The notes beneath the pieces were generated by a model that saw nothing but the letters and a program-made list of their open reading frames with translations, searched no databases and had not been told where the DNA came from. Source: Xenorhabdus griffiniae (GTDB taxonomy: Bacteria; Pseudomonadota; Gammaproteobacteria; Enterobacterales; Enterobacteriaceae). From it: a stretch of 64,000 nucleotides of DNA. A program made the translations under genes and the position numbers. Location: assembly GCF_001028135.1 (NCBI RefSeq), contig NZ_LDNM01000015.1, positions 1 to 64,000 of the forward strand, written 5' to 3'. Below are positions 1 through 64,000 of this stretch, piece by piece. Numbering within the stretch: the stretch's first letter is position 1; each line of letters opens with the position of its first letter.

Positions 1-2
1 TC

Positions 3-56
3 AGAGAGAAAAGCGGTCGGTATCGATTACCTACCGATGAGGAAGTGAATTTGTAA
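3..56 (+). CDS. 3' end of an upstream ORF (partial, unidentified)
   Basis: The frame beginning at base 3 is open from the window edge to a TAA at 54-56 and encodes 17 charged, polar residues. It could be the C-terminus of the gene before the terminase (lysis or hypothetical phage gene), but it is too short to identify and may be chance. No function is proposed. Confidence 0.25.
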   Translation, partial: REKSGRYRLPTDEEVNL

Positions 57-220
57 TTGCTAAGTTATCGCAAGACGGTGATTTTACAAAATGCTGCAAA
101 CGTCATTCCCTGAGTGGCGTTGATAGAATTTTGTGGAGGTTTTTGGCTTCGGTGGTCTCGCCCGAAGAGGGGCTTATATCAGCCAGACCAGTTAATTATT
201 CTGATTTATGGAGAAAGTAA

Positions 221-781
221 ATGGCACTCACCGACAAACAAGAAATGTTTTGTCGTGAGTACCTCGTAGATTTGAACGCCACTCAAGCGGCCATTCGTGC
301 GGGGTACAGCGAGAAAACCGCAAACCGCACTGCGTCTGAAAACCTGTCAAAACCTGATATTCAGTCACGTATTGCCGAACTCAAGGCAGGCCGTAATGAA
401 GAAGTCGGGATTAATGCGACTTATGTATTAAAGCGGTTAGTTGAAATTGACCAAATGGACGTCCTCGACATTCTCACTGATGGAGGCGAACTCAAGTCAG
501 TTAAAGACTGGCCTAAAGTGTGGCGTACTACGCTATCAGGTCTGGAAGTGCTGGAAGTAGGTTCACAAGATACCGCCGCCTTACTCAAGAAGATCAAGTG
601 GCCTGATAAGGTTAAAAATCTGGAATTGCTTGGGAAACATATCAGTGTTCAGGCATTTAAAGAGCAGATTGATCAAAAGGTGGTGGCTACCCATAACATT
701 ATGCCCGTACCTGCCTGCGATAACGTCGATGATTGGGAAAAAGCGGCACAGAAGCAACAGGGCGAGGTATTAGGCGGATGA
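221..781 (+). CDS. phage terminase small subunit (Terminase_2-like)
   Basis: 186 aa. The small terminase subunit binds the packaging site on concatemeric phage DNA and hands it to the large subunit. The N-terminus (LTDKQEMFCREYL, then ATQAAIRAGYSEKTA at about residues 20-34) has the helix-turn-helix pattern typical of the Terminase_2 family. The ATG has a GGAG ribosome site 7-10 bases upstream, and the stop overlaps the next start (ATGA), implying translational coupling with the large subunit. It is the first gene of the late structural operon. Family assignment is from pattern recognition; the exact pac/cos type cannot be told. Confidence 0.85.
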   Translation: MALTDKQEMFCREYLVDLNATQAAIRAGYSEKTANRTASENLSKPDIQSRIAELKAGRNEEVGINATYVLKRLVEIDQMDVLDILTDGGELKSVKDWPKVWRTTLSGLEVLEVGSQDTAALLKKIKWPDKVKNLELLGKHISVQAFKEQIDQKVVATHNIMPVPACDNVDDWEKAAQKQQGEVLGG

Positions 782-2337
782 ATTACAATGTGGTCTGGAA
801 GCCTCTTCCCGGGTCTCAGTCTCTGTCTTTAAGTTGCCCATGTAATGAAATTCTCTATGAGGGAACTCGTGGCCCCGGCAAAACAGCAGCGCAGTTAGCC
901 AGATTCAGACGCAATGTGGGTATCGGTTACGGTTCATTCTGGAGGGGGGTGATATTTGATACTGAATACAAAAACCTTGCTGATATCATCACTCAGTCAA
1001 AGCGTATGTATCGTCTATTTAAAGATGGTGCGCGTTTTCTTGCTTCTGCCTCTGAGTTACGCTGGGTATGGCCTACGGGTGAGGAACTGTTATTCCGTTT
1101 CGGCAAAGAGGCGGATGATTATTGGGATTATCACGGGCAGGAATTCCCGTTCATCGGCTTCAACGAATTAACCAAGCAGAAATCAGCAGATTTTTATGAG
1201 GCCATGTTCTCTTGTCGGCGTTCGTCATTCAGGCCAGAAGATTACCCGCGTGAGGACGGTTCACTATTAAAATCTATTCCGCTTGAAACATTCAGCACAA
1301 CTAACCCGTTTGGTATCGGGCATACCTGGGTGAAAAAACGGTTTATTGAACCTGCACCACGCGGAACGGTTATTCGTGAAACTCAAAAGGTGTTCAATCC
1401 TCAGACTGAAAAAGATGAGGACATAACACTAACTCGCGTCGCCATTCATGGTTCATTTAAAGAGAACCCCTACTTAGACCCACAATACATTGCTACCCTG
1501 ATGAATATCAAAGACCCGAACCGTAGAAAAGCATGGGTTGAGGGTTCATGGGACGTTACCAGTGGTGGGCGGTTCGATCATCTGTGGAATGCGAACTATC
1601 ACACCATTAAACCGTTTAAAATACCCGACAGTTGGACGGTTGACCGCTCTCATGACTGGGGAGAATCAAAACCGTTTGCCAATCTGTGGTGGGCTGAATC
1701 AGATGGGGCAGAGGCAACTTTATCGGATGGCCGAAAGTTCTGCCCTCCTGCGGGTTCGCTGATTCTGATTGGTGAATGGTACGGTTGCCCGCCTGATGAA
1801 CTCAATAAAGGGCTGAATATGTCATCTACCAACGTGGCTAAGGGCGTACAGTGGATTGATCGGCGTCTGGCTGGCGAAGATGTTATAGAGCCTGATGAGA
1901 TTAAACAGGACGGTAAAACGCAAGGACAATTGAATATCATGCCCGGTATCTGCAAGAAAGTAATTTCTGGCCCCGCTGATGGCTCCATCTTTAATACGGG
2001 CGATAACGAAGATTCCATAGCACAGAAGATGGCAAAACAGGGTGTGAAGTGGCTAGAAGCCAATAAAAAGCCCGGTTCTCGTATCAATGGCGCTTCTCTC
2101 TTCGCTGATATGCTGGAGGCTGTCATTGAAGGTAAGAAGTCCGAGTCAGGAATGCCAGAAAAGCCCGCGTTCTACGTGTTCGATTATTGCCGGGGCTGGA
2201 TTAGCCGCATTCCGGTTTTGGTTCGTGATAGCAAAAACCCTGATGATGTTGATACCGAACAGGAAGATCACGACTGGGATGCCACGCGATATCGTGTCTT
2301 GCATAAGCCAAAGAAAATCGGCGCATTTTTCTTTTAA
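778..2337 (+). CDS. phage terminase large subunit
   Basis: 519 aa ATPase/nuclease that powers DNA packaging into the prohead. Start taken at ATG 778, which overlaps the small-subunit stop; an in-frame upstream start at 733 lies inside terS and is unlikely. A Walker A motif GTRGPGKT is at residues 29-36 and a Walker B-like stretch FIGFNE at about 125-130. Around residue 288 the DRSHDWGESKP segment looks like the first acidic motif of the RNase H-like nuclease domain. Length is normal for the family. The C-terminal half carries the nuclease; the N-terminal half is the motor. Confidence 0.9.
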   Translation: MNYNVVWKPLPGSQSLSLSCPCNEILYEGTRGPGKTAAQLARFRRNVGIGYGSFWRGVIFDTEYKNLADIITQSKRMYRLFKDGARFLASASELRWVWPTGEELLFRFGKEADDYWDYHGQEFPFIGFNELTKQKSADFYEAMFSCRRSSFRPEDYPREDGSLLKSIPLETFSTTNPFGIGHTWVKKRFIEPAPRGTVIRETQKVFNPQTEKDEDITLTRVAIHGSFKENPYLDPQYIATLMNIKDPNRRKAWVEGSWDVTSGGRFDHLWNANYHTIKPFKIPDSWTVDRSHDWGESKPFANLWWAESDGAEATLSDGRKFCPPAGSLILIGEWYGCPPDELNKGLNMSSTNVAKGVQWIDRRLAGEDVIEPDEIKQDGKTQGQLNIMPGICKKVISGPADGSIFNTGDNEDSIAQKMAKQGVKWLEANKKPGSRINGASLFADMLEAVIEGKKSESGMPEKPAFYVFDYCRGWISRIPVLVRDSKNPDDVDTEQEDHDWDATRYRVLHKPKKIGAFFF

Positions 2338-2349
2338 GGAGAGTCTTTC

Positions 2350-3774
2350 GTGAGTGAAAGCAAAACAATTCTTGTTAATAGTCTAGCTGACACTATCGCC
2401 AAACGGATGATTTATGCGTCGGGTGGCGTGAGTGGTAATACGAAACGCACCAATATCTATTCTGAGTTTGGGTATCCAGAGCGGCTAACATTTCGTGAGT
2501 ATTACAACGCCTATGAGCGCAATGCTGTAGCGCATGCTGCTGTGCATCGTTTACTGGATGGTTGCTGGCAGGATAACCCGACCATTATTGATGGTGAGGA
2601 AAAGAGCGAGTCAGACGTCACCAGTTCATGGGAAACAAAAGTAACAAAGCTGTTAAAGCGATTCTGGCCGAAAGTCAAAGACGCTGATCGCCGTAATATG
2701 ATTGGTCATTACTCGGCGCTGCTCATTCAGGTTCGGGATAGTCGGGCATGGAGTGAGCCTATTGATACGGTAGTGGTAGCACGATTAAAAGAAGACGCGT
2801 TAGTTAACCTGATCCCGGTCTGGGAAACTCAGCTTACCATTGCTGAGTGGGATACTGATATTAACTCAGACACCTACGGACAGCCAGCGATGTTCAACTT
2901 TGATGAGCGTCCGGTCGGTCAGGTTGAGATACAAGGGCCAGCCAAGCAGCTTGCTATTCATCCATCGCGGGTCATTGTTTTGTGCGAGGGGGCTGAGGAT
3001 GGGAATATTTTTTCTGGAACGCCCCTGCTCAGGGCGGGGTATAACAAATTGCTGGACGTTGAAAAAGTCTCTGGCGGCAGTTCTGAGGGCTTTTTGAAAA
3101 ATGCTTCCCGTCAGATTGGGGTGGAGTTTGATAAAGAAACTGATTTAAACAATATCACCACTGCGGCGGTTCAGGCAGGCTATCCAGATCTGGGGGCAGC
3201 ACTGGAAGATAAAATCCATAAGCTAAACAGGGGGACGGACTCAGCCGCTGTTATGCAAGCAGGTAAGCTGAATGTGTTATCAGTCACGCCGGGTGACCCA
3301 ACTCCAACATGGGAAGTCACTACGCGTGAGTTTTGCGCCTCTGTTCAAGTGCCGTTCACGATCCTGTTTGGTACTCAGACAGGGAAATTGGCTGGTGATA
3401 AAGATGATGCTACATGGAAGGTACGCCTGAACGGTCGCCGCTGGGGATTTCTGACGCAGTATGTCACTCAGCTAATAAAGAGACTGTGGGAGATTGGCAT
3501 TATCGAACCGCCAACATCGGGTGAGGTCACCATTGCATGGTCTGACATGCTCGCAGCCAGTGAGCAAGAGAAGATCGACAACATGATTAAGATGGCTGAG
3601 GCAGCATTGAAAACTCAGCAGGCATTCGGCACACCAATATTTACACCGAATGAAATACGTACCGTGGGTGAGCTGGAACCATTGGAAGATGAACCCGAAC
3701 CACAGGACATAACAGGAGATCCGCTAACCGATGACCCAGACCAGAATCGGAACCCCGATAATACCGAGGAATAA
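2350..3774 (+). CDS. phage portal protein (DUF1073 type)
   Basis: 474 aa. The portal forms the dodecameric channel at the capsid vertex through which DNA enters and leaves. The sequence resembles DUF1073/Phage_portal_3 proteins (YNAYERNAVAHAAVHRLLDG near residue 60; QVPFTILFGTQTGKLA near 335), and its place directly after terL is the normal portal position. The start is GTG 2350, with AAGGAGAG 7-14 bases upstream. Some databases label this family after the anti-CBASS protein Acb1; I see no two-histidine phosphoesterase domain here, and the C-terminus is a short acidic tail, so a structural role is more likely. Confidence 0.85.
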   Translation: MSESKTILVNSLADTIAKRMIYASGGVSGNTKRTNIYSEFGYPERLTFREYYNAYERNAVAHAAVHRLLDGCWQDNPTIIDGEEKSESDVTSSWETKVTKLLKRFWPKVKDADRRNMIGHYSALLIQVRDSRAWSEPIDTVVVARLKEDALVNLIPVWETQLTIAEWDTDINSDTYGQPAMFNFDERPVGQVEIQGPAKQLAIHPSRVIVLCEGAEDGNIFSGTPLLRAGYNKLLDVEKVSGGSSEGFLKNASRQIGVEFDKETDLNNITTAAVQAGYPDLGAALEDKIHKLNRGTDSAAVMQAGKLNVLSVTPGDPTPTWEVTTREFCASVQVPFTILFGTQTGKLAGDKDDATWKVRLNGRRWGFLTQYVTQLIKRLWEIGIIEPPTSGEVTIAWSDMLAASEQEKIDNMIKMAEAALKTQQAFGTPIFTPNEIRTVGELEPLEDEPEPQDITGDPLTDDPDQNRNPDNTEE

Positions 3775-4711
3775 ACACGACCCTACTCAATCATACCGTT
3801 CGGTTAATAAAATGTTCCGTGATATCGAGCAGCGGTATTACAGCATCAAGAAGGCTCTCAGGCAATTATTTGACAGTACTCTAATCGGACATCAACAAGA
3901 TGGAAAGCCGGATTGGTTATTAGCTAAAAACGGGGTAGGACGGCCGGATTGCTTATTTCGTGTTAATAAAGAGGCTTTCATCTATGACATGTCAGCTACT
4001 GCTTTAGCGTTATTGCTGGAAAAAATCCAGGCAATTCTTGATGAGCATTTGCTGGATGGCGGGAAAACTCAGTTATGGGCGTTTGATTATGTGTCTGATG
4101 AATATAAACGCGGAACCCTAAACGCCCACACGAATCTGGCTATACAGTCAGAGATCTACGCACAGCAAACTACGCTATCAGCCTTGTTATCAATGCCAGC
4201 CTACCAAAATCAGATTGCTACGGCATTTGTAGCAACCTATAGCGACTGGACAGGGATCTCTGATGCAGCAAGGGCGGACTTATCGCATGTAATCGCTGAG
4301 GCTATCGCTCGTGGGGTTAACCCCAGAGAGACAGCGGCTATTGTCAGCAAACGCCTTGATGTGTCAATGAGTATGGCTCAAAACATCGCCCAGACGGAGC
4401 AGGTTGGCGCATTGCGAAATGCTAACTGGAATGAAATGGAGTGGGCTAAAGAACGGTTAGGCCTGAATACTAAACTGCTTTGGTTATCAGCCCTGAAACC
4501 CACCACCAGATCATGGCACGCTGCGAGGCACGGGAAGATCTACACTAAGCAGGAGGTTGAGGTGTTTTACTCTAAAAACGGGAATCGCTATCGCTGCTAC
4601 TGCGCTCAACAACCTGTGGTGCTGGGCGATGACGATAAACTGTATAACACGGGTCTGACTGAGCGCCTGACGGAAGAGCGCAAGACGTGGGAGCCTGAAC
4701 CATCTAAGTAA
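3731..4711 (+). CDS. minor head / head morphogenesis protein (SPP1 gp7-like)
   Basis: 326 aa. Proteins of the SPP1 gp7/Mu gpF family sit inside the prohead at the portal and act in head assembly and genome delivery. The C-terminal region (about residues 225-300) has the family pattern: AQTEQVGALRNAN, KLLWLSALKPTTRSWHAARHGK, then a Cys-containing NRYRCYCAQQPVV end. The ATG at 3731 overlaps the portal gene by 44 bases with an AGGAG 13 bases upstream; a later in-frame ATG at 3811 is an alternative start. Position between portal and protease/scaffold gene agrees with the assignment. Confidence 0.8.
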   Translation: MTQTRIGTPIIPRNKHDPTQSYRSVNKMFRDIEQRYYSIKKALRQLFDSTLIGHQQDGKPDWLLAKNGVGRPDCLFRVNKEAFIYDMSATALALLLEKIQAILDEHLLDGGKTQLWAFDYVSDEYKRGTLNAHTNLAIQSEIYAQQTTLSALLSMPAYQNQIATAFVATYSDWTGISDAARADLSHVIAEAIARGVNPRETAAIVSKRLDVSMSMAQNIAQTEQVGALRNANWNEMEWAKERLGLNTKLLWLSALKPTTRSWHAARHGKIYTKQEVEVFYSKNGNRYRCYCAQQPVVLGDDDKLYNTGLTERLTEERKTWEPEPSK

Positions 4712-4731
4712 CAATTCAAAGAGGTCAAAGC

Positions 4732-6120
4732 ATGGGGCTATCTAGCGTTCATATTAAGTCACTGGCCCTAAATTCCTCCAATATCTCAACTGAAACTATC
4801 GATGGTGATGAGCATGTCGTCATTCGTGGCGTTGTGCCCGTTGTCGATGATGTTGTGATGAACGGGGGGTTATATCCAGCCAGTGAGATTAACAAGAGCT
4901 ACAAATCAATGGAGGGGAAACAGGTTCCTTACGGACACCCCAAAATTGATGATCAGTATATATCTGCTGACACACCAAGAGCAGTCAATCAATTCCATAT
5001 CGGCGCATGGGCTGAGAACGTCCGTAAGGATGGCGACAAAGTTGTTATGGATGTAAAAGTTAATCGTCGGTTCGCGGGTTCAACCAACAAGGGGGCGGAA
5101 TTTTTATCCCGTATTGATGACATTATCGCGGGGAATAGCGCTGAATCAATCCATGTTTCAACCGGTCTGTTGTTGCAGAGAGAGCAGAACAAAGGAAAAT
5201 CAAAGGGCAAAGCGTATACGTGGGTTGCCCGCAATATGCAGTTTGACCATATCGCTGTATTACCAGCCAACGAACCGGGTGCAGCTACACCAGAAGAAGG
5301 CGTGGGAATGTTTGTCAATGCCGAAGGTGAAAAGATAGTCGTCGAGCAAGTTAATCTGTCTGATGCGTCTAACTGCACCCAAGAAGGGTGGATAGGTAAG
5401 ACCAAGTTCTTCTTCACTAATGCCTCTAACTTCTCATTCGACGATATTCACTCAGCACTCAGAGAGAAATTAAGAGCCACATATCCAGATGACGATTATC
5501 CATACGCCGAGAGCATCTGGCCTGACAAATTCATCTACTACCGATCCGGCAAAACCTACCAGCAAAAATATCTCATGAACGATGACGGCACCGCTGAACT
5601 CGTTGGAGAGCCTATTGAAGTGGTACGCAAGCCGACTGAATACGAAATTAAAACCAACGGAGCTAATAACCCGATGAAAGACATGATTGTTAACGCCCTG
5701 AAAGCGAAAGGTAAGCCGACTGACGGCAAGACCGAAGCTGAGCTGCTTGATGCATACAACCAGATGAATGCTGACGAAGCAAAAGACAAAGAAACGCCGG
5801 AAGAAAAGGCTGCGCGCGAGAAAAAAGAGAAAGAGGTCGCAACAAATACTGATGTGATCACCGCAGCAATAAATGCAGCCATGAAACCACTGACTGACAA
5901 AATCACCACGCTGGAATCTCAGTTGACCGCCAACGCAGACAAGGAGAAGAGCGACAAACGCGCCGCTGTCAAAGCCAAGTTTGGTCTGGATGACACCGCC
6001 GTTAACGCACTGGATGGCGCAGCGCTCGACGGCTTCTATGCGCAATGCCAGTCCTCAGCGGGGCTTAATTCTGCATTTACTAATAACAATTCTGAATCAT
6101 TCACATCTATGCCGGAGTAA
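4732..6120 (+). CDS. DUF2213 capsid maturation protease / scaffold
   Basis: 462 aa. The N-terminal ~170 residues match the DUF2213 type of prohead protease (MNGGLYPASEI, QVPYGHPKID near residue 65, ESIHVSTGLLL near 140). The C-terminal ~150 residues are highly charged (DKETPEEKAAREKKEKEV, DKITTLESQL) and predicted coiled coil, as expected for a fused scaffold that fills the prohead and is degraded on maturation. The middle (about residues 205-305) is unlike either part. The Ser/His roles are inferred from the family, not shown. Located just before the cement and major capsid genes. Confidence 0.75.
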   Translation: MGLSSVHIKSLALNSSNISTETIDGDEHVVIRGVVPVVDDVVMNGGLYPASEINKSYKSMEGKQVPYGHPKIDDQYISADTPRAVNQFHIGAWAENVRKDGDKVVMDVKVNRRFAGSTNKGAEFLSRIDDIIAGNSAESIHVSTGLLLQREQNKGKSKGKAYTWVARNMQFDHIAVLPANEPGAATPEEGVGMFVNAEGEKIVVEQVNLSDASNCTQEGWIGKTKFFFTNASNFSFDDIHSALREKLRATYPDDDYPYAESIWPDKFIYYRSGKTYQQKYLMNDDGTAELVGEPIEVVRKPTEYEIKTNGANNPMKDMIVNALKAKGKPTDGKTEAELLDAYNQMNADEAKDKETPEEKAAREKKEKEVATNTDVITAAINAAMKPLTDKITTLESQLTANADKEKSDKRAAVKAKFGLDDTAVNALDGAALDGFYAQCQSSAGLNSAFTNNNSESFTSMPE

Positions 6121-6125
6121 TAGAA

Positions 6126-6551
6126 ATGGCGAAAGACGGAAAACATGTAATTCATGCTGGCGGCGTGTTTATCAACCCTATGCTAAACCGAGAAGGTGCG
6201 GCGGCGGTCGATACTCAGCCCGGCACGATTGGGTATTTTGAGAAAGGCAAGTTTAAAGCCTCAGTAGATGGCAAGGAAGCGGCAATCCTTTATGTCGCCA
6301 ATATCGATTATTTGCGTTGTCAGGTCGTGGATGATCCTATCACGGCGGGTGGTGTGGTTGTCGGCATTCACCCCATGGCGGGTATTTTCCTGAACGTCCG
6401 TGCGGCAGAGGGAACGTACAAGAAGGGCCAGCCAGTGACGGTCGCTAATGGTCAGATTAAAGCTGCCAGTGATGGGGCTGCATTTGCCTATATAGAAGAA
6501 GACAGCATCACCGTTAAAGCGGGTGAGTTGGTTCGCGTGGTTATTAAGTAA
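6126..6551 (+). CDS. capsid cement/decoration protein (Gp24-like)
   Basis: 141 aa, small, glycine- and valine-rich, all-beta in appearance (YFEKGKFKASVDGKEAA; GTYKKGQPVTVANGQIK; a final SITVKAGELVRVVIK). Small beta-barrel proteins in this place, directly before the major capsid gene, are structural cement proteins that stabilise the expanded head. Five bases separate it from the protease gene, and the capsid gene follows after 10 bases, so all are on one transcript. Role is by position and composition; I do not recognise a diagnostic motif. Confidence 0.6.
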   Translation: MAKDGKHVIHAGGVFINPMLNREGAAAVDTQPGTIGYFEKGKFKASVDGKEAAILYVANIDYLRCQVVDDPITAGGVVVGIHPMAGIFLNVRAAEGTYKKGQPVTVANGQIKAASDGAAFAYIEEDSITVKAGELVRVVIK

Positions 6552-6561
6552 GGAGACATGA

Positions 6562-7653
6562 ATGTTTGTATTTTCAAAATCTATCGGTGAAAAAACCGGT
6601 AATCTGGCAGTCAACCAAATGCAGTTCCGCAAGCTCGAAACGGCACGTAATGCTTCAGCGCAAGCGGTGGCTGATTTTTTGGCTCGCACTCGCTGGCAGG
6701 GAGAGGCGGATAACGCACCTATACTGAACGCGGTCAACGCTATTGACGATATTCGTCGTTTGTACCGTTCGTATGACCAAACGGTACTGGCAGAATTTGA
6801 GCCTAACACAGAGTTCACCTTATTGAATGACCTGATGCCGCTCTCTCGTTCTGTTCGTCTGGAAGAGTCCGTGTATGAGTACGCTCGTACAGGTGGCAAA
6901 GGCTGGGCGCATACGTCCATGAGCGGACAGATTGGTGCTGCACTGGATGCTCGCGCATACTCCTTCGATGGAACGATGGTGCCGATTCACGATTCTGGAT
7001 TCAAATTCCAGTGGCGTGACCCGATTTTCAATAAAGGCTCAGCACTGGCTTCTCTGGCTGATGCGCAACGAGGTTCGGTTGACAGTGTTCGTCGTCAGTA
7101 CATGGGTTACATTTTTAATGGATTCCGAGACAGTGAAGGCAACTATGTTCAGTTTGACGGCAAAACATGGAAAGGACTGAAAGCTGATGAGCGCGTTGGC
7201 ATGGTGGATTTGGGCGCTGGTGGCCTGAATATCGACTTTACCCAATCAGACGCTAAAGCAACCCGCGAAGGAGCCATTGCACTCCGTGACACTCTGCGAC
7301 TGAAAAACAACATGTACGCCGAACAGACGTGGTATGTCTCCGGTGACATTCTGTCTCACTGGGAGAAGATTTACTTCGATGTGAATTCAACCCGTACTGT
7401 GCTGGAAGAGGTTAAACGCCTGATCGGTATCAAAGCTATCAAAGAGGATTTCGAGCTGAAAGGTAACGAAATTCTGGTTGTGCCTTTGGGGGCGGGTGTT
7501 ATTGCGCCTGTCGTTGGTCAAGCATTCGGTACGGTTGCCGATCCACGTCAGTACTACAACTCAGACTACGTGTGGCGCACATGGGGTGCGGCTGGCCTGA
7601 TGGTCAAGACCGATATCAACAACAAACACGGCGTTCTGTTCGCTAAAGGATAA
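6562..7653 (+). CDS. major capsid protein
   Basis: 363 aa, the expected size for an HK97-fold capsid subunit. It starts at ATG 6562 with GGAG 9 bases upstream. The sequence has the character of a main structural protein: no cofactor motifs, conserved-looking blocks such as YEYARTGGKGWAHTSMSG (about residues 110-127) and a C-terminal Gly/Val-rich segment VGQAFGTVADPRQYYNSDY. It lies between the cement protein and the connector genes, which is the canonical capsid position. An N-terminal scaffold-type delta domain is not obvious, consistent with a separate scaffold upstream. Confidence 0.8.
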   Translation: MFVFSKSIGEKTGNLAVNQMQFRKLETARNASAQAVADFLARTRWQGEADNAPILNAVNAIDDIRRLYRSYDQTVLAEFEPNTEFTLLNDLMPLSRSVRLEESVYEYARTGGKGWAHTSMSGQIGAALDARAYSFDGTMVPIHDSGFKFQWRDPIFNKGSALASLADAQRGSVDSVRRQYMGYIFNGFRDSEGNYVQFDGKTWKGLKADERVGMVDLGAGGLNIDFTQSDAKATREGAIALRDTLRLKNNMYAEQTWYVSGDILSHWEKIYFDVNSTRTVLEEVKRLIGIKAIKEDFELKGNEILVVPLGAGVIAPVVGQAFGTVADPRQYYNSDYVWRTWGAAGLMVKTDINNKHGVLFAKG

Positions 7654-7662
7654 GGAAACGTT

Positions 7663-7923
7663 ATGGCACTGGTGAAAGTGATTGCAGGTAATCTGTTTTC
7701 CGGTGCCAATCTCCAAAAACTGGAGGTTGGTGATTTTGCGGAAGTGGATCAGGCCACAGCGCAGCGATGGGCATTAATTGGGCTGGTGGAGTTAATCGAA
7801 GATAGTGTTTTCGAAGTAGCAACACCAACGCAAGATACTAATGAGCCTGAGCCTGAGCCTGAAAAACCACCCAGGGGCAAAGGCGGCAAGAAGGATAAAT
7901 CAGATGGTGATAACGCTGAATGA
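7663..7923 (+). CDS. small head protein with acidic repeat tail (unidentified)
   Basis: 86 aa. The first ~55 residues look folded (GDFAEVDQATAQRWALIGLVELIED); the tail is low-complexity, with EPEPEPEKPP followed by a lysine- and glycine-rich stretch. It sits between the capsid gene and the connector and its 3' end overlaps the next start by 20 bases. Small proteins of this kind in this position are often head-associated, but no family is recognised. Confidence 0.6.
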   Translation: MALVKVIAGNLFSGANLQKLEVGDFAEVDQATAQRWALIGLVELIEDSVFEVATPTQDTNEPEPEPEKPPRGKGGKKDKSDGDNAE

Positions 7924-8269
7924 CATTAAGTCGATGATCGCCGAACTGGGTTTTACTTTGCCTGATTCAGTCTTGGAGTTGTTATTGAATCAGGTGAATG
8001 AAAAATCTGAGTGTATGGCGGCTCATGGTTATGATGAAAGTTTACAAAAATTGTTGCTTATTTATGCGGCGGTTCGTCTGGCGTCACTGTCCGGAGCAAG
8101 GAAAATTGCTTCGCAGGGTTCGCCATCTGGCGGTTCCCGCTCATTCAACTATGACTCTGCTGGCACGGATTATCTGCTTAAACAAATCAGAGTGTGGGAT
8201 ACATCCGGCTGCTTGTCTGGCTTACCGCTGGAGAGTAAATCTGTCGGCTTCTTTGATGTGGTGGGGTGA
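7904..8269 (+). CDS. head-tail connector protein (putative)
   Basis: 121 aa. Start chosen at ATG 7904 (MVITLNDIKSMIAELGF), which has an AAGGAT-type ribosome site and overlaps the previous gene; an ORF start at 7841 would read the upstream gene's repeat region out of frame. It is mostly helical (LLLNQVNEKSECMAAHGYDESLQKLLLIYAAVRLASLSGA), like gp6/gp15-type connector proteins that extend the portal. Its place, first after the capsid block, fits. No signature motif seen. Confidence 0.6.
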   Translation: MVITLNDIKSMIAELGFTLPDSVLELLLNQVNEKSECMAAHGYDESLQKLLLIYAAVRLASLSGARKIASQGSPSGGSRSFNYDSAGTDYLLKQIRVWDTSGCLSGLPLESKSVGFFDVVG

Positions 8270-8271
8270 AT

Positions 8272-8619
8272 ATGAGCAGCGTGGCTAACTGGGCGTATAC
8301 CGCCCCTTGTACATTCTGGAAGCGGCTGGGGAATAATGAGTATGGTAGTCCTCTTGGTTATAAAGAGCCGCAAATCATCATGTGTGATTATCAAGGTGGG
8401 CTGTCTAGCAAAATATCAGGTATTGGTACTGAGATTGTCGCTAAAAACACATTCTGGACTGAGTTTGCTGATGCATCTACAGGTGATTACATATTGATTG
8501 GCGAATCATCAAATCCGAACCCTATAGAGGAAGGAGCCGACGAAATCAAACACATAGCTCGTTATGCGGATACATTCGAACGTTTGGCAGATGATTATGC
8601 GCTAGTGACAGGAGTCTGA
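8272..8619 (+). CDS. head-closure / head-tail joining protein (putative)
   Basis: 115 aa from ATG 8272, two bases after the upstream stop; a GTG six bases earlier is also in frame. The size, beta-rich character (CTFWKRLGNNEYG, FADASTGDYILIGES) and position between connector and gp10-like protein fit a head-closure (stopper) protein of the SPP1 gp16/HK97 gp7 kind. This is mainly a positional call. Confidence 0.5.
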   Translation: MSSVANWAYTAPCTFWKRLGNNEYGSPLGYKEPQIIMCDYQGGLSSKISGIGTEIVAKNTFWTEFADASTGDYILIGESSNPNPIEEGADEIKHIARYADTFERLADDYALVTGV

Positions 8620-8620
8620 T

Positions 8621-8992
8621 ATGGGCGTCAAAGTCACAGGTATTCGTGAGGCCAAATCCCGGCTCAGTGTCTTAATCGGCGATATCCGGGGACGGAAAGT
8701 GGTTCGGGCTATGTATAAGGCTCTGTATATCGGCAGTGCTCAGGCCGCGCTTTATACCCCTATCGATACTTCCACACTGATTAATTCTCAGTTCCGCGAT
8801 GTTCGTTTTGACGGGGTGCGACTGACAGGGAGGGTGGGCTATTCTGCGAATTATGCGGTTTACGTTCATGATCCGAAAATTAAGCAAAACTTCCGTAGAG
8901 CAACAGCGAAGAAGGCGTTCCTGAAACTGGGATTTGATGAGATGAGGCAACAGATCGACAAGGCCGTAACGGAGGAATTGAAATCACTATGA
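8621..8992 (+). CDS. HK97 gp10-like tail protein
   Basis: 123 aa. The pattern of an N-terminal helix (IREAKSRLSVLIGDIRGRKVVRAMYKALYIG), a TPIDTSTL block near residue 45, GYSANYAVYVHDP near 73 and a helical C-terminus is that of HK97 gp10 family proteins, which act in head-tail joining or tail completion. AGGAG precedes the ATG. The stop overlaps the next start by 4 bases (ATGA). Confidence 0.75.
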   Translation: MGVKVTGIREAKSRLSVLIGDIRGRKVVRAMYKALYIGSAQAALYTPIDTSTLINSQFRDVRFDGVRLTGRVGYSANYAVYVHDPKIKQNFRRATAKKAFLKLGFDEMRQQIDKAVTEELKSL

Positions 8993-9363
8993 GTGTATTT
9001 GAACAATTCCGCCATTATCTGGCTAATGCCGGACTGACTGATGGATTCACAATCCAGATGCTCACTTGGATTGAGCAAAAAGGCGATGGTGGGAAGATGC
9101 AGTATATGGTTTTTCAGCCTGCTGGTGGAACTGCCCGGTTGGATGATTTAGGGGCTGATGACAATGTACAGGTAATTTTGGTCAGTGGACAAAATAACCC
9201 ACAGCCAGTCATTCAACGGGCACAAGAAATTCTCGATTACGTCGCCTCTCACCCCGATGATGATTGCTTAACATCTGTTTTTAATCTTGGCGGCTTGACA
9301 ACCCCTATCCCCACCCAAGAGAACCGGTACGTCATCCGGTTACTATTCCGTTGTACATCATAA
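8989..9363 (+). CDS. tail terminator / completion protein (putative, gpU-like)
   Basis: 124 aa. Lambda gpU-type terminators stop tail-tube polymerisation and interface with the head. Features that suggest this are the position between the gp10-like gene and the tail tube gene, the size, and the beta-alpha pattern ending in NRYVIRLLFRCTS, common in this family. Translationally coupled to the gene before it. No catalytic motif is expected. Confidence 0.6.
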   Translation: MSVFEQFRHYLANAGLTDGFTIQMLTWIEQKGDGGKMQYMVFQPAGGTARLDDLGADDNVQVILVSGQNNPQPVIQRAQEILDYVASHPDDDCLTSVFNLGGLTTPIPTQENRYVIRLLFRCTS

Positions 9364-9364
9364 C

Positions 9365-9387
9365 AGGTCGCATAAAGCGGCCTTTTT
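9365..9387 (+). terminator. possible intrinsic terminator or attenuator
   Basis: AGGTCGC and GCGGCCT can pair (one G-U) around a 5-base loop and are followed by TTTTT. It lies between the tail terminator and tail tube genes, so it might lower transcription into the tail genes or simply be an mRNA processing/stability hairpin. Confidence 0.45.
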
Positions 9388-9413
9388 AATATCTATTAAT
9401 CGAGGTTATTCAC

Positions 9414-10166
9414 ATGGCAGATTGCCCGGTAGAAACCAATAAATTGATTGGTCGTAACGCTATTATTCGCATTGCGCAGGGTTGCCCTGATGCAGTGCCA
9501 GATCAATCTGCATTTTTTCGGATAGGTGCATTGACCACCAAATCATTTGACCTGTCACCCAACACACTGACATCTGAGGCTGATGATTCAAAAGGGCTGG
9601 TGGAAAGCGTCGTAACCAGTATGGACTTAACTATCTCGTTTGACGGTGAATACCGTAAGCGGGATAAAGCAGACGACTTCGGCCCACTGCGACTATTAAA
9701 GGAGATCCCCAAGGAAGTTCAAGCGGGCCGCCAGCCGGCGTATTGGGTACAAATGGATTTCACCGGCGAAGATACACTGGTACTACAGGCGTACATGGTG
9801 TTTACATCATGGTCATCTCAGTTTGGCTCTAGCGAGTTTGCTACATACTCTGGCGAACTGAAAGTCAGTGACGCTGATACGGTTGAATGGTTAATTGAAG
9901 AGGTTGCGGTGCAATCAGTTTCTGTTAACCCTCAGTCATTGACAGTAGCAGTAGGGAAAACTGGCTCATTCGTAGTTAATTTCAATCCTACTGATGCTAC
10001 TGACAAAACCTATACCTCAGTATCAGACAAGCCCGGCATTGCGACAGTGAGCCAGATAGGTAACGTGGTAACAGTAAAAGGCATTACGGAAGGAACCGCC
10101 AATATCACAGTGAAAACACGGGACGGCAATAAATCCGCAAAATGTGCAGTGACCGTCACGGCATAA
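9414..10166 (+). CDS. major tail tube protein with C-terminal Ig-like (Big_2) domain
   Basis: 250 aa. Residues ~1-160 are the tube subunit (KSFDLSPNTLTSEADDSKG is typical of lambda gpV-like tubes); residues ~163-250 form a bacterial Ig-like group 2 domain, shown by VSVNPQSLTVAVGKTGSF, GIATVSQIGNVVTVKGITEG and a final CAVTVTA. Such domains project from the tail surface and are thought to bind weakly to cell-surface or environmental sugars; they are accessory to tube assembly. Preceded by a GAGG ribosome site. The following tail chaperone and (after the accessory block) tape measure genes confirm the role. Confidence 0.85.
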   Translation: MADCPVETNKLIGRNAIIRIAQGCPDAVPDQSAFFRIGALTTKSFDLSPNTLTSEADDSKGLVESVVTSMDLTISFDGEYRKRDKADDFGPLRLLKEIPKEVQAGRQPAYWVQMDFTGEDTLVLQAYMVFTSWSSQFGSSEFATYSGELKVSDADTVEWLIEEVAVQSVSVNPQSLTVAVGKTGSFVVNFNPTDATDKTYTSVSDKPGIATVSQIGNVVTVKGITEGTANITVKTRDGNKSAKCAVTVTA

Positions 10167-10218
10167 CATTACAAAGGGTGCTTACGAGTGCCCTTGATAA
10201 TGTTCAGGAGGAGGAGTT

Positions 10219-10908
10219 ATGACGCCCATTATTGATATTGGTGAGATGATTATCTCTACTGATAAACGAGATTTTTTTCTACGACCATCCTTTGCAGCAA
10301 TGACACGTATCGGTACACCTCACCAGATTGTGGCGACTTACACTTTTCTCAATGGGGCAGAAACTCAGGAGTTAATTAACCGAGCGCTGGCGGCTTACGG
10401 CACACTTCCCGATTGGCTGATTAAACTGATGCGCAAACCTGCATTTGGCCGCAATGTCCTGTCAACTGCCATGATAGTGATACAGGCGTGCTGTAACGAT
10501 GACGCGGAAGAGCTAATCGGTGAATGGCGTCCGGGGCGAAAAGGAGTTGTGTATCGTCCGGGTGGTTTGCCAATTAATGACATCATTGTCATTGCTTGCG
10601 AACTGATAACGCATGGTGTTATCGGTCGGGTCAAAATCCGCAAACTCCAGCGACATGAAGGAACGGAAGCGTTTTCTGACCAGTTTAAGGCCATTGAATA
10701 CATCAACGCAGCACGCACCCATTTCAATATGCCCCGCGAAGAAGCCGAGCAGTTAACGATGACTGAGTTTCAGATGATGCTGAAAGCCAAGTTCCCTGAT
10801 GAAAAAGGCTTCACTCGTGAGGAATATGACGCCGTTATTGATGCTGATGATCAGCGTACTAATGACCTGATGAGCGGTAAGCGAAGGTTGGTGAGTATGA
10901 AGAAATAG
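10219..10908 (+). CDS. tail assembly chaperone (putative, DUF6246-like)
   Basis: 229 aa, start ATG with a strong GGAGGAGGAG upstream. It lies between tail tube and tape measure genes, where lambda gpG/gpGT-type chaperones that coat the tape measure protein are encoded. The helical C-terminal part (REEAEQLTMTEFQMMLKAKFPDEKGFTREEYDAV) fits. I do not see a slippery heptamer near the 3' end or a -1 frame extension, so the usual frameshifted long form may be absent, or displaced by the accessory block that starts right after it. Confidence 0.6.
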   Translation: MTPIIDIGEMIISTDKRDFFLRPSFAAMTRIGTPHQIVATYTFLNGAETQELINRALAAYGTLPDWLIKLMRKPAFGRNVLSTAMIVIQACCNDDAEELIGEWRPGRKGVVYRPGGLPINDIIVIACELITHGVIGRVKIRKLQRHEGTEAFSDQFKAIEYINAARTHFNMPREEAEQLTMTEFQMMLKAKFPDEKGFTREEYDAVIDADDQRTNDLMSGKRRLVSMKK

Positions 10909-10944
10909 ACACCAATCTTTCAAATTTTGCTCACATATACGCCA

Positions 10945-10973
10945 TTGACTTATGTTATAAATAAGCCTATTAT
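10945..10973 (+). promoter_or_regulatory. promoter of the first toxin-antitoxin pair
   Basis: TTGACT (10945-10950) and TATTAT (10968-10973) are each one base from consensus and are spaced by 17 bases. Inverted repeats CTTAT/ATAAG (10949-10965) lie between the boxes and TGTAT/ATACA (10974-10988) just after the -10, both plausible operators for autoregulation by the antitoxin. The toxin start codon is 34 bases downstream of the -10. Confidence 0.65.
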
Positions 10974-11006
10974 TGTATCAATCATACACCATTGGCGCAC
11001 TTAGAT

Positions 11007-11318
11007 ATGATATTTATCGAGACATCTATCTTTACCGAAGATTGCAAAGAGCTGTTAGGTGATGATGAATATCGTGAATTTCAGCAATACCTTGCAGACA
11101 ATCCCACGGCGGGTGATGTTATCCAACACACAGGTGGACTACGTAAAGTCAGGTGGGCGTCCAGAGGTAAAGGCAAGCGTGGTGGTGTGCGTGTTATTTA
11201 CTATTACAAAGTCGATGTCTCACATATCAGACTGTTGCTGATTTACAAAAAAGGCGTCAAAGACGACCTCAGTGAATCGGAAAAGAAAGTCCTGAGAGCA
11301 TTAAATGAGAGGTGGTAA
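11007..11318 (+). CDS. RelE/HigB-type toxin of a type II toxin-antitoxin pair
   Basis: 103 aa from ATG 11007 (an in-frame TTG at 10992 is weaker). RelE-fold toxins cleave mRNA at the ribosome. The pattern FIETSIFTEDCKELLGDDEYREFQQYL, then GLRKVRWASRGKGKRGGVRVIYYY, is the HigB2/RelE family layout, with the conserved basic KRGGxRVIYY block at about residues 55-65. The antitoxin gene starts two bases after the stop: toxin-first order, as in higBA. It lies in the accessory block after the tail chaperone gene, with its own promoter and terminator, so it can be expressed in the lysogen. Confidence 0.85.
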   Translation: MIFIETSIFTEDCKELLGDDEYREFQQYLADNPTAGDVIQHTGGLRKVRWASRGKGKRGGVRVIYYYKVDVSHIRLLLIYKKGVKDDLSESEKKVLRALNERW

Positions 11319-11320
11319 CA

Positions 11321-11611
11321 ATGGATAGCAAATTATTTGCCAGACTCACCGAAAGCATGGCACAAATGAATGAGATTATTGATGGCGAGCGTGCGCCTTC
11401 TCGTGAAACACTTGTTGAGGCGGTGAAGGTAAAAAGTATTCGTCAGGCGACTGGCTTAAGTCAGGCGGGTTTTGCTAAGTTAATTTCCGTTAATGTTGGA
11501 ACTCTACGTAATTGGGAACAAGGAAGGAGAGAACCGACTGGCCCAGCAAAAGCCCTGTTGAAAGCGATAGAGAAAGATCCTGTCAATGTTCTGAAAGCGT
11601 TATCTATGTAA
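11321..11611 (+). CDS. XRE-family antitoxin (HigA/NadS-like)
   Basis: 96 aa, start ATG 11321 with AGGTGG upstream (a GTG at 11312 is also in frame). The C-terminal half is a Cro/C1-type helix-turn-helix: IRQATGLSQAGFAKLISVNVGTLRNWEQGRR, with the recognition helix GTLRNWEQG. HigA antitoxins bind the toxin and repress the shared promoter; here two inverted repeats overlap that promoter. Followed by a strong terminator, making a closed two-gene unit. Confidence 0.85.
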   Translation: MDSKLFARLTESMAQMNEIIDGERAPSRETLVEAVKVKSIRQATGLSQAGFAKLISVNVGTLRNWEQGRREPTGPAKALLKAIEKDPVNVLKALSM

Positions 11612-11612
11612 A

Positions 11613-11635
11613 CAGCCCCTTACGGGGCTTTTTTG
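11613..11635 (+). terminator. intrinsic terminator after the toxin-antitoxin pair
   Basis: AGCCCC-TTAC-GGGGCT hairpin followed by six T, starting two bases after the antitoxin stop. Confidence 0.85.
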
Positions 11636-11701
11636 TTGAGTAGTTGCTGATATATAACCTAAGCCCAAATTCGGGCCTTGCTCTACCGATAAGTATTGAT
11701 A

Positions 11702-11794
11702 TGCAAAAATGCACATCGTTCACCAAGATAAACTATGCAAATCTGCATAATTAAAGCATAACCCATTGAAAGATAGTCACGTAAAAGTTTTACG
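11702..11794. other. cluster of short palindromes (possible operators)
   Basis: Within a gene-free stretch lie TGCA-AAAA-TGCA (11702-11713), ATGCA-AATC-TGCAT (11735-11748) and the odd-centred palindrome CGTAAAA-G-TTTTACG (11780-11794). The first two share TGCA half-sites and have centres 34 bases apart. No promoter with good boxes was found beside them. They may be binding sites for a phage repressor or structure in an RNA; function unknown. Confidence 0.4.
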
Positions 11795-11829
11795 CGACCT
11801 CATCAGTAGCGCAAAATTAAGCCACAAGC

Positions 11830-11851
11830 AGCCCTATAGGGCTTATTTTTT
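11830..11851 (+). terminator. intrinsic terminator, + strand orientation
   Basis: The perfect palindrome AGCCCTATAGGGCT is followed by a T-rich run (TTATTTTTT) on the + strand and overlaps the stop of the - strand repressor gene. On the - strand there is no T run, so it mainly stops + strand transcripts coming from 11.64-11.83 kb. Confidence 0.6.
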
Positions 11852-12244
11852 GTAGTTAGGTGGTAATGCGTCAATCAAAAGACCGACAGCTTTTTCAATG
11901 ATTTCCGATTGCTGACTGATTTTCATGAACCTATCAGTCTCTGAAAGTTTTAGTGAACTACGTAGCTCGGCCTCTTCTTTTTTTAGTCTATTTATTTCTT
12001 CGTCTTTTTCTTCTGCGGATTTAGCTTTTCTCATTAGTTCTGCAATATAGTCATATATATCGCCTTTATATATATCACCTCTGTTTTTCTGAGTTGAGAC
12101 AATAAGTGTCTCTATTTGTTGGTACTTTTCTAATCTGAAAAGAATTTCTTGCTGCAAGCTCCTTGCTGAGGATTGTGCTTCATTTTCTAAGTTACTCCTA
12201 ACTTCGGGCGGCATTCTTAAAGGGTACGGCGCTATACGTGACAT
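11843..12244 (-). CDS. Arc-family ribbon-helix-helix repressor with coiled-coil tail
   Basis: 133 aa. Start chosen at the - strand ATG 12244, which has AAAGGAG 7 bases upstream; a longer frame to 12313 has none. The N-terminus PYPLRMPPEVRSNLENEAQ, then RSLQQEILFRLEKYQ, is the Arc/MetJ ribbon-helix-helix fold: the PYPLRMP strand contacts DNA. Residues ~55-110 are charged and helical (EEKDEEINRLKKEEAELRSSL) and likely oligomerise. It is transcribed away from a second, shorter Arc-like gene and two antirepressors, the arrangement of mnt/arc/ant in the P22 immI region, so it probably represses the antirepressors. Its own promoter overlaps theirs. Confidence 0.8.
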   Translation of the reverse strand: MSRIAPYPLRMPPEVRSNLENEAQSSARSLQQEILFRLEKYQQIETLIVSTQKNRGDIYKGDIYDYIAELMRKAKSAEEKDEEINRLKKEEAELRSSLKLSETDRFMKISQQSEIIEKAVGLLIDALPPNYKK

Positions 12245-12275
12245 TATTTTGACTCCTTTAGACTCACTAATTGGC

Positions 12276-12304
12276 AGTGTAGGTATCAAATATCTGTTTG
12301 ACAA
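12276..12304 (-). promoter_or_regulatory. promoter for the leftward Arc-like repressor
   Basis: On the - strand TTGTCA (12304-12299) and TACACT (12281-12276) are spaced 17 bases. The -35 overlaps that of the rightward promoter by five bases (TTGACAA is shared). The repressor start is 32 bases downstream of the -10, with a strong ribosome site. Confidence 0.55.
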
Positions 12305-12326
12305 GTGAATCATTATGATCCATCAT
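12298..12326 (+). promoter_or_regulatory. rightward promoter for the small repressor and antirepressors
   Basis: A perfect -35 TTGACA (12298-12303) is followed after 17 bases by CATCAT (12321-12326, 4 of 6). The inverted repeat ATGAT-CC-ATCAT (12315-12326) overlaps the -10 and is a good candidate operator for an Arc-type dimer; in P22 the Arc operator also lies between the -35 and -10 of Pant. Downstream come the short Arc-like gene and the antirepressor. Confidence 0.55.
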
Positions 12327-12368
12327 TTGAATAAATTAAGATGCTTTGAAGGATAAAAAGGATTCATT

Positions 12369-12539
12369 ATGAGTCATAAACAAAGAATACCCCCGTATCC
12401 ATTAAGAATGCCGCCTGAATTAAGAGAGTGGTATGAAGAAGAATCCAACGAGAGCGGGCGCTCTCTAAATGCCGAGATTGTGAAAATTTTGAAGGACAGA
12501 ATGAATAGAGTAATAGGGCAAAGGAAGAATGCAGCATAG
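12369..12539 (+). CDS. small Arc-family ribbon-helix-helix repressor
   Basis: 56 aa, close to P22 Arc (53 aa). It reads MSHKQRIPPYPLRMPPELRE, then ESGRSLNAEIVKILKDRM: one beta strand with the DNA-contact block PYPLRMPPE, then helix, turn and helix with RSLNAEI, the Arc signature. AAAGG lies 8-12 bases before the ATG. It shares the PYPLRMPPE block with the leftward repressor, so the two probably arose by duplication and may recognise similar sites. It is first in the rightward transcript, so it likely acts as a feedback repressor of antirepressor expression, as Arc does. Confidence 0.85.
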   Translation: MSHKQRIPPYPLRMPPELREWYEEESNESGRSLNAEIVKILKDRMNRVIGQRKNAA

Positions 12540-12546
12540 AAACAGT

Positions 12547-12695
12547 GAAGCCCTAGCTGCGCGAACAGACTAGGGCTTCTGAGTGCTATTTACCGTGAGA
12601 TAAACAACTTAGCCATTGTAACGAATGACAAATTAATTTTCCAGAACACTTGCAGGTGTTCTAAAAACAGAAAACCAGCAAATTGAAGTTGCTGG
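12547..12695 (+). promoter_or_regulatory. hairpin-rich leader before the first antirepressor
   Basis: Three stem-loops lie between the small repressor and the BRO-N gene: GAAGCCCTAG/CTAGGGCTTC (12547-12579, 10 perfect pairs, 13-base loop), AGAACAC/GTGTTCT (12643-12662) and CCAGCAA/TTGCTGG (12675-12695), the last ending 30 bases before the antirepressor ATG. None has a clear T run. By position they could attenuate translation or encode an antisense RNA like P22 sar, which lies between arc and ant. The antisense idea is inference. Confidence 0.5.
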
Positions 12696-12724
12696 CATCC
12701 ATAGGTATATCACTGGAGAGATAT

Positions 12725-13483
12725 ATGAATTCCATTATCAAACATTTCGAGTTTAAGTCAAGTAACGACCAATTAGTAACCATTTCTGGCCTGAAATATA
12801 AAGGCAAGCCAGTGTTTTTTGCTGTGAAGTTGGCTGAGGCGTTAGGCTATGCAAACCCATCGGATGCCTTAAGTAAGCATTGTAAGCCATTGATTAAACT
12901 TAATTATAGCGAATCGCGAGAATTAGGGTTGGGTGAAAATCCTCGTGGAATTATCCTTGCTGGACAATCAGATATGTTCAGATTGGTCATGCGCAGTAAT
13001 TTACCTTCTGCTGAACGTTTTCAGGATTGGGTATTTGAATCTGTACTTCCGTCCATTATGGAAACGGGTAGCTATTCAATCAAGCAGAGCCAGTCAGGTT
13101 TACCAGAATACCGTCGTGCCAGAACGTTAAAGATGTCGGTTGATGCGATCTCCAACCTGTTTGACTTGATGCCAAATCTGAGCGATGAAGCAAAACAATG
13201 TGCAGCCGCTAATATCGTTAACCCCATAGTCGGCTTTGAAGCTGTTCCTCTTCCTGTGTTGGAAGAAAAATACTACACAGCAGGTGAAGTAGGAAAGATG
13301 CTGGATGTATCGGCAAACAAAATCGGGCGTGTTGCCAATGAGCACAACCTCAAAAATGAACAACACGGTAAATTCTTTCTGGACAAGTCAGCTCACTCAA
13401 GTAAGCAAGTGGAAGCATTCCGTTATAACGAGAACGGCATTAAGGCACTTAGACATTTAATTCACGGCGTTGAAGCAGCGTAA
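12725..13483 (+). CDS. BRO-N domain antirepressor
   Basis: 252 aa from ATG 12725 (GGAGAG 6-11 bases upstream; an upstream TTG at 12683 lies inside a hairpin). Residues ~1-115 are a BRO-N domain: the block FKSSNDQLVTISGLKYKGKP, then FFAVKLAEALGYANPSDALSKHCK, LAGQSDMFRLVMRSNLPSAE and FQDWVFESVLPSIMETGSY. The C-terminal part (YYTAGEVGKMLDVSANKIGRVANEH) resembles the ANT/KilAC-type DNA- or protein-binding domain. Phage antirepressors bind and inactivate the lysogeny repressor. It is downstream of two Arc-like genes, as expected for the target of their repression. Confidence 0.85.
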   Translation: MNSIIKHFEFKSSNDQLVTISGLKYKGKPVFFAVKLAEALGYANPSDALSKHCKPLIKLNYSESRELGLGENPRGIILAGQSDMFRLVMRSNLPSAERFQDWVFESVLPSIMETGSYSIKQSQSGLPEYRRARTLKMSVDAISNLFDLMPNLSDEAKQCAAANIVNPIVGFEAVPLPVLEEKYYTAGEVGKMLDVSANKIGRVANEHNLKNEQHGKFFLDKSAHSSKQVEAFRYNENGIKALRHLIHGVEAA

Positions 13484-13571
13484 GGATTGAGCGCCAAGGA
13501 TGGCGATCAAATACTGATCTATTCAACAGGATTAACCAATTTAACAGTGATTGCTAGGGTTAACAATACAA

Positions 13572-13719
13572 ATTTACACGTATTTCGTGTGTAAATGGTT
13601 GAAAATACGAGGTGTCTCGCAATTCGAAATATATCACCTTTACAAAAAGTTACAATTACGTAATAAATAGTACCGCTCTGAAACGGCGAAGCCCCTAACT
13701 ACTGCTAATAGTCAGGGGC
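13572..13719 (+). promoter_or_regulatory. hairpin-rich leader before the second antirepressor
   Basis: The 273-base gap before the P22 Ant-type gene has no ORF but contains a stem ATTTACAC/GTGTAAAT (13572-13596) and the stem GCCCCTAACTA/TAGTCAGGGGC (13691-13719, one mismatch, 7-base loop), the latter 38 bases before the start codon. The GAAGCCCC-type stem resembles the one before the first antirepressor. Candidate translation-control or antisense RNA element of the sar/C4 kind; function not shown. Confidence 0.45.
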
Positions 13720-13756
13720 CTCTAAATCGTCTAATACCATCTCAAGGAAAATAGAC

Positions 13757-14362
13757 ATGTCTATTATAGCAACTAAAGAAGTTAGTAAAACTATTAACGT
13801 TCCATTTTATGGCTCAGATCTCTATGTTGTTAATTATAATGGTGAGCCGTATGTACCAATGAAACCTATTGTTGAAGGTATGGGTTTAGCTTGGGGTGCT
13901 CAATTTGTTAAGTTAAAACAACGCTTTAGTAAAGGTGTTTCGGAAATCGAAATACCTACCAAAACAGGTAATCAAGATATGACTTGCCTCGCTCTCCGCA
14001 AACTCGCTGGCTGGTTAGCGACTATCAGCCCGAATAAAGTTAAAGCATCGATCAGGGATAAAGTTATCCGGTATCAGGAAGAGTGCGATGACGTTCTCTA
14101 CGAGTACTGGACTACTGGTGAGGTTAAGGCGAAGAGAGCCACATGCAACCATATTAATTTGTCAACTGAGGTTGATAATGTTAACGCTGCATATAGGGAA
14201 CTGGGTACGTTGATAGATGTTTGGGACAGACTTGACCCGCATTTATCTGTCCTAACTCCTGATATAGCCAAGGTGTTTAATACTGCACTTTCTAATATAG
14301 ACGGCTCTTTATTTTCTCTCAAGACTGCAATTGAGCGGAACTCTAAGGTGTTGTTGAACTAA
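13757..14362 (+). CDS. P22 Ant-type antirepressor (P22_AR_N domain)
   Basis: 201 aa. Residues ~10-125 match the N-terminal domain of P22 antirepressor: INVPFYGSDLYVVNYNGEPYVPMKPIVEGMGLAWGAQ in pattern, then LALRKLAGWLATISPNKVKASIRDKVIRYQEECDDVLYEYW. P22 Ant binds several phage repressors and can trigger induction. At 201 aa it is shorter than P22 Ant (300 aa); the C-terminal ~75 residues are helical and unlike the usual C-terminal domains. It follows AAGGAAAATAGAC and a long hairpin leader. Two different antirepressors in tandem suggest layered or redundant control. Confidence 0.85.
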   Translation: MSIIATKEVSKTINVPFYGSDLYVVNYNGEPYVPMKPIVEGMGLAWGAQFVKLKQRFSKGVSEIEIPTKTGNQDMTCLALRKLAGWLATISPNKVKASIRDKVIRYQEECDDVLYEYWTTGEVKAKRATCNHINLSTEVDNVNAAYRELGTLIDVWDRLDPHLSVLTPDIAKVFNTALSNIDGSLFSLKTAIERNSKVLLN

Positions 14363-14403
14363 CACTAACCCAAGGACGACCTTAATCAAATAACCATCAC
14401 ATA

Positions 14404-14428
14404 AATGCCACTTAACCGTGGCATTTTT
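14404..14428 (+). terminator. intrinsic terminator after the antirepressors
   Basis: AATGCCAC-TTAACC-GTGGCATT followed by TTT, 42 bases after the antirepressor stop. It separates the control module from the lipoprotein gene. Confidence 0.75.
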
Positions 14429-14486
14429 CGTTGTTTTGCGCTAATTGGTTGGTATCATGAGCAAAATTTAACGATGAGGGATTGTG

Positions 14487-14849
14487 ATGAGGAAAATATT
14501 AATAGTTGGAGTGGCCCTATCAACGTTGATGTTGTCTGGATGCTTGGCAACCCCCAATGAAGCCAGAAGCGAAACTCCACGGTTTGAAGGAAATAGTAAT
14601 AAGACTGCAAAAGAGCTTGCAGGATGTATATATAACGGATGGACTAATACAAGAGTTTTGCTGGAAAGGGATAATACAACTCATACTGAATCTTTCGGTG
14701 ACAAAATTACTATATTTACTGTCAATGATGTCATGTTTGCAGATGTAAAAAGCTCTGGGAATGGATCGAATGTGAAATTCTACAAAACAGTACTTGGTGC
14801 CATTCCTCTTGAATCAAATAGAAAAGAAATTGTAGAACAATGTCTTTAA
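14487..14849 (+). CDS. small prophage lipoprotein, unknown function
   Basis: 120 aa from ATG 14487 (GAGGGA upstream; the GTG just before it is in frame too). The N-terminus is a lipoprotein signal: MRK, hydrophobic core, lipobox LSGC with Cys19. No Asp at +2, so outer-membrane sorting is likely. The mature part is small, with Cys near residues 46 and 119 that could form a disulphide (ELAGCIYNGW; VEQCL). Prophage lipoproteins in such accessory blocks often change the cell surface or block superinfection (Cor, Llp, Bor are examples), but this sequence matches none that I recognise. It is next to a membrane protein gene on the same strand, 39 bases away. Confidence 0.75.
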   Translation: MRKILIVGVALSTLMLSGCLATPNEARSETPRFEGNSNKTAKELAGCIYNGWTNTRVLLERDNTTHTESFGDKITIFTVNDVMFADVKSSGNGSNVKFYKTVLGAIPLESNRKEIVEQCL

Positions 14850-14888
14850 TGATTTTAGTGTGAGAAAAATTTAATTTTGGAGATGATT

Positions 14889-15428
14889 ATGTCGGAAGTA
14901 TTAATACCGGGTGAACCAAGAGATTACTACAAAATTTTCACGAAGAATGATGATAGCGAATGCTATCAGGCCAATAGGCGTACAATAAGAGAGTTAATGT
15001 CAGAGATAAATAAAGCCACTGGACAATATCAATATAATGGTGACCTTAATGCGGTAATGCTAACTCATCAAGATTATTATGACGCCTTTGATGCTTTTAT
15101 TCTCAATGAACCTGACGATGCAAAGATGGCTATGCGTAATGTGTTGGCAGAAGAAATGAAAGCCAAAGAATGCGAGTTGAATGTTAATGATGTCTCTATG
15201 CTGAAAGGGATAGGCGTTATATTAGCACTCATTGGCATTTGTATTTGTTTTTATGCTATTACCATGAGTGTAACCATTAGTCGTTATGATGAGGTGATTA
15301 ATGCTGGATTGATTGCAGATAGACAACTCTATATGACGGGTGGAGTATCAATAACTATCATTGGCTCGTTGGCAACTCTATTTTCTTTGCTTTTAAGTAA
15401 AATGGGAAAACGTTTTATAGCAAGATAA
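14889..15428 (+). CDS. two-helix inner membrane protein, unknown function
   Basis: 179 aa from ATG 14889, with GGAG 7-10 bases upstream. The first ~100 residues are soluble and acidic (GEPRDYYKIFTKNDDSECY; MLTHQDYYDAFDAFILNEPDDAK). Two transmembrane helices follow, at ~105-128 (GIGVILALIGICICFYAITM) and ~146-170 (GVSITIIGSLATLFSLLLS), ending in a basic GKRFIAR tail. Not recognised. The lipoprotein gene just upstream and the place in a prophage accessory block suggest a lysogeny-expressed membrane function such as superinfection exclusion, but that is inference only. A terminator follows. Confidence 0.7.
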   Translation: MSEVLIPGEPRDYYKIFTKNDDSECYQANRRTIRELMSEINKATGQYQYNGDLNAVMLTHQDYYDAFDAFILNEPDDAKMAMRNVLAEEMKAKECELNVNDVSMLKGIGVILALIGICICFYAITMSVTISRYDEVINAGLIADRQLYMTGGVSITIIGSLATLFSLLLSKMGKRFIAR

Positions 15429-15459
15429 TAAGATCATCAAACTGCCAGTTTGGTAATTG

Positions 15460-15483
15460 AAGCCCCTTATGGGGCTTTATTTG
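15460..15483. terminator. terminator shared by convergent genes
   Basis: AAGCCCC-TTAT-GGGGCTT followed on the + strand by TATTTGTTTGTTTT. It closes the + strand membrane-protein gene, and its distal arm overlaps the last codons of the - strand antitoxin gene, which converges here. Confidence 0.7.
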
Positions 15484-15841
15484 TTTGTTTTATCAGGATA
15501 TCGGCAGGTATTCCGAACATGCCATGTAAATTGCGGATCATGGGCAGCGTTAGATTACGTTTTCTGCTCAGAACCTCATAGACACGATTAGACTTACCAA
15601 TGGCTGGCTCTAAATCTTTTACAGTCAGGCCAGATTGTTCCATTCTGAATTTAATAGCTTCAATCGGATCTGGCGGGTCAATGGGGTAATGTTTTTCTTC
15701 ATAGGCTTCAATCAGTAATACCATAACTTCCATATAATCAAACTCAGGTGTGCCAGTTTCGGGTTGGTTATCGAATAGTGGCGCAATGGCTTTCAGTGCG
15801 TCCTGATAATCCTGTTCTGTTCTGATAGGTTTAATATTCAT
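15467..15841 (-). CDS. higA: HigA antitoxin
   Basis: 124 aa. The N-terminal ~60 residues (IRTEQDYQDALKAIAPLFD, then YMEVMVLLIEAYEEKHYPID) are the usual HigA lead-in and the C-terminal half is an XRE helix-turn-helix (IEAIKFRMEQSGLTVKDLEPAIGKSNRVYEVLSRKRNLTLPMI in pattern). HigA binds HigB and represses the operon. Start follows the toxin stop by two bases. This is the second toxin-first pair in the accessory block, unrelated in sequence to the first. Confidence 0.9.
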   Translation of the reverse strand: MNIKPIRTEQDYQDALKAIAPLFDNQPETGTPEFDYMEVMVLLIEAYEEKHYPIDPPDPIEAIKFRMEQSGLTVKDLEPAIGKSNRVYEVLSRKRNLTLPMIRNLHGMFGIPADILIKQTNKAP

Positions 15842-15843
15842 TT

Positions 15844-16146
15844 TTACTCCATATCTACGGTATTAGCATCTATGGCATCGTACTGTTTGTGAGTACCGAT
15901 AAATTTAACGTATACCCATCCAGCGGGGTAAAAGATGGAGACGATTAATCGATAATCATTTCCCTTAATGTTAAATACCACTCGATTATTTTTCAGAATG
16001 CTTGCGTTGCGGTATTGAGCCTTAATGTCAGCAGGTGTTTTCCAAGAGGCTTTTTTAGCCTCATCAAACCAAGCTCTTAGTGGCTGCTCTGCATCCGGGT
16101 ACTTTTCCCAGAACGCTTTCAGTGATGCAACGGATATTATTTTCAT
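15844..16146 (-). CDS. higB: HigB toxin (mRNA interferase)
   Basis: 100 aa of the HigB_toxin family: LKAFWEKYPDAEQPLRAWFDEAKKASW, then ILKNNRVVFNIKGNDYRLIV and WVYVKFIGTHKQYDAID, including the conserved Arg/Tyr (NDYRLIV) and the GTHxQYD end. Family members cut mRNA on translating ribosomes. First gene of a two-gene - strand operon; the antitoxin follows after two bases. It is transcribed against the phage late operon, so it should be expressed from its own promoter in the lysogen. Confidence 0.9.
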   Translation of the reverse strand: MKIISVASLKAFWEKYPDAEQPLRAWFDEAKKASWKTPADIKAQYRNASILKNNRVVFNIKGNDYRLIVSIFYPAGWVYVKFIGTHKQYDAIDANTVDME

Positions 16147-16157
16147 AACTTTTACTC

Positions 16158-16176
16158 TAGTCCCATTTCGGGACTA
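16158..16176. promoter_or_regulatory. higBA operator-like palindrome
   Basis: TAGTCCC-ATTTC-GGGACTA, a perfect 7-base inverted repeat ending 12 bases upstream of the higB start codon on the - strand. It is a good candidate HigA operator. As RNA it would also form a hairpin near the ribosome site. Confidence 0.55.
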
Positions 16177-16235
16177 TGGCAAGAATTTATTGTTCAAAAA
16201 TGAGTCGCTTTAGCGATTTTTTCAGGGGCTAGAAA

Positions 16236-19200
16236 ATGGCAGAACATCAAGTAGGCAACATTGTTTATCAGGTATCAATGGATGTAGCGCAATTGCTGAC
16301 AGCGCAACGGCAATTAGATTCGCGCTTGGGACAGGTGGAGCAACGTTTTAACCAAACAGGACAGGCGGTTAATGGAGCAGAAAAGGCGATATTGAGTCTA
16401 TCAAGAGCTGCCACTGCGGTAACAGCAGCGTTATCTGTTGAGAAAATAGCTGGCTATGCTGATGCGTGGGTTACGGTAAATAACAAGCTGGTCAACGCCA
16501 CGAAAGCAAATGAATCACTGGCAGAAGTATCTGAGCGCGTATTCACTATTGCTCAAAACTCCCGTGCCAGTCTGGATTCTACCGCCGCGTTGTATGGTCG
16601 CCTTGAAAGAGCTACCCGTGCTTATGGTACATCGGCTGATGATGTCGCAAAACTAACCGAAACTGTAGCAAAAGGTCTGGTCGTTTCAGGTGCAACTGCG
16701 GCGGAATCATCGAGCGTCATGATTCAGTTCTCGCAAGCTATGGCCTCTGGCGTTCTGCGTGGTGAAGAATTTAACTCCATGTCTGAGAACGGAAGTCGCT
16801 TAATTGCAGCATTAAGCGATCACCTTGGCGTGAATATTGGTCAGCTAAGGAAGATGGCGGCGGAGGGGAAACTGACGTCCACGGTCGTAGCTCAGGCTTT
16901 TCTAGCTCAGGCTGGAACTATCGCTAAAGAATTCGATAAAACCTCAGCGACTATGAGCCAGTCAATGGAAATGGCAGCTAACAATATGACTCGGTTCTTT
17001 GGTCAATCAACCACAGTTCAAACAGCGCTTAAAGCATTTAATAGCACTCTGGTTACTGTTAGTGAAAACATGGATCTTGTTGCGGGTGCTGCGACTGCTT
17101 TAGCCGTTGTGATGGGGTCGAGGATGGTTAGTGCGATGACATTAGCGGCGAGCCAAAAGATAACAAATGCTAGGGCTGCTATAGCATTAGCGCAAGCTAA
17201 TAAAGCAGAAGCGCAAAGTGTACTCTATGCCGCCGAAATGACGTTGAGAAAAGCAGCGCTGGATAAGGAAGCTGCATTATCAGCCCTGCGTGTCGCTGAG
17301 GCTGAATATGCAGCAGCGAAGGGAACTGATGCAGCTACAGCAGCACTTGCCAGATTAACCGCCGCTCGCACCACAGCAACGACAGCAACAGTCGCATATG
17401 GAACCGCACAAAATGCAGTCACTGCCGCTCAAACAGGATTCGCAGCAGCCTCAAGAGGCGCAACTATTGCAGTGAATGGACTCAAAGCAGCCATGTCATT
17501 TTTAGGTGGGCCACTTGGTGTGGTTATGCTGGCAGCAGCAGCGCTTTATTATTTCCACCAGCGAGCAGAAGAAGCGAAGAACGAGGCCAAAGATCTATCT
17601 AATACGGTCGAGAGTCTGACCGGTAACTTAAAGGAGTTGAGTAAGGCCAAACTTGAATCGAATAAAGTCGAATTAGAAAGAAAACTAGACGAACAACGTG
17701 AACAGGTAAAAAAACAAAAAGTAAAAGTAAGTGGCATTCAATATGATGTTAATAAAAATGGCCGTTTTATATACTCAACAAAATCTGAAAAGGAAATGAA
17801 GAAGCTCAGAGAAGATTTGGCTCTAGCTAAAGGTGAGCTTGAGGATATGCAAACGGTCGAGAGTAATTATGAAAAAGCCATTGATCTAACCAGTAAAGCC
17901 ATTGCTGAGAACACCGCGCTGACTAATGAGAACACTGATGCCATTAAGGATAAGAATAAAGAGTCTGATCAGGCGTCTGAAAAAGCGGCAGATTTTATCA
18001 CCAAGCTCAAGCAAGAAAATGAATTACTCAGAACCAAAAAGGGGTTAGAACGAGACTTAAAAGCCGCAGAGTTCAAAGCTAACGAACTAGGGGCAAGCTC
18101 AGGGCAAAAAGAAGATTTAAAGGCCTCAGTCAAAGAAAATATACAGCTCAAAGAGGCTGAAAAACAACGAGAAGATGCCGCCAGAGAAGCGGAAAATGCA
18201 GCTAAAAAAGCCGCCGATGAAGCCAAACGGCGATCAGATGATATTACCGCAGCACTCAAACGTCAGCGTGACGAAATAGACCGTCTCAAAACAGGCTACG
18301 AGGAAGCTAGCCGTGAAATGGCTATGTACGATGCTGCTAAAGCCATGCCGGAAGGTTCTGGCGAGGAACAGATTGAAAAAGCCAGAAGAAATGCAGCAGA
18401 AAGATACGATCTGGAAAAGAATTACGAAGCCAGAAAGTGGGCGCTGGAACAAGATTCTTTAGCGAAATCCAAAAAGGCAATGGATGAAGAGCTTGAGCAT
18501 TTGAGGCACGTCAAGGTTCAGGGCTTGATTGAAATAGAAGAGTTCAATAAGCGCGAGCAAGAGATAAGAGAGCGTTATAAGAATAAGCAAACGGAAGATG
18601 AAATTAACAAGAAAGTTGATTCATCGGTGGGCTTTAATGAAGAAATGTTGGGTAAAGTAGACCCTATCCAGCAACTCCAGAATGAATACGCTCAGAAAAT
18701 GGCTATGCTGGATGCTTATAATGCCCATGATATTGGCGAGCATGAACGAATCTTGCAACTCAAATCTGAACTGACCCGTAAATTCAATGATGATATGACT
18801 ACCGCTCAATGGGAGCAATGGAAAGGCCAGAATGAGATGTATCAATTTCTGGGCGATGCCGTTGAAGCATTGGGCCAGCGTTCAGCCAATGCTATCACAG
18901 GGCTGCTAACTGGCACTCAGACCGCCAATGAAGCTATGAGAAATCTGGCGCTTACTATCACGAATGAGGCGGTATCTGCACTGGTTCAGATGGGTATGCA
19001 GCAAATAAAGAACATGATTATCGGTAAGGCCGTGAATACTGCGGCGGCGGCATCGGCAGTTGCCACAGGCGCGACGATTACTACGGCAATGGCTCCTGCT
19101 GCTGCGGCTACCAGCGTAGCAACAATGGGAACAGCGGCTACAGTCGGTATGATGGCAATGGCAACTGCTGTACCTGCGATGATTGCGTTGCTCGGTGCTC

Positions 19201-19520
19201 GTAAAAACGGTGGCCCAGTCAGTCCGAACGGTGCTTACCGTATTGGTGAGAATAATAAGCCGGAGATATTCAAGGCTAATAATGGTCACCAGTACATGAT
19301 ACCGGGCGATAGAGGCAAGGTGATCAGTAATCGGGATATGGGGAGTGGCAATGGGAAGACCATTGTTCTCCAGCAAACAAATCAGATCACAATTACTACA
19401 CAAGGCGGGGTTACGGAGCAAGATGCAAGAATGCTTTCAAATATCATTGATGCTAAAATGAACGAGTTTGTCGTGAACCAAATGAGAGATAATGGTCTTT
19501 TTGAGAAAGTCGGATATTAA
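16236..19520 (+). CDS. tail tape measure protein
   Basis: 1094 aa. Sets tail length and passes into the host on injection. Residues ~50-270 carry the tape-measure domain typical of lambda-like phages (AGYADAWVTVNNKL; FTIAQNSRASLDSTAALYGRL; GVLRGEEFNSMSENGSRLIAAL). Hydrophobic stretches near 290, 418-435 (GVVMLAAAALYYF) and a long Ala/Met/Thr-rich segment near 950-990 could insert in membrane; residues ~330-410, 440-560 and 620-790 are Ala/Glu/Lys-rich coiled coil. A weak CAGGGG ribosome site precedes the ATG. The gene is separated from its chaperone by the 5.3 kb accessory block. Confidence 0.95.
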   Translation: MAEHQVGNIVYQVSMDVAQLLTAQRQLDSRLGQVEQRFNQTGQAVNGAEKAILSLSRAATAVTAALSVEKIAGYADAWVTVNNKLVNATKANESLAEVSERVFTIAQNSRASLDSTAALYGRLERATRAYGTSADDVAKLTETVAKGLVVSGATAAESSSVMIQFSQAMASGVLRGEEFNSMSENGSRLIAALSDHLGVNIGQLRKMAAEGKLTSTVVAQAFLAQAGTIAKEFDKTSATMSQSMEMAANNMTRFFGQSTTVQTALKAFNSTLVTVSENMDLVAGAATALAVVMGSRMVSAMTLAASQKITNARAAIALAQANKAEAQSVLYAAEMTLRKAALDKEAALSALRVAEAEYAAAKGTDAATAALARLTAARTTATTATVAYGTAQNAVTAAQTGFAAASRGATIAVNGLKAAMSFLGGPLGVVMLAAAALYYFHQRAEEAKNEAKDLSNTVESLTGNLKELSKAKLESNKVELERKLDEQREQVKKQKVKVSGIQYDVNKNGRFIYSTKSEKEMKKLREDLALAKGELEDMQTVESNYEKAIDLTSKAIAENTALTNENTDAIKDKNKESDQASEKAADFITKLKQENELLRTKKGLERDLKAAEFKANELGASSGQKEDLKASVKENIQLKEAEKQREDAAREAENAAKKAADEAKRRSDDITAALKRQRDEIDRLKTGYEEASREMAMYDAAKAMPEGSGEEQIEKARRNAAERYDLEKNYEARKWALEQDSLAKSKKAMDEELEHLRHVKVQGLIEIEEFNKREQEIRERYKNKQTEDEINKKVDSSVGFNEEMLGKVDPIQQLQNEYAQKMAMLDAYNAHDIGEHERILQLKSELTRKFNDDMTTAQWEQWKGQNEMYQFLGDAVEALGQRSANAITGLLTGTQTANEAMRNLALTITNEAVSALVQMGMQQIKNMIIGKAVNTAAAASAVATGATITTAMAPAAAATSVATMGTAATVGMMAMATAVPAMIALLGARKNGGPVSPNGAYRIGENNKPEIFKANNGHQYMIPGDRGKVISNRDMGSGNGKTIVLQQTNQITITTQGGVTEQDARMLSNIIDAKMNEFVVNQMRDNGLFEKVGY

Positions 19521-19531
19521 AAGGAAAAATA

Positions 19532-19771
19532 ATGAGATTTTTGATTACGCGAGTTACCTACCATTCAGAATACGATATAGAAAAAGGGCCTGTTTTTGGC
19601 GAGAAAACAATTGGAATGACGGTTGATGTTTACACAGATCAAAGCGAAAGATGTCAACTTGAAACATGGGTTGAATTACCATATAGCAAAGAGTTAACTC
19701 TTGAAGAGATGGAAAATAAGGCCATAGAAATGGCAAAAGAAAAACTCAAGACAGTATTAAGTCAAATTTAA
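19532..19771 (+). CDS. small protein after the tape measure gene, unidentified
   Basis: 79 aa: MRFLITRVTYHSEYDIEKG, then a beta-rich middle and a helical acidic end (LTLEEMENKAIEMAKEKL). It begins 11 bases after the tape measure stop with AAAGG upstream, and a strong terminator follows its stop. The family is not recognised; it could be a small tail or accessory protein. Confidence 0.6.
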   Translation: MRFLITRVTYHSEYDIEKGPVFGEKTIGMTVDVYTDQSERCQLETWVELPYSKELTLEEMENKAIEMAKEKLKTVLSQI

Positions 19772-19776
19772 AAATA

Positions 19777-19797
19777 ACCCTCTTCGGAGGGTTTTTT
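19777..19797 (+). terminator. intrinsic terminator inside the tail operon
   Basis: ACCCTC-TTCG-GAGGGT followed by TTTTTT. Late transcription must read through it to reach the tail tip genes, which fits lambda Q-type antitermination; otherwise it trims non-late transcripts. Confidence 0.75.
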
Positions 19798-19809
19798 AAT
19801 GGAGTAAAT

Positions 19810-20145
19810 ATGACAAAACCAGAATTTAAATGGCGGCCACAGGGTAACTATGAGGTCAGTCATGAACCACGGGTCAAAGTGATTCGATTTGGCGATGGCT
19901 ACGAGCAGCGCATCAAAGACGGCATTAACAATCAGCTCAAAAAGTACCAACTCAGCTTCGTTGAGAAGCTGAAAACGGGGCGAGCCATTGATGAGTTTCT
20001 GCGAGCCAGAGGTGCCGTCGAATCATTCGCATGGCTAACCAGTGATGATCACCAGTTACGTACTTTTGTGTGCCGTTCATGGACAGTGAATCGACAGCGG
20101 TTAATGTGGTCTATTAGTTGTGTCTTTGAAGAGGTGGTCGCGTGA
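19810..20145 (+). CDS. minor tail protein (lambda gpM-like)
   Basis: 111 aa, matching the phage minor tail family of lambda gpM: FKWRPQGNYEVSHEPRVKVIRFGDGYEQR near the start, GAVESFAWLTSD in the middle, and a RQRLMWSISCVFEEV end. gpM takes part in tail tip assembly with L, K, I and J, all of which follow here in order. Overlaps the next gene by 4 bases. Confidence 0.85.
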   Translation: MTKPEFKWRPQGNYEVSHEPRVKVIRFGDGYEQRIKDGINNQLKKYQLSFVEKLKTGRAIDEFLRARGAVESFAWLTSDDHQLRTFVCRSWTVNRQRLMWSISCVFEEVVA

Positions 20146-20846
20146 GGGATATCCCAAAAGAGATGCGGATTGAGGTTACCGAACTGGCTCAGAATGCCAT
20201 TCTCAATCTGTATGAGATAGATTTAACAGTCTTTGGTGGCGACATCTACCGTTTTCATGATGGAATGAACGGAAAGTTACAGCCGGTTATCTGGCAGGGT
20301 ATGCGCTATGAGGCGTATCCGGTTGAAGTGACAGGGTTTGAGATGAGTGGCAAGGGGCCAAGTTCTCGCCCTAAAATGGTTTTTGCCAATATTAACGGGT
20401 TCATTACGGCAATCAATCAGGATTTCAATGATGCGCTAGGTGCAGTAGTGACGCGCCATCAAGTGCCTGAGATTTATCTGGATGCAGTGAATTTCCCGAA
20501 TGGTAATCCACAGGCCGATCCAACACGAGAAGCCGTGAGCAAGTACCTGATAGAACAGAAACAAGATTCTAATGCGGACTTTGTGACCTATGTACTTGCT
20601 CTGCCCAGTGAAACTGACGGTGCGCTAATTCCTGCGAGAGTCATTCAGGCGGATATTTGTAGCTGGCAGTATCGTTCTGCTGATTGTGGCTATGACGGCC
20701 CTCCTGTGGCAGATGAGAAAGACCAGCCAATCACCAATCCACTCAAAGATCGGTGCTCGAAGAAATATAGCGGGTGTGTTAAACGCTTTCCGCGTCCTCA
20801 GCCCATGCCATTTGGCGGCTTTTTGGGTGCCAATAAACTAGGTTAA
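20142..20846 (+). CDS. tail tip protein L (lambda gpL-like, Fe-S)
   Basis: 234 aa, start GTG 20142, coupled to the gpM stop. Homologous to lambda gpL, a tail tip protein. Four cysteines, Cys173, Cys182, Cys205 and Cys212, are in the C-terminal domain (ADICSWQYRSADCGY; DRCSKKYSGC). As I recall, lambda gpL uses cysteines at the same positions to hold an iron-sulphur cluster, so the site seems intact here. The N-terminal half carries the tube-like fold (WQGMRYEAYPVEVTGFEMSG). Neighbours M, K, I and J confirm the assignment. Confidence 0.9.
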   Translation: MRDIPKEMRIEVTELAQNAILNLYEIDLTVFGGDIYRFHDGMNGKLQPVIWQGMRYEAYPVEVTGFEMSGKGPSSRPKMVFANINGFITAINQDFNDALGAVVTRHQVPEIYLDAVNFPNGNPQADPTREAVSKYLIEQKQDSNADFVTYVLALPSETDGALIPARVIQADICSWQYRSADCGYDGPPVADEKDQPITNPLKDRCSKKYSGCVKRFPRPQPMPFGGFLGANKLG

Positions 20847-20850
20847 TACC

Positions 20851-21564
20851 ATGCTTGAACAAGACATTATCGCTCACGCGAAAGCGGAAGGGGTGAGGGA
20901 ATCGTGCGGCCTGATTTCAGGTGGGCGCTATTTCCCATGCCGAAATATTGCGGTAGATCCTGAGAACTACTTTGAAATTAATCCTGATGACTGGATAACG
21001 GCAGAATGTTTTGCCGATATTGAGGCGATTGTTCACAGTCACCCAAATGGGCGACCTCGCCTGAGTACCGGAGACAGGGAACAACAAATCAGAACGAGCT
21101 TGCCATGGTGGTTAACCTGTGGTGATCGGGTGCATAAATTCCGCCCTGTTCCACGGTTATTAGGTCGGGAATTTATTCACGGTGTACAGGATTGCTATTC
21201 GCTCATCCGGGATGCTTATCATCTTGCCGGTATTGAATTAATAGATGCCGAGCGTGAGGATGAGTGGTGGAACAAAGGGCAGAATCTTTATATCGATAAC
21301 AGCGCTGGTCAGGGGTTTGAGCAGGTTGATGAGATTCAGCCCGGCGACATCATTCTTATTTGCTTAGGTAGCCAGACACCCTGTCACGGGGCTATCTATA
21401 TCGACAATCAGCAAATACTACACCATAGACCAGACCGTATCAGTAAACGTGATATCTACGACGGTTACTGGCTCAGATACACGCATTCAATATGGAGACA
21501 TAGACAATGGTCAAGTTACAGCTGGGAGGCCATCTTAGAAGATTTGGCCGTCGCTACGAATTAG
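20851..21564 (+). CDS. tail assembly protein K (JAMM + NlpC/P60 domains)
   Basis: 237 aa, lambda gpK-like. The N-terminal ~100 residues are a JAMM/MPN domain with Glu17, HSHP at 62-65 (His62, His64) and Asp75, the metal-binding set. The C-terminal ~130 residues are an NlpC/P60 domain with catalytic Cys115 (VQDCYSLIRDAY), His179 (PCHGAIYID) and His191/192. The two domains are thought to cut tail tip or cell-wall peptides during assembly or infection. It overlaps gpI by 58 bases, as the corresponding lambda genes also overlap. Confidence 0.9.
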   Translation: MLEQDIIAHAKAEGVRESCGLISGGRYFPCRNIAVDPENYFEINPDDWITAECFADIEAIVHSHPNGRPRLSTGDREQQIRTSLPWWLTCGDRVHKFRPVPRLLGREFIHGVQDCYSLIRDAYHLAGIELIDAEREDEWWNKGQNLYIDNSAGQGFEQVDEIQPGDIILICLGSQTPCHGAIYIDNQQILHHRPDRISKRDIYDGYWLRYTHSIWRHRQWSSYSWEAILEDLAVATN

Positions 21565-22091
21565 AAGTGCGTGATGCAGCAGAAGCGGTCAGATGCTTGT
21601 GTTACCAGTTAACCGGATTCCAGCAAGCGCTTTCTGGCGGGCATATACGCATTCGTATTGCCGGGCGGGACATGACAGAAAAGAGCATTCCCGGAGGCAT
21701 GAATCACCCGCTCAATGATGGTGATACCGTTACTATTGTTCCGGTCGTTGGTGGTGCTGGTGGGAATGGCGTTGGCATGGTGATTTTGGGCGTTGTTGCC
21801 GTTGCTGCTGCATTCTACACGGGCGGCGCATCCATTGGGGCATGGGCGGGAATGTCTGGCACAGTAGCAACTGGGCTAGCCATTGCAGGGGTTGCATTAA
21901 TCGGGGCTGGCTTGGCTTCTATGCTCACCAAAATGCCTAATGGCCCGGAGATGGGTTCCAGCAAAACGGAAGGCAATAAGTATTTCAATTCACTGGAAAA
22001 CCGCATTGGTCAGGGGTATCCGGTTCCGATTGCATATGGTGAGCTGGTGGTGGGTTCAAATGTGATTTCGCAAGGTTTGGAGACGGAATAA
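21507..22091 (+). CDS. tail tip protein I (lambda gpI-like)
   Basis: 194 aa, homologous to lambda gpI. The N-terminal ~80 residues form a ubiquitin-like beta-grasp (VKLQLGGHLRRFGRRYELEV, then LNDGDTVTIVPVVGG). The middle (~80-145) is a long Gly/Ala/Val-rich hydrophobic segment (GVVAVAAAFYTGG; GLAIAGVALIGAGLASML), followed by a polar tail. It is required for tail tip assembly and DNA injection in lambda. The start is inside the K gene, and its stop overlaps the J start by one base. Confidence 0.85.
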   Translation: MVKLQLGGHLRRFGRRYELEVRDAAEAVRCLCYQLTGFQQALSGGHIRIRIAGRDMTEKSIPGGMNHPLNDGDTVTIVPVVGGAGGNGVGMVILGVVAVAAAFYTGGASIGAWAGMSGTVATGLAIAGVALIGAGLASMLTKMPNGPEMGSSKTEGNKYFNSLENRIGQGYPVPIAYGELVVGSNVISQGLETE

Positions 22092-25000
22092 TGGGTAAGG
22101 GCGGAGGTGGTGGCAGTACGCCAACATTGGTTGATGATAACCTAAAAAACAAACAGTTTTTGAGAATTGTTGATCTGGTCGGCGAAGGACAAATAGAAGG
22201 GCCAGTAGGCGGGCTGCATGGATTCAGGATTAATGGAACTCCTATTGTTGATAAAAATGGCAATCCTAATATTAACGGCGTTACTGTGCAATGGCGTGCT
22301 GGCACTCAATCCCAAGAGCCACTCAGTGATTATCCATTCGTTGAGAGTGAAATTCCTGTCAGTGTTGAAGTGAAAAAAGACACGCCTATTCTCAGGTCTG
22401 TATCCAACCGTGATGTAGATAGAGTCAGGTTTACACTGGGTGTTAGTCAGCTCATTCAAACAGATAGTAAAGGCAATCAAAGCAATAGTTCGGTGCAAAT
22501 GGCTATTGATGTGAATGATGGTTCTGGTTGGCAGCATGTTAAGACCGTTCAGATAGGGCCAGGGAAAATCAGTGGACAGTATTTAGAATCTCATACCATT
22601 GATGCACCCAAGAAAAAGCCATTCCAAATCAGAGTGAGCCGCTTAACAGATGACAGCAAGAACGACCAGCTCCGCAACGGTACAGTCTGGGCCAGTTATA
22701 CCGAAATTACCGATACTTTGATGAGTTACCCCAATAGCGCTGTGGTCGGTATGCGTATTGACCGATCACAGTTTGCCGACACACCCAAACGCACCTATCA
22801 CATCAAAGGGATGATTATTCAGGTTCCTGATAACTACAATCCAGAAACCCGTGAGTATAAAGGCGTCTGGACAGGACGATTTAAACCCGCCTACAGTAAT
22901 AATCCGGCATGGATTTTCTACGATTTAGTGACCAATACCCGCTATGGCATTGGAAAATTAATGGGGTCATTTGGTTGTGATAAATTCGCTCTATATGCCA
23001 TCGCGCAATATTGTGATAAGCCCGTTCCTGATGGATTTGGGGGGACTGAACCCCGCTTTACTTGCAATGCCTACATAGCCACTCAACGCAAAGCGCGGGA
23101 TGTACTGGATGATTTGGCGTCCGTATTCCGTGGTATGCAGGTATGGGACGGTTTGAAACTGACTGCGTTTCAGGATAGGCCATCTGATCCAGTATGGACA
23201 TTTACTAATGCCAACGTGATTGAGGGGAAATTTAACTACAGTTCTGCCGCAAAGAAAGCCAGACACACCATGATTGAGGTCACATGGACTAACCCCGATA
23301 ATGGCTGGAAAGACGAGCGGGAAATTATTCAGGATGATGAACTGGTAGCTCGTTTGGGGATCAATGTCAAAAAAGTGACTGCCTTTGGCTGCACCAGTCG
23401 TGGACAGGCTCACCGTGTCGGTAAATGGATCATCGAAACCGAAAAGCTCGAAACCGATTCTGTGACGTTCAGCGCAGGTCGTGAGGGAATTAACTGCATA
23501 CCGGGCGATATCGTTGAGATTGCCGATAACACATTTGCTGCTGCGCGTATTGGTGGACGCGTACTTTCATTTTCAGGTAAAACCGTTCGCATTGACGCCC
23601 CCGCAGAATTCTCAAAAGGGGAATCGGGTTATTTTTCCTACATGGGGAGTGAGGGTAAATTTGTTCGGGTTGATATTGAGTCCGTCAATAGTGATGTTGT
23701 CACACTGAAAGATGAGCCTAAAGGATTGCGTCAATGGGGTGTGTTCTCCATTTCCAAGCGATCACTCGTCACACGCCTATTCAGAGTCATGAGTATTGCC
23801 GAGGACAGCAAAGCGGGTAATTACAATTTTACCTGCATTCAGCATGAACCCCAAAAAGAGGCAATTGTTGATAGTGGAGCCGATTTTAAGGGTAATCCAG
23901 CTACGCAAAACGTGATCCGGATTCCCAACATTGAACGCCTGAGCATTGCTTATGTTCTGGATAGTTCACAGGTACAGGCACGGGCGATGTGGGCGACTAC
24001 CACTGTTAGCCGCAATATCACCTTTGATGTGACGGTTTATCGTGACAATAAAGTGGTTTCCAGCGGCAATACGAAAGAGCTTGAGTATTACTTTAATGGG
24101 TTGGGAGCAGGAAACTACATGGTGGGCGTTCGCGCCCGTGATGACAGTGGAATGTTAGGCGATGAATCTAAGGTTCAGATGGTAATTGGTGCCCCTGCCG
24201 CTCCTTCCGCCGTTAACATTGAGCCAGGATTTTTTGAGTTAAAAGTTATCCCTCATATCAGCGCACCAAAGACACTGGATACTCAGTTTGAATTCTGGTT
24301 TTCAGAAAAACAGATTATCAATATCAACGAAATTGAGGCACAGGCCGATTTTCTGGGTATTGCGAAATTTTGGATAAAGGGCCAATTAAAAGCGGGAACG
24401 CCATATTGGTTTTATGTTCGCAGTGTAAATGAGTTTGGTAAGTCGCATTTCGTTGAAGCAGTTGGAGAACCCAATGACAACGCAAAGGAAATTCTGGATG
24501 AATTAGGTAACCAGTTCTTTTCTGCCGAAGCCGGAAAACGGCTGCAATCCCAGATTGATTATCAGGCCGAGGCTGCCCTTATCAACGGTGCGGCGATTCG
24601 GCAGAACAGCTTTGAATTGATGGCAAGAGATGGGGAAAATAAGGCTGAAATCAAACGTCTTGACCGTGTCTTTGCGAGCACAGAAGAGGTATGGGCGCAA
24701 TCTTTCAGCGAAGTGAAAGCAGAGATAAACACTGTCGCCGGGGAAGTCAGAAACGAGATTAAAGCCAGCGTACAGGAAAACCAGAAAGCCATAGCGAAAA
24801 CAGATCAGGTCGTGGCTGACAATGAACGACGCACTCAGGTTCAACTGGGTAAGCAATCCGCCATTATCAGCGAGAAAGCGACGGCAGTTTTCAATATCGA
24901 CGGCAACGGCTATGCCATCAAGGATATCGGGGCAGGCGTGAACTACAGGGGACAATATTATGGCGCGGGAATGGTCATTGGGGCTGAGGTAAAGAATGGC

Positions 25001-25354
25001 AGGGTCGAAACGCATTTCGGCGTCAGGGCGAACCAGTTTACCGTGGTGAATCCGTCCAATGGGAAAATGGAGCCGGTGTTCGTGATTAAGAATGGTCAGG
25101 TTTTTATCAAGGAAGCCTTTCTTGGTACAGCGGTCATTGACGGGGCGAAAATTAAAGATGCCTCCATCACAATGATAAAAATCGCTGATGGGATGCGCTC
25201 AGATAACTGGCCTTCCGGTGGTTGGAATTTGCCAAAAAGTGGGGCGTTTGAAATGCGAAGCTCGGCAAGCGGGGCGCGGGTAGCATTAGATCATACCGGA
25301 CTAACGGTTTGGGATAGCAGCGGAACAATGCGGGTTAAGGTAGGAAAAATATGA
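22091..25354 (+). CDS. tail tip host-specificity protein J (lambda gpJ-like)
   Basis: 1087 aa, similar in length to lambda J (1132 aa). The N-terminus GKGGGGGSTPTLVDDNL is typical, followed by the tip attachment domains (FLRIVDLVGEGQIEG; AIAQYCDKPVPDGFGG), fibronectin-like domains (~600-780), a helical coiled-coil stretch (~830-930) and a C-terminal receptor region ending in HTGLTVWDSSGTMRVKVGKI. The last ~250 residues decide host receptor binding and are normally the most variable. Coupled to the next gene through ATGA. Confidence 0.95.
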   Translation: MGKGGGGGSTPTLVDDNLKNKQFLRIVDLVGEGQIEGPVGGLHGFRINGTPIVDKNGNPNINGVTVQWRAGTQSQEPLSDYPFVESEIPVSVEVKKDTPILRSVSNRDVDRVRFTLGVSQLIQTDSKGNQSNSSVQMAIDVNDGSGWQHVKTVQIGPGKISGQYLESHTIDAPKKKPFQIRVSRLTDDSKNDQLRNGTVWASYTEITDTLMSYPNSAVVGMRIDRSQFADTPKRTYHIKGMIIQVPDNYNPETREYKGVWTGRFKPAYSNNPAWIFYDLVTNTRYGIGKLMGSFGCDKFALYAIAQYCDKPVPDGFGGTEPRFTCNAYIATQRKARDVLDDLASVFRGMQVWDGLKLTAFQDRPSDPVWTFTNANVIEGKFNYSSAAKKARHTMIEVTWTNPDNGWKDEREIIQDDELVARLGINVKKVTAFGCTSRGQAHRVGKWIIETEKLETDSVTFSAGREGINCIPGDIVEIADNTFAAARIGGRVLSFSGKTVRIDAPAEFSKGESGYFSYMGSEGKFVRVDIESVNSDVVTLKDEPKGLRQWGVFSISKRSLVTRLFRVMSIAEDSKAGNYNFTCIQHEPQKEAIVDSGADFKGNPATQNVIRIPNIERLSIAYVLDSSQVQARAMWATTTVSRNITFDVTVYRDNKVVSSGNTKELEYYFNGLGAGNYMVGVRARDDSGMLGDESKVQMVIGAPAAPSAVNIEPGFFELKVIPHISAPKTLDTQFEFWFSEKQIININEIEAQADFLGIAKFWIKGQLKAGTPYWFYVRSVNEFGKSHFVEAVGEPNDNAKEILDELGNQFFSAEAGKRLQSQIDYQAEAALINGAAIRQNSFELMARDGENKAEIKRLDRVFASTEEVWAQSFSEVKAEINTVAGEVRNEIKASVQENQKAIAKTDQVVADNERRTQVQLGKQSAIISEKATAVFNIDGNGYAIKDIGAGVNYRGQYYGAGMVIGAEVKNGRVETHFGVRANQFTVVNPSNGKMEPVFVIKNGQVFIKEAFLGTAVIDGAKIKDASITMIKIADGMRSDNWPSGGWNLPKSGAFEMRSSASGARVALDHTGLTVWDSSGTMRVKVGKI

Positions 25355-26385
25355 GCTGGGGCATGATGATACATCCCGGTGACGGGGGTAAACCGTACCA
25401 TCTGGATTCAGATCGGGCGCAGACATTAAGCCTGATACAAACAGTGTCGGTGGCGTTATACGACGATTACCGTAAATACGGATGGCGGCAGACACGCCAT
25501 ATACCTGAGGCGCGGGATTTTAACATCGTCCTGATACCGACAAAAACTGTCATGGTCGGGCAGCGGGGAATGATTTCTGCCATTATTGATCTCAGGATTG
25601 AGAATATCAGAATGGAGGGAGAATACCTGCATTTTGAATACAGTGATATTCCTATCGGACATCAAACCGTACTGGGGGCCTTAATCGACGCGTTTATGCC
25701 TTATTCCGATGATGATGACAGACACTTCTATATTCAGGTTTGCGGCTACCCTAAGAATACAGGTTCATTTGGTATCCAACTGGCGGGCATGAATGGGATA
25801 TCGACGATTGCAGACCAGAATCGGTTAGGCTATTGCGTCTATCGTGGGAAATTCACGCTGGGGAAAAACGGGCAGTGGCGGGTGCCGGATACTATTCCCA
25901 ACAGGACGCAGTGTCTGGTATTTGCCCGGACAGATACTGCCGGGGCAGCGATAGGCATGACGCACGATAAAGTCATTGTAAATAATGATGTTGCCTGTGA
26001 GGTGCATGTCGTCATTTTCTCCAGCGGATTTCCGTTGCAACAGCCTGAATGGGGTGTCGCAATTTACAACGTATCAGGACAAATAACCTATTCCTCCTAT
26101 TATGCCCCCTTTTTTACGGGTGAAATGATATCGGTGAGAAATGGGCGTGGTACAACTAAGACCATTGCAAAACCAATGGTACAGGTTAACCAGCTGGCGA
26201 AACTGGTCAAAAATGTCGGCGGGAACTCATGGCGATTTGCAGATTCGGGTTTTGTATTCTCAGGGAATGCAATTTCTATTAGTGAGGCTGGGCGTATGGA
26301 ATTTAACTATGTTCAGGTGAATAACTTTAGCTACAAACCCATCGACTACGACATCTACGCGATTAACTTCGACGATTACTTCTAA
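25351..26385 (+). CDS. tail protein downstream of J (DUF6453-like)
   Basis: 344 aa. The start overlaps the J stop (ATGA). The sequence is beta-rich, with many Gly, Tyr and aromatic residues (MSWGMMIHPGDGGKPYHLDS; IDYDIYAINFDDYF at the end). Proteins of this kind are found just after J in enterobacterial prophages and are presumed side-fibre or tip components. The exact role is unknown and the DUF number is from memory. Confidence 0.6.
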   Translation: MSWGMMIHPGDGGKPYHLDSDRAQTLSLIQTVSVALYDDYRKYGWRQTRHIPEARDFNIVLIPTKTVMVGQRGMISAIIDLRIENIRMEGEYLHFEYSDIPIGHQTVLGALIDAFMPYSDDDDRHFYIQVCGYPKNTGSFGIQLAGMNGISTIADQNRLGYCVYRGKFTLGKNGQWRVPDTIPNRTQCLVFARTDTAGAAIGMTHDKVIVNNDVACEVHVVIFSSGFPLQQPEWGVAIYNVSGQITYSSYYAPFFTGEMISVRNGRGTTKTIAKPMVQVNQLAKLVKNVGGNSWRFADSGFVFSGNAISISEAGRMEFNYVQVNNFSYKPIDYDIYAINFDDYF

Positions 26386-26402
26386 CCTCCCAGGAACACA
26401 CT

Positions 26403-27320
26403 ATGTACTATTCACAAGGCACAGTCTCAACTGTGTCCGGCTCGGCTATTGTCCGCGGTACGGGCACGAAATTTAAATCCAATATCAACGGCGTTGCACC
26501 CGGGCAGATGATGTTAATCCGGTCTGGCAACAACAACTTAATCCACCTGATTCAGGCGGTGAACTCCGATACCGAACTGGTACTGGCGGATAACGCCACG
26601 GTCACCCTGAATAACGCGAAATACCAGATTCAGACCACCCTCCCCGATTCCGTCTCGGATGGCGTCCGACATATTGTGGCCAACACCAGCTACATCACCC
26701 AGTTTCTCCAGAACATGGACAAATGGATGTCGCAGAATGGCGTGGTTGACGTGACATTGCCGAATGGACAGACGGTATCACTGCAATCGATACGGGCGTT
26801 ACAGGCGGCATTAGAAGGAAAAGCAGATAAAACAGAGTTTCAACAGTCGGTACGGGCGTTGCAGGTGGCGATGGAGGGAAAACTGGATAAGAACCAGAAC
26901 GGGGCAGATATCCCCAACAAACCGGCGTTTGTGAAAAACCTCGGTTTGTCAGAACTGGGCTATCGAACCATTGGTAACGGGCCAAACCAAATTCCTGATA
27001 TGTCGTTTTTTAGCAGCACAGCAAATTCATTTCGTGTACCTAGTGGTTATATGATGGTGTTTGGAGATTTTCTGGCGACCGTTCCGTCGTCGGCTGACGG
27101 GCGTAGTGCGTCAAGAGAATCCGTCAAATTTTCTACGCCGTTTCCGCACTCGTGCGATTCTGTGACGGGCGTATTTGCAGTAGGCGTCGGGAACGGCCCT
27201 ATTTTCTGCACCTGTGAAGCCGTATCCCGCGCGGGGTTCGTGTTACGGGCGGGCATTATGTCAAAATTGACTAGCTCCATTAAATTAAAATTCATGTATA
27301 TCGCAGTGGGGAAATACTAA
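26403..27320 (+). CDS. tail fibre protein
   Basis: 305 aa. Residues ~1-110 are the tail-attachment part (MYYSQGTVSTVSGSAIVRGTG starts the common N-terminal domain, and DGVRHIVANTSYITQFLQNMDKW follows). The middle contains a tandem repeat, S-I/V-RALQ-A/V-A-L/M-EGK-A/L-DK, about residues 123-160, typical of coiled fibre shafts. The C-terminal ~100 residues resemble the gp53-like receptor domain (FPHSCDSVTGVFAVGVGNG; FMYIAVGKY). The fibre assembly gene follows with one base overlap. It is shorter than many fibres. Confidence 0.85.
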   Translation: MYYSQGTVSTVSGSAIVRGTGTKFKSNINGVAPGQMMLIRSGNNNLIHLIQAVNSDTELVLADNATVTLNNAKYQIQTTLPDSVSDGVRHIVANTSYITQFLQNMDKWMSQNGVVDVTLPNGQTVSLQSIRALQAALEGKADKTEFQQSVRALQVAMEGKLDKNQNGADIPNKPAFVKNLGLSELGYRTIGNGPNQIPDMSFFSSTANSFRVPSGYMMVFGDFLATVPSSADGRSASRESVKFSTPFPHSCDSVTGVFAVGVGNGPIFCTCEAVSRAGFVLRAGIMSKLTSSIKLKFMYIAVGKY

Positions 27321-27751
27321 TGCAGAACATAGTATGGAGTGCGAAAAATAACGCATTTTTTTACGAATTAGATTTAGTGTATTACGAGCGGGCTGGTTGG
27401 GATATATCAGATGTTATCCCGATATCTGAACAGGTTTTTCAACAGTTTACCAATCCACCTCCGCGAAAAATACGTGTAGTTGGCCCTAATGGTTTACCCG
27501 CGTGGGGGGATGCCCCACCGCCACCTCCTCCCACACCAGAGGAATTGCAGCAGCAGGCTGAGTATGAAAAACGGCAATTGCTGCGTCTGGTCAGGGAAAA
27601 AATTGATATTTATCAGGATGCCGTTGATTTTGGTATGGCAACAGGCGATGAAAAACGGTTATTAGACGCATGGAGGGAATACCGGATAATCCTCTATCGG
27701 GTGGATTGCTCTACCGCCCCCGATATCCAATGGCCGAAACAGCCGGAGTGA
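27320..27751 (+). CDS. tail fibre assembly protein (Tfa family)
   Basis: 143 aa. Chaperone for folding and trimerisation of the fibre encoded just before it. Recognised by the N-terminal pattern (VWSAKNNAFFYELDLVYYE), a proline-rich linker (WGDAPPPPPPTPEELQQQAE) and the C-terminal helical part ending LYRVDCSTAPDIQWPKQPE, the standard Tfa ending. It begins on the last base of the fibre stop. The reading frame stays open beyond its TGA for another 50 codons (described separately). Confidence 0.85.
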   Translation: MQNIVWSAKNNAFFYELDLVYYERAGWDISDVIPISEQVFQQFTNPPPRKIRVVGPNGLPAWGDAPPPPPPTPEELQQQAEYEKRQLLRLVREKIDIYQDAVDFGMATGDEKRLLDAWREYRIILYRVDCSTAPDIQWPKQPE

Positions 27752-27904
27752 TTAAAGGGGCTACGTGCCCCCGATGCCGAACCCTGCGACATTCCCGAAG
27801 GTTGTCGCTTAGATGTTCGTGTTCAGATGCCGGAAGATTCGGTGTGGAATGTGGGGCGGGGGGAGGTGAAGCGTAAAATAAACCCGCAGAAAGTTGCGGG
27901 TTGA
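27752..27904 (+). pseudogene. in-frame ORF remnant following the Tfa stop
   Basis: After the Tfa TGA the same frame continues open for 50 codons to TGA 27902-27904. The product reads protein-like: LRAPDAEPCDIPEGCRLDVR, then MPEDSVWNVGRGEVKRKINP. There is no start codon with a ribosome site at its head. It may be the 3' end of a gene whose 5' part was replaced by the fibre assembly gene, or a former C-terminal extension. Not recognised. Confidence 0.35.
27881..27902 (+). terminator. hairpin at the end of the fibre operon
   Basis: AACCCGCA-GAAAGT-TGCGGGTT, 8 perfect pairs. It is followed by GAAATTG rather than a T run, so it may be a weak terminator or stability hairpin. Confidence 0.45.
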
Positions 27905-28474
27905 AATTGCTTAGCTATCTCGCCAATTAAGCCAGAGCTATTACATCAAATGTAATCGAAATTAATATTTGAGTACAAAATTGAGTACATAAAAAATTAA
28001 TTTTAAATAAATAACGTTTAAATACAGTAGATTAACATTTAGTTCTCATAATCATGAAAGTAGAAACTTTGGTTTTCTTTACTGGTATTCAAGGTTGTGT
28101 ATTCTCCGTTATCGCCAATTTAATTACGACTAATCAATGAATTACATTTCCATTAGTGTCACATTTATCTCATTTTGTCGCTAGTTTGCACACCAAAAAC
28201 GATCATTCTCGATGACGTTAAATGACGTGTTATAGATGGTAAACCATAATAAGATTTGAGCGAAGCAGTTCGTATGGCTATCCCAAACTCAGACTGACCG
28301 TGGCAGTGGCGGTTATTGTTCAAGATAGATGGGAAAAGAAATTTGATTAAGAAATGTATCTGAAAGGGAGTTTATATCAATAAATTGTCGAAACTGACTT
28401 GTCTATGCGCCACTTGAGATTGTATTGTGTCGTTAGCATAAGAAATTATCGGTCTGATTAAAAAGGTGTGAAAA
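27905..28474. other. gene-free prophage/chromosome junction
   Basis: 570 bases, AT-rich, without a supported gene, between the last phage gene and core gene tmaR. The right attachment site must lie here or in the few bases before. No tRNA or tmRNA end is recognisable. A short frame near 28250-28340 gives about 35 codons with no homology that I recognise. The tmaR promoter should be in the last ~150 bases, but no convincing boxes were found. Confidence 0.5.
27969..27989 (+). repeat. tandem TTGAGTACA repeats (possible integrase arm sites)
   Basis: TTGAGTACA occurs at 27969-27977 and again at 27981-27989, a 12-base spacing. Closely spaced direct repeats near a prophage end are often arm-type binding sites for a tyrosine integrase. 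The integrase gene is not in the window, so this is inference. Confidence 0.4.
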
Positions 28475-28795
28475 ATGGACAACACAAATAAACCAACATT
28501 CCAAAATGTACTGGAGTTTGTGCGTATATTTCGGCGCAAAAATAAATTACAGCGCGAAATTGTAGACAATGAGAAAAAGATCCGAGATAACCAAAAACGT
28601 GTACTCTTGCTTGATAACCTGAGTGACTATATAAAGCCAGGTATGTCGATTGAAGATATTCAAGGAATTATTGCCCATATGCGCAGTGATTATGAAGAAC
28701 GCGTTGATGAATATATCATCAAAAATGCCGAACTATCTAAAGAACGCCGTGAGTTATCCAAAAAACTTAAGGCAGTGGATGGTGGAGTTAAGTAA
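28475..28795 (+). CDS. tmaR: TmaR (YeeX), PTS polar-localisation regulator
   Basis: 106 aa, very close to E. coli YeeX/TmaR (109 aa): [56 protein letters not shown] and [16 protein letters not shown] are nearly unchanged. TmaR clusters at cell poles and holds enzyme I of the sugar phosphotransferase system there, controlling its activity. The protein is almost entirely coiled coil. It is the first recognisable core gene after the prophage and is followed by a strong terminator. Confidence 0.93.
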
Positions 28796-28831
28796 GTTTT
28801 AGCTGTTTGAAAAGATGATTGTTTAGTACTT

Positions 28832-28861
28832 AACCACGCCTTATGGCGTGGTTGTTTTTTT
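28832..28861 (+). terminator. intrinsic terminator of tmaR
   Basis: AACCACGCC-TTAT-GGCGTGGTT, then GTTTTTTTT. Its T run touches the stop codon of the converging - strand gene. Confidence 0.9.
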
Positions 28862-29492
28862 AGTTTGAGTTCCAATAAGGTTTGAGTTCAGGATCAATTA
28901 AAGCATAGGTTTGATAGTAAGTTCGTTCATCTTCGGCCATTTGTGCTAATTGTTCGGCTACATCTTCTCGGTTTACCATGCCATGAACTTCCACTTGATA
29001 ACGTTTGCAATGTCCAGTACCAGATTGATCGGTAAGACCACCGGGACGAATGATGGTAAAATTCAGTGTGCTGGTTTGTAGGTAACTTTCAGCCAGTGAC
29101 TTGTGTCTGACAGATTGCCCGAATAATGATTTGGCCCGTGCTGATAATGTCTTCCAACTTTCACCGCATCCAATGGATGTCACTAATAACATACGGGTAA
29201 TTTGAGCTTGTTCCAATGCATCTATGATTGCCATGTTCCCATGATGATCCGAATTTCCTCCGCCAATCGTTGAGAAGACAATAGGATTTTCTCCTGCCTG
29301 TGCAATTGCTTTTTCTATACTTTTTCTGTCACAAGCGTCACCGTGGATTACGTTAACTCCTGCTGCACTGAGTTCCGCAGCTTGTTGTGGATTACGAATT
29401 AAGGCTGTGACAGGACGGTTTTGTTGTAGGGCAATGGTGACCAAATGGCGTCCAACACCTTTTCCGGCACCAAAAATTAACCAAGGTTTCAT
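28860..29492 (-). CDS. NAD(P)-binding SDR-like oxidoreductase
   Basis: 210 aa from the - strand ATG 29492, which has GGAG about 12 bases upstream; an ATG six codons earlier lacks one. The N-terminal nucleotide-binding motif is LIFGAGKGVGRH (residues ~5-16), with an IRNP basic residue after the second strand suggesting NADP. It belongs to the atypical SDR/NmrA-like group (TSIGCGESWKTLS, HKSLAESYLQTSTLNFTIIRPGGL). No YxxxK pair in the classical place. Substrate unknown. A palindromic repeat lies just upstream of its start, with rne convergent beyond in tandem orientation. Confidence 0.75.
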   Translation of the reverse strand: MKPWLIFGAGKGVGRHLVTIALQQNRPVTALIRNPQQAAELSAAGVNVIHGDACDRKSIEKAIAQAGENPIVFSTIGGGNSDHHGNMAIIDALEQAQITRMLLVTSIGCGESWKTLSARAKSLFGQSVRHKSLAESYLQTSTLNFTIIRPGGLTDQSGTGHCKRYQVEVHGMVNREDVAEQLAQMAEDERTYYQTYALIDPELKPYWNSN

Positions 29493-29543
29493 TGATGGGA
29501 AGCTCTCCATAAAATTAACTAACTATTTTAAATGATAACCATT

Positions 29544-29649
29544 TATACTCGATAAATTTCAAGTTGCAATCCGCAAAACGACGTGAGGCCTTATATTTCC
29601 CCGCTCAGCGGGGGAAATATAACACCCATCTTGAAGTTGGATTGGTATA
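29544..29649 (+). mobile_element. palindromic MITE-like repeat, copy 1
   Basis: About 106 bp bounded by TATAC/GTATA, with outer arms TTTCAAGTTGCAATC and TTGAAGTTGGATTGG and a central palindrome around TTATATTTCCCCGC/GCGGGGGAAATATAA. Three more copies occur in this window (46231, 50476, 62758). It can fold into one long cruciform. Such short, gene-less palindromes scattered between genes are non-autonomous elements; I recall this sequence as common in Xenorhabdus. Confidence 0.85.
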
Positions 29650-29710
29650 AATTTATTGGAATAGTTGATTGAAAGGAATGAAGGTAATTCGTTTTTGTTG
29701 TGGGTAAGGT

Positions 29711-29748
29711 AAAAAAATGGCCCCAATCCAGGGGAGGGAGCCATTTAA
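29711..29748 (-). terminator. rne: intrinsic terminator of rne
   Basis: On the - strand AAATGGCTCCC pairs with GGGGCCATTT around a loop and is followed by a T run, 20 bases after the rne stop. Confidence 0.75.
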
Positions 29749-29767
29749 TTCAAATCACAGTATCCGA

Positions 29768-32700
29768 TTATTCGAATAGCGGTGGTTTAGACATAGCAGA
29801 AGTTGCAATACTTGTTGCAGAATGCCCGCCAGCACCGCCTTTACCTTTGAATGGATAAGCAGGGCGTTGCCATTCAGTGATAAGCACAGGCTTAGTCATC
29901 ATATCTGGTGCTGGAGCCTTCGTCATTGGGGAGTAAGCGTGATGATTTTTTTCCACGATAATCGAAGACTTAACAACTGTTTTCTCTTCCGTTTTAACTT
30001 CCTCTGCCTGAGGGCGCATTTCCGTTGCAACAGTTGGCTGTTCTTCATGATGTTCCTGTTCAACAATCGACGTCCTAATGATGGACTCTGCCGTGTGGCA
30101 CATTTTTTCAGCATCGAGTGATACTAGAATATGTGATTCTTCATCTGCTAAAATTTCTGACCAATGTTTTTCATCATGATTGATGACAGGTTCCACGTTA
30201 GCTGATTCTGAAACGTCAGGCTTTTCTAATTCCGGCTCTGCTGGTGTCACGATGGAAGCGTTATCAACAACAAATTTCACATTATCATCCTGAGTAATGC
30301 TGTCTTGTTGTTCTGCTATTTCGGCGTGAGGCACTGTTGTCGTTGGTGCTGATTCTGTGATTGCTGGCAGCAGAATAACTTTTTCCTGTTGTACAGGTAT
30401 TGTTTTTTCTTCAAACGGTTCGCTAATCACATTAACAGAAGCAGGGATTTCAGGTTCAGTCATGGTTACAGGAGTAACCGGATAACGAACCCACACTTTG
30501 CCTGATGCCAGTTCTGGCGATACAACAGCCATTCTCAATGGTACTGGCGATTGAGTCAGATTGCGTTCATCACGGTAGCGGCGGCGGCGCTGACCGCTGA
30601 CACGCAAGTGACGCGGGGAACGGCGGGAACGACGCGGCATTGTGTTGTCTTGCTGCTCATTATTTTGTGAAATAACAGCTTGTGATGCCGCGTTTTGTGA
30701 ATCTGTATTTTGTGGCATTTCAGCTTGGTTAGCTGCTTCAACATGAGTATCAATAACGGCTGGTACAGACGTTTTTGTCTCTTTGTGAGCGTTTTCTGAT
30801 ACAGACACAGATTCAGGCATTACAGCGGGTAAGGCTACAATATTAGTTTCTTGTCTCAATTCGTCAGTGATACGAACTTTTTGATCAAGCTGACGGCGTT
30901 GACGGCGAGGCATGACTGGCTGACGCTCTTCAACGTCTTCTTCGACAATGTCAGGTCGATTGGTGGTCTGTTGAGCTTTAGCTTCCAGTTGCTGCTGCCG
31001 TTTTTCTTCTTGACGGCGACGTTGACGTTCAGCACGTTGTTCACGGCGTTGTTGCTGCTGTGCTTCACGAGCTTCGTTATCCGGCTCAGTGTTATCCTGG
31101 ACATTGTTCGGCTGGGCATTACGGCTCTTGCGCTGTTCATCACGTTCACGGTTATTACGTGCTTCACTTTCGCGACGCTGATTCTGACGGCGTGGGTTGC
31201 GCCGCTCTGATGAGCGACGATTATCATTGCCCGCCGATTTTTTGTCCCTTTCTTGGGTTTGTTTTTCTTCTTCACCACCACTGAACATTTTTTTCAGGGC
31301 ACTCAAGAATCGGCTAAACAAACCTGGTTTTTCTGTCTGTTTTTGGTTATTGGTGACGACTTTTTTCTCTTTTGTTTTTACTTTTGTTGTTGTCGGTGCG
31401 GCTTCTGCTGGCAGATCAAAAGTTGAAATGGCTGGTTGCTCTGGACGTTTGCGTTCATGCTGAATATCGTCCTGAGCATTTATCATTTCCGCTTCATGCA
31501 GTTGTGGAAGCAAATAGCTCAACGTTGAAATTTCTTCGCCTTTACGTACCCGTAAGACAGAGAAATGTGGCGTTTGCATTTGATCATTTGGAACAATGAC
31601 AACACCAACATCACCCTGGCGGTGCTCAATGGCGCTGACTGCCTGACGTTTCTCATTCAGTAAGTAAGAAGCGATCTGCACAGGAACAATGGCATGAACC
31701 TGATGTGTGTTTTCTTTTAGCGCTTCTTCTTCGATTAAACGCAGAATTGACAGGGACAGTGATTCATTATCACGAATAGTGCCGGTGCCGCTACAACGCG
31801 GGCAGACATGGTGACTGGATTCACCCAAGGATGGGCTTAAACGCTGGCGTGACATCTCCAGTAAGCCAAAGCGGGAAATCCGGCCGATTTGAATACGGGC
31901 GCGATCTTGTCTTACAGAGTCACGTAACCGATTTTCAACTTCACGTTGATGACGCACGGGAGTCATGTCAATGAAATCGATAACAATCAGGCCACCGAGG
32001 TCACGCAGACGCAATTGGCGTGCAATTTCATCAGCAGCTTCCAGGTTGGTATTAAATGCCGTTTCTTCAATATCACCACCACGAGTTGAACGGGATGAGT
32101 TGATATCGATAGCCGTTAAAGCTTCAGTCGTATCAATGACGACAGAGCCGCCGGAAGGTAACCGAACTTCACGCTGGAAAGCCGATTCGATTTGCGATTC
32201 TATTTGATAATGGCTGAACAGGGGGACTTCACCACTGTACAGTTTGATTTTACTGGCAAAATCCGGGCGTCCCAGGGCAGTGATGTGTTGGCGTGCCAAA
32301 TCAAGGATTTTAGGGTTGTCGATCAAGATTTCCCCAATATCTGGGCGCAGATAGTCACGGAATGCGCGTACGATCACATTACTTTCCTGGTGGATCAGGA
32401 AGGGCGCGGTGTGGCTGTCGGCAGCTTTTTTGATAGCTTCCCAATGTTTCAGGCGGAAGTTTAAATCTCCCTGCAAAGCTTCAGCTGATTTGCCGACACC
32501 TGCGGTACGAACGATAAGCCCCATGCCTTCTGGAACTTCAAGAGAAGAAAGCGCTTCTTTCAATTCGATGCGATCATCACCCTCAATGCGGCGAGAAATT
32601 CCGCCTGCTCTTGGGTTATTTGGCATCAGGACTAAATAGCTGCCAGCCAGACTAATAAAGGTTGTTAAAGCTGCCCCTTTGTTGCCTCGTTCTTCTTTAT

Positions 32701-33013
32701 CAACCTGGACGATGACTTCCTGGCCTTCTTTAAGGATATCCTTAATATTAGGGCGACCATGAGAGTGATAATTACTTGGGAAATATTCGCGAGCAATTTC
32801 TTTTATGGGTAGGAAACCATGACGCTCCGCGCCGTAATCAACAAAAGCAGCTTCCAGGCTAGGTTCAATTCGAGTAATTTTCCCTTTATATATATTTGCC
32901 TTTTTCTGCTCGTGTCCAGGGCTTTCAATATCCAAATCATAAAGACGTTGCCCATCAACAAGGGCAACACGCAACTCTTCCTGCTGGGTTGCGTTGATTA
33001 ACATTCTTTTCAT
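29768..33013 (-). CDS. rne: ribonuclease E
   Basis: 1081 aa, as in E. coli (1061 aa). Endoribonuclease that starts mRNA decay and processes 9S rRNA and tRNAs; core of the degradosome at the inner membrane. N-terminal ~529 residues: S1 domain ([23 protein letters not shown]), DNase I-like catalytic part with the two Mg-binding Asp in TAIDIN (303) and FIDMTP (346), and the Zn-link CPRCSGTG (404-411). C-terminal half is disordered: membrane helix [15 protein letters not shown] (~565), arginine-rich RNA sites, the AR2 block [19 protein letters not shown] (~800) and a terminal [14 protein letters not shown] patch that in E. coli binds PNPase. Monocistronic, divergent from rluC. Confidence 0.97.
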
Positions 33014-33568
33014 TCTAACTTACTCATTATTTTTTACATGAATATAGAGCTGCGAGTAAAAAAGAGGCGAGCTACTAGTTACCGATGGCCTCGTGTCTTT
33101 TACAAAACCGTCAGCCTCACGGCTATCGTTTGTATAGAGGCGCCTATTTGTCGGCGAGTCTGAATTTCATTTGAACACAGTACTCTTTATTGGGGCACTG
33201 TAATAAATAGGTACAGATTTTACCCAATCCAGTAAGCTGCCACCCGCAGCCCATAAATTATTTGATCGAACATTACGTCTTATGCCATTGCTGCGTTTTT
33301 GCTCGATCAAACAGATAACAAACAATTTCAATCTTGCCATTCATAGTTTAGTAAACCGTGGCCAGAAAGCATTATTCCATTGCTATTGGGGTGATAGCAA
33401 GGTGACTTTGTCGCTTTACAGGTTTTTTATTAGGAAATAGTGATAAGTTGTTAATATTTAGTCTTTATCCTAAGTCACCTGAAACAATGAAGTAGGAAAA
33501 ATGGCTGTTATTTAGACATAGTTAAAAATGAGTGGCGCTCTGTTTGTTGGATTATTAGAATCTCACCC
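33014..33568 (-). promoter_or_regulatory. rne 5' leader and rne/rluC divergent promoter region
   Basis: 555 bases without a gene. In E. coli a ~360-nt rne leader lets RNase E degrade its own message. Here the - strand shows several stem-loops, among them GTGAGGCTGACGG-containing sequence near 33105-33125, and a perfect 9-base inverted repeat TTTGATCGA/TCGATCAAA (33261-33269 and 33303-33311). The rne start lies 33013 on the - strand; the rluC start is at the other end. Promoter boxes could not be assigned with confidence. Confidence 0.6.
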
Positions 33569-34525
33569 ATGAAAACAGATAATCCAATTGTACAGTTTGT
33601 CACGATTGATGACGAATATGCCGGTCAGCGAATTGATAACTTTTTGTTGGCCCGTTTAAAAGGCGTACCTAAGAGCATGATCTATCGGATCTTGCGTAAA
33701 GGTGAAGTTCGAGTCAACAAAGGAAGAATTAAGCCTGAATATAAATTGACAGCAGGTGATGTCATCAGGATCCCGCCGGTTAGAGTCGCAGAAAAACAAG
33801 AAACACCGATATCTGTCAAGCTGGATAAGGTTGCTGCTTTGGCGGAATGTATATTGTATGAAGATGACCATATTTTAGTCATAAACAAACCCTCAGGAAC
33901 CGCAGTACATGGGGGCAGTGGCCTGAGTTTTGGCGTGATAGAAGGATTGCGGGCTTTGCGTCCTGAAGCCCGCTTTCTTGAACTGGTACATCGGCTTGAC
34001 CGCGATACATCGGGTATTTTGTTGATTGCGAAAAAACGTTCTGCATTGCGGGCATTGCATGAACAATTACGCTTGAAACAGATGCAGAAAGACTACTTGG
34101 CGCTAGTGCGTGGGCAATGGCAATCCCATTGTAAAGTTGTAGAGGCCCCTTTATTGAAAAACACCCTGCAAAGTGGAGAAAGGGTGGTTAAAGTCAGTAA
34201 AGAAGGCAAACCGTCTGAAACACGGTTTAAAGTTGAAGAACGATATGCATTTGCAACATTGGTGCGGGCAAGCCCAGTGACAGGGCGAACTCACCAGATC
34301 CGAGTGCACTCTTTACATGCCGGTCATCCGATTGCGTTTGATGATCGCTATGGTGACAGAACATTTGATGCCCAACTTGCAGAAACAGGACTTAACCGAT
34401 TGTTCTTACATGCCAACGCATTAAAGTTCACCCATCCATCCACCGGGGAAACGCTGCGTTTCGAAGCCCCAATGGATGACAGATTGCGGAAATGTTTAAG
34501 AATATTGCGGCATAATCATCATTGA
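33569..34525 (+). CDS. rluC: 23S rRNA pseudouridine synthase RluC
   Basis: 318 aa (E. coli 319). Makes pseudouridine at 23S rRNA positions 955, 2504 and 2580. N-terminal S4 RNA-binding domain ([38 protein letters not shown], residues ~20-60), then the RluA-type catalytic domain with HRLDRDTSG; Asp144 is the catalytic aspartate. Divergent from rne as in E. coli. The stop overlaps the converging maf-like gene by 7 bases. Confidence 0.95.
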
Positions 34526-35112
34526 TAGCATACCGTCAGTGGGTTTATCCCCTGACGGATAAGCATTTCTGTCAACGTTATTAATGGTAAGCCGATAAGT
34601 GTGTTTGGATCTTTGCCGTCAAGTTTTTCGAATAATGTAATTCCTAAGCCTTCGCTTTTGAAACTACCCGCACAATTGAAGGGTTTTTCTTTGTTGAGAT
34701 AATAAGTAATTTCTGTTTCTGTCAGATCTCTGAAATAGACATGGAATAGCTCGCAACGAGTATCAACCACTTCTGTTTTGCTATTGAATAAGGTAATGCC
34801 AGTATAAAAAGTGACACATTTTCCACTGGCTTTTTCCAATTGTAAGAAAGCATTCTCAAAATTATGGGGTTTGCCGGTGATCCTGTCATCCAAAACACAA
34901 ACTTGATCTGACGCTATAATGAGGTGGCTAGAATACTCCCGCTGTAATGCGTGAGCTTTTGCCTGTGACAGCCGCGTTACCAACTGTTTTGGACTTTCGT
35001 TTTCCAGCGGGCTTTCATCAATATTGGGAGCAGCACAGGTAAAAGGTAATCCCAGCTTTTCTAGCAATTGGCGGCGATATTCGGAAGTTGACGATAAAAT
35101 AATCGGAAGCAT
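34519..35112 (-). CDS. yceF: Maf-type nucleotide pyrophosphatase YceF (7-methyl-GTP)
   Basis: 197 aa from the - strand ATG 35112 ([21 protein letters not shown]), the start that aligns with E. coli YceF (194 aa) and has GGA about 10 bases upstream; an ATG four codons earlier is possible. Maf family proteins hydrolyse unusual nucleoside triphosphates, YceF preferring 7-methyl-GTP. Family motifs are SSTSxxRRxLLEKLG, the Asp-rich DESPLENE near residue 36, and the catalytic ASDQVC near 70. Transcribed opposite to the fatty-acid cluster. Confidence 0.9.
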
Positions 35113-35219
35113 CTTTTTTTCCATAAAATACGTAGAGAAATATTTGCAGGCATTTTAAACTATACGCCGCTTAATAAGCGAATATTTGACGGAAAGGCGT
35201 AGATGTGTGGCCTTTTTCT

Positions 35220-35248
35220 TTGACTATGTCTCATTACAAAGATAATAT
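35220..35248 (+). promoter_or_regulatory. promoter of the yceD-rpmF-plsX-fab cluster
   Basis: TTGACT (35220-35225) is followed after 17 bases by TAATAT (35243-35248); an alternative -10, GATAAT, overlaps it at 15-base spacing. The yceD ATG is only 10 bases after the -10, and no ribosome site precedes it, so the transcript may start at or within a few bases of the start codon. Confidence 0.55.
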
Positions 35249-35257
35249 GCGCGCCTT

Positions 35258-35782
35258 ATGCAAAAGGTAAAATTACCCCTGACCATTGATGCACTTCGAG
35301 CAGCCCAGAAAAGATTGGATTACCATGGTAGTTACTCTGCTGAGCAAGTTTCTCGTCTTGCAGAAACTGTGGTCAGTGTGGATGGTGATGTAGATAACTC
35401 ATTATCATTTGAAATTGATAATCAGCGTCTGGCAGTTGTAAAAGGGCATTCCGAAGTGGATGTTACGCTTGCCTGTCAGCGTTGTGGCAGTAATTTCAGT
35501 CATCATGTTCACACAACGTATTGTTTTAGCCCGGTTGTCAATGATGAACAGGCTGAGGCATTACCGGAAGAGTATGAGCCAATAAACGTTAACGAATTTG
35601 GCGAAATAGATTTGCTGGCAATGATTGAAGATGAAATAATTCTGTCTCTGCCGGTGGTTCCGGTACATGATTCTGAACACTGTGAAGTGTCCGACGCGGA
35701 TATGGTGTTTGGTACGCTGCCTCCTGAAGCAGAAAAACCAAACCCGTTTGCCGTATTAGCCAGTTTAAAGAAAAGTACTTAA
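35258..35782 (+). CDS. yceD: YceD (DUF177), 23S rRNA accumulation protein
   Basis: 174 aa (E. coli 173). [22 protein letters not shown] at the start and [36 protein letters not shown] at the end are near identical in pattern to E. coli YceD. The protein has a CxxC pair in the middle ([11 protein letters not shown]) and affects 23S rRNA levels. First gene of the ribosomal protein/lipid operon, 12 bases before rpmF. It lacks a Shine-Dalgarno sequence. Confidence 0.93.
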
Positions 35783-35794
35783 GGAGTAAGGTCA

Positions 35795-35965
35795 ATGGCC
35801 GTACAACAGAATAAACCAACTCGTTCTAAGCGTGGTATGCGTCGTTCTCATGACGCACTGTCTGCAACACTTGTCTCTGTAGACAAAACTTCTGGTGAAA
35901 CTCACCTGCGTCATCACGTGACTGCTGATGGCTACTACCGTGGCCGCAAGGTAATCAACAAGTAA
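35795..35965 (+). CDS. rpmF: 50S ribosomal protein L32
   Basis: 56 aa (57 in E. coli): [42 protein letters not shown] and the end [11 protein letters not shown] are diagnostic of L32. AAGGAG 10-15 bases upstream. Co-transcription with plsX and the fab genes links ribosome and membrane lipid synthesis. Confidence 0.97.
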
Positions 35966-35994
35966 TTTCAGCTAATCATTAGCAAGTTGATATC

Positions 35995-37047
35995 TTGGTT
36001 AATCTAACCTTAGCGTTAGATGCTATGGGCGGGGACTTTGGTCCTCGCGTTACGGTGCCTGCTGCATTGCAGGCACTGGCATCTAATCCACAACTGAAGC
36101 TATTGTTGGTCGGCAATCCCGAAACCATCTTTCCTTTGCTTGCAAATCAAAATGCCGAGCTGTTTAGCCGCTTGCAAATTGTTCCTGCGGAACATATCGT
36201 TTCCAACGATGCAAGGCCATCTCAGGCCATCCGTTCCAGTCATGGTACTTCAATGCGTATAGCACTAGACTTAGTGAAGTCGGGCAAAGCTCAGGCTTGT
36301 GTCAGTGCGGGAAATACAGGGGCTTTGATGGGATTGGCTAAATTGATGCTGAAATCCATTGAAGGTATTGAACGGCCTGCATTGATGACGGTGATACCTA
36401 ATCTAAAACAGCAGAAAACAGTTGTATTAGATTTAGGCGCTAATATTAATTGTAATAGCAGTATGTTAGTTCAGTTTGCGATTATGGGTTCCGTAATGGC
36501 GGAGTATGTTGCTGGTGTGGATAATCCACGTGTTGCGTTACTTAATATCGGAGAAGAGGAATCCAAAGGGCTAGATAATATCCGCGAAGCCGCTATAACC
36601 TTGCGTAATATCCCAACGATTAATTACATCGGGTATGTGGAAGGAAATGAGTTACTGACCGGAAAAACGGATGTACTCGTATGTGACGGCTTCGCAGGTA
36701 ATGTTACGCTGAAAACGATGGAAGGTGCGATCAGAGTGATTTTAACTCTGATAAAGTCACCGGATGGTCAGCAGAAAAAATCATCTTGGTTGATGAAACT
36801 CTTCAAGATGAAGATAGTGAAAAGATGGTTACTGAGACAGATAACCAAACGGTTCGGCCATCTAAACCCTGACCAGTATAACGGAGCAACGTTATTAGGA
36901 TTACGTGGTATCGTTATAAAAAGCCACGGTGCTGCCAATGAACGTGCTTTTAAGGCTGCTATTGATCAAGCCATTCAAGCTATAGAGAAGCAGGTTCCAG
37001 ACAGAATCGCTGCCCGACTGGATGCAGTATTACCCAAGAGTGAATAA
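35995..37047 (+). CDS. plsX: phosphate acyltransferase PlsX
   Basis: 350 aa. Converts acyl-ACP to acyl-phosphate for PlsY, the first step into phospholipids. The sequence starts at TTG 35995 ([20 protein letters not shown]); no ATG or GTG lies nearby and the alignment with E. coli PlsX (356 aa) supports this start. Motifs: [11 protein letters not shown] at 7-17, [14 protein letters not shown] at ~100, [21 protein letters not shown] at ~145 and [16 protein letters not shown] at ~225. The ribosome site is weak, so translation may depend on the rpmF upstream. Confidence 0.95.
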
Positions 37048-37054
37048 ACATAAC

Positions 37055-38008
37055 ATGTATACAAAGATCTTAGGTACGGGCAGTTATTTGCCTGCGCAGG
37101 TGCGTACTAACGCAGATTTAGAAAAAATGGTAGATACGTCTGACGAATGGATTGTCACTCGGACGGGTATTCGTGAGCGCCGTATTGCGGCTGAAGATGA
37201 AAATGTTGCCATTTTGGGTTTCAAAGCGGCTGAAAAAGCCATTGAAATGGCGGGCATCGATAAAACACAAATTGACTTAATCGTTGTTGCCACAACAAGT
37301 TCAACTCATGCTTTCCCAAGTGCCGCTTGCCAAATCCAGCAGTTGTTGGGCATTCCAGGCGTTGCGGCTTTTGATGTTGCCGCAGCGTGTGCCGGCTTTA
37401 CTTACGCGTTAAGTGTTGTCGATAAATTTATTAAAACAGGTGCGGCTAAACATGCACTGGTGATTGGCTCTGACATTATTTCAAGGGTCGTCGATCCTAA
37501 AGATCGCAGCACAGTTATTCTTTTCGGCGATGCAGCAGGAGCAATGGTTGTCGGGGCTTCAGAGGAACCCGGCATTTTGTCCACTCATCTTCATGCTGAT
37601 GGCCGTTATGGTGACTTACTGTCATTGCCACATCAAAGCCGGGTGGAGTGTGATACTCCAGAATATGTGACTATGGCCGGCAATGAAGTCTTTAAAGTGG
37701 CGGTTCGTGAATTAGCGAATATTGTTGATGAAACATTGGAAGCCAACAACGTGCCTCACTCTCAGCTTGATTGGTTAGTACCTCACCAGGCGAATTTGCG
37801 TATTATTGCGGCAACTGCCAAGAAATTAGATATGACAATGGATAAAGTGGTCATCACTTTAGATCGTCATGGCAACACCTCGGCAGCATCTATTCCGACG
37901 GCATTCGATGAAGCGGTACGTGATGGAAGGATCCAACGCGGCCAACTTGTTTTACTTGAAGCATTTGGCGGTGGCTTTACCTGGGGCTCAGCGCTGGTAC
38001 TTTTTTAA
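37055..38008 (+). CDS. fabH: beta-ketoacyl-ACP synthase III FabH
   Basis: 317 aa, identical in length to E. coli FabH when started at ATG 37055. Condenses acetyl-CoA with malonyl-ACP to start fatty acid synthesis. Catalytic Cys112 ([10 protein letters not shown]), His in [10 protein letters not shown] (~244) and Asn in [11 protein letters not shown] (~274) are present. Follows plsX after 7 bases, part of the fab operon. Confidence 0.97.
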
Positions 38009-38026
38009 TTTAACAGGAAAATAAAC

Positions 38027-38956
38027 ATGTCTGATTTTGCAATGGTGTTTCCCGGTCAAGGTTCTCAATCTCTGGGGATGTTGGCTGATTTAGCCGCAGA
38101 ATTTCCACTGGTTGAGCAAACGTTCGCAGAGGCTTCTGCGGTTTTGGGATATGATTTATGGACGTTGGTTCAGCAAGGACCGATAGAAGAACTGAATAAA
38201 ACCTGGAAAACTCAACCTGCATTGCTGGCAGCTTCAGTGGCGATTTGGCGTGTATGGCAGGAGAAAGGCGGTAAGGCACCGTCCATAATGGCAGGCCATA
38301 GCCTTGGCGAATATTCTGCACTGGTCTGTGCGGGCGTGATTGATTTCCAGCAAGCCATTAAACTTGTTGAATTGCGTGGGAAGTTGATGCAGGAAGCTGT
38401 ACCAGAAGGGAAAGGAGCAATGTATGCCATTATCGGTTTAGATAATGAATCCATTGCAAAGGCATGTGAAGCGTCAGCACAAGGTCAGATTGTTTCGCCG
38501 GTTAATTTTAATTCACCTGGGCAGGTGGTTATCGCAGGTGAAAAAGAGGCTGTAGAGCGTGCGGGAGCGGCATGTAAGGCCGCAGGCGCAAAACGGGCAT
38601 TGCCACTATCCGTTAGTGTGCCTTCGCACTGTGCATTGATGAAATCTGCTGCTGAACAACTGGCGGCGGCATTGCAAGACGTTGAGTTTAACCAGCCGCA
38701 ATTCCCTGTCGTGAATAACGTCGATGTAAAAGTAGAAAAATCTGCTGATGCTATTCGGGACGCGTTGGTTTGTCAGTTGTATAATCCTGTACGTTGGACA
38801 GAATCAGTTGAATATATTGCAGGGCTTGGGGTTGAACAATTGTTAGAAATTGGGCCAGGTAAGGTACTCACTGGGTTAACGAAACGTATTGTTGATACTT
38901 TAAGTGCTGTAGCAGTAAATGATGTATCATCACTCACAGTTGCTCTGAACAAATGA
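38027..38956 (+). CDS. fabD: malonyl-CoA:ACP transacylase FabD
   Basis: 309 aa (E. coli 309). Loads malonyl groups onto ACP. The nucleophile Ser92 lies in AGHSLGEYSAL and the catalytic His201 in VPSHCALM; the GQGSQ oxyanion motif is at ~10-15. Overlaps or nearly touches fabG; operon order H-D-G-acpP-F is as in E. coli. Confidence 0.97.
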   Translation: MSDFAMVFPGQGSQSLGMLADLAAEFPLVEQTFAEASAVLGYDLWTLVQQGPIEELNKTWKTQPALLAASVAIWRVWQEKGGKAPSIMAGHSLGEYSALVCAGVIDFQQAIKLVELRGKLMQEAVPEGKGAMYAIIGLDNESIAKACEASAQGQIVSPVNFNSPGQVVIAGEKEAVERAGAACKAAGAKRALPLSVSVPSHCALMKSAAEQLAAALQDVEFNQPQFPVVNNVDVKVEKSADAIRDALVCQLYNPVRWTESVEYIAGLGVEQLLEIGPGKVLTGLTKRIVDTLSAVAVNDVSSLTVALNK

Positions 38957-38967
38957 CTGGGGAAAAA

Positions 38968-39702
38968 ATGGGCTTTGATGGAAAAATTGCGCTGGTCACT
39001 GGCGCGAGCCGTGGCATAGGTCGCGCGATTGCAGAATTATTGGTTGAACGTGGTGCATGTGTTATTGGTACCGCAACCAGTGAGAAGGGCGCTGAAGCAA
39101 TCAGTGCCTTTCTTGGTGATAAAGGTAAAGGTTTTGTACTGGATGTCACAGATTCAGAATCCATTGAAAATGCACTCTCGAATATTCGTGCTGAATTTGG
39201 TGAAATAGACATTTTAGTTAATAATGCAGGCATCACTCGTGATAACTTGTTGATGCGCATGAAAGATGATGAGTGGCAAGATATTATTGACACTAATCTT
39301 TCTTCGATTTTTCGTCTGTCAAAAGCAGTAATGCGCTCTATGATGAAAAAACGTTATGGACGCATTATTTCTATTGGCTCTGTTGTTGGAACAATGGGAA
39401 ATGCGGGACAGGCGAATTACGCGGCAGCGAAAGCAGGAGTTATTGGTTTCAGTAAATCATTGGCTCGTGAAGTCGCTTCCCGTGGCATCACGGTTAACGT
39501 TGTTGCACCTGGTTTTATCGAAACTGATATGACCAGAGCGTTGACAGACGAACAACGTGCAGGCATTGCTGCTGGAATACCTGCTAATCGTCTTGGTGAT
39601 GCAAAGGAAATTGCCAGTGCTGTAGCGTTTCTTGCTTCTGACGAGGCCGCTTACATCACAGGTGAAACATTACATGTCAATGGTGGCATGTACATGATCT
39701 AA
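38968..39702 (+). CDS. fabG: 3-oxoacyl-ACP reductase FabG
   Basis: 244 aa from ATG 38968 (MGFDGKIALVTGASRGIGRA), matching the E. coli length exactly and preceded by GGGGA; an in-frame ATG at 38953 overlapping fabD is less likely. NADPH-dependent reduction of 3-ketoacyl-ACP. TGASRGIG nucleotide motif at ~11-18, NNAGITRDNL, and the catalytic Ser/Tyr/Lys set in SIGSVVGTMGNAGQANYAAAK (about 138, 151, 155). Confidence 0.97.
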   Translation: MGFDGKIALVTGASRGIGRAIAELLVERGACVIGTATSEKGAEAISAFLGDKGKGFVLDVTDSESIENALSNIRAEFGEIDILVNNAGITRDNLLMRMKDDEWQDIIDTNLSSIFRLSKAVMRSMMKKRYGRIISIGSVVGTMGNAGQANYAAAKAGVIGFSKSLAREVASRGITVNVVAPGFIETDMTRALTDEQRAGIAAGIPANRLGDAKEIASAVAFLASDEAAYITGETLHVNGGMYMI

Positions 39703-39776
39703 AAAATGAGCGAACCCACTGTTTTTGATATGTTTTTTGTACAAAAAAAGCAGATTGTGGTTCGACCAGCCGGGAT

Positions 39777-39806
39777 TTGGTTGCATCTTTTCCTGTATTT
39801 TATAAA
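39777..39806 (+). promoter_or_regulatory. possible separate promoter for acpP
   Basis: TATAAA (39801-39806) is preceded at 18 bases by a weak TTGGTT (39777-39782). The 151-base gap between fabG and acpP and the very high need for ACP (E. coli acpP has its own promoter) make an internal promoter likely; the exact boxes are tentative. Confidence 0.4.
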
Positions 39807-39853
39807 CTACGAAAACCATCGCAAAAGCGAGTTTTGATAGGAAATTTAATAGT

Positions 39854-40090
39854 ATGAGCACTATCGACGAACGCGTTAAGAAAATCATCGTTGAACAACT
39901 GGGTGTTAAAGAGGAAGAAGTTGTGAACACAGCTTCATTTGTTGATGACTTGGGCGCTGATTCTCTTGACACAGTTGAACTGGTAATGGCTCTGGAAGAA
40001 GAGTTCGATATCGAGATCCCAGACGAAGAAGCTGAAAAAATCACTACAGTTCAGGCTGCTATTGACTACGTTGAAAACGCAGGTAAATAA
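39854..40090 (+). CDS. acpP: acyl carrier protein
   Basis: 78 aa, identical in length to E. coli ACP. Carries growing acyl chains on phosphopantetheine attached to Ser37 (with Met) in [17 protein letters not shown]. Strongly acidic, four-helix. It is followed by a strong terminator, so fabF may be expressed at a lower level by read-through. Confidence 0.98.
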
Positions 40091-40101
40091 GCACACATAC
40101 C

Positions 40102-40128
40102 TAGGCGGTCGTTCGACCGCCTATGTTT
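40102..40128 (+). terminator. terminator/attenuator between acpP and fabF
   Basis: TAGGCGGTC-GTTC-GACCGCCTA, nine pairs, followed by TGTTTTT. Confidence 0.85.
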
Positions 40129-40164
40129 TTCGTCCTAATTTTTTTCCCTCCTTGGAGGATAACC

Positions 40165-41406
40165 GTGTCTAAGCGTCGAGTAGTCGTGACCGGACTAGGC
40201 ATGTTATCTCCTGTCGGCAATACAGTAGAGTCTTCCTGGAATGCTGTTTGTGCCGGACAGAGTGGTATCGGCCTTATCGAACATTTTGATACCTGTAACC
40301 ATGCAACTAAGTTTGCAGGTTTGGTGAAGAATTTTAATCATGAAGATTTCAATATTTCGCGCAAAGAAGCACGGAAAATGGATCTCTTCATTCAGTATGG
40401 TATTGCTGCTGGCAAGCAAGCTATTGACGATGCAGGAATCGAAGTAACAGAAGCCAATGCTGGCCGCTTTGGTGCGGCCATTGGTTCTGGTATTGGTGGG
40501 TTAGGGCTGATCGAAGAAAATCACAGCACACTGCTATCGTCAGGGCCTCGTAAGGTTAGCCCATTCTTTGTACCTTCAACCATCATTAATATGGTGGCGG
40601 GCCATTTGAGCATTCTGTATGGTCTTCGTGGCCCGAGCATTTCCATTGCAACTGCTTGTACTTCTGGCGTACATAATATTGGTCATGCGGCTCGCATCAT
40701 TGCCTATAATGATGCTGACATTATGCTGGCGGGCGGTGCAGAAAAAGCGAGTACTGAGTTTGGAGTTGCTGGATTTGGTGCTGCACGTGCATTGTCAACC
40801 CGTAATGATGATCCTCAAAGGGCAAGCCGCCCTTGGGATAAAGATCGTGATGGCTTTGTGCTGGGTGATGGTGCAGGTGTCGTTGTGCTTGAAGAGTATG
40901 AGCATGCCAAAAAACGCGGTGCCAAAATCTATGCTGAAGTTGTTGGTTTTGGCATGAGCAGCGATGCTTATCATATGACATCGCCTCCTGAAGATGGCGC
41001 AGGTGCTGCTTTAGCAATGCAAAATGCCCTGAATGATGCGGGAATTTCACCAGAGCAGGTGAGTTACATCAATGCCCATGGTACATCTACGCAAGTGGGT
41101 GATCTTGCAGAAGCTCGTGCAGTGGAGGCTGTTTTTGGTGAAGGCACTAAAGTATTAGTGAGTTCTACCAAATCAATGACAGGCCATTTGTTGGGTGCCG
41201 CAGGCGCGATTGAATCTATTTTCACTGTTCTTTCTCTGTGTGATCAGATTGTTCCTCCAACCATTAACCTGGAGAATCAGGATGAGAACTGTCGTTTGGA
41301 TTTAGTTCCGGGCGCAGCGCGTAGCGTTGAAGGAATGGAATACGCATTGTGTAACTCTTTTGGTTTCGGTGGCACCAACGGGTCATTGATTTTCCGCAAG
41401 ATCTAA
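40165..41406 (+). CDS. fabF: beta-ketoacyl-ACP synthase II FabF
   Basis: 413 aa from GTG 40165, equal to E. coli FabF; TTGGAGGA lies 8-15 bases before it, and the upstream ATG 40123 would fall within the terminator hairpin region. Elongates acyl-ACP and sets the temperature response of membrane lipids. Active-site Cys in [12 protein letters not shown] (~163), His in [12 protein letters not shown] (~303) and His in [14 protein letters not shown] (~340). Confidence 0.97.
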
Positions 41407-41424
41407 AATCACTTTGTGTTTATG

Positions 41425-41455
41425 AAAAGCCCCGACAAATGTTGGGGCTTTTTTA
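41425..41455 (+). terminator. intrinsic terminator after fabF
   Basis: AAAAGCCCC...GGGGCTTTTTT hairpin with A/T tails, so it works in both directions in principle. Confidence 0.9.
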
Positions 41456-41474
41456 TCAAAAATAAGAAGTTAAC

Positions 41475-42302
41475 ATGACGTATTGGATTAATGGTAATCA
41501 GTGTGATCATATACCTGTCAATGATCGTGCGGTGCAGTTTGGTGACGGCTGTTTTACCACAATAAAGGTTGAGCAAGGGATACCGGTTTTGCTACCTTTG
41601 CATATAAAACGGTTGCAGAAAGGTGTTGAAAAACTCTTTATGCCAGCACTGGATTGGTTCCAACTTGAGAACCATATTAAACAGGTAGTGAAAGGGTGTG
41701 ATTCCGGTGTGTTGAAAATCATTCTTTCCAGAGGCACGGGAGGCCGTGGCTATAGTTTTGCTGACACGACTACGCCTACCCAGATCTTGTCTTTGAGTTC
41801 ATATCCTGAACGATATATAACTCAGCGTCAAAAAGGTGTGTCATTGACTCTTAGCCCGATTCCAATGGGAATTAATCCCTATCTGGCTGGCATTAAGCAC
41901 TTAAATCGTTTGGAGCAGGTTTTGATCAAACGGTTTATTGTACAATCAGGAGCAGATGAAGCCCTGGTACTTGATAGTGATGGCTTATTGGTTGAATGCG
42001 CTACTGCCAATATCTTCTGGCGAAAAGGCAAAAATGTTTATACACCTGATCTCAGCCAGTGTGGGGTAGCGGGGATTATGCGACAAAAGATCATCGAATT
42101 GTTGGCGAAAAGTGATTATCGCTTATCATGTATTATGCGCTATCCCGAAGCGCTGGCTTATGCAGACGAAGTGATTATCTGTAATTCCTTAATGCCAGTA
42201 CTGCCAGTAAGCCAAATTCAAGCGCATGAAAATCAACCGGCGTGGAAATATCAATCAAGAGAGTTGCATGAATATTTATTACCTGAATGTTTAAAACCTT
42301 AG
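41475..42302 (+). CDS. pabC: aminodeoxychorismate lyase PabC
   Basis: 275 aa (E. coli 269). PLP enzyme that makes p-aminobenzoate for folate. The PLP lysine is in AGIKHLNRLEQVL (about Lys141); QFGDGCFTT near 21, SRGTGGRGYS near 85 and ADEALVLDSDGLLVECATANIFW in the C-terminal part are class IV aminotransferase-fold motifs. AAGAAG precedes the ATG. It probably starts a second operon with mltG, tmk, holB and tatD. Confidence 0.95.
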   Translation: MTYWINGNQCDHIPVNDRAVQFGDGCFTTIKVEQGIPVLLPLHIKRLQKGVEKLFMPALDWFQLENHIKQVVKGCDSGVLKIILSRGTGGRGYSFADTTTPTQILSLSSYPERYITQRQKGVSLTLSPIPMGINPYLAGIKHLNRLEQVLIKRFIVQSGADEALVLDSDGLLVECATANIFWRKGKNVYTPDLSQCGVAGIMRQKIIELLAKSDYRLSCIMRYPEALAYADEVIICNSLMPVLPVSQIQAHENQPAWKYQSRELHEYLLPECLKP

Positions 42303-42341
42303 CGAATTAGTATTCAGAAGCACAAATAAAGTGATTACCGA

Positions 42342-43367
42342 ATGAAACTAAAAAAGCCCATTTTCATTCTGCCCGGATTATTTATTGCGATCGCGGTGAT
42401 CGTATTTTTTTCTTTTATGAAGAAAATAGAGAACTTTGCTGATCAAGGGATTAATCTTAGCCAGGAGCTTATATTTACTGTGCCGGTGGGAACTGGACGC
42501 ACTGGCCTGCAAGCCTTACTGACCCAGTATAAATTGATTGAAGAGAGTCAATTATTGCCATGGCTGTTTCGCTTTAAACCAGAGCTGGCAAAGTTCAAGG
42601 CTGGAACTTACCGTTTGCAAAAAGGGATGTCTTTGAAGTCTGTCCTGCAACTGTTTGCCAGTGGCAAAGAAACTCAGTTTACCATTCGCTTTGTTGAAGG
42701 CAGCCGTTTATCTGATTGGTCAAAAATATTGCAGAATGCGCCATACTTAAAGCATGAAATAGAAAATAAGACGCCGAAAGAGCTGCTTGATGCTTTAGGC
42801 ATGAAAGAAGGCGAGTCACTGGAAGGTTGGTTTTATCCTGATACCTATTTGTATACAGCAGGCACGAGTGACTTGGCGTTACTTAAACGCGCCCATAACA
42901 AAATGAAAACCGTCGTCGGGCAGGAATGGGAAAACAGGGAAAAAAACCTGCCATATAAAAGTGCCTATGAAATGTTGATCATGGCCTCTATTATTGAAAA
43001 AGAGACGGCAATTGAATCTGAACGAACCAAAGTTGCCTCTGTATTCGTGAATCGTCTACGGTTAAAGATGAAACTGCAAACTGATCCAACCGTGATTTAT
43101 GGATTGGGAGATAAATATACGGGTACGATTTTTCGCAGTAATCTCAACACATTTACACCATACAATACGTATATGATTGATGGGTTGCCACCAACCCCTA
43201 TTGCCATGCCAGGTCTGGCTTCAACGAAGGCCGCAGCACATCCTGCTGTCACGGAATATTTATATTTTGTGGCGAATGGCGATGGGGGGCACACATTCAC
43301 CACCAATCTGGTAGCACATAATAAGGCAGTAAGTCTTTATCGCCAAAGGTTAAAGCAGGATAAATGA
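42342..43367 (+). CDS. mltG: endolytic murein transglycosylase MltG
   Basis: 341 aa (E. coli 340). Inner membrane protein with one N-terminal helix ([20 protein letters not shown], ~7-26) and a periplasmic YceG domain that cuts nascent glycan strands. Catalytic Glu219 in [22 protein letters not shown] and [17 protein letters not shown] in the C-terminal lobe are conserved. Its stop overlaps tmk by 4 bases. Confidence 0.95.
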
Positions 43368-43996
43368 GTAGCAAATTTATTGTAATTGAAGGGCTTGAGG
43401 GTGCTGGAAAAACAACGGCAATCCAAACAGTGGTTGAAACCTTGAAGCAGCAAGGTATTTCTGATTTGGCGCTTACCCGTGAACCTGGCGGGACGCCGTT
43501 AGCAGAAAAATTACGTGAGCTGATTAAACAAGGGGTTGAAGGAGAATCACTGACAGATAAAGCAGAACTATTAATGCTATATGCTGCCAGAGTTCAATTG
43601 GTAGAAAATATTATCAAGCCAGCTTTGGTAAAGGGAACGTGGGTCATTGGTGATCGCCATGATCTCTCATCCCAGGCTTATCAGGGGGGAGGCCGAGGCA
43701 TCGATCAGCACTTGATGGCGTCACTACGCAGTGCTGCATTGGGCGATTTCTCCCCAGATTTAACCCTTTATCTTGATGTACCACCCGAAGTGGGCTTACA
43801 ACGTGCGCTTGAGCGCGGTGAATTGGATCGGATTGAAAAGGAGTCCTTAGATTTTTTCCACCGCACGCGTACAAAATATCTCGAACTTATGGCGAAAGAT
43901 GACAGTATCAAAAAGATTGATGCAACCCAGCCACTGGAAAAAGTGCAGGATGATATTCGTCATACCTTACTTGATTGGTTAAAGAACCTTGACTAA
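43364..43996 (+). CDS. tmk: thymidylate kinase
   Basis: 210 aa (E. coli 213). Phosphorylates dTMP to dTDP. P-loop GLEGAGKTT at ~10-18, [16 protein letters not shown] near 93-108 and the LID region with Arg ([11 protein letters not shown] near 150). Type I/II layout as in enterobacteria. Overlaps mltG and holB, so translation is coupled. Confidence 0.96.
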
Positions 43997-45005
43997 AAGC
44001 ACAGGCAATTCAGACAAGAACTGGTATCCGTGGCTCAATCATGCATACCGTCAGTTAGTTGAATTCCACCAGCAGGGGCGTGGACATCATGCTATTTTGC
44101 TTCATGCTCATGCAGGAATGGGGGATTATGCATTATTGTATGGTTTGAGTCGCTGGTTAATGTGTCAGAATAAACAGGGCATTAAAAGCTGTGGCAAATG
44201 CCACGGCTGTCATTTGATGTTGGCGGCAACACATTCTGACTGGCATGTTCTTGCTCCTGAGAAGGGAAAAAATGTCATTGGAGTAGACGCAGTACGTCGG
44301 CTCAGTGAGAAGCTCTATGAATATTCTCAGCAAGGGGGAGCCAAAATTGCCTGGATCACATCCGCAGAATCCCTGACTGATGCTGCTTCTAACGCCTTAT
44401 TGAAAACGTTGGAAGAACCGCCACAAAACACCTACTTTTTGTTGCAATGTCAAAGCCCTGTAAATTTGCTGGCAACACTACGCAGCCGCTGTTTTTACTA
44501 TTTTGTGCCAGCTCCTGAAGCCTCGGCGGGGCTTTATTGGCTGCAAAAACAGCTACCAGCGATATCTTCGTTGGATGCACAAACAGCATTGAAACTTTCT
44601 CAGGGAGCGCCATTGGCTGCGGAGCAACTACTCCAAACTGAAAAATGGCAGCAGAGGAATTCACTTTGCCAGGCGATTGAACAGGCATTACATAAATGTG
44701 ATACCCTGACACTTTTACCCTTACTGAATCGTGATGATGTGCAGCAATCTTTGCATTGGCTGATCAGCTTATTATCCGATGCAGTAAAATGGCGGCAGCA
44801 GGCGCAGAATTACTGTATCAACCAAGATCAGCAGGTTTTGATTCATTATCTTGCTTCTCGCCAAAGTGTGGAAACATTATTAAATACAGTTGATGACTGG
44901 GTACATTGTCGTCATCAATTATTATCGGTGGTGGGAGTCAATCGGGAATTGTTGTTAACGGAACAATTACTCAATTGGGAAAGGCAATTTTGTCCCACAC
45001 AGTAA
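43989..45005 (+). CDS. holB: DNA polymerase III delta' subunit HolB
   Basis: 338 aa (E. coli 334). Clamp loader subunit. Zinc-binding Cys59, Cys68, Cys71 and Cys74 ([18 protein letters not shown]) and the sensor region [18 protein letters not shown] with LLATLRSRC are typical; the P-loop is degenerate (AGMGDY), as it should be for delta'. The start appears to be TTG 43989 overlapping tmk by 8 bases; no ATG or GTG lies before the conserved NWYPWL start. Confidence 0.94.
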
Positions 45006-45027
45006 CTTAGTCAGATACGAGCCTATT

Positions 45028-45813
45028 ATGTTTTTAGTTGATTCACATTGTCATCTCGATTGCCTTGATTATGAAACGCTGCACCAAAGTGTAGATGATG
45101 TTGTGGCGAAAGCGGCCGAACGGGATGTGAAGTATATGCTGGCGGTGGCAACCACGTTGCCGGGTTTCCGGCAAATGAAGGCATTGATTGGTAAGCGGGA
45201 AAATGTCGCGTATTCCTGTGGTATCCACCCATTGAATCTGGATGAAGGTTACGATTTCGAAGAGCTTGCCCGATTGGCTGCGGATGAAGACGTCGTTGCC
45301 ATGGGGGAAACCGGCCTGGATTATTATTATCAGCAAGAAAATGCTGAACGTCAGAGAACTTCATTTCGTGAACATATTCGCATTGGCCGGGTATTAAATA
45401 AGCCAGTGATTGTGCATACCCGTGACGCAAGAGACGATACATTGATGGTTTTACGGGAAGAAAAAGTCCGGGATTGTGGTGGCGTGTTGCACTGTTTCAC
45501 AGAAGATAAAGAAACGGCAAGGGCGTTGTTGGATTTGGGTTTTTATATCTCTTTTTCTGGTATTGTCACTTTCCGTAATGCCGAGCAGATCCGTGAAGCA
45601 GCAAGATTTGTGCCACTGGATCGCATTCTGGTGGAAACTGATTCACCTTATCTGGCACCGGTTCCTCATCGGGGTAAGCAAAATCAGCCAGCTTATGTAC
45701 GTGATGTTGCTGAATATATGGCAGTATTGAAAGGTGTCAGTGTTGAAGAATTGGCGGCGGTGACGACCAGAAATTTTTGTGAACTGTTTCATATCGATAT
45801 TAAAGAAAACTAA
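45028..45813 (+). CDS. ycfH: TatD-family metal hydrolase YcfH
   Basis: 261 aa (E. coli YcfH 265). Metal-dependent hydrolase of the TatD family, whose members act as DNases or deoxyribonuclease-like enzymes; the substrate of YcfH is not certain. Metal ligands visible: DSHCHLD (5-11), GETGLDYYY (~92), VHTRDA (~129), LHCFTED (~152) and ETDSPYLAP (~204). Located after holB as in E. coli. Confidence 0.93.
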
Positions 45814-45865
45814 GTCAGCTGTGTCACACGGTGTTTTAGGCCTTATAACAAACAGGAGAAGTAAA

Positions 45866-46216
45866 ATGGCAGAAGAAACTATTTTTAGTAAAATCATCCG
45901 TCGAGAAATTCCTTCTGATATTATTTATCAGGACGATTTGGTCACGGCATTTCGTGACATTTCCCCTCAGGCACCAACCCATGTTTTGATCGTACCTAAT
46001 GTATTGATCCCAACGGTTAATGATGTCACTGCCGATCATGAACTGGCCTTAGGACGTCTGTTTACCGTGGCAGCGAAAATAGCAAAAGAGGAAGGCATTG
46101 CAGAAGATGGCTATCGCCTGATCATGAACTGTAATCGCCATTCTGGGCAGGAAGTTTTCCATATCCACATGCATTTAGTCGGTGGCCGTCCATTGGGACC
46201 GCTATTAGCAAAATAA
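45866..46216 (+). CDS. hinT: HIT-family purine nucleoside phosphoramidase HinT
   Basis: 116 aa (E. coli 119) from ATG 45866 with AGGAGAAG upstream; the frame is open 29 codons earlier but that part overlaps ycfH. Hydrolyses adenosine phosphoramidates. The histidine triad His99-Ile-His101-Met-His103 lies near the C-terminus ([15 protein letters not shown]). A palindromic repeat follows directly where E. coli has ycfL. Confidence 0.96.
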
Positions 46217-46230
46217 TAACCTAATTTATG

Positions 46231-46335
46231 TATACCAATTCAACTTCAAGATGCGTGTTATATTTCCCCACTCAGCGGGGAAATATAAGGCCTTGCGTCG
46301 TTCTGCGGATTGCAACTTGAAGTTTATCGAGTATA
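46231..46335 (-). mobile_element. palindromic MITE-like repeat, copy 2
   Basis: Reverse orientation of copy 1: starts TATACCAATTCAACTTCAAG, core TATATTTCCCC/GGGGAAATATA, ends CAACTTGAAGTTTATCGAG. It lies 14 bases after hinT and 37 bases before lpoB, at the place of the missing ycfL gene. Confidence 0.85.
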
Positions 46336-46372
46336 TATCGGTACAAAGTAGTGATGTAACTGGAGTAGATGA

Positions 46373-46942
46373 ATGAAAAGAATTCTCTTTGTTATGTTAT
46401 CAGCAATGTTGCTGGCGAGTTGTGTCGCTCCAGAAACACAGCCGCCTGCTCCTGTTACACCGGTGGAGCCAGAGAAAAAACCGGAGTCGTCGGTAGGACC
46501 GTCAGAAAAAGTTCCCCAGCCGCCTAAAATCCAATCTATTAATTGGGATCGCATTGTTCAGCCGTTAGTTGATCAGATGGTTAATGCTAACGGTGTGGAA
46601 GCGGGAAAATTACTGTTGGTTGATTCTGTCAAGAACAACACGAATGGCTCATTGCGAACCCTGAAAGCCACAGATGCAATTACGAATGTCATCAGTAATA
46701 AACACACTTTTCAGGTTGTACCGAAATCCCAGGTCCATTCAGCCAGACAGGCGCTGGGGTTGTCATCGGAAGATAGCCTGGGGTTGCGCAGCAAGTCCAT
46801 TGGATTGGCTCGTTATTTAAATGCCGATTATGTTCTCTATTCTGTTGTCTCCAATAATCATGGTCAGCGTGACCTGGAGATGCAGTTAATGCTGGTGAAA
46901 ACTGGCGAAATACTCTGGTCAGGCCGCGGTGACGTTAACTAA
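46373..46942 (+). CDS. lpoB: penicillin-binding protein activator LpoB
   Basis: 189 aa (E. coli 213). Outer membrane lipoprotein that reaches through the murein to stimulate PBP1B. Lipobox LASC with Cys17. A Pro/Glu-rich flexible linker follows (QPPAPVTPVEPEKKPE, residues ~23-55), then the globular domain (INWDRIVQPLVDQMVNANGV; LLLVDSVKNNTNGSLRT; ILWSGRGDVN). The linker is shorter than in E. coli, giving the lower length. thiK starts within its last codons. Confidence 0.94.
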   Translation: MKRILFVMLSAMLLASCVAPETQPPAPVTPVEPEKKPESSVGPSEKVPQPPKIQSINWDRIVQPLVDQMVNANGVEAGKLLLVDSVKNNTNGSLRTLKATDAITNVISNKHTFQVVPKSQVHSARQALGLSSEDSLGLRSKSIGLARYLNADYVLYSVVSNNHGQRDLEMQLMLVKTGEILWSGRGDVN

Positions 46943-47801
46943 TGGCAACGTTTTGCTCAGGGTGTTGTGTCAGTTATGGCCTGATATTCCCGCCGACTCT
47001 TGGGAAATTAGGCCATTAACGGGTCTGACACAGGGAAGTTACTCTATTGCTAATACAGCTACAAATGAAGTGCATCAGATGGTTGGACGCGGGCAAACAC
47101 CGCATAGTGAAATGCTCGGCGTGGATCGTCAACGAGAAAATCAGATCTTGCGGCGATTATCTTCCACCGGTATTGCGCCTGAAGTCGTGGCTATGCACGG
47201 AACCTGGCTGTTGCTTGAGTGGCTTATTGGAACAAAAGTAAAACCCGATACACTGGGCCAGCCAATTTTACAGCAACCATTAGCTCAAACGCTTGCTATT
47301 CTTCATAACCATTCTCCATTGGGTTACCCCTTTCAATTAAAAGAACAAATTGCATTCCAGTGGCAGCAGATTGACAGAAGACGCTTGTCGCCCCGTTGGT
47401 TACGTCTGCACAAATTTTTTATGGCAAGTAGAGTACCCACCGCATTAAAAATAGCTCCGGCTCATATGGATATTCACCCTGATAATCTATTAATGACTGA
47501 AAAAGGGTTAAAATTGATTGATTGGGAATATGCTGCGGATGTCGATATCGGCTTTTCACTGGCTGTATTATTCAAGGGAAATCAGTGGAATGAGGTGAAG
47601 CAAAAGACTTTTTTAGATTATTATTGTACTCAGGCATCAGGATATTCAGATATCCACTTATTGCAGCAACACATTAAGCGATGGGAGCCGTGGGTCAGTT
47701 ATATGATGTTAATGTGGTATGAAGTGCGCTGGCAGCAGACAAGAGAACAACAATTTTTATCGCTGGCATATCCCTTACGCCAGACTTTTAAATTGTCGTA
47801 A
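46929..47801 (+). CDS. thiK: thiamine kinase ThiK
   Basis: 290 aa (E. coli 274). Aminoglycoside-phosphotransferase/choline kinase fold; phosphorylates thiamine in salvage. Catalytic loop HMDIHPDNLLM (~178-188) and metal loop LIDWEYAADVDIG (~198-210) are intact. The GTG at 46929 overlaps lpoB by 14 bases; a TTG a few codons later is an alternative. More divergent from E. coli than its neighbours, so the call rests on the synteny lpoB-thiK-nagZ as well as on the motifs. Confidence 0.88.
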   Translation: MTLTNGNVLLRVLCQLWPDIPADSWEIRPLTGLTQGSYSIANTATNEVHQMVGRGQTPHSEMLGVDRQRENQILRRLSSTGIAPEVVAMHGTWLLLEWLIGTKVKPDTLGQPILQQPLAQTLAILHNHSPLGYPFQLKEQIAFQWQQIDRRRLSPRWLRLHKFFMASRVPTALKIAPAHMDIHPDNLLMTEKGLKLIDWEYAADVDIGFSLAVLFKGNQWNEVKQKTFLDYYCTQASGYSDIHLLQQHIKRWEPWVSYMMLMWYEVRWQQTREQQFLSLAYPLRQTFKLS

Positions 47802-47840
47802 TGAATCTAATAACCAATATAAAGAGAAGTGAGGAAGGCT

Positions 47841-48851
47841 ATGGGGCCAGTAATGTTAGATGTTGTTGGCTATGAATTGGATAATGAAGAGCGCGAAATT
47901 TTACAACATCCATTAGTGGGTGGCTTAATTTTGTTTACCCGCAATTTTCATGATACAGAACAATTACGTGAATTGGTTCGCCAAATCCGCGCAGCTTCCC
48001 GCCACCGTTTGGTGGTTGCTGTTGATCAGGAAGGAGGACGGGTTCAGCGTTTTCATGAGGGATTTACGCGTTTACCTGCGGCCCAATCTTTTGCTTGTGT
48101 ACATGACATGCTTATAGGCGCACATCTGGCAAAAGAGTCTGGTTGGTTAATGGCATCAGAAATGATCGCAATGGATATCGATATCAGCTTTGCGCCAGTA
48201 TTGGACTTGGGACATAAATGTACAGCAATTGGTGAACGTTCATTCCATGAAGAGCTTGAACCTGCGATGGTAATGGCGGAAAAATTTATCCAAGGAATGC
48301 ATTCTGCGGGCATGAAATCGACGGGGAAACATTTTCCGGGACATGGCGCCGTGACGGCAGATTCCCATAAGGAAACACCAAGGGATAACCGTCCTATGGA
48401 TGCCATTAGTTGCCATGATATGGTGATTTTCCGCGATTTTATCCAACGTCATCTGCTGGATGCAATTATGCCTGCTCACGTTATTTATCCTCAGATAGAT
48501 CACCGACCTGCAAGTGGTTCACCTTATTGGTTGAAAACCATACTTCGTGAGCAATTAGGATTTAACGGCGTTATTTTTTCCGATGATTTGTCGATGGAAG
48601 GTGCCGCCGTGATGGGCAGTTATGCTGAACGGGCTAAAGCCTCATTAGATGCCGGTTGTGACATGATTTTAGTGTGTAACAATCGAGAGGGTGCGGTCAG
48701 TGTGCTGGATAACCTGCCGATAATTGAATCACCTAAAGTCAAACAGTTATACCATCAAGGCAAACAATTTAGTTTGGAAGAGTTACAAAAATCTGCACGT
48801 TGGCAAAAAGCTAACCAGACGTTACAGGGTTTGTGTGAACAATTTTTGTGA
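47841..48851 (+). CDS. nagZ: beta-N-acetylhexosaminidase NagZ
   Basis: 336 aa from ATG 47841 ([18 protein letters not shown]), which aligns with the E. coli start and has AGGAAGG upstream; a GTG four codons earlier is in frame. Cytoplasmic muropeptide recycling enzyme (family GH3) that removes GlcNAc from anhydromuropeptides. Key stretches: [39 protein letters not shown] (general acid region) and [12 protein letters not shown] (nucleophile Asp). Confidence 0.96.
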
Positions 48852-49052
48852 TTGATGTCTAATTAATCAAAAGAATTTAGTTGTGACTGTTTTTGGTATG
48901 ACCAACTGACCTGCCATGATATTCTGGTGATATTTGCACTATGAAATTTGTTTAGCTTGAAGTTATTTAAGGACGTTATTCAAGGTTTTTTACTCAAAGA
49001 GACGAACTGAGCGCCTTACATAACATTATGTTGTATTTTCAGTGGGGTATTC

Positions 49053-50357
49053 ATGACAACGCCAAAGACAAGAATTGTCATCATTGGTGGGGGCGCTGGT
49101 GGTTTAGAGCTGGCAACGCGTTTGGGACACAAATTAGGGCGTAAGAAAAAAGCCGAAATTACTTTGGTGGATCGCAATAATAGCCATTTATGGAAACCAC
49201 TATTGCATGAAGTTGCAACAGGGTCTCTTGATGATGGTGTTGATGCATTGAGTTATTTAGCTCATGCAAGCAACCATTATTTTAATTTCCAGCTAGGTAC
49301 ACTCACGAATATCAATCGTGAAGGGAAAAAAATTACTCTGGCTGGGATCAGTAATGAAGATGGTGATTTGTTGATACCAGAACGTGAACTGGCTTACGAC
49401 ATTCTTGTCATGGCATTGGGCAGCCAATCTAACGATTTTGGCACGGCGGGTGTGAAGGAAAATTGTATTTTCCTTGATAACCCGCAACAGGCACACCGTT
49501 TCCACAATGAAATGTTGAACCTGTTCCTGAAATATTCTGCAAATCACCGTGCAGAAGAAAAAGTGAATATAGCGATTGTTGGTGGTGGCGCGACGGGCGT
49601 AGAGCTTTCCGCAGAACTCTATAATGCGGTTAAGCAACTTAACAGTTATGGCTTTGAAAGCCTGAATTCAGATGCCCTGAACGTGACGTTGGTTGAGGCA
49701 GGGGAGCGTATCCTGCCTGCGTTGCCGACACGCATTTCCAGTGCAGCCCATCAAGAGCTGACTAAATTGGGTGTTAAGGTATTAACCAAGACAATGGTGA
49801 CCAGTGCTGATGAGCATGGGTTGAATACCAAAGAGGGTGAGCAGATCAAAGCTTCCTTGATGGTTTGGGCTGCGGGAATTAAAGCACCTGACTTTATGAA
49901 GGATATCGGTGGATTGGAAACCAACCGTATCAACCAATTGGTTGTAAAACCAACTTTGCAAACCACCCGGGATGATCATATTTTTGCCATTGGGGATTGC
50001 GCATCATGCCCGAAAAAAGAGGGGGGTTTTGTTCCGCCTCGTGCGCAGTCTGCTCACCAGATGGCAAGCCGTTGTTATGCCAATATTCTGGCACAGTTGA
50101 ATGAAAAACCATTGAAAGAGTATGTTTACAAAGATCATGGTTCATTGGTTTCATTATCCAAGTTCAGTACTGTTGGTAGCCTGATGGGGAACTTGATGCG
50201 TGGTTCAATGATGGTTGAAGGCCGCATTGCCCGTGTGGTTTATATCTCTTTGTATCGTATGCATCAGGTCGCTTTACATGGATATATTAAAACAGGGTTG
50301 ATGATGCTGGTTGGAGGAATTAACCGCGTTATTCGTCCACGCCTGAAGTTGCATTAA
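49053..50357 (+). CDS. ndh: type II NADH dehydrogenase
   Basis: 434 aa, same as E. coli Ndh. Peripheral membrane flavoprotein passing electrons from NADH to quinone without pumping protons. FAD motif [18 protein letters not shown] (~8-25), second dinucleotide motif [17 protein letters not shown] (~172-188), and the C-terminal amphipathic region. About 200 bases separate it from nagZ; E. coli has ycfP in that gap, absent here. Confidence 0.97.
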
Positions 50358-50475
50358 TTAGCCCAAAATGGCTCATCTTGACGTAATTCATTGAGATGGG
50401 TCATTTACCTGTTCATTATATTTATTATTATACATATCATAATTATTCTTCTCTAAAGTTAACCTGGTTATTTAC

Positions 50476-50582
50476 TATACCAAGCCAACTTCAAGATGCG
50501 TGTTATATTTCCCCGCGCCGCAGGGAAATATAAGGCTTCGCGGCGTCTTGCGGATTGCAACTTGAAGTTTATCGCGTATATA
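50476..50582 (-). mobile_element. palindromic MITE-like repeat, copy 3
   Basis: Starts TATACCAAGCCAACTTCAAG and ends CTTGAAGTTTATCGCGTATA, with a core TATATTTCCCCGC...CAGGGAAATATA that has one mismatch in the arms. Located 119 bases after ndh, same orientation as copy 2. Confidence 0.85.
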
Positions 50583-51201
50583 ATGAATGAAACTGTATTT
50601 GAATCAAATTTAGCTCTCATTTAAATTAATTCATTATTGTTATATGCGATAATTTTTTAAAATAATGCGCCATAATTATATTGATATGTTATACAAGATA
50701 GATTTAATTGACGTAGTTATGCATACCTACCTAATAGATAATCAAATAATTTATCAGCAGATTTAATTAATCGTTATAATAAAGCCTGTTTTAGTTAGGT
50801 TACCTTGGTATCACCATTTTACTACAGTCTGTAAGATCAGGTTGTTAGGGGGTATCATCTATTTTTTGTGTTGTCTGTACTTTTTATGTGGCAACTTTTT
50901 ATATGATATGAAGAGAGAATGTCACATAAATTTTTATGTACTAACTCTTAATGAAATAGGTATGGAAGCTGTTTTTTTCGTAAAGTCAATACTGAAATTA
51001 TTTACCATAATACATGACTACATGGATAAGTGACTAATGATTTTACTGACTTAATGGAATAGGATTTTTCTCAATAATGAACGTAGCGCACTTTTAGTTT
51101 ATTTAAAAATAGTTGCGAAATATTCTTTTAATCAAATTGTGTGGAAAACTATTAATATATCAAGGTGCTATGTGGTTAAGCTAACGATAAGACAGTATGT
51201 A
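50583..51201. other. AT-rich gene-free region between ndh and the YcfJ-like gene
   Basis: 619 bases, AT-rich, with no gene that I can support. An open frame at 50842-51033 (63 codons) starts at a rare codon, lacks a ribosome site and encodes a sequence rich in Phe, Cys and Ile without homology that I recognise. Upstream regulatory sequence of the YcfJ-like gene must lie at the right side. Confidence 0.5.
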
Positions 51202-51654
51202 ATGAGTGCTATAATGACTATTATTGCTATTGCCATCATTGGTATAGCTGCAACATTCTATTTTGAATCTCCACGCCCCAGTGTTGCGCATGTATTATCT
51301 TCGGAACCTATCAAATCAACGGTTGTTTTTCGTCAATCCTATTGTCATATTGCAGTATTTCCCATTCCTGTTACAGTAAAAGGGATTACGCATAACCATT
51401 TGATTAAATATGAGTATCGTATTTTAACTCTTATTAACCACTTGAAAATTAATAGAAAATATCCTGTTTTAACCCACTCGGCGTTAAAAAACTGTATAGA
51501 CATTCATTTTAAGAAACCACGTGTTGTTGCCTATGACGTAAATTATGTGATTGGTGAGCAACCAGGAAAAGTCAGGATAGAGTACAAACCCAATGACTCT
51601 ATCCCTTTAAATGAGAAAGGACAATTGATCCTGAAATCGTATTCTCCACAATGA
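51202..51654 (+). CDS. YcfJ/UmoD-like membrane-anchored protein, reduced form
   Basis: 150 aa from ATG 51202; starts 5' of this (GTG 51139) are in frame and the true start is uncertain. One N-terminal helix (MTIIAIAIIGIAATFYFES) leads to PSVAHVLSSEPIKSTV, and the C-terminus AYDVNYVIGEQPGKVRIEYK, SIPLNEKGQLIL aligns with E. coli YcfJ. Two Cys (QSYCHIAV; LKNCIDIH) match the two YcfJ cysteines. The Gly-rich middle of YcfJ (glycine zipper) is replaced by a shorter non-Gly segment. In Proteus mirabilis UmoD, a homologue, acts on flhDC and swarming. Position after ndh agrees with ycfJ. Confidence 0.75.
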   Translation: MSAIMTIIAIAIIGIAATFYFESPRPSVAHVLSSEPIKSTVVFRQSYCHIAVFPIPVTVKGITHNHLIKYEYRILTLINHLKINRKYPVLTHSALKNCIDIHFKKPRVVAYDVNYVIGEQPGKVRIEYKPNDSIPLNEKGQLILKSYSPQ

Positions 51655-51687
51655 ATTTCTTTGACTTCTTAGCTGAAAATAAAAAGG

Positions 51688-51751
51688 ATTGCACTTTTTC
51701 GCGCTTAGTTCACATTAAGTTATAAGTTTGTGAACTGGGCAAAATAGTGCA
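51688..51751. repeat. nested 64-bp imperfect palindrome between ycfJ-like and mfd
   Basis: Outer arms TTGCACTTTTTCGC and GCAAAATAGTGCAA pair with few mismatches; inside, AGTTCACA/TGTGAACT is a perfect 8-base pair around an AT-rich loop. It lies between the converging 3' ends of the ycfJ-like gene and mfd. It may act as a bidirectional terminator or be a different short palindromic element; it is unlike the four MITE copies. Confidence 0.65.
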
Positions 51752-51790
51752 ACCGTGACATTACTTTTTTATCGCGATCAAGTGGCTTGA

Positions 51791-54700
51791 TTAGGCATCA
51801 CTTTTGTGTAGATCGAAATTTTCTAATAATTGCTGGATAAACGATAAACGAGTAGCCCGCTCGGTTAATTCAGTCATAAATTTCAATTTATAGGAACCAT
51901 CCAATCGGTAAATATTGGGCTGCGCTTGTAACAAACTAATTAGATAATTCGGGTCGACTTTATTATTACTACCAAATTCAATAAAACCTCCTTTTTCATG
52001 GGCTTCAATGCGTTTGATACCGAGTTGTTGAGCGGTCAGACGAATAGAAGCAGAGTGCAGCAGTTGGCGTCCTGAATCGGGTAGAATACCAAATCGGTCA
52101 ATGAGTTCGACTTTCAGCTCATCCAATTCGAGATTATTTTGTGCGCTGGCAATCCGCTTATAGAAAGATAAGCGGATGTTGACATCTGGAATATAGTCAT
52201 CAGGTAAAAGCACAGGCATACGCAATTCTATCTCAGTCTGGTTGTTGGTGAGATCTTCAAGCGAAGGCTCCCGCCCATTTTTAAGGGCATCAACAGCACT
52301 TTCCAATAATTCCATATAGAGGGTAAAGCCGATGCTGGTCATCTGCCCACTTTGGTCTTCACCCAACAATTCGCCGGCGCCCCTAATTTCCAAATCGTGA
52401 GTAGCCAATGCAAAACCCGCCCCCAGATCTTCGAGAGATGCAATGGCTTCAAGCCGTTTTTGTGCATCGCGGGTCATGGCTTTTGGATGTGGTGTCAGCA
52501 AATAAGCATAGGCCTGATGATGGGAGCGCCCGACACGCCCACGTAATTGGTGTAATTGGGCCAGGCCAAAATGATCGGCACGTTCAATGATAATGGTATT
52601 AGCACTGGGAATATCGATCCCCGTTTCGATGATAGTGGTACATACCAGAACATTAAAACGTTGACGATGGAAATCCGTCATAACGCGTTCCAGATCACGT
52701 TCACGCATTTGCCCATGTCCCACAACAATTCTGGCTTCGGGAACCAACTCTTCCAGCCGGTTTTTTGCCTTTTCGATATTTTCAACATCATTATATAAAT
52801 AGTAAACCTGCCCACCGCGCAAAATTTCACGCAGGATAGATTCACGTATCACCAGGCTATCATATTCACGGACAAAGGTTTTGACCGCCAGCCGACGGGC
52901 AGGGGGAGTGGCAATAATGGAGAGATCGCGTATGCCACTCATTGCCATATTAAGCGTACGGGGGATCGGGGTGGCGGTGAGTGTCAGGATATCAACATCT
53001 GCCCGAATCGCTTTGATACGCTCTTTATGGCGAACGCCGAAACGATGCTCCTCATCAACGATCAACAAACCGAGATCTTTCCAGCACAAATCACTTTGCA
53101 GTAGTTTATGAGTACCAATAATGATATCTACTTTACCCTCCGCTGCCATATCAATGACTTGCTGTTGCTCTTTTGCACTACGAAAGCGTGACATCACTTC
53201 AATGTGCACAGGCCAATTGGCAAAGCGATCGCGGAAGTTATCATAATGCTGCTGTGCCAATAAGGTGGTTGGCACAAGAACGGCGACTTGCTTATTATTG
53301 ATGACGGACAAGAACGCGGCACGCATTGCCACTTCTGTTTTGCCAAACCCGACATCACCACATACCAGCCTATCCATAGCAATAGGTTCGCACATATCAT
53401 CAAGTACGGCATTGATGGCCTGTTCTTGATCTGATGTTGTGTCAAATGGAAAACTTTGGCAGAACAGTTGGTACTGTTCGCTATCGTTGTGGAAAGCGAA
53501 ACCCGGTTTGACGGCCCGTTGTGCGTAAACATCCAGGAGTTCGGCAGCAACATCACGCACCTTTTCAGCCGCTTTCTGACGCGCCTTGTTCCATGCCTCT
53601 CCGCCCAATTTATGCAAGGGAGCGCTTTCCTCAGCACCACCCGCATAGCGACTGATGAGATGAAGGGAAGAAACAGGCACATACAATTTATCTTTTCCGG
53701 CATAAGTCAGGATAAGATACTCTGCCTTAATGCCACCCGCTTCTAATGTTATCAGCCCCTGATAGCGCCCAACGCCATGTTCAAGGTGAACAACCGGTTG
53801 TCCATGCCGTAATTCAGCGAGATTACGGATCAATGTATCGGTATTAATTGTGCGCCGATTATCCTGGCGACGACGGCTGATTCGTTCGCCAAGCATGTCA
53901 CTTTCACAAATCAGAGTGAGATTGTTATCTTCATCAATAAAACCTTGCTCTGCGGCACCAACCATCAAATAATAGCCAGAAGTATTGGCATCGGTTAGCT
54001 GGTCTATTTTTTTCGGTTTGATTTTGATGCGGGATAATAATTCTTGTATGGATTCCCGGCGTCCTTCACTTTCCACTGAAAACACGATCTTGTCACTGAA
54101 TTGCGCCATAAAACGGCGTAATTTATCCAATGGCTCTTTTTGCTGTGCTGCAACCGATAAATCAGGCAGAGGATGATAGGCTAAGTTGGTATTTCTGGCC
54201 TTTTGGGGAAGCGGTTCATTATCAACTTCAATATGAGGCCAATTTTTCAATCCTGAGAAGAGTGTATTGACAGGCAACCAGAGCTGTTCGGGAGCGAGTA
54301 ACGGACGCATAGGATCAACGTTGCGGCTTTCAAAGCGTTGTTGCGTATCTTGCCAGAAACGTTCCGCAGCACTGACCAAATTCTGGGTAATCAATAGGGT
54401 ATTGTCGGGCAGATATTCAAAGATGGCCGCTAAGGGATGTTCAAAGAACAACGGCTGCCAATATTCGATGCCAGCAGGTAGCACTTTTTTACTGACTTGC
54501 TGATAAATATGTTCAGCATCACGACGGACTTCGAACTGTTCGCGCCATTGGCTGCGAAACCGCTCAATCGCATTTTGATCGGTTGGGAATTCATGGGCTG
54601 GCAATAGATTGATCTTTTCCACTTCGGCCAGTGTGCGTTGGCTATCCACATCAAAAGTGCGTAGGCTATCTATCTCATCATCAAAAAAATCAATACGATA

Positions 54701-55237
54701 AGGATATTCACTCCCCATAGGGAACAGATCAAACAAGGCACCACGTGTAGCAAATTCGCCATGTTCAAGTACCTGTTCAACACTGCGATAACCCGCTTGT
54801 TCCAGTTCTGCCCGCAGTTTATCACGTGAAAGTCGTTGCCCCTTGTGCATGACCAATGCATGACCTTTGAGATAATCGTGGGGGCAGACACGTTGCATCA
54901 ACGTGTTGACGGGAAGGATTAATGCCCCTTTCGTCATAAAGGGGAGGTGATAAAGCGTAGACAGGCGATTGGAGATAATTTCTTGGTGAGGCGAAAAACT
55001 ATCGTAGGGCAAAGTTTCCCAATCTGACATCGTATTTATTGGTGCGTCGGTGAACTGTTGAATTTCATCACGCAATCGTAGGGCATTTTGCATATCTTTG
55101 GTCACCAGTAGTATTGGCCCTGGGTGACGTTCAATGATTTCGGCGCATTCAACGGCACAGGCTGCACCTGTCAAATGGCCCAAGCAGCGGGTATCGCCGC
55201 GGCTTTCAGGAAGTTGATAACGATATTTTGCTGACAT
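51791..55237 (-). CDS. mfd: transcription-repair coupling factor Mfd
   Basis: 1148 aa, same length as E. coli Mfd. Removes RNA polymerase stalled at lesions and recruits UvrA. N-terminal UvrB-like part (LTGAACAVECAEII), RNA polymerase interaction domain (~470-550, GRYQGLITLEAGGIKAEYL), then a RecG-like translocase: CGDVGFGKTEVAMRAAF Walker A, LLIVDEEHRFGV, LTATPIPRTLNM, and ETGIDIPSANTIII; the TRG motif region follows (QLHQLRGRVGRS). Divergent from lolC with a 197-base gap. Confidence 0.97.
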   Translation of the reverse strand: MSAKYRYQLPESRGDTRCLGHLTGAACAVECAEIIERHPGPILLVTKDMQNALRLRDEIQQFTDAPINTMSDWETLPYDSFSPHQEIISNRLSTLYHLPFMTKGALILPVNTLMQRVCPHDYLKGHALVMHKGQRLSRDKLRAELEQAGYRSVEQVLEHGEFATRGALFDLFPMGSEYPYRIDFFDDEIDSLRTFDVDSQRTLAEVEKINLLPAHEFPTDQNAIERFRSQWREQFEVRRDAEHIYQQVSKKVLPAGIEYWQPLFFEHPLAAIFEYLPDNTLLITQNLVSAAERFWQDTQQRFESRNVDPMRPLLAPEQLWLPVNTLFSGLKNWPHIEVDNEPLPQKARNTNLAYHPLPDLSVAAQQKEPLDKLRRFMAQFSDKIVFSVESEGRRESIQELLSRIKIKPKKIDQLTDANTSGYYLMVGAAEQGFIDEDNNLTLICESDMLGERISRRRQDNRRTINTDTLIRNLAELRHGQPVVHLEHGVGRYQGLITLEAGGIKAEYLILTYAGKDKLYVPVSSLHLISRYAGGAEESAPLHKLGGEAWNKARQKAAEKVRDVAAELLDVYAQRAVKPGFAFHNDSEQYQLFCQSFPFDTTSDQEQAINAVLDDMCEPIAMDRLVCGDVGFGKTEVAMRAAFLSVINNKQVAVLVPTTLLAQQHYDNFRDRFANWPVHIEVMSRFRSAKEQQQVIDMAAEGKVDIIIGTHKLLQSDLCWKDLGLLIVDEEHRFGVRHKERIKAIRADVDILTLTATPIPRTLNMAMSGIRDLSIIATPPARRLAVKTFVREYDSLVIRESILREILRGGQVYYLYNDVENIEKAKNRLEELVPEARIVVGHGQMRERDLERVMTDFHRQRFNVLVCTTIIETGIDIPSANTIIIERADHFGLAQLHQLRGRVGRSHHQAYAYLLTPHPKAMTRDAQKRLEAIASLEDLGAGFALATHDLEIRGAGELLGEDQSGQMTSIGFTLYMELLESAVDALKNGREPSLEDLTNNQTEIELRMPVLLPDDYIPDVNIRLSFYKRIASAQNNLELDELKVELIDRFGILPDSGRQLLHSASIRLTAQQLGIKRIEAHEKGGFIEFGSNNKVDPNYLISLLQAQPNIYRLDGSYKLKFMTELTERATRLSFIQQLLENFDLHKSDA

Positions 55238-55434
55238 AAGCGTTTGATGTGTTCCCTAAGATTCAGTCCATTCCCAACACATTTTTAACCCAGTAGCCTT
55301 ACAATAAATACGCTGGCAGGTTGAGAGAAAGTAAAAAAAACCACAGAACCGGGATACGGGTGGTTCCATAAAGTATTGCTACCCTTTATTATCCTCGAAC
55401 ACTTTGCTTTGGCAACAGGGGCGTAACAGATTTC

Positions 55435-56637
55435 ATGTTTCAATCTGTCTCATTATTTATAGGATTGCGCTATATGCGCGGGCGGGCGGTCGATAAATTT
55501 GGCCGTTTTGTTTCATGGTTGTCAGCGATTGGCATTACGTTAGGCGTAGCGGCCTTGATTACAGTATTGTCAGTCATGAACGGTTTTGAGCGTTCATTAG
55601 AAAGCAGCATCCTGGGCTTTATGCCGCAGGCTATCATTACATCGGAAAAAGGCTCTATCAACCCGGTTGAACATCCGAATAGCCAGCTTGCGGGATTAAA
55701 GGGGGTTAATCGCATGACCTCTATCGTACAAGGGGATGTGGTGCTACAGAGTCTCCACAATGTGGGTGTTGGTGTCATGTTAGGCATTAATCAGGATGAA
55801 TATGCGCCATTGGCAGAACATCTTGTTAATGTTGATCGAAACCAGCTCCAACCCGGACGTTATTCTGTCATTCTGGGCGAAAAATTGGCGGCCAAATTAG
55901 GGGTAAAACGGGGTGATCAAATCCGTATTATCGTGCCGAGTGCCAGCCAGTTAACACCAATGGGCAGAATTCCCAGCCAGCGTTTATTCACGGTAGCGGG
56001 TACCTTTTTCGCCAACAGTGAAGCTGATGGTACGGAAATGTTGGTTAACCAACAGGATGCGGCCAGATTGTTGCGTTATCCCATAGGTCATATTACCGGC
56101 TGGCGCTTGTTCCTCAATGAGCCATTATCAGTCGATGAGTTAAGCCAGCAAACCTTGCCAAATGGGTTGATATGGAAAGATTGGCGCGAACGCAAAGGGG
56201 AATTCTTTCAGGCGGTTCGCATGGAGAAAAATATGATGGGGTTATTACTGAGCCTGATCATTGCTGTCGCGGCTTTTAACATTATTACCTCTCTTTCTCT
56301 GTTGGTGATGGAAAAACAGGGTGAAATCGCTATCTTGCAGACGCAAGGGCTGACCCGCCGTCAGGTGATGGCCATTTTTATGATCCAGGGAGCGGGAGCC
56401 GGCATTATTGGTGCTGTATTGGGAACGGGATTGGGAATATTGCTTTCCAGTCAGTTAAATAACCTCATGCCGATTATCGGCCTGCTGGCTGAGGGCATTC
56501 AGTTGCCTGTTGCGATTGACACTACGCAAGTGATACTGATCGCCATCAGTGCCATGCTGATCTCCTTAATCTCGACGCTGTACCCTTCCTGGCGCGCGGC
56601 TGCCACCCAACCTGCTGAGGCTTTACGTTATGAGTAA
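55435..56637 (+). CDS. lolC: lipoprotein-releasing ABC transporter permease LolC
   Basis: 400 aa (E. coli 399). FtsX-family permease of the inner membrane LolCDE complex that releases lipoproteins to LolA. An N-terminal helix (~25-50: [24 protein letters not shown]), a large periplasmic domain and three C-terminal helices (from ~270: [35 protein letters not shown]). The [17 protein letters not shown] start is as in E. coli. Overlaps lolD by 8 bases. Confidence 0.96.
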
Positions 56638-57340
56638 TCACCCTTTATTACTGTGTCACCAACTGTGCAAAAAATATCAGGAAGGAAAAATTTCGACAGA
56701 AGTATTAAAGAATGTCACTTTTTCCCTGCAACAGGGGGAAATAATGGCCATTGTCGGGAGTTCTGGCTCTGGTAAAAGTACCCTTTTGCACTTGCTTGGT
56801 GGTTTGGATTCACCTACGACTGGTGAAGTTCGGTTCAAAGGGCAATCACTCAACCAAATGTCTTCGTCTGCGCGGGCAGAATTACGTAACAGTGAAATTG
56901 GTTTTATTTATCAGTTTCACCATTTATTGCCTGATTTTACTGCACTGGAAAATGTTGCGATGCCGCTCCTGATTGGTGGGCAAAAACGCCGTGCTCAACA
57001 AAAAGCGCGGGATATGCTGGCGGCGGTTGGGTTGGAAAATCGGGCACATCACCGGCCATCTGAGCTGTCAGGGGGAGAGCGCCAACGTGTTGCCATTGCG
57101 CGGGCACTGGTAAATGAACCGTCATTAGTGTTGGCGGATGAACCAACGGGTAACCTTGACCAACAAAATGCAGACAGTGTGTTTCAGCTCCTGCAAGAAT
57201 TGAACCAACAGCAAGGCACTGCGTTTCTCATTGTCACTCACGATCTGAAATTAGCCAATCAACTGGCTCGTCAGCTAGAAATGCGTGATGGGTATTTACA
57301 GGATGAATTAACCCTGACGGCGGGGGAGAGGTCATGGTAA
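56630..57340 (+). CDS. lolD: lipoprotein-releasing ABC transporter ATPase LolD
   Basis: 236 aa (E. coli 233). Walker [10 protein letters not shown] (~42-50), Q-loop [16 protein letters not shown], signature [15 protein letters not shown] (~145) and Walker [13 protein letters not shown] (~165), with the H-loop VTHDLKLA. The [21 protein letters not shown] region is characteristic of LolD. Overlaps lolC and lolE, so the three are tightly coupled. Confidence 0.97.
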
Positions 57341-58581
57341 ATCTGCCTCTTGCATTATTTACCGCATTACGGTTCAGTCGTGGCCGACGTCGTTCAGGAA
57401 TGGTTTCCCTGATCTCTGTCATTTCGACGCTGGGTATCATGCTGGGTGTCGCGGTGCTGATTATTGGCCTGAGTGCCATGAACGGTTTTGAACGAGAGCT
57501 GAAAAACCGGATACTTTCCGTCGTGCCTCATGGACAAATTTATGCGGTGGAGCAGCCTTTTCAGGATTGGGAAACCGCCCTTAAGAGGGTAAGAGAAACG
57601 TCAGGGATTGCCGGAGCCTCTCCCTATATTGAATTTACTGGCCTGATGGAACGCGGTGAAAAACTTCATGCTATACAGGTACGGGGCGTCTCTCTGGATA
57701 CCGAGATGAATGTGAGTACTTTACCCCAGTTTGTGCGTAATGGGGCATGGAAAACATTCAGGGCAGGAAAAAATCAGGTGATTTTAGGGCAGGGAGTGGC
57801 CCATGCACTGCGCGTGAAACAAGGTGATTGGGTGACTGTCATGATCCCCAATAATGATGCAAGCCTGAAACTTTTGCAGCCTAAACGTATCCGTTTACAA
57901 GTTGCGGGTATTTTCCAGTTAAGCGGCGTGTTAGATCACAGTTTAGCCCTTGTTCCTTTGCCTGATGCCCAGCGCTATCTGGATTACGGTCATGCAATAA
58001 CAGGCATTGCCATTAAAGCAGATAATGTTTTTGCCGCAGAACAGCGTGTGTGGGATGCAGGTAACGCCACGGGGAAATATGTCTATATCAGCACGTGGAT
58101 AAAAGATTATGGTTATATGTACAACGATATCCAGATGGTGCGTAGCATTATGTATTTGGCAATGATTCTGGTTATTGGTGTAGCTTGCTTTAATATCATT
58201 TCAACACTGATTATGGCTGTGAAGGATAAAAGCAGCGACATCGCCATCCTACGCACGCTGGGTGCCAGGGATAGCCATATCAGGGCAATTTTTTTATGGT
58301 ATGGATTACTAACAGGCATGATAGGTAGCATAACTGGTGTTGTTGTCGGGGTTTTCACATCATTAAATTTGACGACTATCATTAAAGCACTGGAAACGCT
58401 GCTTGGGCATCAACTCCTTTCAGGAGATATCTATTTTATCGATTTTCTGCCGTCAGAATTGCATCTTATGGATGTGTTTTATGTTTTGTTAACGGCATTA
58501 GTATTAAGCTTGTTGGCGAGTTGGTATCCTGCTCGTCGGGCCAGTAAACTTGATCCAGCGCGAATTTTGAGTGGACAATAG
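57334..58581 (+). CDS. lolE: lipoprotein-releasing ABC transporter permease LolE
   Basis: 415 aa (E. coli 414). Paralogue of LolC with the same layout: N-terminal helix ([23 protein letters not shown]), periplasmic domain, and three C-terminal helices ([63 protein letters not shown]). LolE binds the lipoprotein acyl chains. In E. coli nagK follows; here a 106-base gap leads directly to cobB. Confidence 0.96.
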
Positions 58582-58687
58582 TATATCGGGGTATCAACGC
58601 GTATCTAAGCACGCTATCGTATCTCGCTGAATCGGTAAAATGGATCGGCTGAAAGAACATACTAAAAACACATTAAGGAAATAATCT

Positions 58688-59518
58688 ATGCGGGTTCTTC
58701 ATCGGCACAGTAAATTTTACCGAGTCAGGCGATTACGGCGTCAGCGGTCATATAGACAAAACTTTTACAGGGATATCCGATTGGCAAATAAAATAGAAAA
58801 ACCGTATGTGGTGGTTCTGACAGGAGCCGGCATTTCTGCTGAGTCAGGCATTCAGACATTTCGCTCTTCTGATGGCCTGTGGGAAGAACATCGTGTCGAG
58901 GATGTTGCGACTCCGGAAGGTTTCCTGCGTGATCCTGATCTGGTTCAGGCCTTTTACAATGCGCGCCGAAAGCAGCTCCAGCAACCTGACATCCGGCCTA
59001 ATGCGGCACATTATGCTTTGGCGGAACTCGAACGTGAGTTTGGTGACCATTTTTTATTGGTGACACAGAATATTGATGATCTGCATGAACGGGCGGGAAG
59101 CCGTCGGGTTCTGCATATGCACGGTGAATTACGGAAAGTTCGGTGTTGTCAATCAGGGCAGGTAGTTGAATGGACGACTGATCTCACTATGGAAGATCGC
59201 TGCCATTGTTGCCAGTTCCCGTCCCCATTGCGCCCTCATGTGGTGTGGTTTGGGGAAATGCCGTTGGGGATGGAACAGATTTATTCTGCTTTAGCTGATG
59301 CTGATATCTTTATTGCTATCGGAACATCGGGTCACGTTTACCCGGCTGCGGGGTTTGTGCATGAGGCTAAATTGTCCGGGGCGCACACTGTTGAGTTGAA
59401 TCTTGAACCTAGCCAGGTCGAGAATTTGTTTGATGAAAAACATTACGGGCATGCCAGTAAAATAGTTACGCAATATACCCAATCCTTAATTCAGCAGATA
59501 AAGGCAGATAAAAGCTGA
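58688..59518 (+). CDS. cobB: NAD-dependent protein deacylase CobB (sirtuin)
   Basis: 276 aa (E. coli 279), long form with the Arg-rich N-terminal extension ([15 protein letters not shown]). Removes acetyl and succinyl groups from lysine. [21 protein letters not shown] motif (~41-58), [12 protein letters not shown] (~125), catalytic His in HMHGEL (~144), the zinc Cys set VRCCQSG and [21 protein letters not shown], plus FYNARRKQL with the Tyr/Arg of desuccinylases. AAGGAA lies before the ATG. Confidence 0.96.
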
Positions 59519-59584
59519 TTTGACGCAATACCAACGCTATCCATTTTTTCCATAATAAATTCATATGAATGAGGGAGGGAGAAG

Positions 59585-60829
59585 ATGGATAGATTATTAG
59601 CGCGTTTTTTTCAATATATTGCCTTTAATACTCAAGCAAAACCATCTGCTAAAACCATTCCCAGTAGTAACGGTCAATTGGATCTTGCCAAAGTGTTATA
59701 CGAGGAGCTGATCCCGCTTGGTTTTGCTGATGTGACTCTCAATGAGAGGGGGTGTGTTATGGCCACATTGCCCGCAAATGTTGCAACACCAGTGCCTGTC
59801 ATTGGTTTTATTGCCCACCTCGATACCTCACCGGATTTTTCTGGTAAGCATGTTAATCCCCAGATTGTGGAAAATTATCGTGGCGGCGATATTGCATTAG
59901 GAATGGGAGATGAGGTGTTGTCGCCGGTCGTGTTCCCTGTGTTACATAGCTTGTTGGGAAAAACATTAATTACGACGGATGGGAAGACACTGTTGGGTGC
60001 TGATGATAAAGCCGGGATCGCTGAAATCATTACCGCACTGGTGCGCTTGAAACAGGGAAATACGCCCCATGGTGATATTCGGATAGCATTTACGCCGGAT
60101 GAAGAAATTGGCAGGGGGACGCACTATTTTGATATAGAGGCTTTCGGCGCAGAATGGGCCTATACCGTTGATGGAGGCGGAGTAGGAGAATTGGCATTTG
60201 AAAATTTCAATGCTGCATCAGTGGCAATCAAGATTGTGGGTAATATGGCTCATCCGGGCAGTGCCAAAGGCGTCATGGTTAACGCATTGACATTAGCCAT
60301 GAGCATTCATCATGCCTTGCCTGCTCAAGAAATCCCCGAACAGACGGAAGGCTATGAAGGTTTTTATCATTTGCAGAGTATGAAAGGCACAGTCGAACGT
60401 GCCGAGATGCACTACATCATTCGGGATTTTGACCGGGTTAATTTTGAACAGCGTAAAAAAAACCTCATTGCGATTGTGGAAAATGCTGGAGAAGGATTAC
60501 CCCCAGACTGTTATATTGAGCTGGCGATAGATGATGATTATTACAACATGCATAGCGAGATGCTTAAATATCCCCATGTTATTGCCATTGCTAAACAAGC
60601 GATGCTGGATTGTCATATTGAGCCGATAATCCAGCCGATACGTGGGGGGACTGATGGTGCAGAGTTATCTTATCGAGGCCTCCCATGCCCGAATATATTC
60701 ACAGGTGGCTATAATTGTCACAGCAAGCACGAATTTATTTCACTGGAGGGCATGGAGCAAGCAGTTAATGTGATTATGCGGATTGCTGAATTGACGGTAA
60801 CTCACGGAAATCATGTCCCGCCTGAATAA
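59585..60829 (+). CDS. pepT: peptidase T (tripeptidase)
   Basis: 414 aa (E. coli 408). M20-family zinc aminotripeptidase. Metal ligands and base visible: [10 protein letters not shown] (~79), [13 protein letters not shown] (~138), [15 protein letters not shown] (~172), [15 protein letters not shown] (~195) and the final His in [10 protein letters not shown] (~378). A strong GGGAGGGAG ribosome site precedes the start. Convergent with roxA through a shared hairpin. Confidence 0.97.
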
Positions 60830-60849
60830 CACACCGTCATTCAGAAAAT

Positions 60850-60873
60850 AAGGGGCAACCCATCTTGCCCCTT
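60850..60873. terminator. terminator between convergent pepT and roxA
   Basis: AAGGGGCAA-CCCATC-TTGCCCCTT, 9 pairs. On the - strand the hairpin is followed by ATTTTCT, so it best serves roxA; on the + strand the tail is T-poor. Confidence 0.75.
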
Positions 60874-60881
60874 AGTTCGGA

Positions 60882-62003
60882 TTAATCATTAAAATACCAA
60901 TAACCGCTATTGACCAGGGCCGTAAGCAGGCTGACAAATCGGACATCATCGATAGCGTCACCCAGAAGTTCAGCGTTGACTTTGTCATATTGGCAAATGG
61001 CATCGGCGGCATGGAGATGAGGAGTATCCATCCATTCGCCATTGACGAAACATTGATCGCCAACCCGCAGGACGCGCAGGCCACTCAAGCGATTTAATTC
61101 CTCGCCTTGTTTTAGCAAATCATAAATCTCATCGCTTTCATAAGGAGGTTCAGGCGGTGCCAGATCTAATTCATGGCGCGATTGGGAGATAAATTCGCCA
61201 AACCAATGTTGGAAAGTTTCTGGTTGCTCCAACAATTCACGCATCATTGAACGCAGTGTGTCCAACTCGGTTGTCTGGATCTGGGCTGGGTTATTACGAA
61301 ATGTCAGTCCAGGATCACTATAGCGATGGCTTCCCAGCTCGTTTGCCAGAATATAATCAGCAAATCCACTGAATAACTCACGGGCATTGGGGGCACGGAA
61401 TCCCACTGAATAGTTCAGTGAATCCTCAATAGCATAGCCTTCGTGTGGGAAACCCGGTGGAATATAAAGTATATCGCCCGGTAACATCTCTTCATCAATG
61501 ATTGCCTCAAAGGGTTCAACCTGCAACAAATCAGGATGAGGGCAATGCTGTTTCATGGAGACTTTTTCACCTACCCGCCAGCGTCTGCGCCCTTTTCCTT
61601 GAATGATAAAAACATCATATTGGTCAAGGTGGGGACCAACACCACCGCCGGGTGCGGAGAACGAGATCATCAAGTCATCCATGCGCCAGTCAGACAACAC
61701 ACGGAATGGTTTCATCAGTGCAGAAGAGGGGAGATGCCAATGGTCAACAGCTTGTACAAGCAAAGACCAGTTTTTTTCGCCTAAATGGTCGTAGGTTTCA
61801 AAGGGTCCGTGGGAAACGTCCCAGCGCCCATTTTTCTGACTAACCAAACGGCTATCGATTTCATTTTCCATCGCCAGACCCGCCAGCTCATCGGGGGAAA
61901 GGGGATCAATAAACTGATGGAAACCCTGTTTAATCAGCAATGGTCGTTTTTGCCAATGGTTTTGCAAAAACGCCTGCCAGTCCAGATTTAGCTGATAATC
62001 CAT
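60882..62003 (-). CDS. roxA: 50S ribosomal protein L16 arginine hydroxylase RoxA (YcfD)
   Basis: 373 aa, same length as E. coli YcfD. JmjC-type Fe(II)/2-oxoglutarate oxygenase that hydroxylates Arg81 of ribosomal protein L16. The iron ligands His125, Asp127 (GVGPHLDQYDVFIIQG) and His187 (YIPPGFPHEGYA) are intact, and the C-terminal winged helix region (PPEPPYESDEIYDLLKQGE) is present. Divergent DNA upstream shows no phoPQ, which follow in E. coli. Confidence 0.96.
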   Translation of the reverse strand: MDYQLNLDWQAFLQNHWQKRPLLIKQGFHQFIDPLSPDELAGLAMENEIDSRLVSQKNGRWDVSHGPFETYDHLGEKNWSLLVQAVDHWHLPSSALMKPFRVLSDWRMDDLMISFSAPGGGVGPHLDQYDVFIIQGKGRRRWRVGEKVSMKQHCPHPDLLQVEPFEAIIDEEMLPGDILYIPPGFPHEGYAIEDSLNYSVGFRAPNARELFSGFADYILANELGSHRYSDPGLTFRNNPAQIQTTELDTLRSMMRELLEQPETFQHWFGEFISQSRHELDLAPPEPPYESDEIYDLLKQGEELNRLSGLRVLRVGDQCFVNGEWMDTPHLHAADAICQYDKVNAELLGDAIDDVRFVSLLTALVNSGYWYFND

Positions 62004-62161
62004 GGTGACATCCTGAAGTGAGGGGTGAATTTCGCGCTATTATAACGAATAGTCAATGACGATATCAGATTTGGTTGAAATATTTTGAGATTGTGCTGGT
62101 TCTGACATGCTGGTGGGAAGTTGCCTGTTGGCTGGATAGTTATTTATTGGATGCTAGTATC

Positions 62162-62186
62162 AACGGGAGTGATGGCTCCCGTTTTT
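62162..62186 (+). terminator. terminator-like hairpin in the roxA-agcS interval
   Basis: AACGGGAG-TGATGG-CTCCCGTT followed by TTTC on the + strand. No complete + strand gene precedes it, so it may be left from a lost gene, next to the integrase relic. Confidence 0.55.
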
Positions 62187-62211
62187 CATTAACTTCGACA
62201 TATATTAGGCG

Positions 62212-62403
62212 CTATGTGCTATCTTTTTCTATTTTTTCCACAATCTTATTGTATTCTTTCCAAACAACAGACATTGGTGAACTCAAACAGCAGATAGAGA
62301 TTGAACCCCCTGTTGCAGGGTGATATTCATACTTCGATTTTCCTCTATAAACTCTCTTGGGCAGTATATTGTCTGCGGGGTTTTTTCTTTTTCGCTCTAA
62401 CAT
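62212..62403 (-). pseudogene. N-terminal fragment of a phage tyrosine integrase
   Basis: 63 codons from ATG 62403 (GAGG ribosome site upstream) to a TAG. It reads MLERKRKNPADNILPKRVYR, then GKSKYEYHPATGG, ICCLSSPMSVVWKEYNKIVE: the arm-binding N-terminal domain pattern of lambda-like integrases (lambda: DLPPNLYIRNNGYYCYRDP). The catalytic core is absent; frames beyond the stop show no continuation. Likely the remains of an element once inserted near roxA, not related by position to the prophage at the left. Confidence 0.65.
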
Positions 62404-62757
62404 CAATTATAACCTCACTTGCAGATTATCTGATGGCCAGATAGTGGATTATTAACATATTACTAACCTGTTATTGTTGTTTCCTATTGTAAAAATAACA
62501 ACTGAAAATTTTAATATGCAATGGTGACTTTTTCCAACTATCACAGTATTAAAATTTAATAATCTCATCTTAAGTGAAATATCACTATATGTTTCCGAAA
62601 ATTTTAGAAACTTAAAGATTAAACTTTGTAATTACCCCAATTTTTTTAATGAATTTGGTTATTACTACATTAATGATATAGCAGTGCGTGATTATCTAAA
62701 TTTATTCTATGTATTTTGTTTGACATGACATCAATAACTTCCAGTTAACATAGGCTC
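62404..62757. other. AT-rich gene-free stretch
   Basis: 354 bases of very AT-rich DNA between the integrase relic and the fourth palindromic repeat, with no supportable ORF or clear terminator. Upstream sequence of the relic on the - strand. Confidence 0.5.
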
Positions 62758-62864
62758 TATACACGATAAACTTCAAGTTGCCATCCGCAAGACGACGCGA
62801 GGCCTTATATTTCCCCGCGCAGCGGGGAAATATAACACGCATCCTGAAGTTGGATGGGTATATA
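62758..62864 (+). mobile_element. palindromic MITE-like repeat, copy 4
   Basis: Same orientation as copy 1: TATACACGATAAACTTCAAG at the left, core TTATATTTCCCCGC/GCGGGGAAATATAA without mismatch, and CCTGAAGTTGGATGGGTATA at the right. The core is the best conserved of the four. Confidence 0.88.
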
Positions 62865-63027
62865 TGCTGTGGGCATTGGAATAGGTATTAGATTGACGCT
62901 GGTTTTGATAGGTTGTATTTTAGTTGCCAACTGGTTTCTTATTTTAAGTCCAATTGTTAATTCATTTATGTTTCTTGCTTATATATGGGAAGAAAATTAC
63001 TGCGTGTTTTTTGCGCTAAAAATATAA
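62854..63027 (+). CDS. possible small hydrophobic ORF starting in the repeat
   Basis: 57 codons from ATG 62854, located in the right end of the palindromic repeat, to TAA 63025-63027. The product is mostly one hydrophobic helix (RLTLVLIGCILVANWFLILS) followed by SPIVNSFMFLAYIW. Only GAAG, 5-8 bases before the ATG, resembles a ribosome site. It may be a fragment of a lost membrane protein gene or chance in AT-rich DNA; expression is unproven. Confidence 0.25.
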   Translation: MGIYAVGIGIGIRLTLVLIGCILVANWFLILSPIVNSFMFLAYIWEENYCVFFALKI

Positions 63028-63298
63028 TTAGGTGGCTTGAAATAAGAAATGAAGCGTTTATGGATATCAAAATAAATGTTCAATAACGCTAAAGTAAATG
63101 TAAAAATTTCATTAAAAGTTACCCATTGAAATAAATATTGTGTTACATTCTTTTCGCTTTAATGGCTAGTATCTCTGTGTTTTTCGTATACAGAATTATG
63201 TTACTTGTTAATTATAAAAGGAATGAAGCACAATAAAATTTCGCCGAATACGGCGCTATGGTCAGCTAATGTTTGCTAATTAGTAAGGGGAAAATATC

Positions 63299-64000
63299 TT
63301 GACGGATCTGATTAACTTCATTAACAACATTCTTTGGGACTATGTACTGATATACCTTCTCCTTGGGGTTGGTCTTTACTTCACACTGCGTTCTGGTTTT
63401 ATACAACTTCGCCACTTTGGCCACATGTTTTCAATTCTGAGAAATAGTAATAAGTCGGATGATTCGGGCATTTCATCTTTTCAGGCCTTGTGTACCAGCC
63501 TTGCTGCCCGTGTAGGAACCGGTAACTTAGCCGGCGTTGCTATTGCAATTACTGCCGGTGGACCAGGGGCTATTTTTTGGATGTGGGTAGTGGCATTTAT
63601 TGGTATGGCGACTGCCTTTGTGGAAAGCACGCTTGCCCAGTTGTACAAGACGAAAGACGATCAAGGAAATTATCGCGGTGGCCCGGCTTACTACATGGAA
63701 AGAGGGTTGAAGAAGCGATGGATGGGAATTCTATTTTCATTCTTCCTTATTATCGCGTTTGGTCTTGTATTTAATGCTGTTCAGGCAAACTCAATTGCGG
63801 AAGCGGCTGCCTTTGCTTTTAATATAAAACCAATTTATGTCGGTATCGTATTAGTCATTATCAGTGGTGTAATTATTTTCGGCGGGCTGCGTTCTATCGC
63901 CCGGGTCGCGGAATTGGTTGTACCATTTATGGCAATTTCCTATTTTATCCTGGCACTTTGGGTTGTTGGTCACAACATTGAACGTATCCCAGCGGTATTT
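63299..64000 (+). CDS. AgcS-type sodium:alanine symporter, 5' part (runs off window)
   Basis: 234 codons of an amino acid carrier of the alanine/glycine:cation symporter family (AgcS, E. coli YaaJ). Start is TTG 63299 with AAGGGG 9-14 bases upstream; no ATG nearby. Transmembrane helices are clear from residue ~13 on (YVLIYLLLGVGLYFTLRSG), and the family signature FQALCTSLAARVGTGNLAGVA is at ~65-85, followed by GGPGAIFWMWVVAFIGMATAF and YRGGPAYYMERGL. A leader of ~430 bases after the repeat contains a CGCC/GGCG hairpin near 63243-63256. The C-terminal half is outside the window. Confidence 0.9.
   Translation, partial: MTDLINFINNILWDYVLIYLLLGVGLYFTLRSGFIQLRHFGHMFSILRNSNKSDDSGISSFQALCTSLAARVGTGNLAGVAIAITAGGPGAIFWMWVVAFIGMATAFVESTLAQLYKTKDDQGNYRGGPAYYMERGLKKRWMGILFSFFLIIAFGLVFNAVQANSIAEAAAFAFNIKPIYVGIVLVIISGVIIFGGLRSIARVAELVVPFMAISYFILALWVVGHNIERIPAVF

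Follow-up and report, generated by a model that had tools for sequence, protein, structure and literature searches.

Does the DNA between two tail genes of a dormant prophage encode a switch of the P22 kind, and how might its two genes with a possible role in waking dormant viruses each be kept in check? The window examined is the whole stretch of 64,000 nucleotides. We put the probability at roughly three in four that this locus is a P22 immI-type anti-immunity module ('ant moron') placed in the tail operon, with two antirepressors that each have a predicted antisense RNA of their own. This reading is built on the genes, on conserved RNA structures and their placement, on promoter constraint and on a shared operator-like motif, all found in the sequence.

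Predicted repressor and antirepressor genes in the tail operon

The four proteins of the module are located where an earlier note on this DNA had placed them (11843-14362):

11843-12244, minus strand: Mnt-like repressor gene, ribbon-helix-helix (RHH) domain and long C-terminal helices (Pfam TraY/Arc)
12369-12539, plus strand: Arc-like repressor gene, 56 aa (Pfam Arc, 2.1e-7)
12725-13483, plus strand: Ant1, predicted BRO-N antirepressor, 252 aa (Pfam Bro-N, 4.1e-18)
13757-14362, plus strand: Ant2, predicted P22_AR_N antirepressor, 201 aa (Pfam P22_AR_N, 3.1e-41)
14403-14426, plus strand: candidate terminator after Ant2 (terminator scan)

The order given in that note, a leftward Mnt-like and a rightward Arc-like RHH gene followed by BRO-N and P22_AR_N antirepressors, was confirmed, and the Pfam search returned the domain families it had named (TraY/Arc, Arc, Bro-N and P22_AR_N). 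The ORFs at 12725 and 13757 are both homologous to antirepressor domains, at 4.1e-18 and 3.1e-41. The location inside the prophage tail operon was borne out by the flanking major tail protein (9414-10166) and tape measure protein (16236-19520) genes. Doubled antirepressors are also present in related prophages; two antirepressors are not unusual, because the arrangement recurs there.

The start of the leftward gene is more likely the ATG at 12244 than the listed 12313, because an aaggag box precedes that ATG; the predicted product has 133 aa. It matched TraY at 9.7e-5 and Arc at 1.4e-4, both just above the Pfam cut-offs. An AlphaFold monomer model from 9 sequences (mean pLDDT 70, pTM 0.31) places helices at residues 63-98 and 102-126, and comparison with solved structures gave no significant match (1mnt, E 0.45). 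The Mnt label is suggested by layout and predicted helices, not by a significant match to Mnt. The Arc-like protein matched the solved structures of Mnt (1mnt) at 3e-4 and of Arc (1arq) at 0.012.

Both RHH proteins carry the DNA-reading block PYPLRMPPE, as had been noted before. Two contact positions agree in 0.47 of same-locus RHH partners versus 0.18 of cross-locus partners, in 33 of 64 pairs and with relatedness uncorrected; the other 31 pairs were left out because one partner or both lacked a recognisable block. The view that the block is a mere family consensus was rejected on this greater agreement within loci (33/64 pairs, clades uncorrected). Between the two genes lie the following sites:

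12276-12304, minus strand: candidate Pmnt, TTGTCA-17-TACACT, consensus match only
12298-12326, plus strand: candidate Pant, TTGACA-17-CATCAT
12251-12266, minus strand: operator-like site O1, before the Mnt-like start, tandem TGAGTC with 10-bp period
12306-12321, plus strand: operator-like site O2, in the Pant spacer, tandem TGAGTC motif
12360-12375, plus strand: operator-like site O3, over the Arc-like start codon, tandem TGAGTC motif

Both members of the promoter pair proposed earlier exist as sites, and their -35 boxes overlap, but the region has no excess of promoter-like sites over shuffled sequence (17 versus 16.3 expected; promoter weights entered by hand). TTGACA stands at the corresponding place in 9/9 intergenic regions compared.

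A matrix from 7 relatives, run over 127,970 positions, ranked O1, O2 and O3 first, second and third, the motif having been picked after inspection of the window and relatives. With its own sites left out of training, O1 ranked 6 (16-base matrix) or 1 (half-site matrix), O2 ranked 3 or 10, and O3 ranked 7 or 2. One tandem motif at three sites, together with the within-locus contact agreement, gives some support to the proposal that a shared block means shared operators. Two other operator candidates were rejected: the palindrome ATCATTATGAT is not kept in relatives, and TCATNATGA occurs at chance level (3 versus 2.03 expected).

Predicted antisense RNAs over the leaders

Three predicted small-RNA genes antisense to the leaders are the main feature that the earlier note overlooked:

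12539-12612, minus strand: sar1, predicted sar-family antisense RNA lacking a start codon beneath it at the usual position (model R2)
12615-12643, minus strand: candidate promoter of sar1, TGGAAA-17-TACAAT
12663-12730, minus strand: predicted class II antisense RNA covering the ribosome site and start codon of Ant1 (R1 and R3 covariance models)
12734-12761, minus strand: candidate promoter of the class II RNA, TTGACT-16-GATAAT
13680-13760, minus strand: sar2, predicted sar-family antisense RNA covering the ribosome site and start codon of Ant2 (model R2)
13763-13789, minus strand: candidate promoter of sar2, extended -10 tgcTATAAT

The covariance models were built without the window and its closest relatives, and their E-values are rough (short calibration). 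Both sar2 (59.5 bits, E 7.2e-10) and sar1 (40.9 bits, E 3.9e-6) match R2, a broader model that includes P22 sar, the classical antisense RNA. They are not filed under Rfam sar (RF00262), because their scores of 18.8 bits for sar2 and 28.5 bits for sar1 are below its gathering threshold of 43 bits. No Rfam C4 antisense RNA was found at gathering in the 64 kb, or at E<=10 in 11600-16300. By sequence and structure, sar2 is predicted to be a sar antisense RNA over the Ant2 start, in the layout of P22 sar. The term 'immI-like' holds, and more strongly than its proposer could know, because P22 immI also includes a sar antisense RNA and one of this type is predicted here too.

The class II site scored 37.1 bits with R1 (E 8.6e-5); it is the sole R1 match up to E 5 in the 64 kb and the only one at E<=0.01 in the whole genome. 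R3, with locus L041 left out, gave 38.0 bits (E 1e-5), the next matches having E 0.71 and 2.1. Rfam gave no match for this RNA. It ends in a hairpin and T-run, a predicted terminator. In an alignment of 26 sequences, window excluded, the hairpin has compensatory changes in 7/9 pairs, with 39 compensatory cells versus 11.0 in shuffles (0/500 as high) and at most 4 with a slid partner. The window site combines an R1 match at an antirepressor start, this covarying terminator hairpin and a minus-strand promoter match.

In the 100 loci searched, out of 215, an ORF of at least 100 aa starts at the RNA 5' end in 47/47 R1 matches (E<0.01; background 7.75% of 4,000 random positions) and at 90/104 sar matches. 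Part of this agreement is built in, both models containing the start-codon complement, and the loci are not an unbiased sample, since each was retrieved for its resemblance to Ant1 or Ant2. Of the 47 class II matches, only 21 come from loci other than the 26 used for training, and several of these are close kin of training rows. The sar RNA stands at the first antirepressor and class II at the second in 35 of the 46 chains containing class II. Five loci (L041, L047, L050, L059, L090) have places listed by both models, so we make no claim that class I and class II separate completely. Five of 30 genomes of the genus, this one included, hold the leader, all with sar1, class II and sar2.

Antirepressor profiles built here match 39/47 class II targets; seven of the other eight have ORF6N, KilA-N/ANT, ANT or Rha, and one has no Pfam match. 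BRO-N and P22_AR_N proteins might be DNA-binding regulators of host or phage genes (Roi/Rha-like) that do not act against prophage repressors. The covering of Rha, ORF6N and KilA-N proteins by class II RNA would suit such regulators, as would the match of the Ant1 C-terminus to a protein annotated Roi in phage PhiR12_3. We consider this unlikely: PHROGs names both proteins anti-repressor (Ant1, phrog_1726, best 1.8e-52; Ant2, best 2e-66), though names are not tests, and their position after an arc-type gene parallels P22 ant. NCBIfam gave a single weak match, below its cut-off. Antirepressor activity is predicted for both; Ant2 lacks the middle and C-terminal part of P22 Ant in an alignment with 10 relatives.

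The hairpins can fold on either strand, and might instead work in cis within the ant mRNA, as folds at the ribosome site, as RNase III sites or simply as spacers, with no antisense RNA at all. This is quite improbable given four observations. The T-run is on the minus strand, with T in at least 90% of 26 rows in six tail columns. The distance from hairpin to start codon is narrow, 28-40 nt in 33 class II leaders (hand-picked from 56) and 30-39 nt in 47 sar leaders. Minus-strand promoters exceed coding constraint, beating synonymous shuffles (p<=0.05) in 29/39 distinct class II targets and 57/79 sar targets versus 14/207 control ORFs; in the window, p is 0.07 for the class II promoter of Ant1 and 0.0065 for sar2. 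P22 sar, with the same layout, is annotated as antisense RNA.

The orphan sar1 raises a different doubt, that the module is decaying, with non-functional antirepressors and with sar1 as a relic of an antirepressor since lost or of an Ant1 N-terminal extension. TTA stands where the start codon beneath sar1 is expected, and the frame across sar1 is open for at least 45 codons in 7/7 sequences read, continuing into the next antirepressor in L021 and L104 and closing before it in the other 5, window included. In the available text of PMC2629481, ant genes of the ant moron can be degraded in P22-like phages. Decay is nevertheless very doubtful. All 24/24 base pairs of sar1 are kept in 9/9 sequences (the window and 8 relatives), the -10 box TACAAT is invariant in the same number, and Ant1 and Ant2 are open and conserved. 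The z score of sar1 is -7.1; pairs slid by one column give equal both-side changes (3 pairs, 5 cells), yet only 43% of cells pair. A P22_AR antirepressor remnant under sar1 was rejected, the spanning frame not being significantly similar to P22_AR N-termini (score 27 versus a shuffled-maximum median of 25). Action of sar1 on Ant2 was likewise rejected (duplex energy -7.5 versus -71.3 for the cognate sar2).

Proposed working of the module

Under the antisense reading, the Mnt-like and Arc-like repressors of the lysogen would bind the tandem TGAGTC sites, shutting Pant and Pmnt. The first codons of ant1 and of ant2 would each hold a promoter for a short minus-strand transcript, which would base-pair with the start codon and ribosome site of its gene and stop at a terminator hairpin of its own. 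Silencing by this pairing would block antirepressor synthesis altogether, including synthesis from late-operon read-through, which would be beyond the reach of protein repressors at Pant. Since class II and sar RNAs differ in sequence, each antirepressor gene could be silenced separately. If repression failed, Ant1 and Ant2 would inactivate phage repressors, and induction would follow. The suggestion of more than one output remains plausible, although its support comes from one predicted antisense RNA per antirepressor, not from the repressors; the interpretation offered earlier is, as a whole, partly supported.

More tentatively, sar RNAs may be kept as trans-acting immunity RNAs, with orphan or shared copies silencing antirepressors of other prophages or incoming phages. 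Three contigs of this genome, C65 (sar2), C188 and C222, carry sar RNAs with an identical 38-nt antisense segment; the C65 copy has a terminator hairpin unlike the one in the C188 and C222 copies. The C222 sar covers a 130-aa frame keeping only the first residues of Ant2, and for 21 of 66 genus sar copies examined there is no overlying ORF of 100 aa or more. If trans-acting immunity were true, a shared set of RNA 'passwords' would protect a lysogen.

Many prophages show the sar layout, which persists even without a gene start beneath, and the second RNA class appears to cover the next antirepressor irrespective of domain type (BRO-N, ORF6N, KilA-N, Rha, ANT). A simple annotation rule for such operons follows from the placement of sar and class II, and it becomes possible to test directly whether prophages police each other's antirepressors by RNA.

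Comparison with known systems

The available text of PMC2629481, PMC10732415, PMC12197685 and PMC7067206 treats sar as a P22-type case. Neither there nor in titles and opening abstract lines of other open-licence PMC papers was a second antisense RNA at antirepressor genes found, and the predicted class II RNA is a group with no earlier description found in that material.

The c4 RNA of P1/P7 and CA RNA of N15 are alike in that a small RNA silences an antirepressor gene (PMC12197685, PMC10732415, in the parts available). The window differs in having no Rfam C4 match and in RNAs predicted on the strand opposite the antirepressor gene, across its start codon. STnc6030 of prophage BTP1 is also a prophage antisense RNA; it is described in the available part of PMC7067206 as a superinfection-exclusion factor, and its only bearing here is to offer a precedent for the orphan sar1.

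The 'ant moron' of P22-like phages such as epsilon34 shares the late-operon insertion, the mnt/arc/sar/ant content and rapid flux, and differs in that sar is named as its only antisense RNA (PMC2629481, available text). In the ES18-like Salmonella phage vB_SosS_Oslo and Klebsiella phage ST11-VIM1phi8.1 the module also precedes the tape measure gene, and the stretches examined carry no annotated antisense RNA. The latter phage has two antirepressor-type genes with the Ant1 homologue second, whereas Ant1 is first in the window.

P22 immI (mnt, arc, sar, ant) is matched in the divergent RHH pair, an Arc-like gene followed by an antirepressor, a sar over the start codon with a promoter match in the first codons, and the P22_AR_N domain of Ant2. 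Unlike P22 immI, the window has two antirepressors, of which the P22_AR_N one comes second, after the BRO-N protein; a second, different predicted antisense RNA; the orphan sar1; a contact block shared by the RHH proteins; overlapping -35 boxes; and an Ant2 shorter than P22 Ant by the part named above. The module of the window precedes the tape measure gene, and P22 immI precedes a tailspike gene.

Genes, setting and operator-like sites of the module

All four genes that the earlier note had assigned to the module were present with the domains it named. By its ribosome site, the leftward gene more likely begins at 12244 than at the listed 12313. The module is placed between the genes of the major tail protein and the tape measure protein, with terminator-like hairpins on the plus strand at 11614, 14403 and 15458. 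The genomes with the nearest module parts that carry a name belong to Proteus, Erwinia, Xenorhabdus and Photorhabdus; a Xenorhabdus is the likely host of the window itself. Toxin-antitoxin-like pairs lie on both sides of the module.

Features in and around the module
10992-11611, +, RelE-like and HTH pair, upstream of the module
12369-12539, +, Arc-like ribbon-helix-helix (RHH) gene
12725-13483, +, Ant1, BRO-N antirepressor
13757-14362, +, Ant2, P22_AR_N antirepressor
14484-14849, +, small gene between Ant2 and the tape measure gene, matches phrog_914 (function unknown)
14877-15428, +, small gene between Ant2 and the tape measure gene, weaker match to phrog_8032
15467-16146, -, HigB-toxin and transcriptional-regulator pair, downstream of the module
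33038-33368, -, RNase E 5′ UTR element (rne5), the sole Rfam match at gathering in the window

In an AlphaFold monomer model from nine sequences (mean pLDDT 70, pTM 0.31, residues 1-8 below pLDDT 50), the protein of the leftward, Mnt-like gene has long helices after its RHH domain, which is the layout of Mnt. No significant match to Mnt was found by sequence (1mnt, E 0.45). The Arc-like protein has the size of Arc (56 aa) and its sequence matches solved Mnt (E 3e-4) and Arc (E 0.012). The RHH domains of the window pair are 52.5% identical over 40 residues, and those of the P22 pair 45%.

A tandem TGAGTC motif with a 10-bp period, picked by eye in these sequences, is found three times: ahead of the Mnt-like start, within the spacer of the candidate promoter Pant, and over the Arc-like start. 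These sites ranked first to third among 127,970 window positions when scored with a matrix of 21 sites from seven relatives, from which the window and L022, one of its nearest relatives at Ant1, were left out. When the matrix was trained on two site types and applied to the third, the withheld window sites ranked 6, 3 and 7 (16-base matrix) or 1, 10 and 2 (half-site matrix). At two positions that we take to be DNA contacts, named after Q9 and N11 of Arc, RHH partners agreed at a rate of 0.47 within loci versus 0.18 across loci, kinship being ignored; 11 of 33 pairs agreed at both (31 further pairs were dropped).

Two classes of predicted antisense RNA

The Rfam sar model gave two minus-strand matches in the window, one ahead of each antirepressor gene, at 28.5 and 18.8 bits (E 0.011 and 3.7), both below the gathering cut-off of 43 bits. 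Inspection of leader sequences revealed two hairpin classes. The class I hairpin is sar-like (GAAGCCC...GGGCTTC) and ends 30-39 nt before an ATG in 47 non-redundant leaders, kept from 109 regular-expression matches, with the search for the ATG beginning at 24 nt. The hairpin of class II is different and has an A-run ahead of it on the plus strand, i.e. a terminator on the minus strand. It ends 28-40 nt before the start codon in 33 hand-chosen leaders, the window among them. These came from a pool of 56 distinct leaders upstream of genes encoding the Ant1 C-terminal domain; of the 23 not used, some were near copies or showed no clear class II hairpin, and L021 was passed over.

Class II was aligned from 26 sequences, without the window and its nearest relatives at the Ant1 gene (L019, L020, L022). 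Compensatory changes were found in 7 of 9 pairs, and both-side changes filled 39 cells, compared with 11.0 in shuffles (none of 500 reached 39) and no more than 4 with the partner slid. The resulting covariance model, R1, was run on both strands of the 64 kb with a limit of E 5 and gave a single match, at 12663-12730 on the minus strand (E 8.6e-5), over the Ant1 start. The C-terminal part of Ant1 is shared to 85% by training row L041, so a second model, R3, was built without this row; its window match scored 38.0 bits (E 1e-5), and the next matches had E 0.71 and 2.1. The one R1 match at E≤0.01 in the 4.18-Mb genome fell at the same place (E 0.0056; 150 of 1,525 first-look candidates scored).

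Across 100 of 215 loci (733 kb), hand-chosen to drop near copies, R1 gave 47 matches at E<0.01, of which 21 lay outside the training loci, some in close kin of training rows. Each of the 47 has an ORF of 100 aa or more whose start codon lies at a constant distance from the RNA start, against 7.75% of 4,000 random positions; part of this agreement is built in, because the start-codon complement belongs to R1. Profiles built here classed 39 of the targets as antirepressor-type. By Pfam the other eight carry ORF6N (3), KilA-N with ANT (1), ANT (1), Rha (2, that of L067 just under the cut-off) or no domain (1, L104). Class II RNA therefore follows the operon place, not one protein family. Rfam detected no class II RNA at gathering in 13 loci, eight of them with an R1 match at E<0.01, nor at E≤10 in the window stretch 11600-16300.

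Minus-strand promoters were scored in the first 16 codons against synonymous-codon shuffles (p≤0.05), with promoter weights entered by hand. They exceeded the shuffles for 29 of the 39 distinct class II targets (14 of 19 outside the training loci) and 57 of the 79 distinct sar targets, compared with 14 of the 207 control ORFs that were usable among 220 drawn. For the window, p was 0.0065 at Ant2 and 0.07 at Ant1.

The sar family and the leader copy sar1

The sar covariance model, R2, was built from 30 sequences including P22, with the window and apparent close relatives left out; compensatory changes occur in 6 of its 13 pairs. It placed sar2 at 13680-13760 with 59.5 bits (E 7.2e-10) and sar1 at 12539-12612 with 40.9 bits (E 3.9e-6); the remaining two listed window matches had E 1.3 and 2.5. 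Over the same 100 loci R2 gave 104 matches at E<0.01, of which 90 lie where an ORF of 100 aa or more starts, 89 of these at one offset. In 35 of the 46 chains containing class II, class I precedes class II with an ORF at each; five have an ORF-less class I ahead, four are class II alone, and two include a place matched by both models. Class I stands alone in 37 chains. The leader RNA at L041 3614-3694, an R1 training row, was scored by both models (R1 42.8, R2 38.1 bits) and is possibly an intermediate between the classes.

At E≤0.001, R2 matched 23 of the 30 genus genomes, with no fewer than eight places in the window genome; these counts are lower bounds, as 150 of some 900-1,670 first-look candidates were scored per genome; R1 at E≤0.01 had matches in 3 of 30. 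We read 66 sar copies in context: both window copies, and those in four regions of the window genome and in 40 regions at better-scoring places of other genus genomes. An ORF of 100 aa or more was found at 44 and none at 21; one was edge-cut. The 21 comprise five of the sar1 type (TTA; window included), seven over a frame of 7-10 aa such as MSTHNRE, six over a frame of 36-99 aa (two of 99), and three with none or 11 aa. Such 7-10 aa leader frames (MSTHNRE, MSTLTKRVTK) stand right before the antirepressor start under the sar RNAs of L007 (3520-3594), L008 (3580-3655) and L011 (3520-3595), where control may act through a translated leader.

The antisense segments of sar2 (contig C65) and of the RNAs on contigs C188 and C222 of the window genome are identical over 38 nt, and these RNAs should therefore cross-silence. 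The RNA on C222 (L217, 6515-6596), its antisense segment equal to that of sar2, covers a 130-aa frame keeping only the first 35-36 residues of Ant2. As a silencer of Ant2, sar1 was rejected: with a duplex energy of -7.5 versus -71.3 kcal/mol for sar2, it should not act there.

At the start-codon place sar1 has TTA, and no long ORF begins there. Its two hairpins keep 24 of 24 pairs in each of nine distinct sequences (window and eight relatives); 10 pairs are invariant, 11 change on one side and three on both, and every change yields a standard pair; TACAAT does not vary. In shuffles, which are lenient because the rows are related, the observed percentage paired and covariation score were reached by 1 of 500, the count of both-side-change pairs by 37 and the further pair types by 25. 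Sliding by one column left three both-side-change pairs with only 43% of cells paired. The five of 30 genus genomes with this leader, the window genome among them, each have sar1, class II and sar2; one of the five (L212) has an additional sar upstream. Counting against an orphan RNA, the frame across sar1 is open in all seven sequences read. In two it runs on into the next antirepressor, which it does not in the other five, and in these two it could give a long form of that antirepressor:

L021, 3776-4759, frame that stays open from the arc end into the antirepressor, crossing sar1 and the class II leader
L104, 2822-3751, the same arrangement

An origin of sar1 from a lost P22_AR antirepressor was sought and could not be shown.

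Working model and known systems

In a working model with all functional steps inferred, the repressors would set transcription from Pant, and the antisense RNAs would set translation, including that from late transcripts reading through the module. Having two distinct RNAs within the operon would make separate control possible.

Our survey set comprised 206 sequences (205 loci and the window), most loci having been retrieved by Ant1 or Ant2 similarity. In many of them a divergent RHH pair precedes one antirepressor-type gene or two. Because doubling recurs in many surveyed loci, two antirepressors alone are not novel. Klebsiella phage ST11-VIM1phi8.1 has two antirepressor-type genes at the same place, ahead of the tape measure gene, and the ES18-like phage vB_SosS_Oslo has one there, with a KilA-domain gene upstream. 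An "ant moron" of mosaic make-up, which combines mnt, arc, sar and ant, is described for P22-like phages (PMC2629481).
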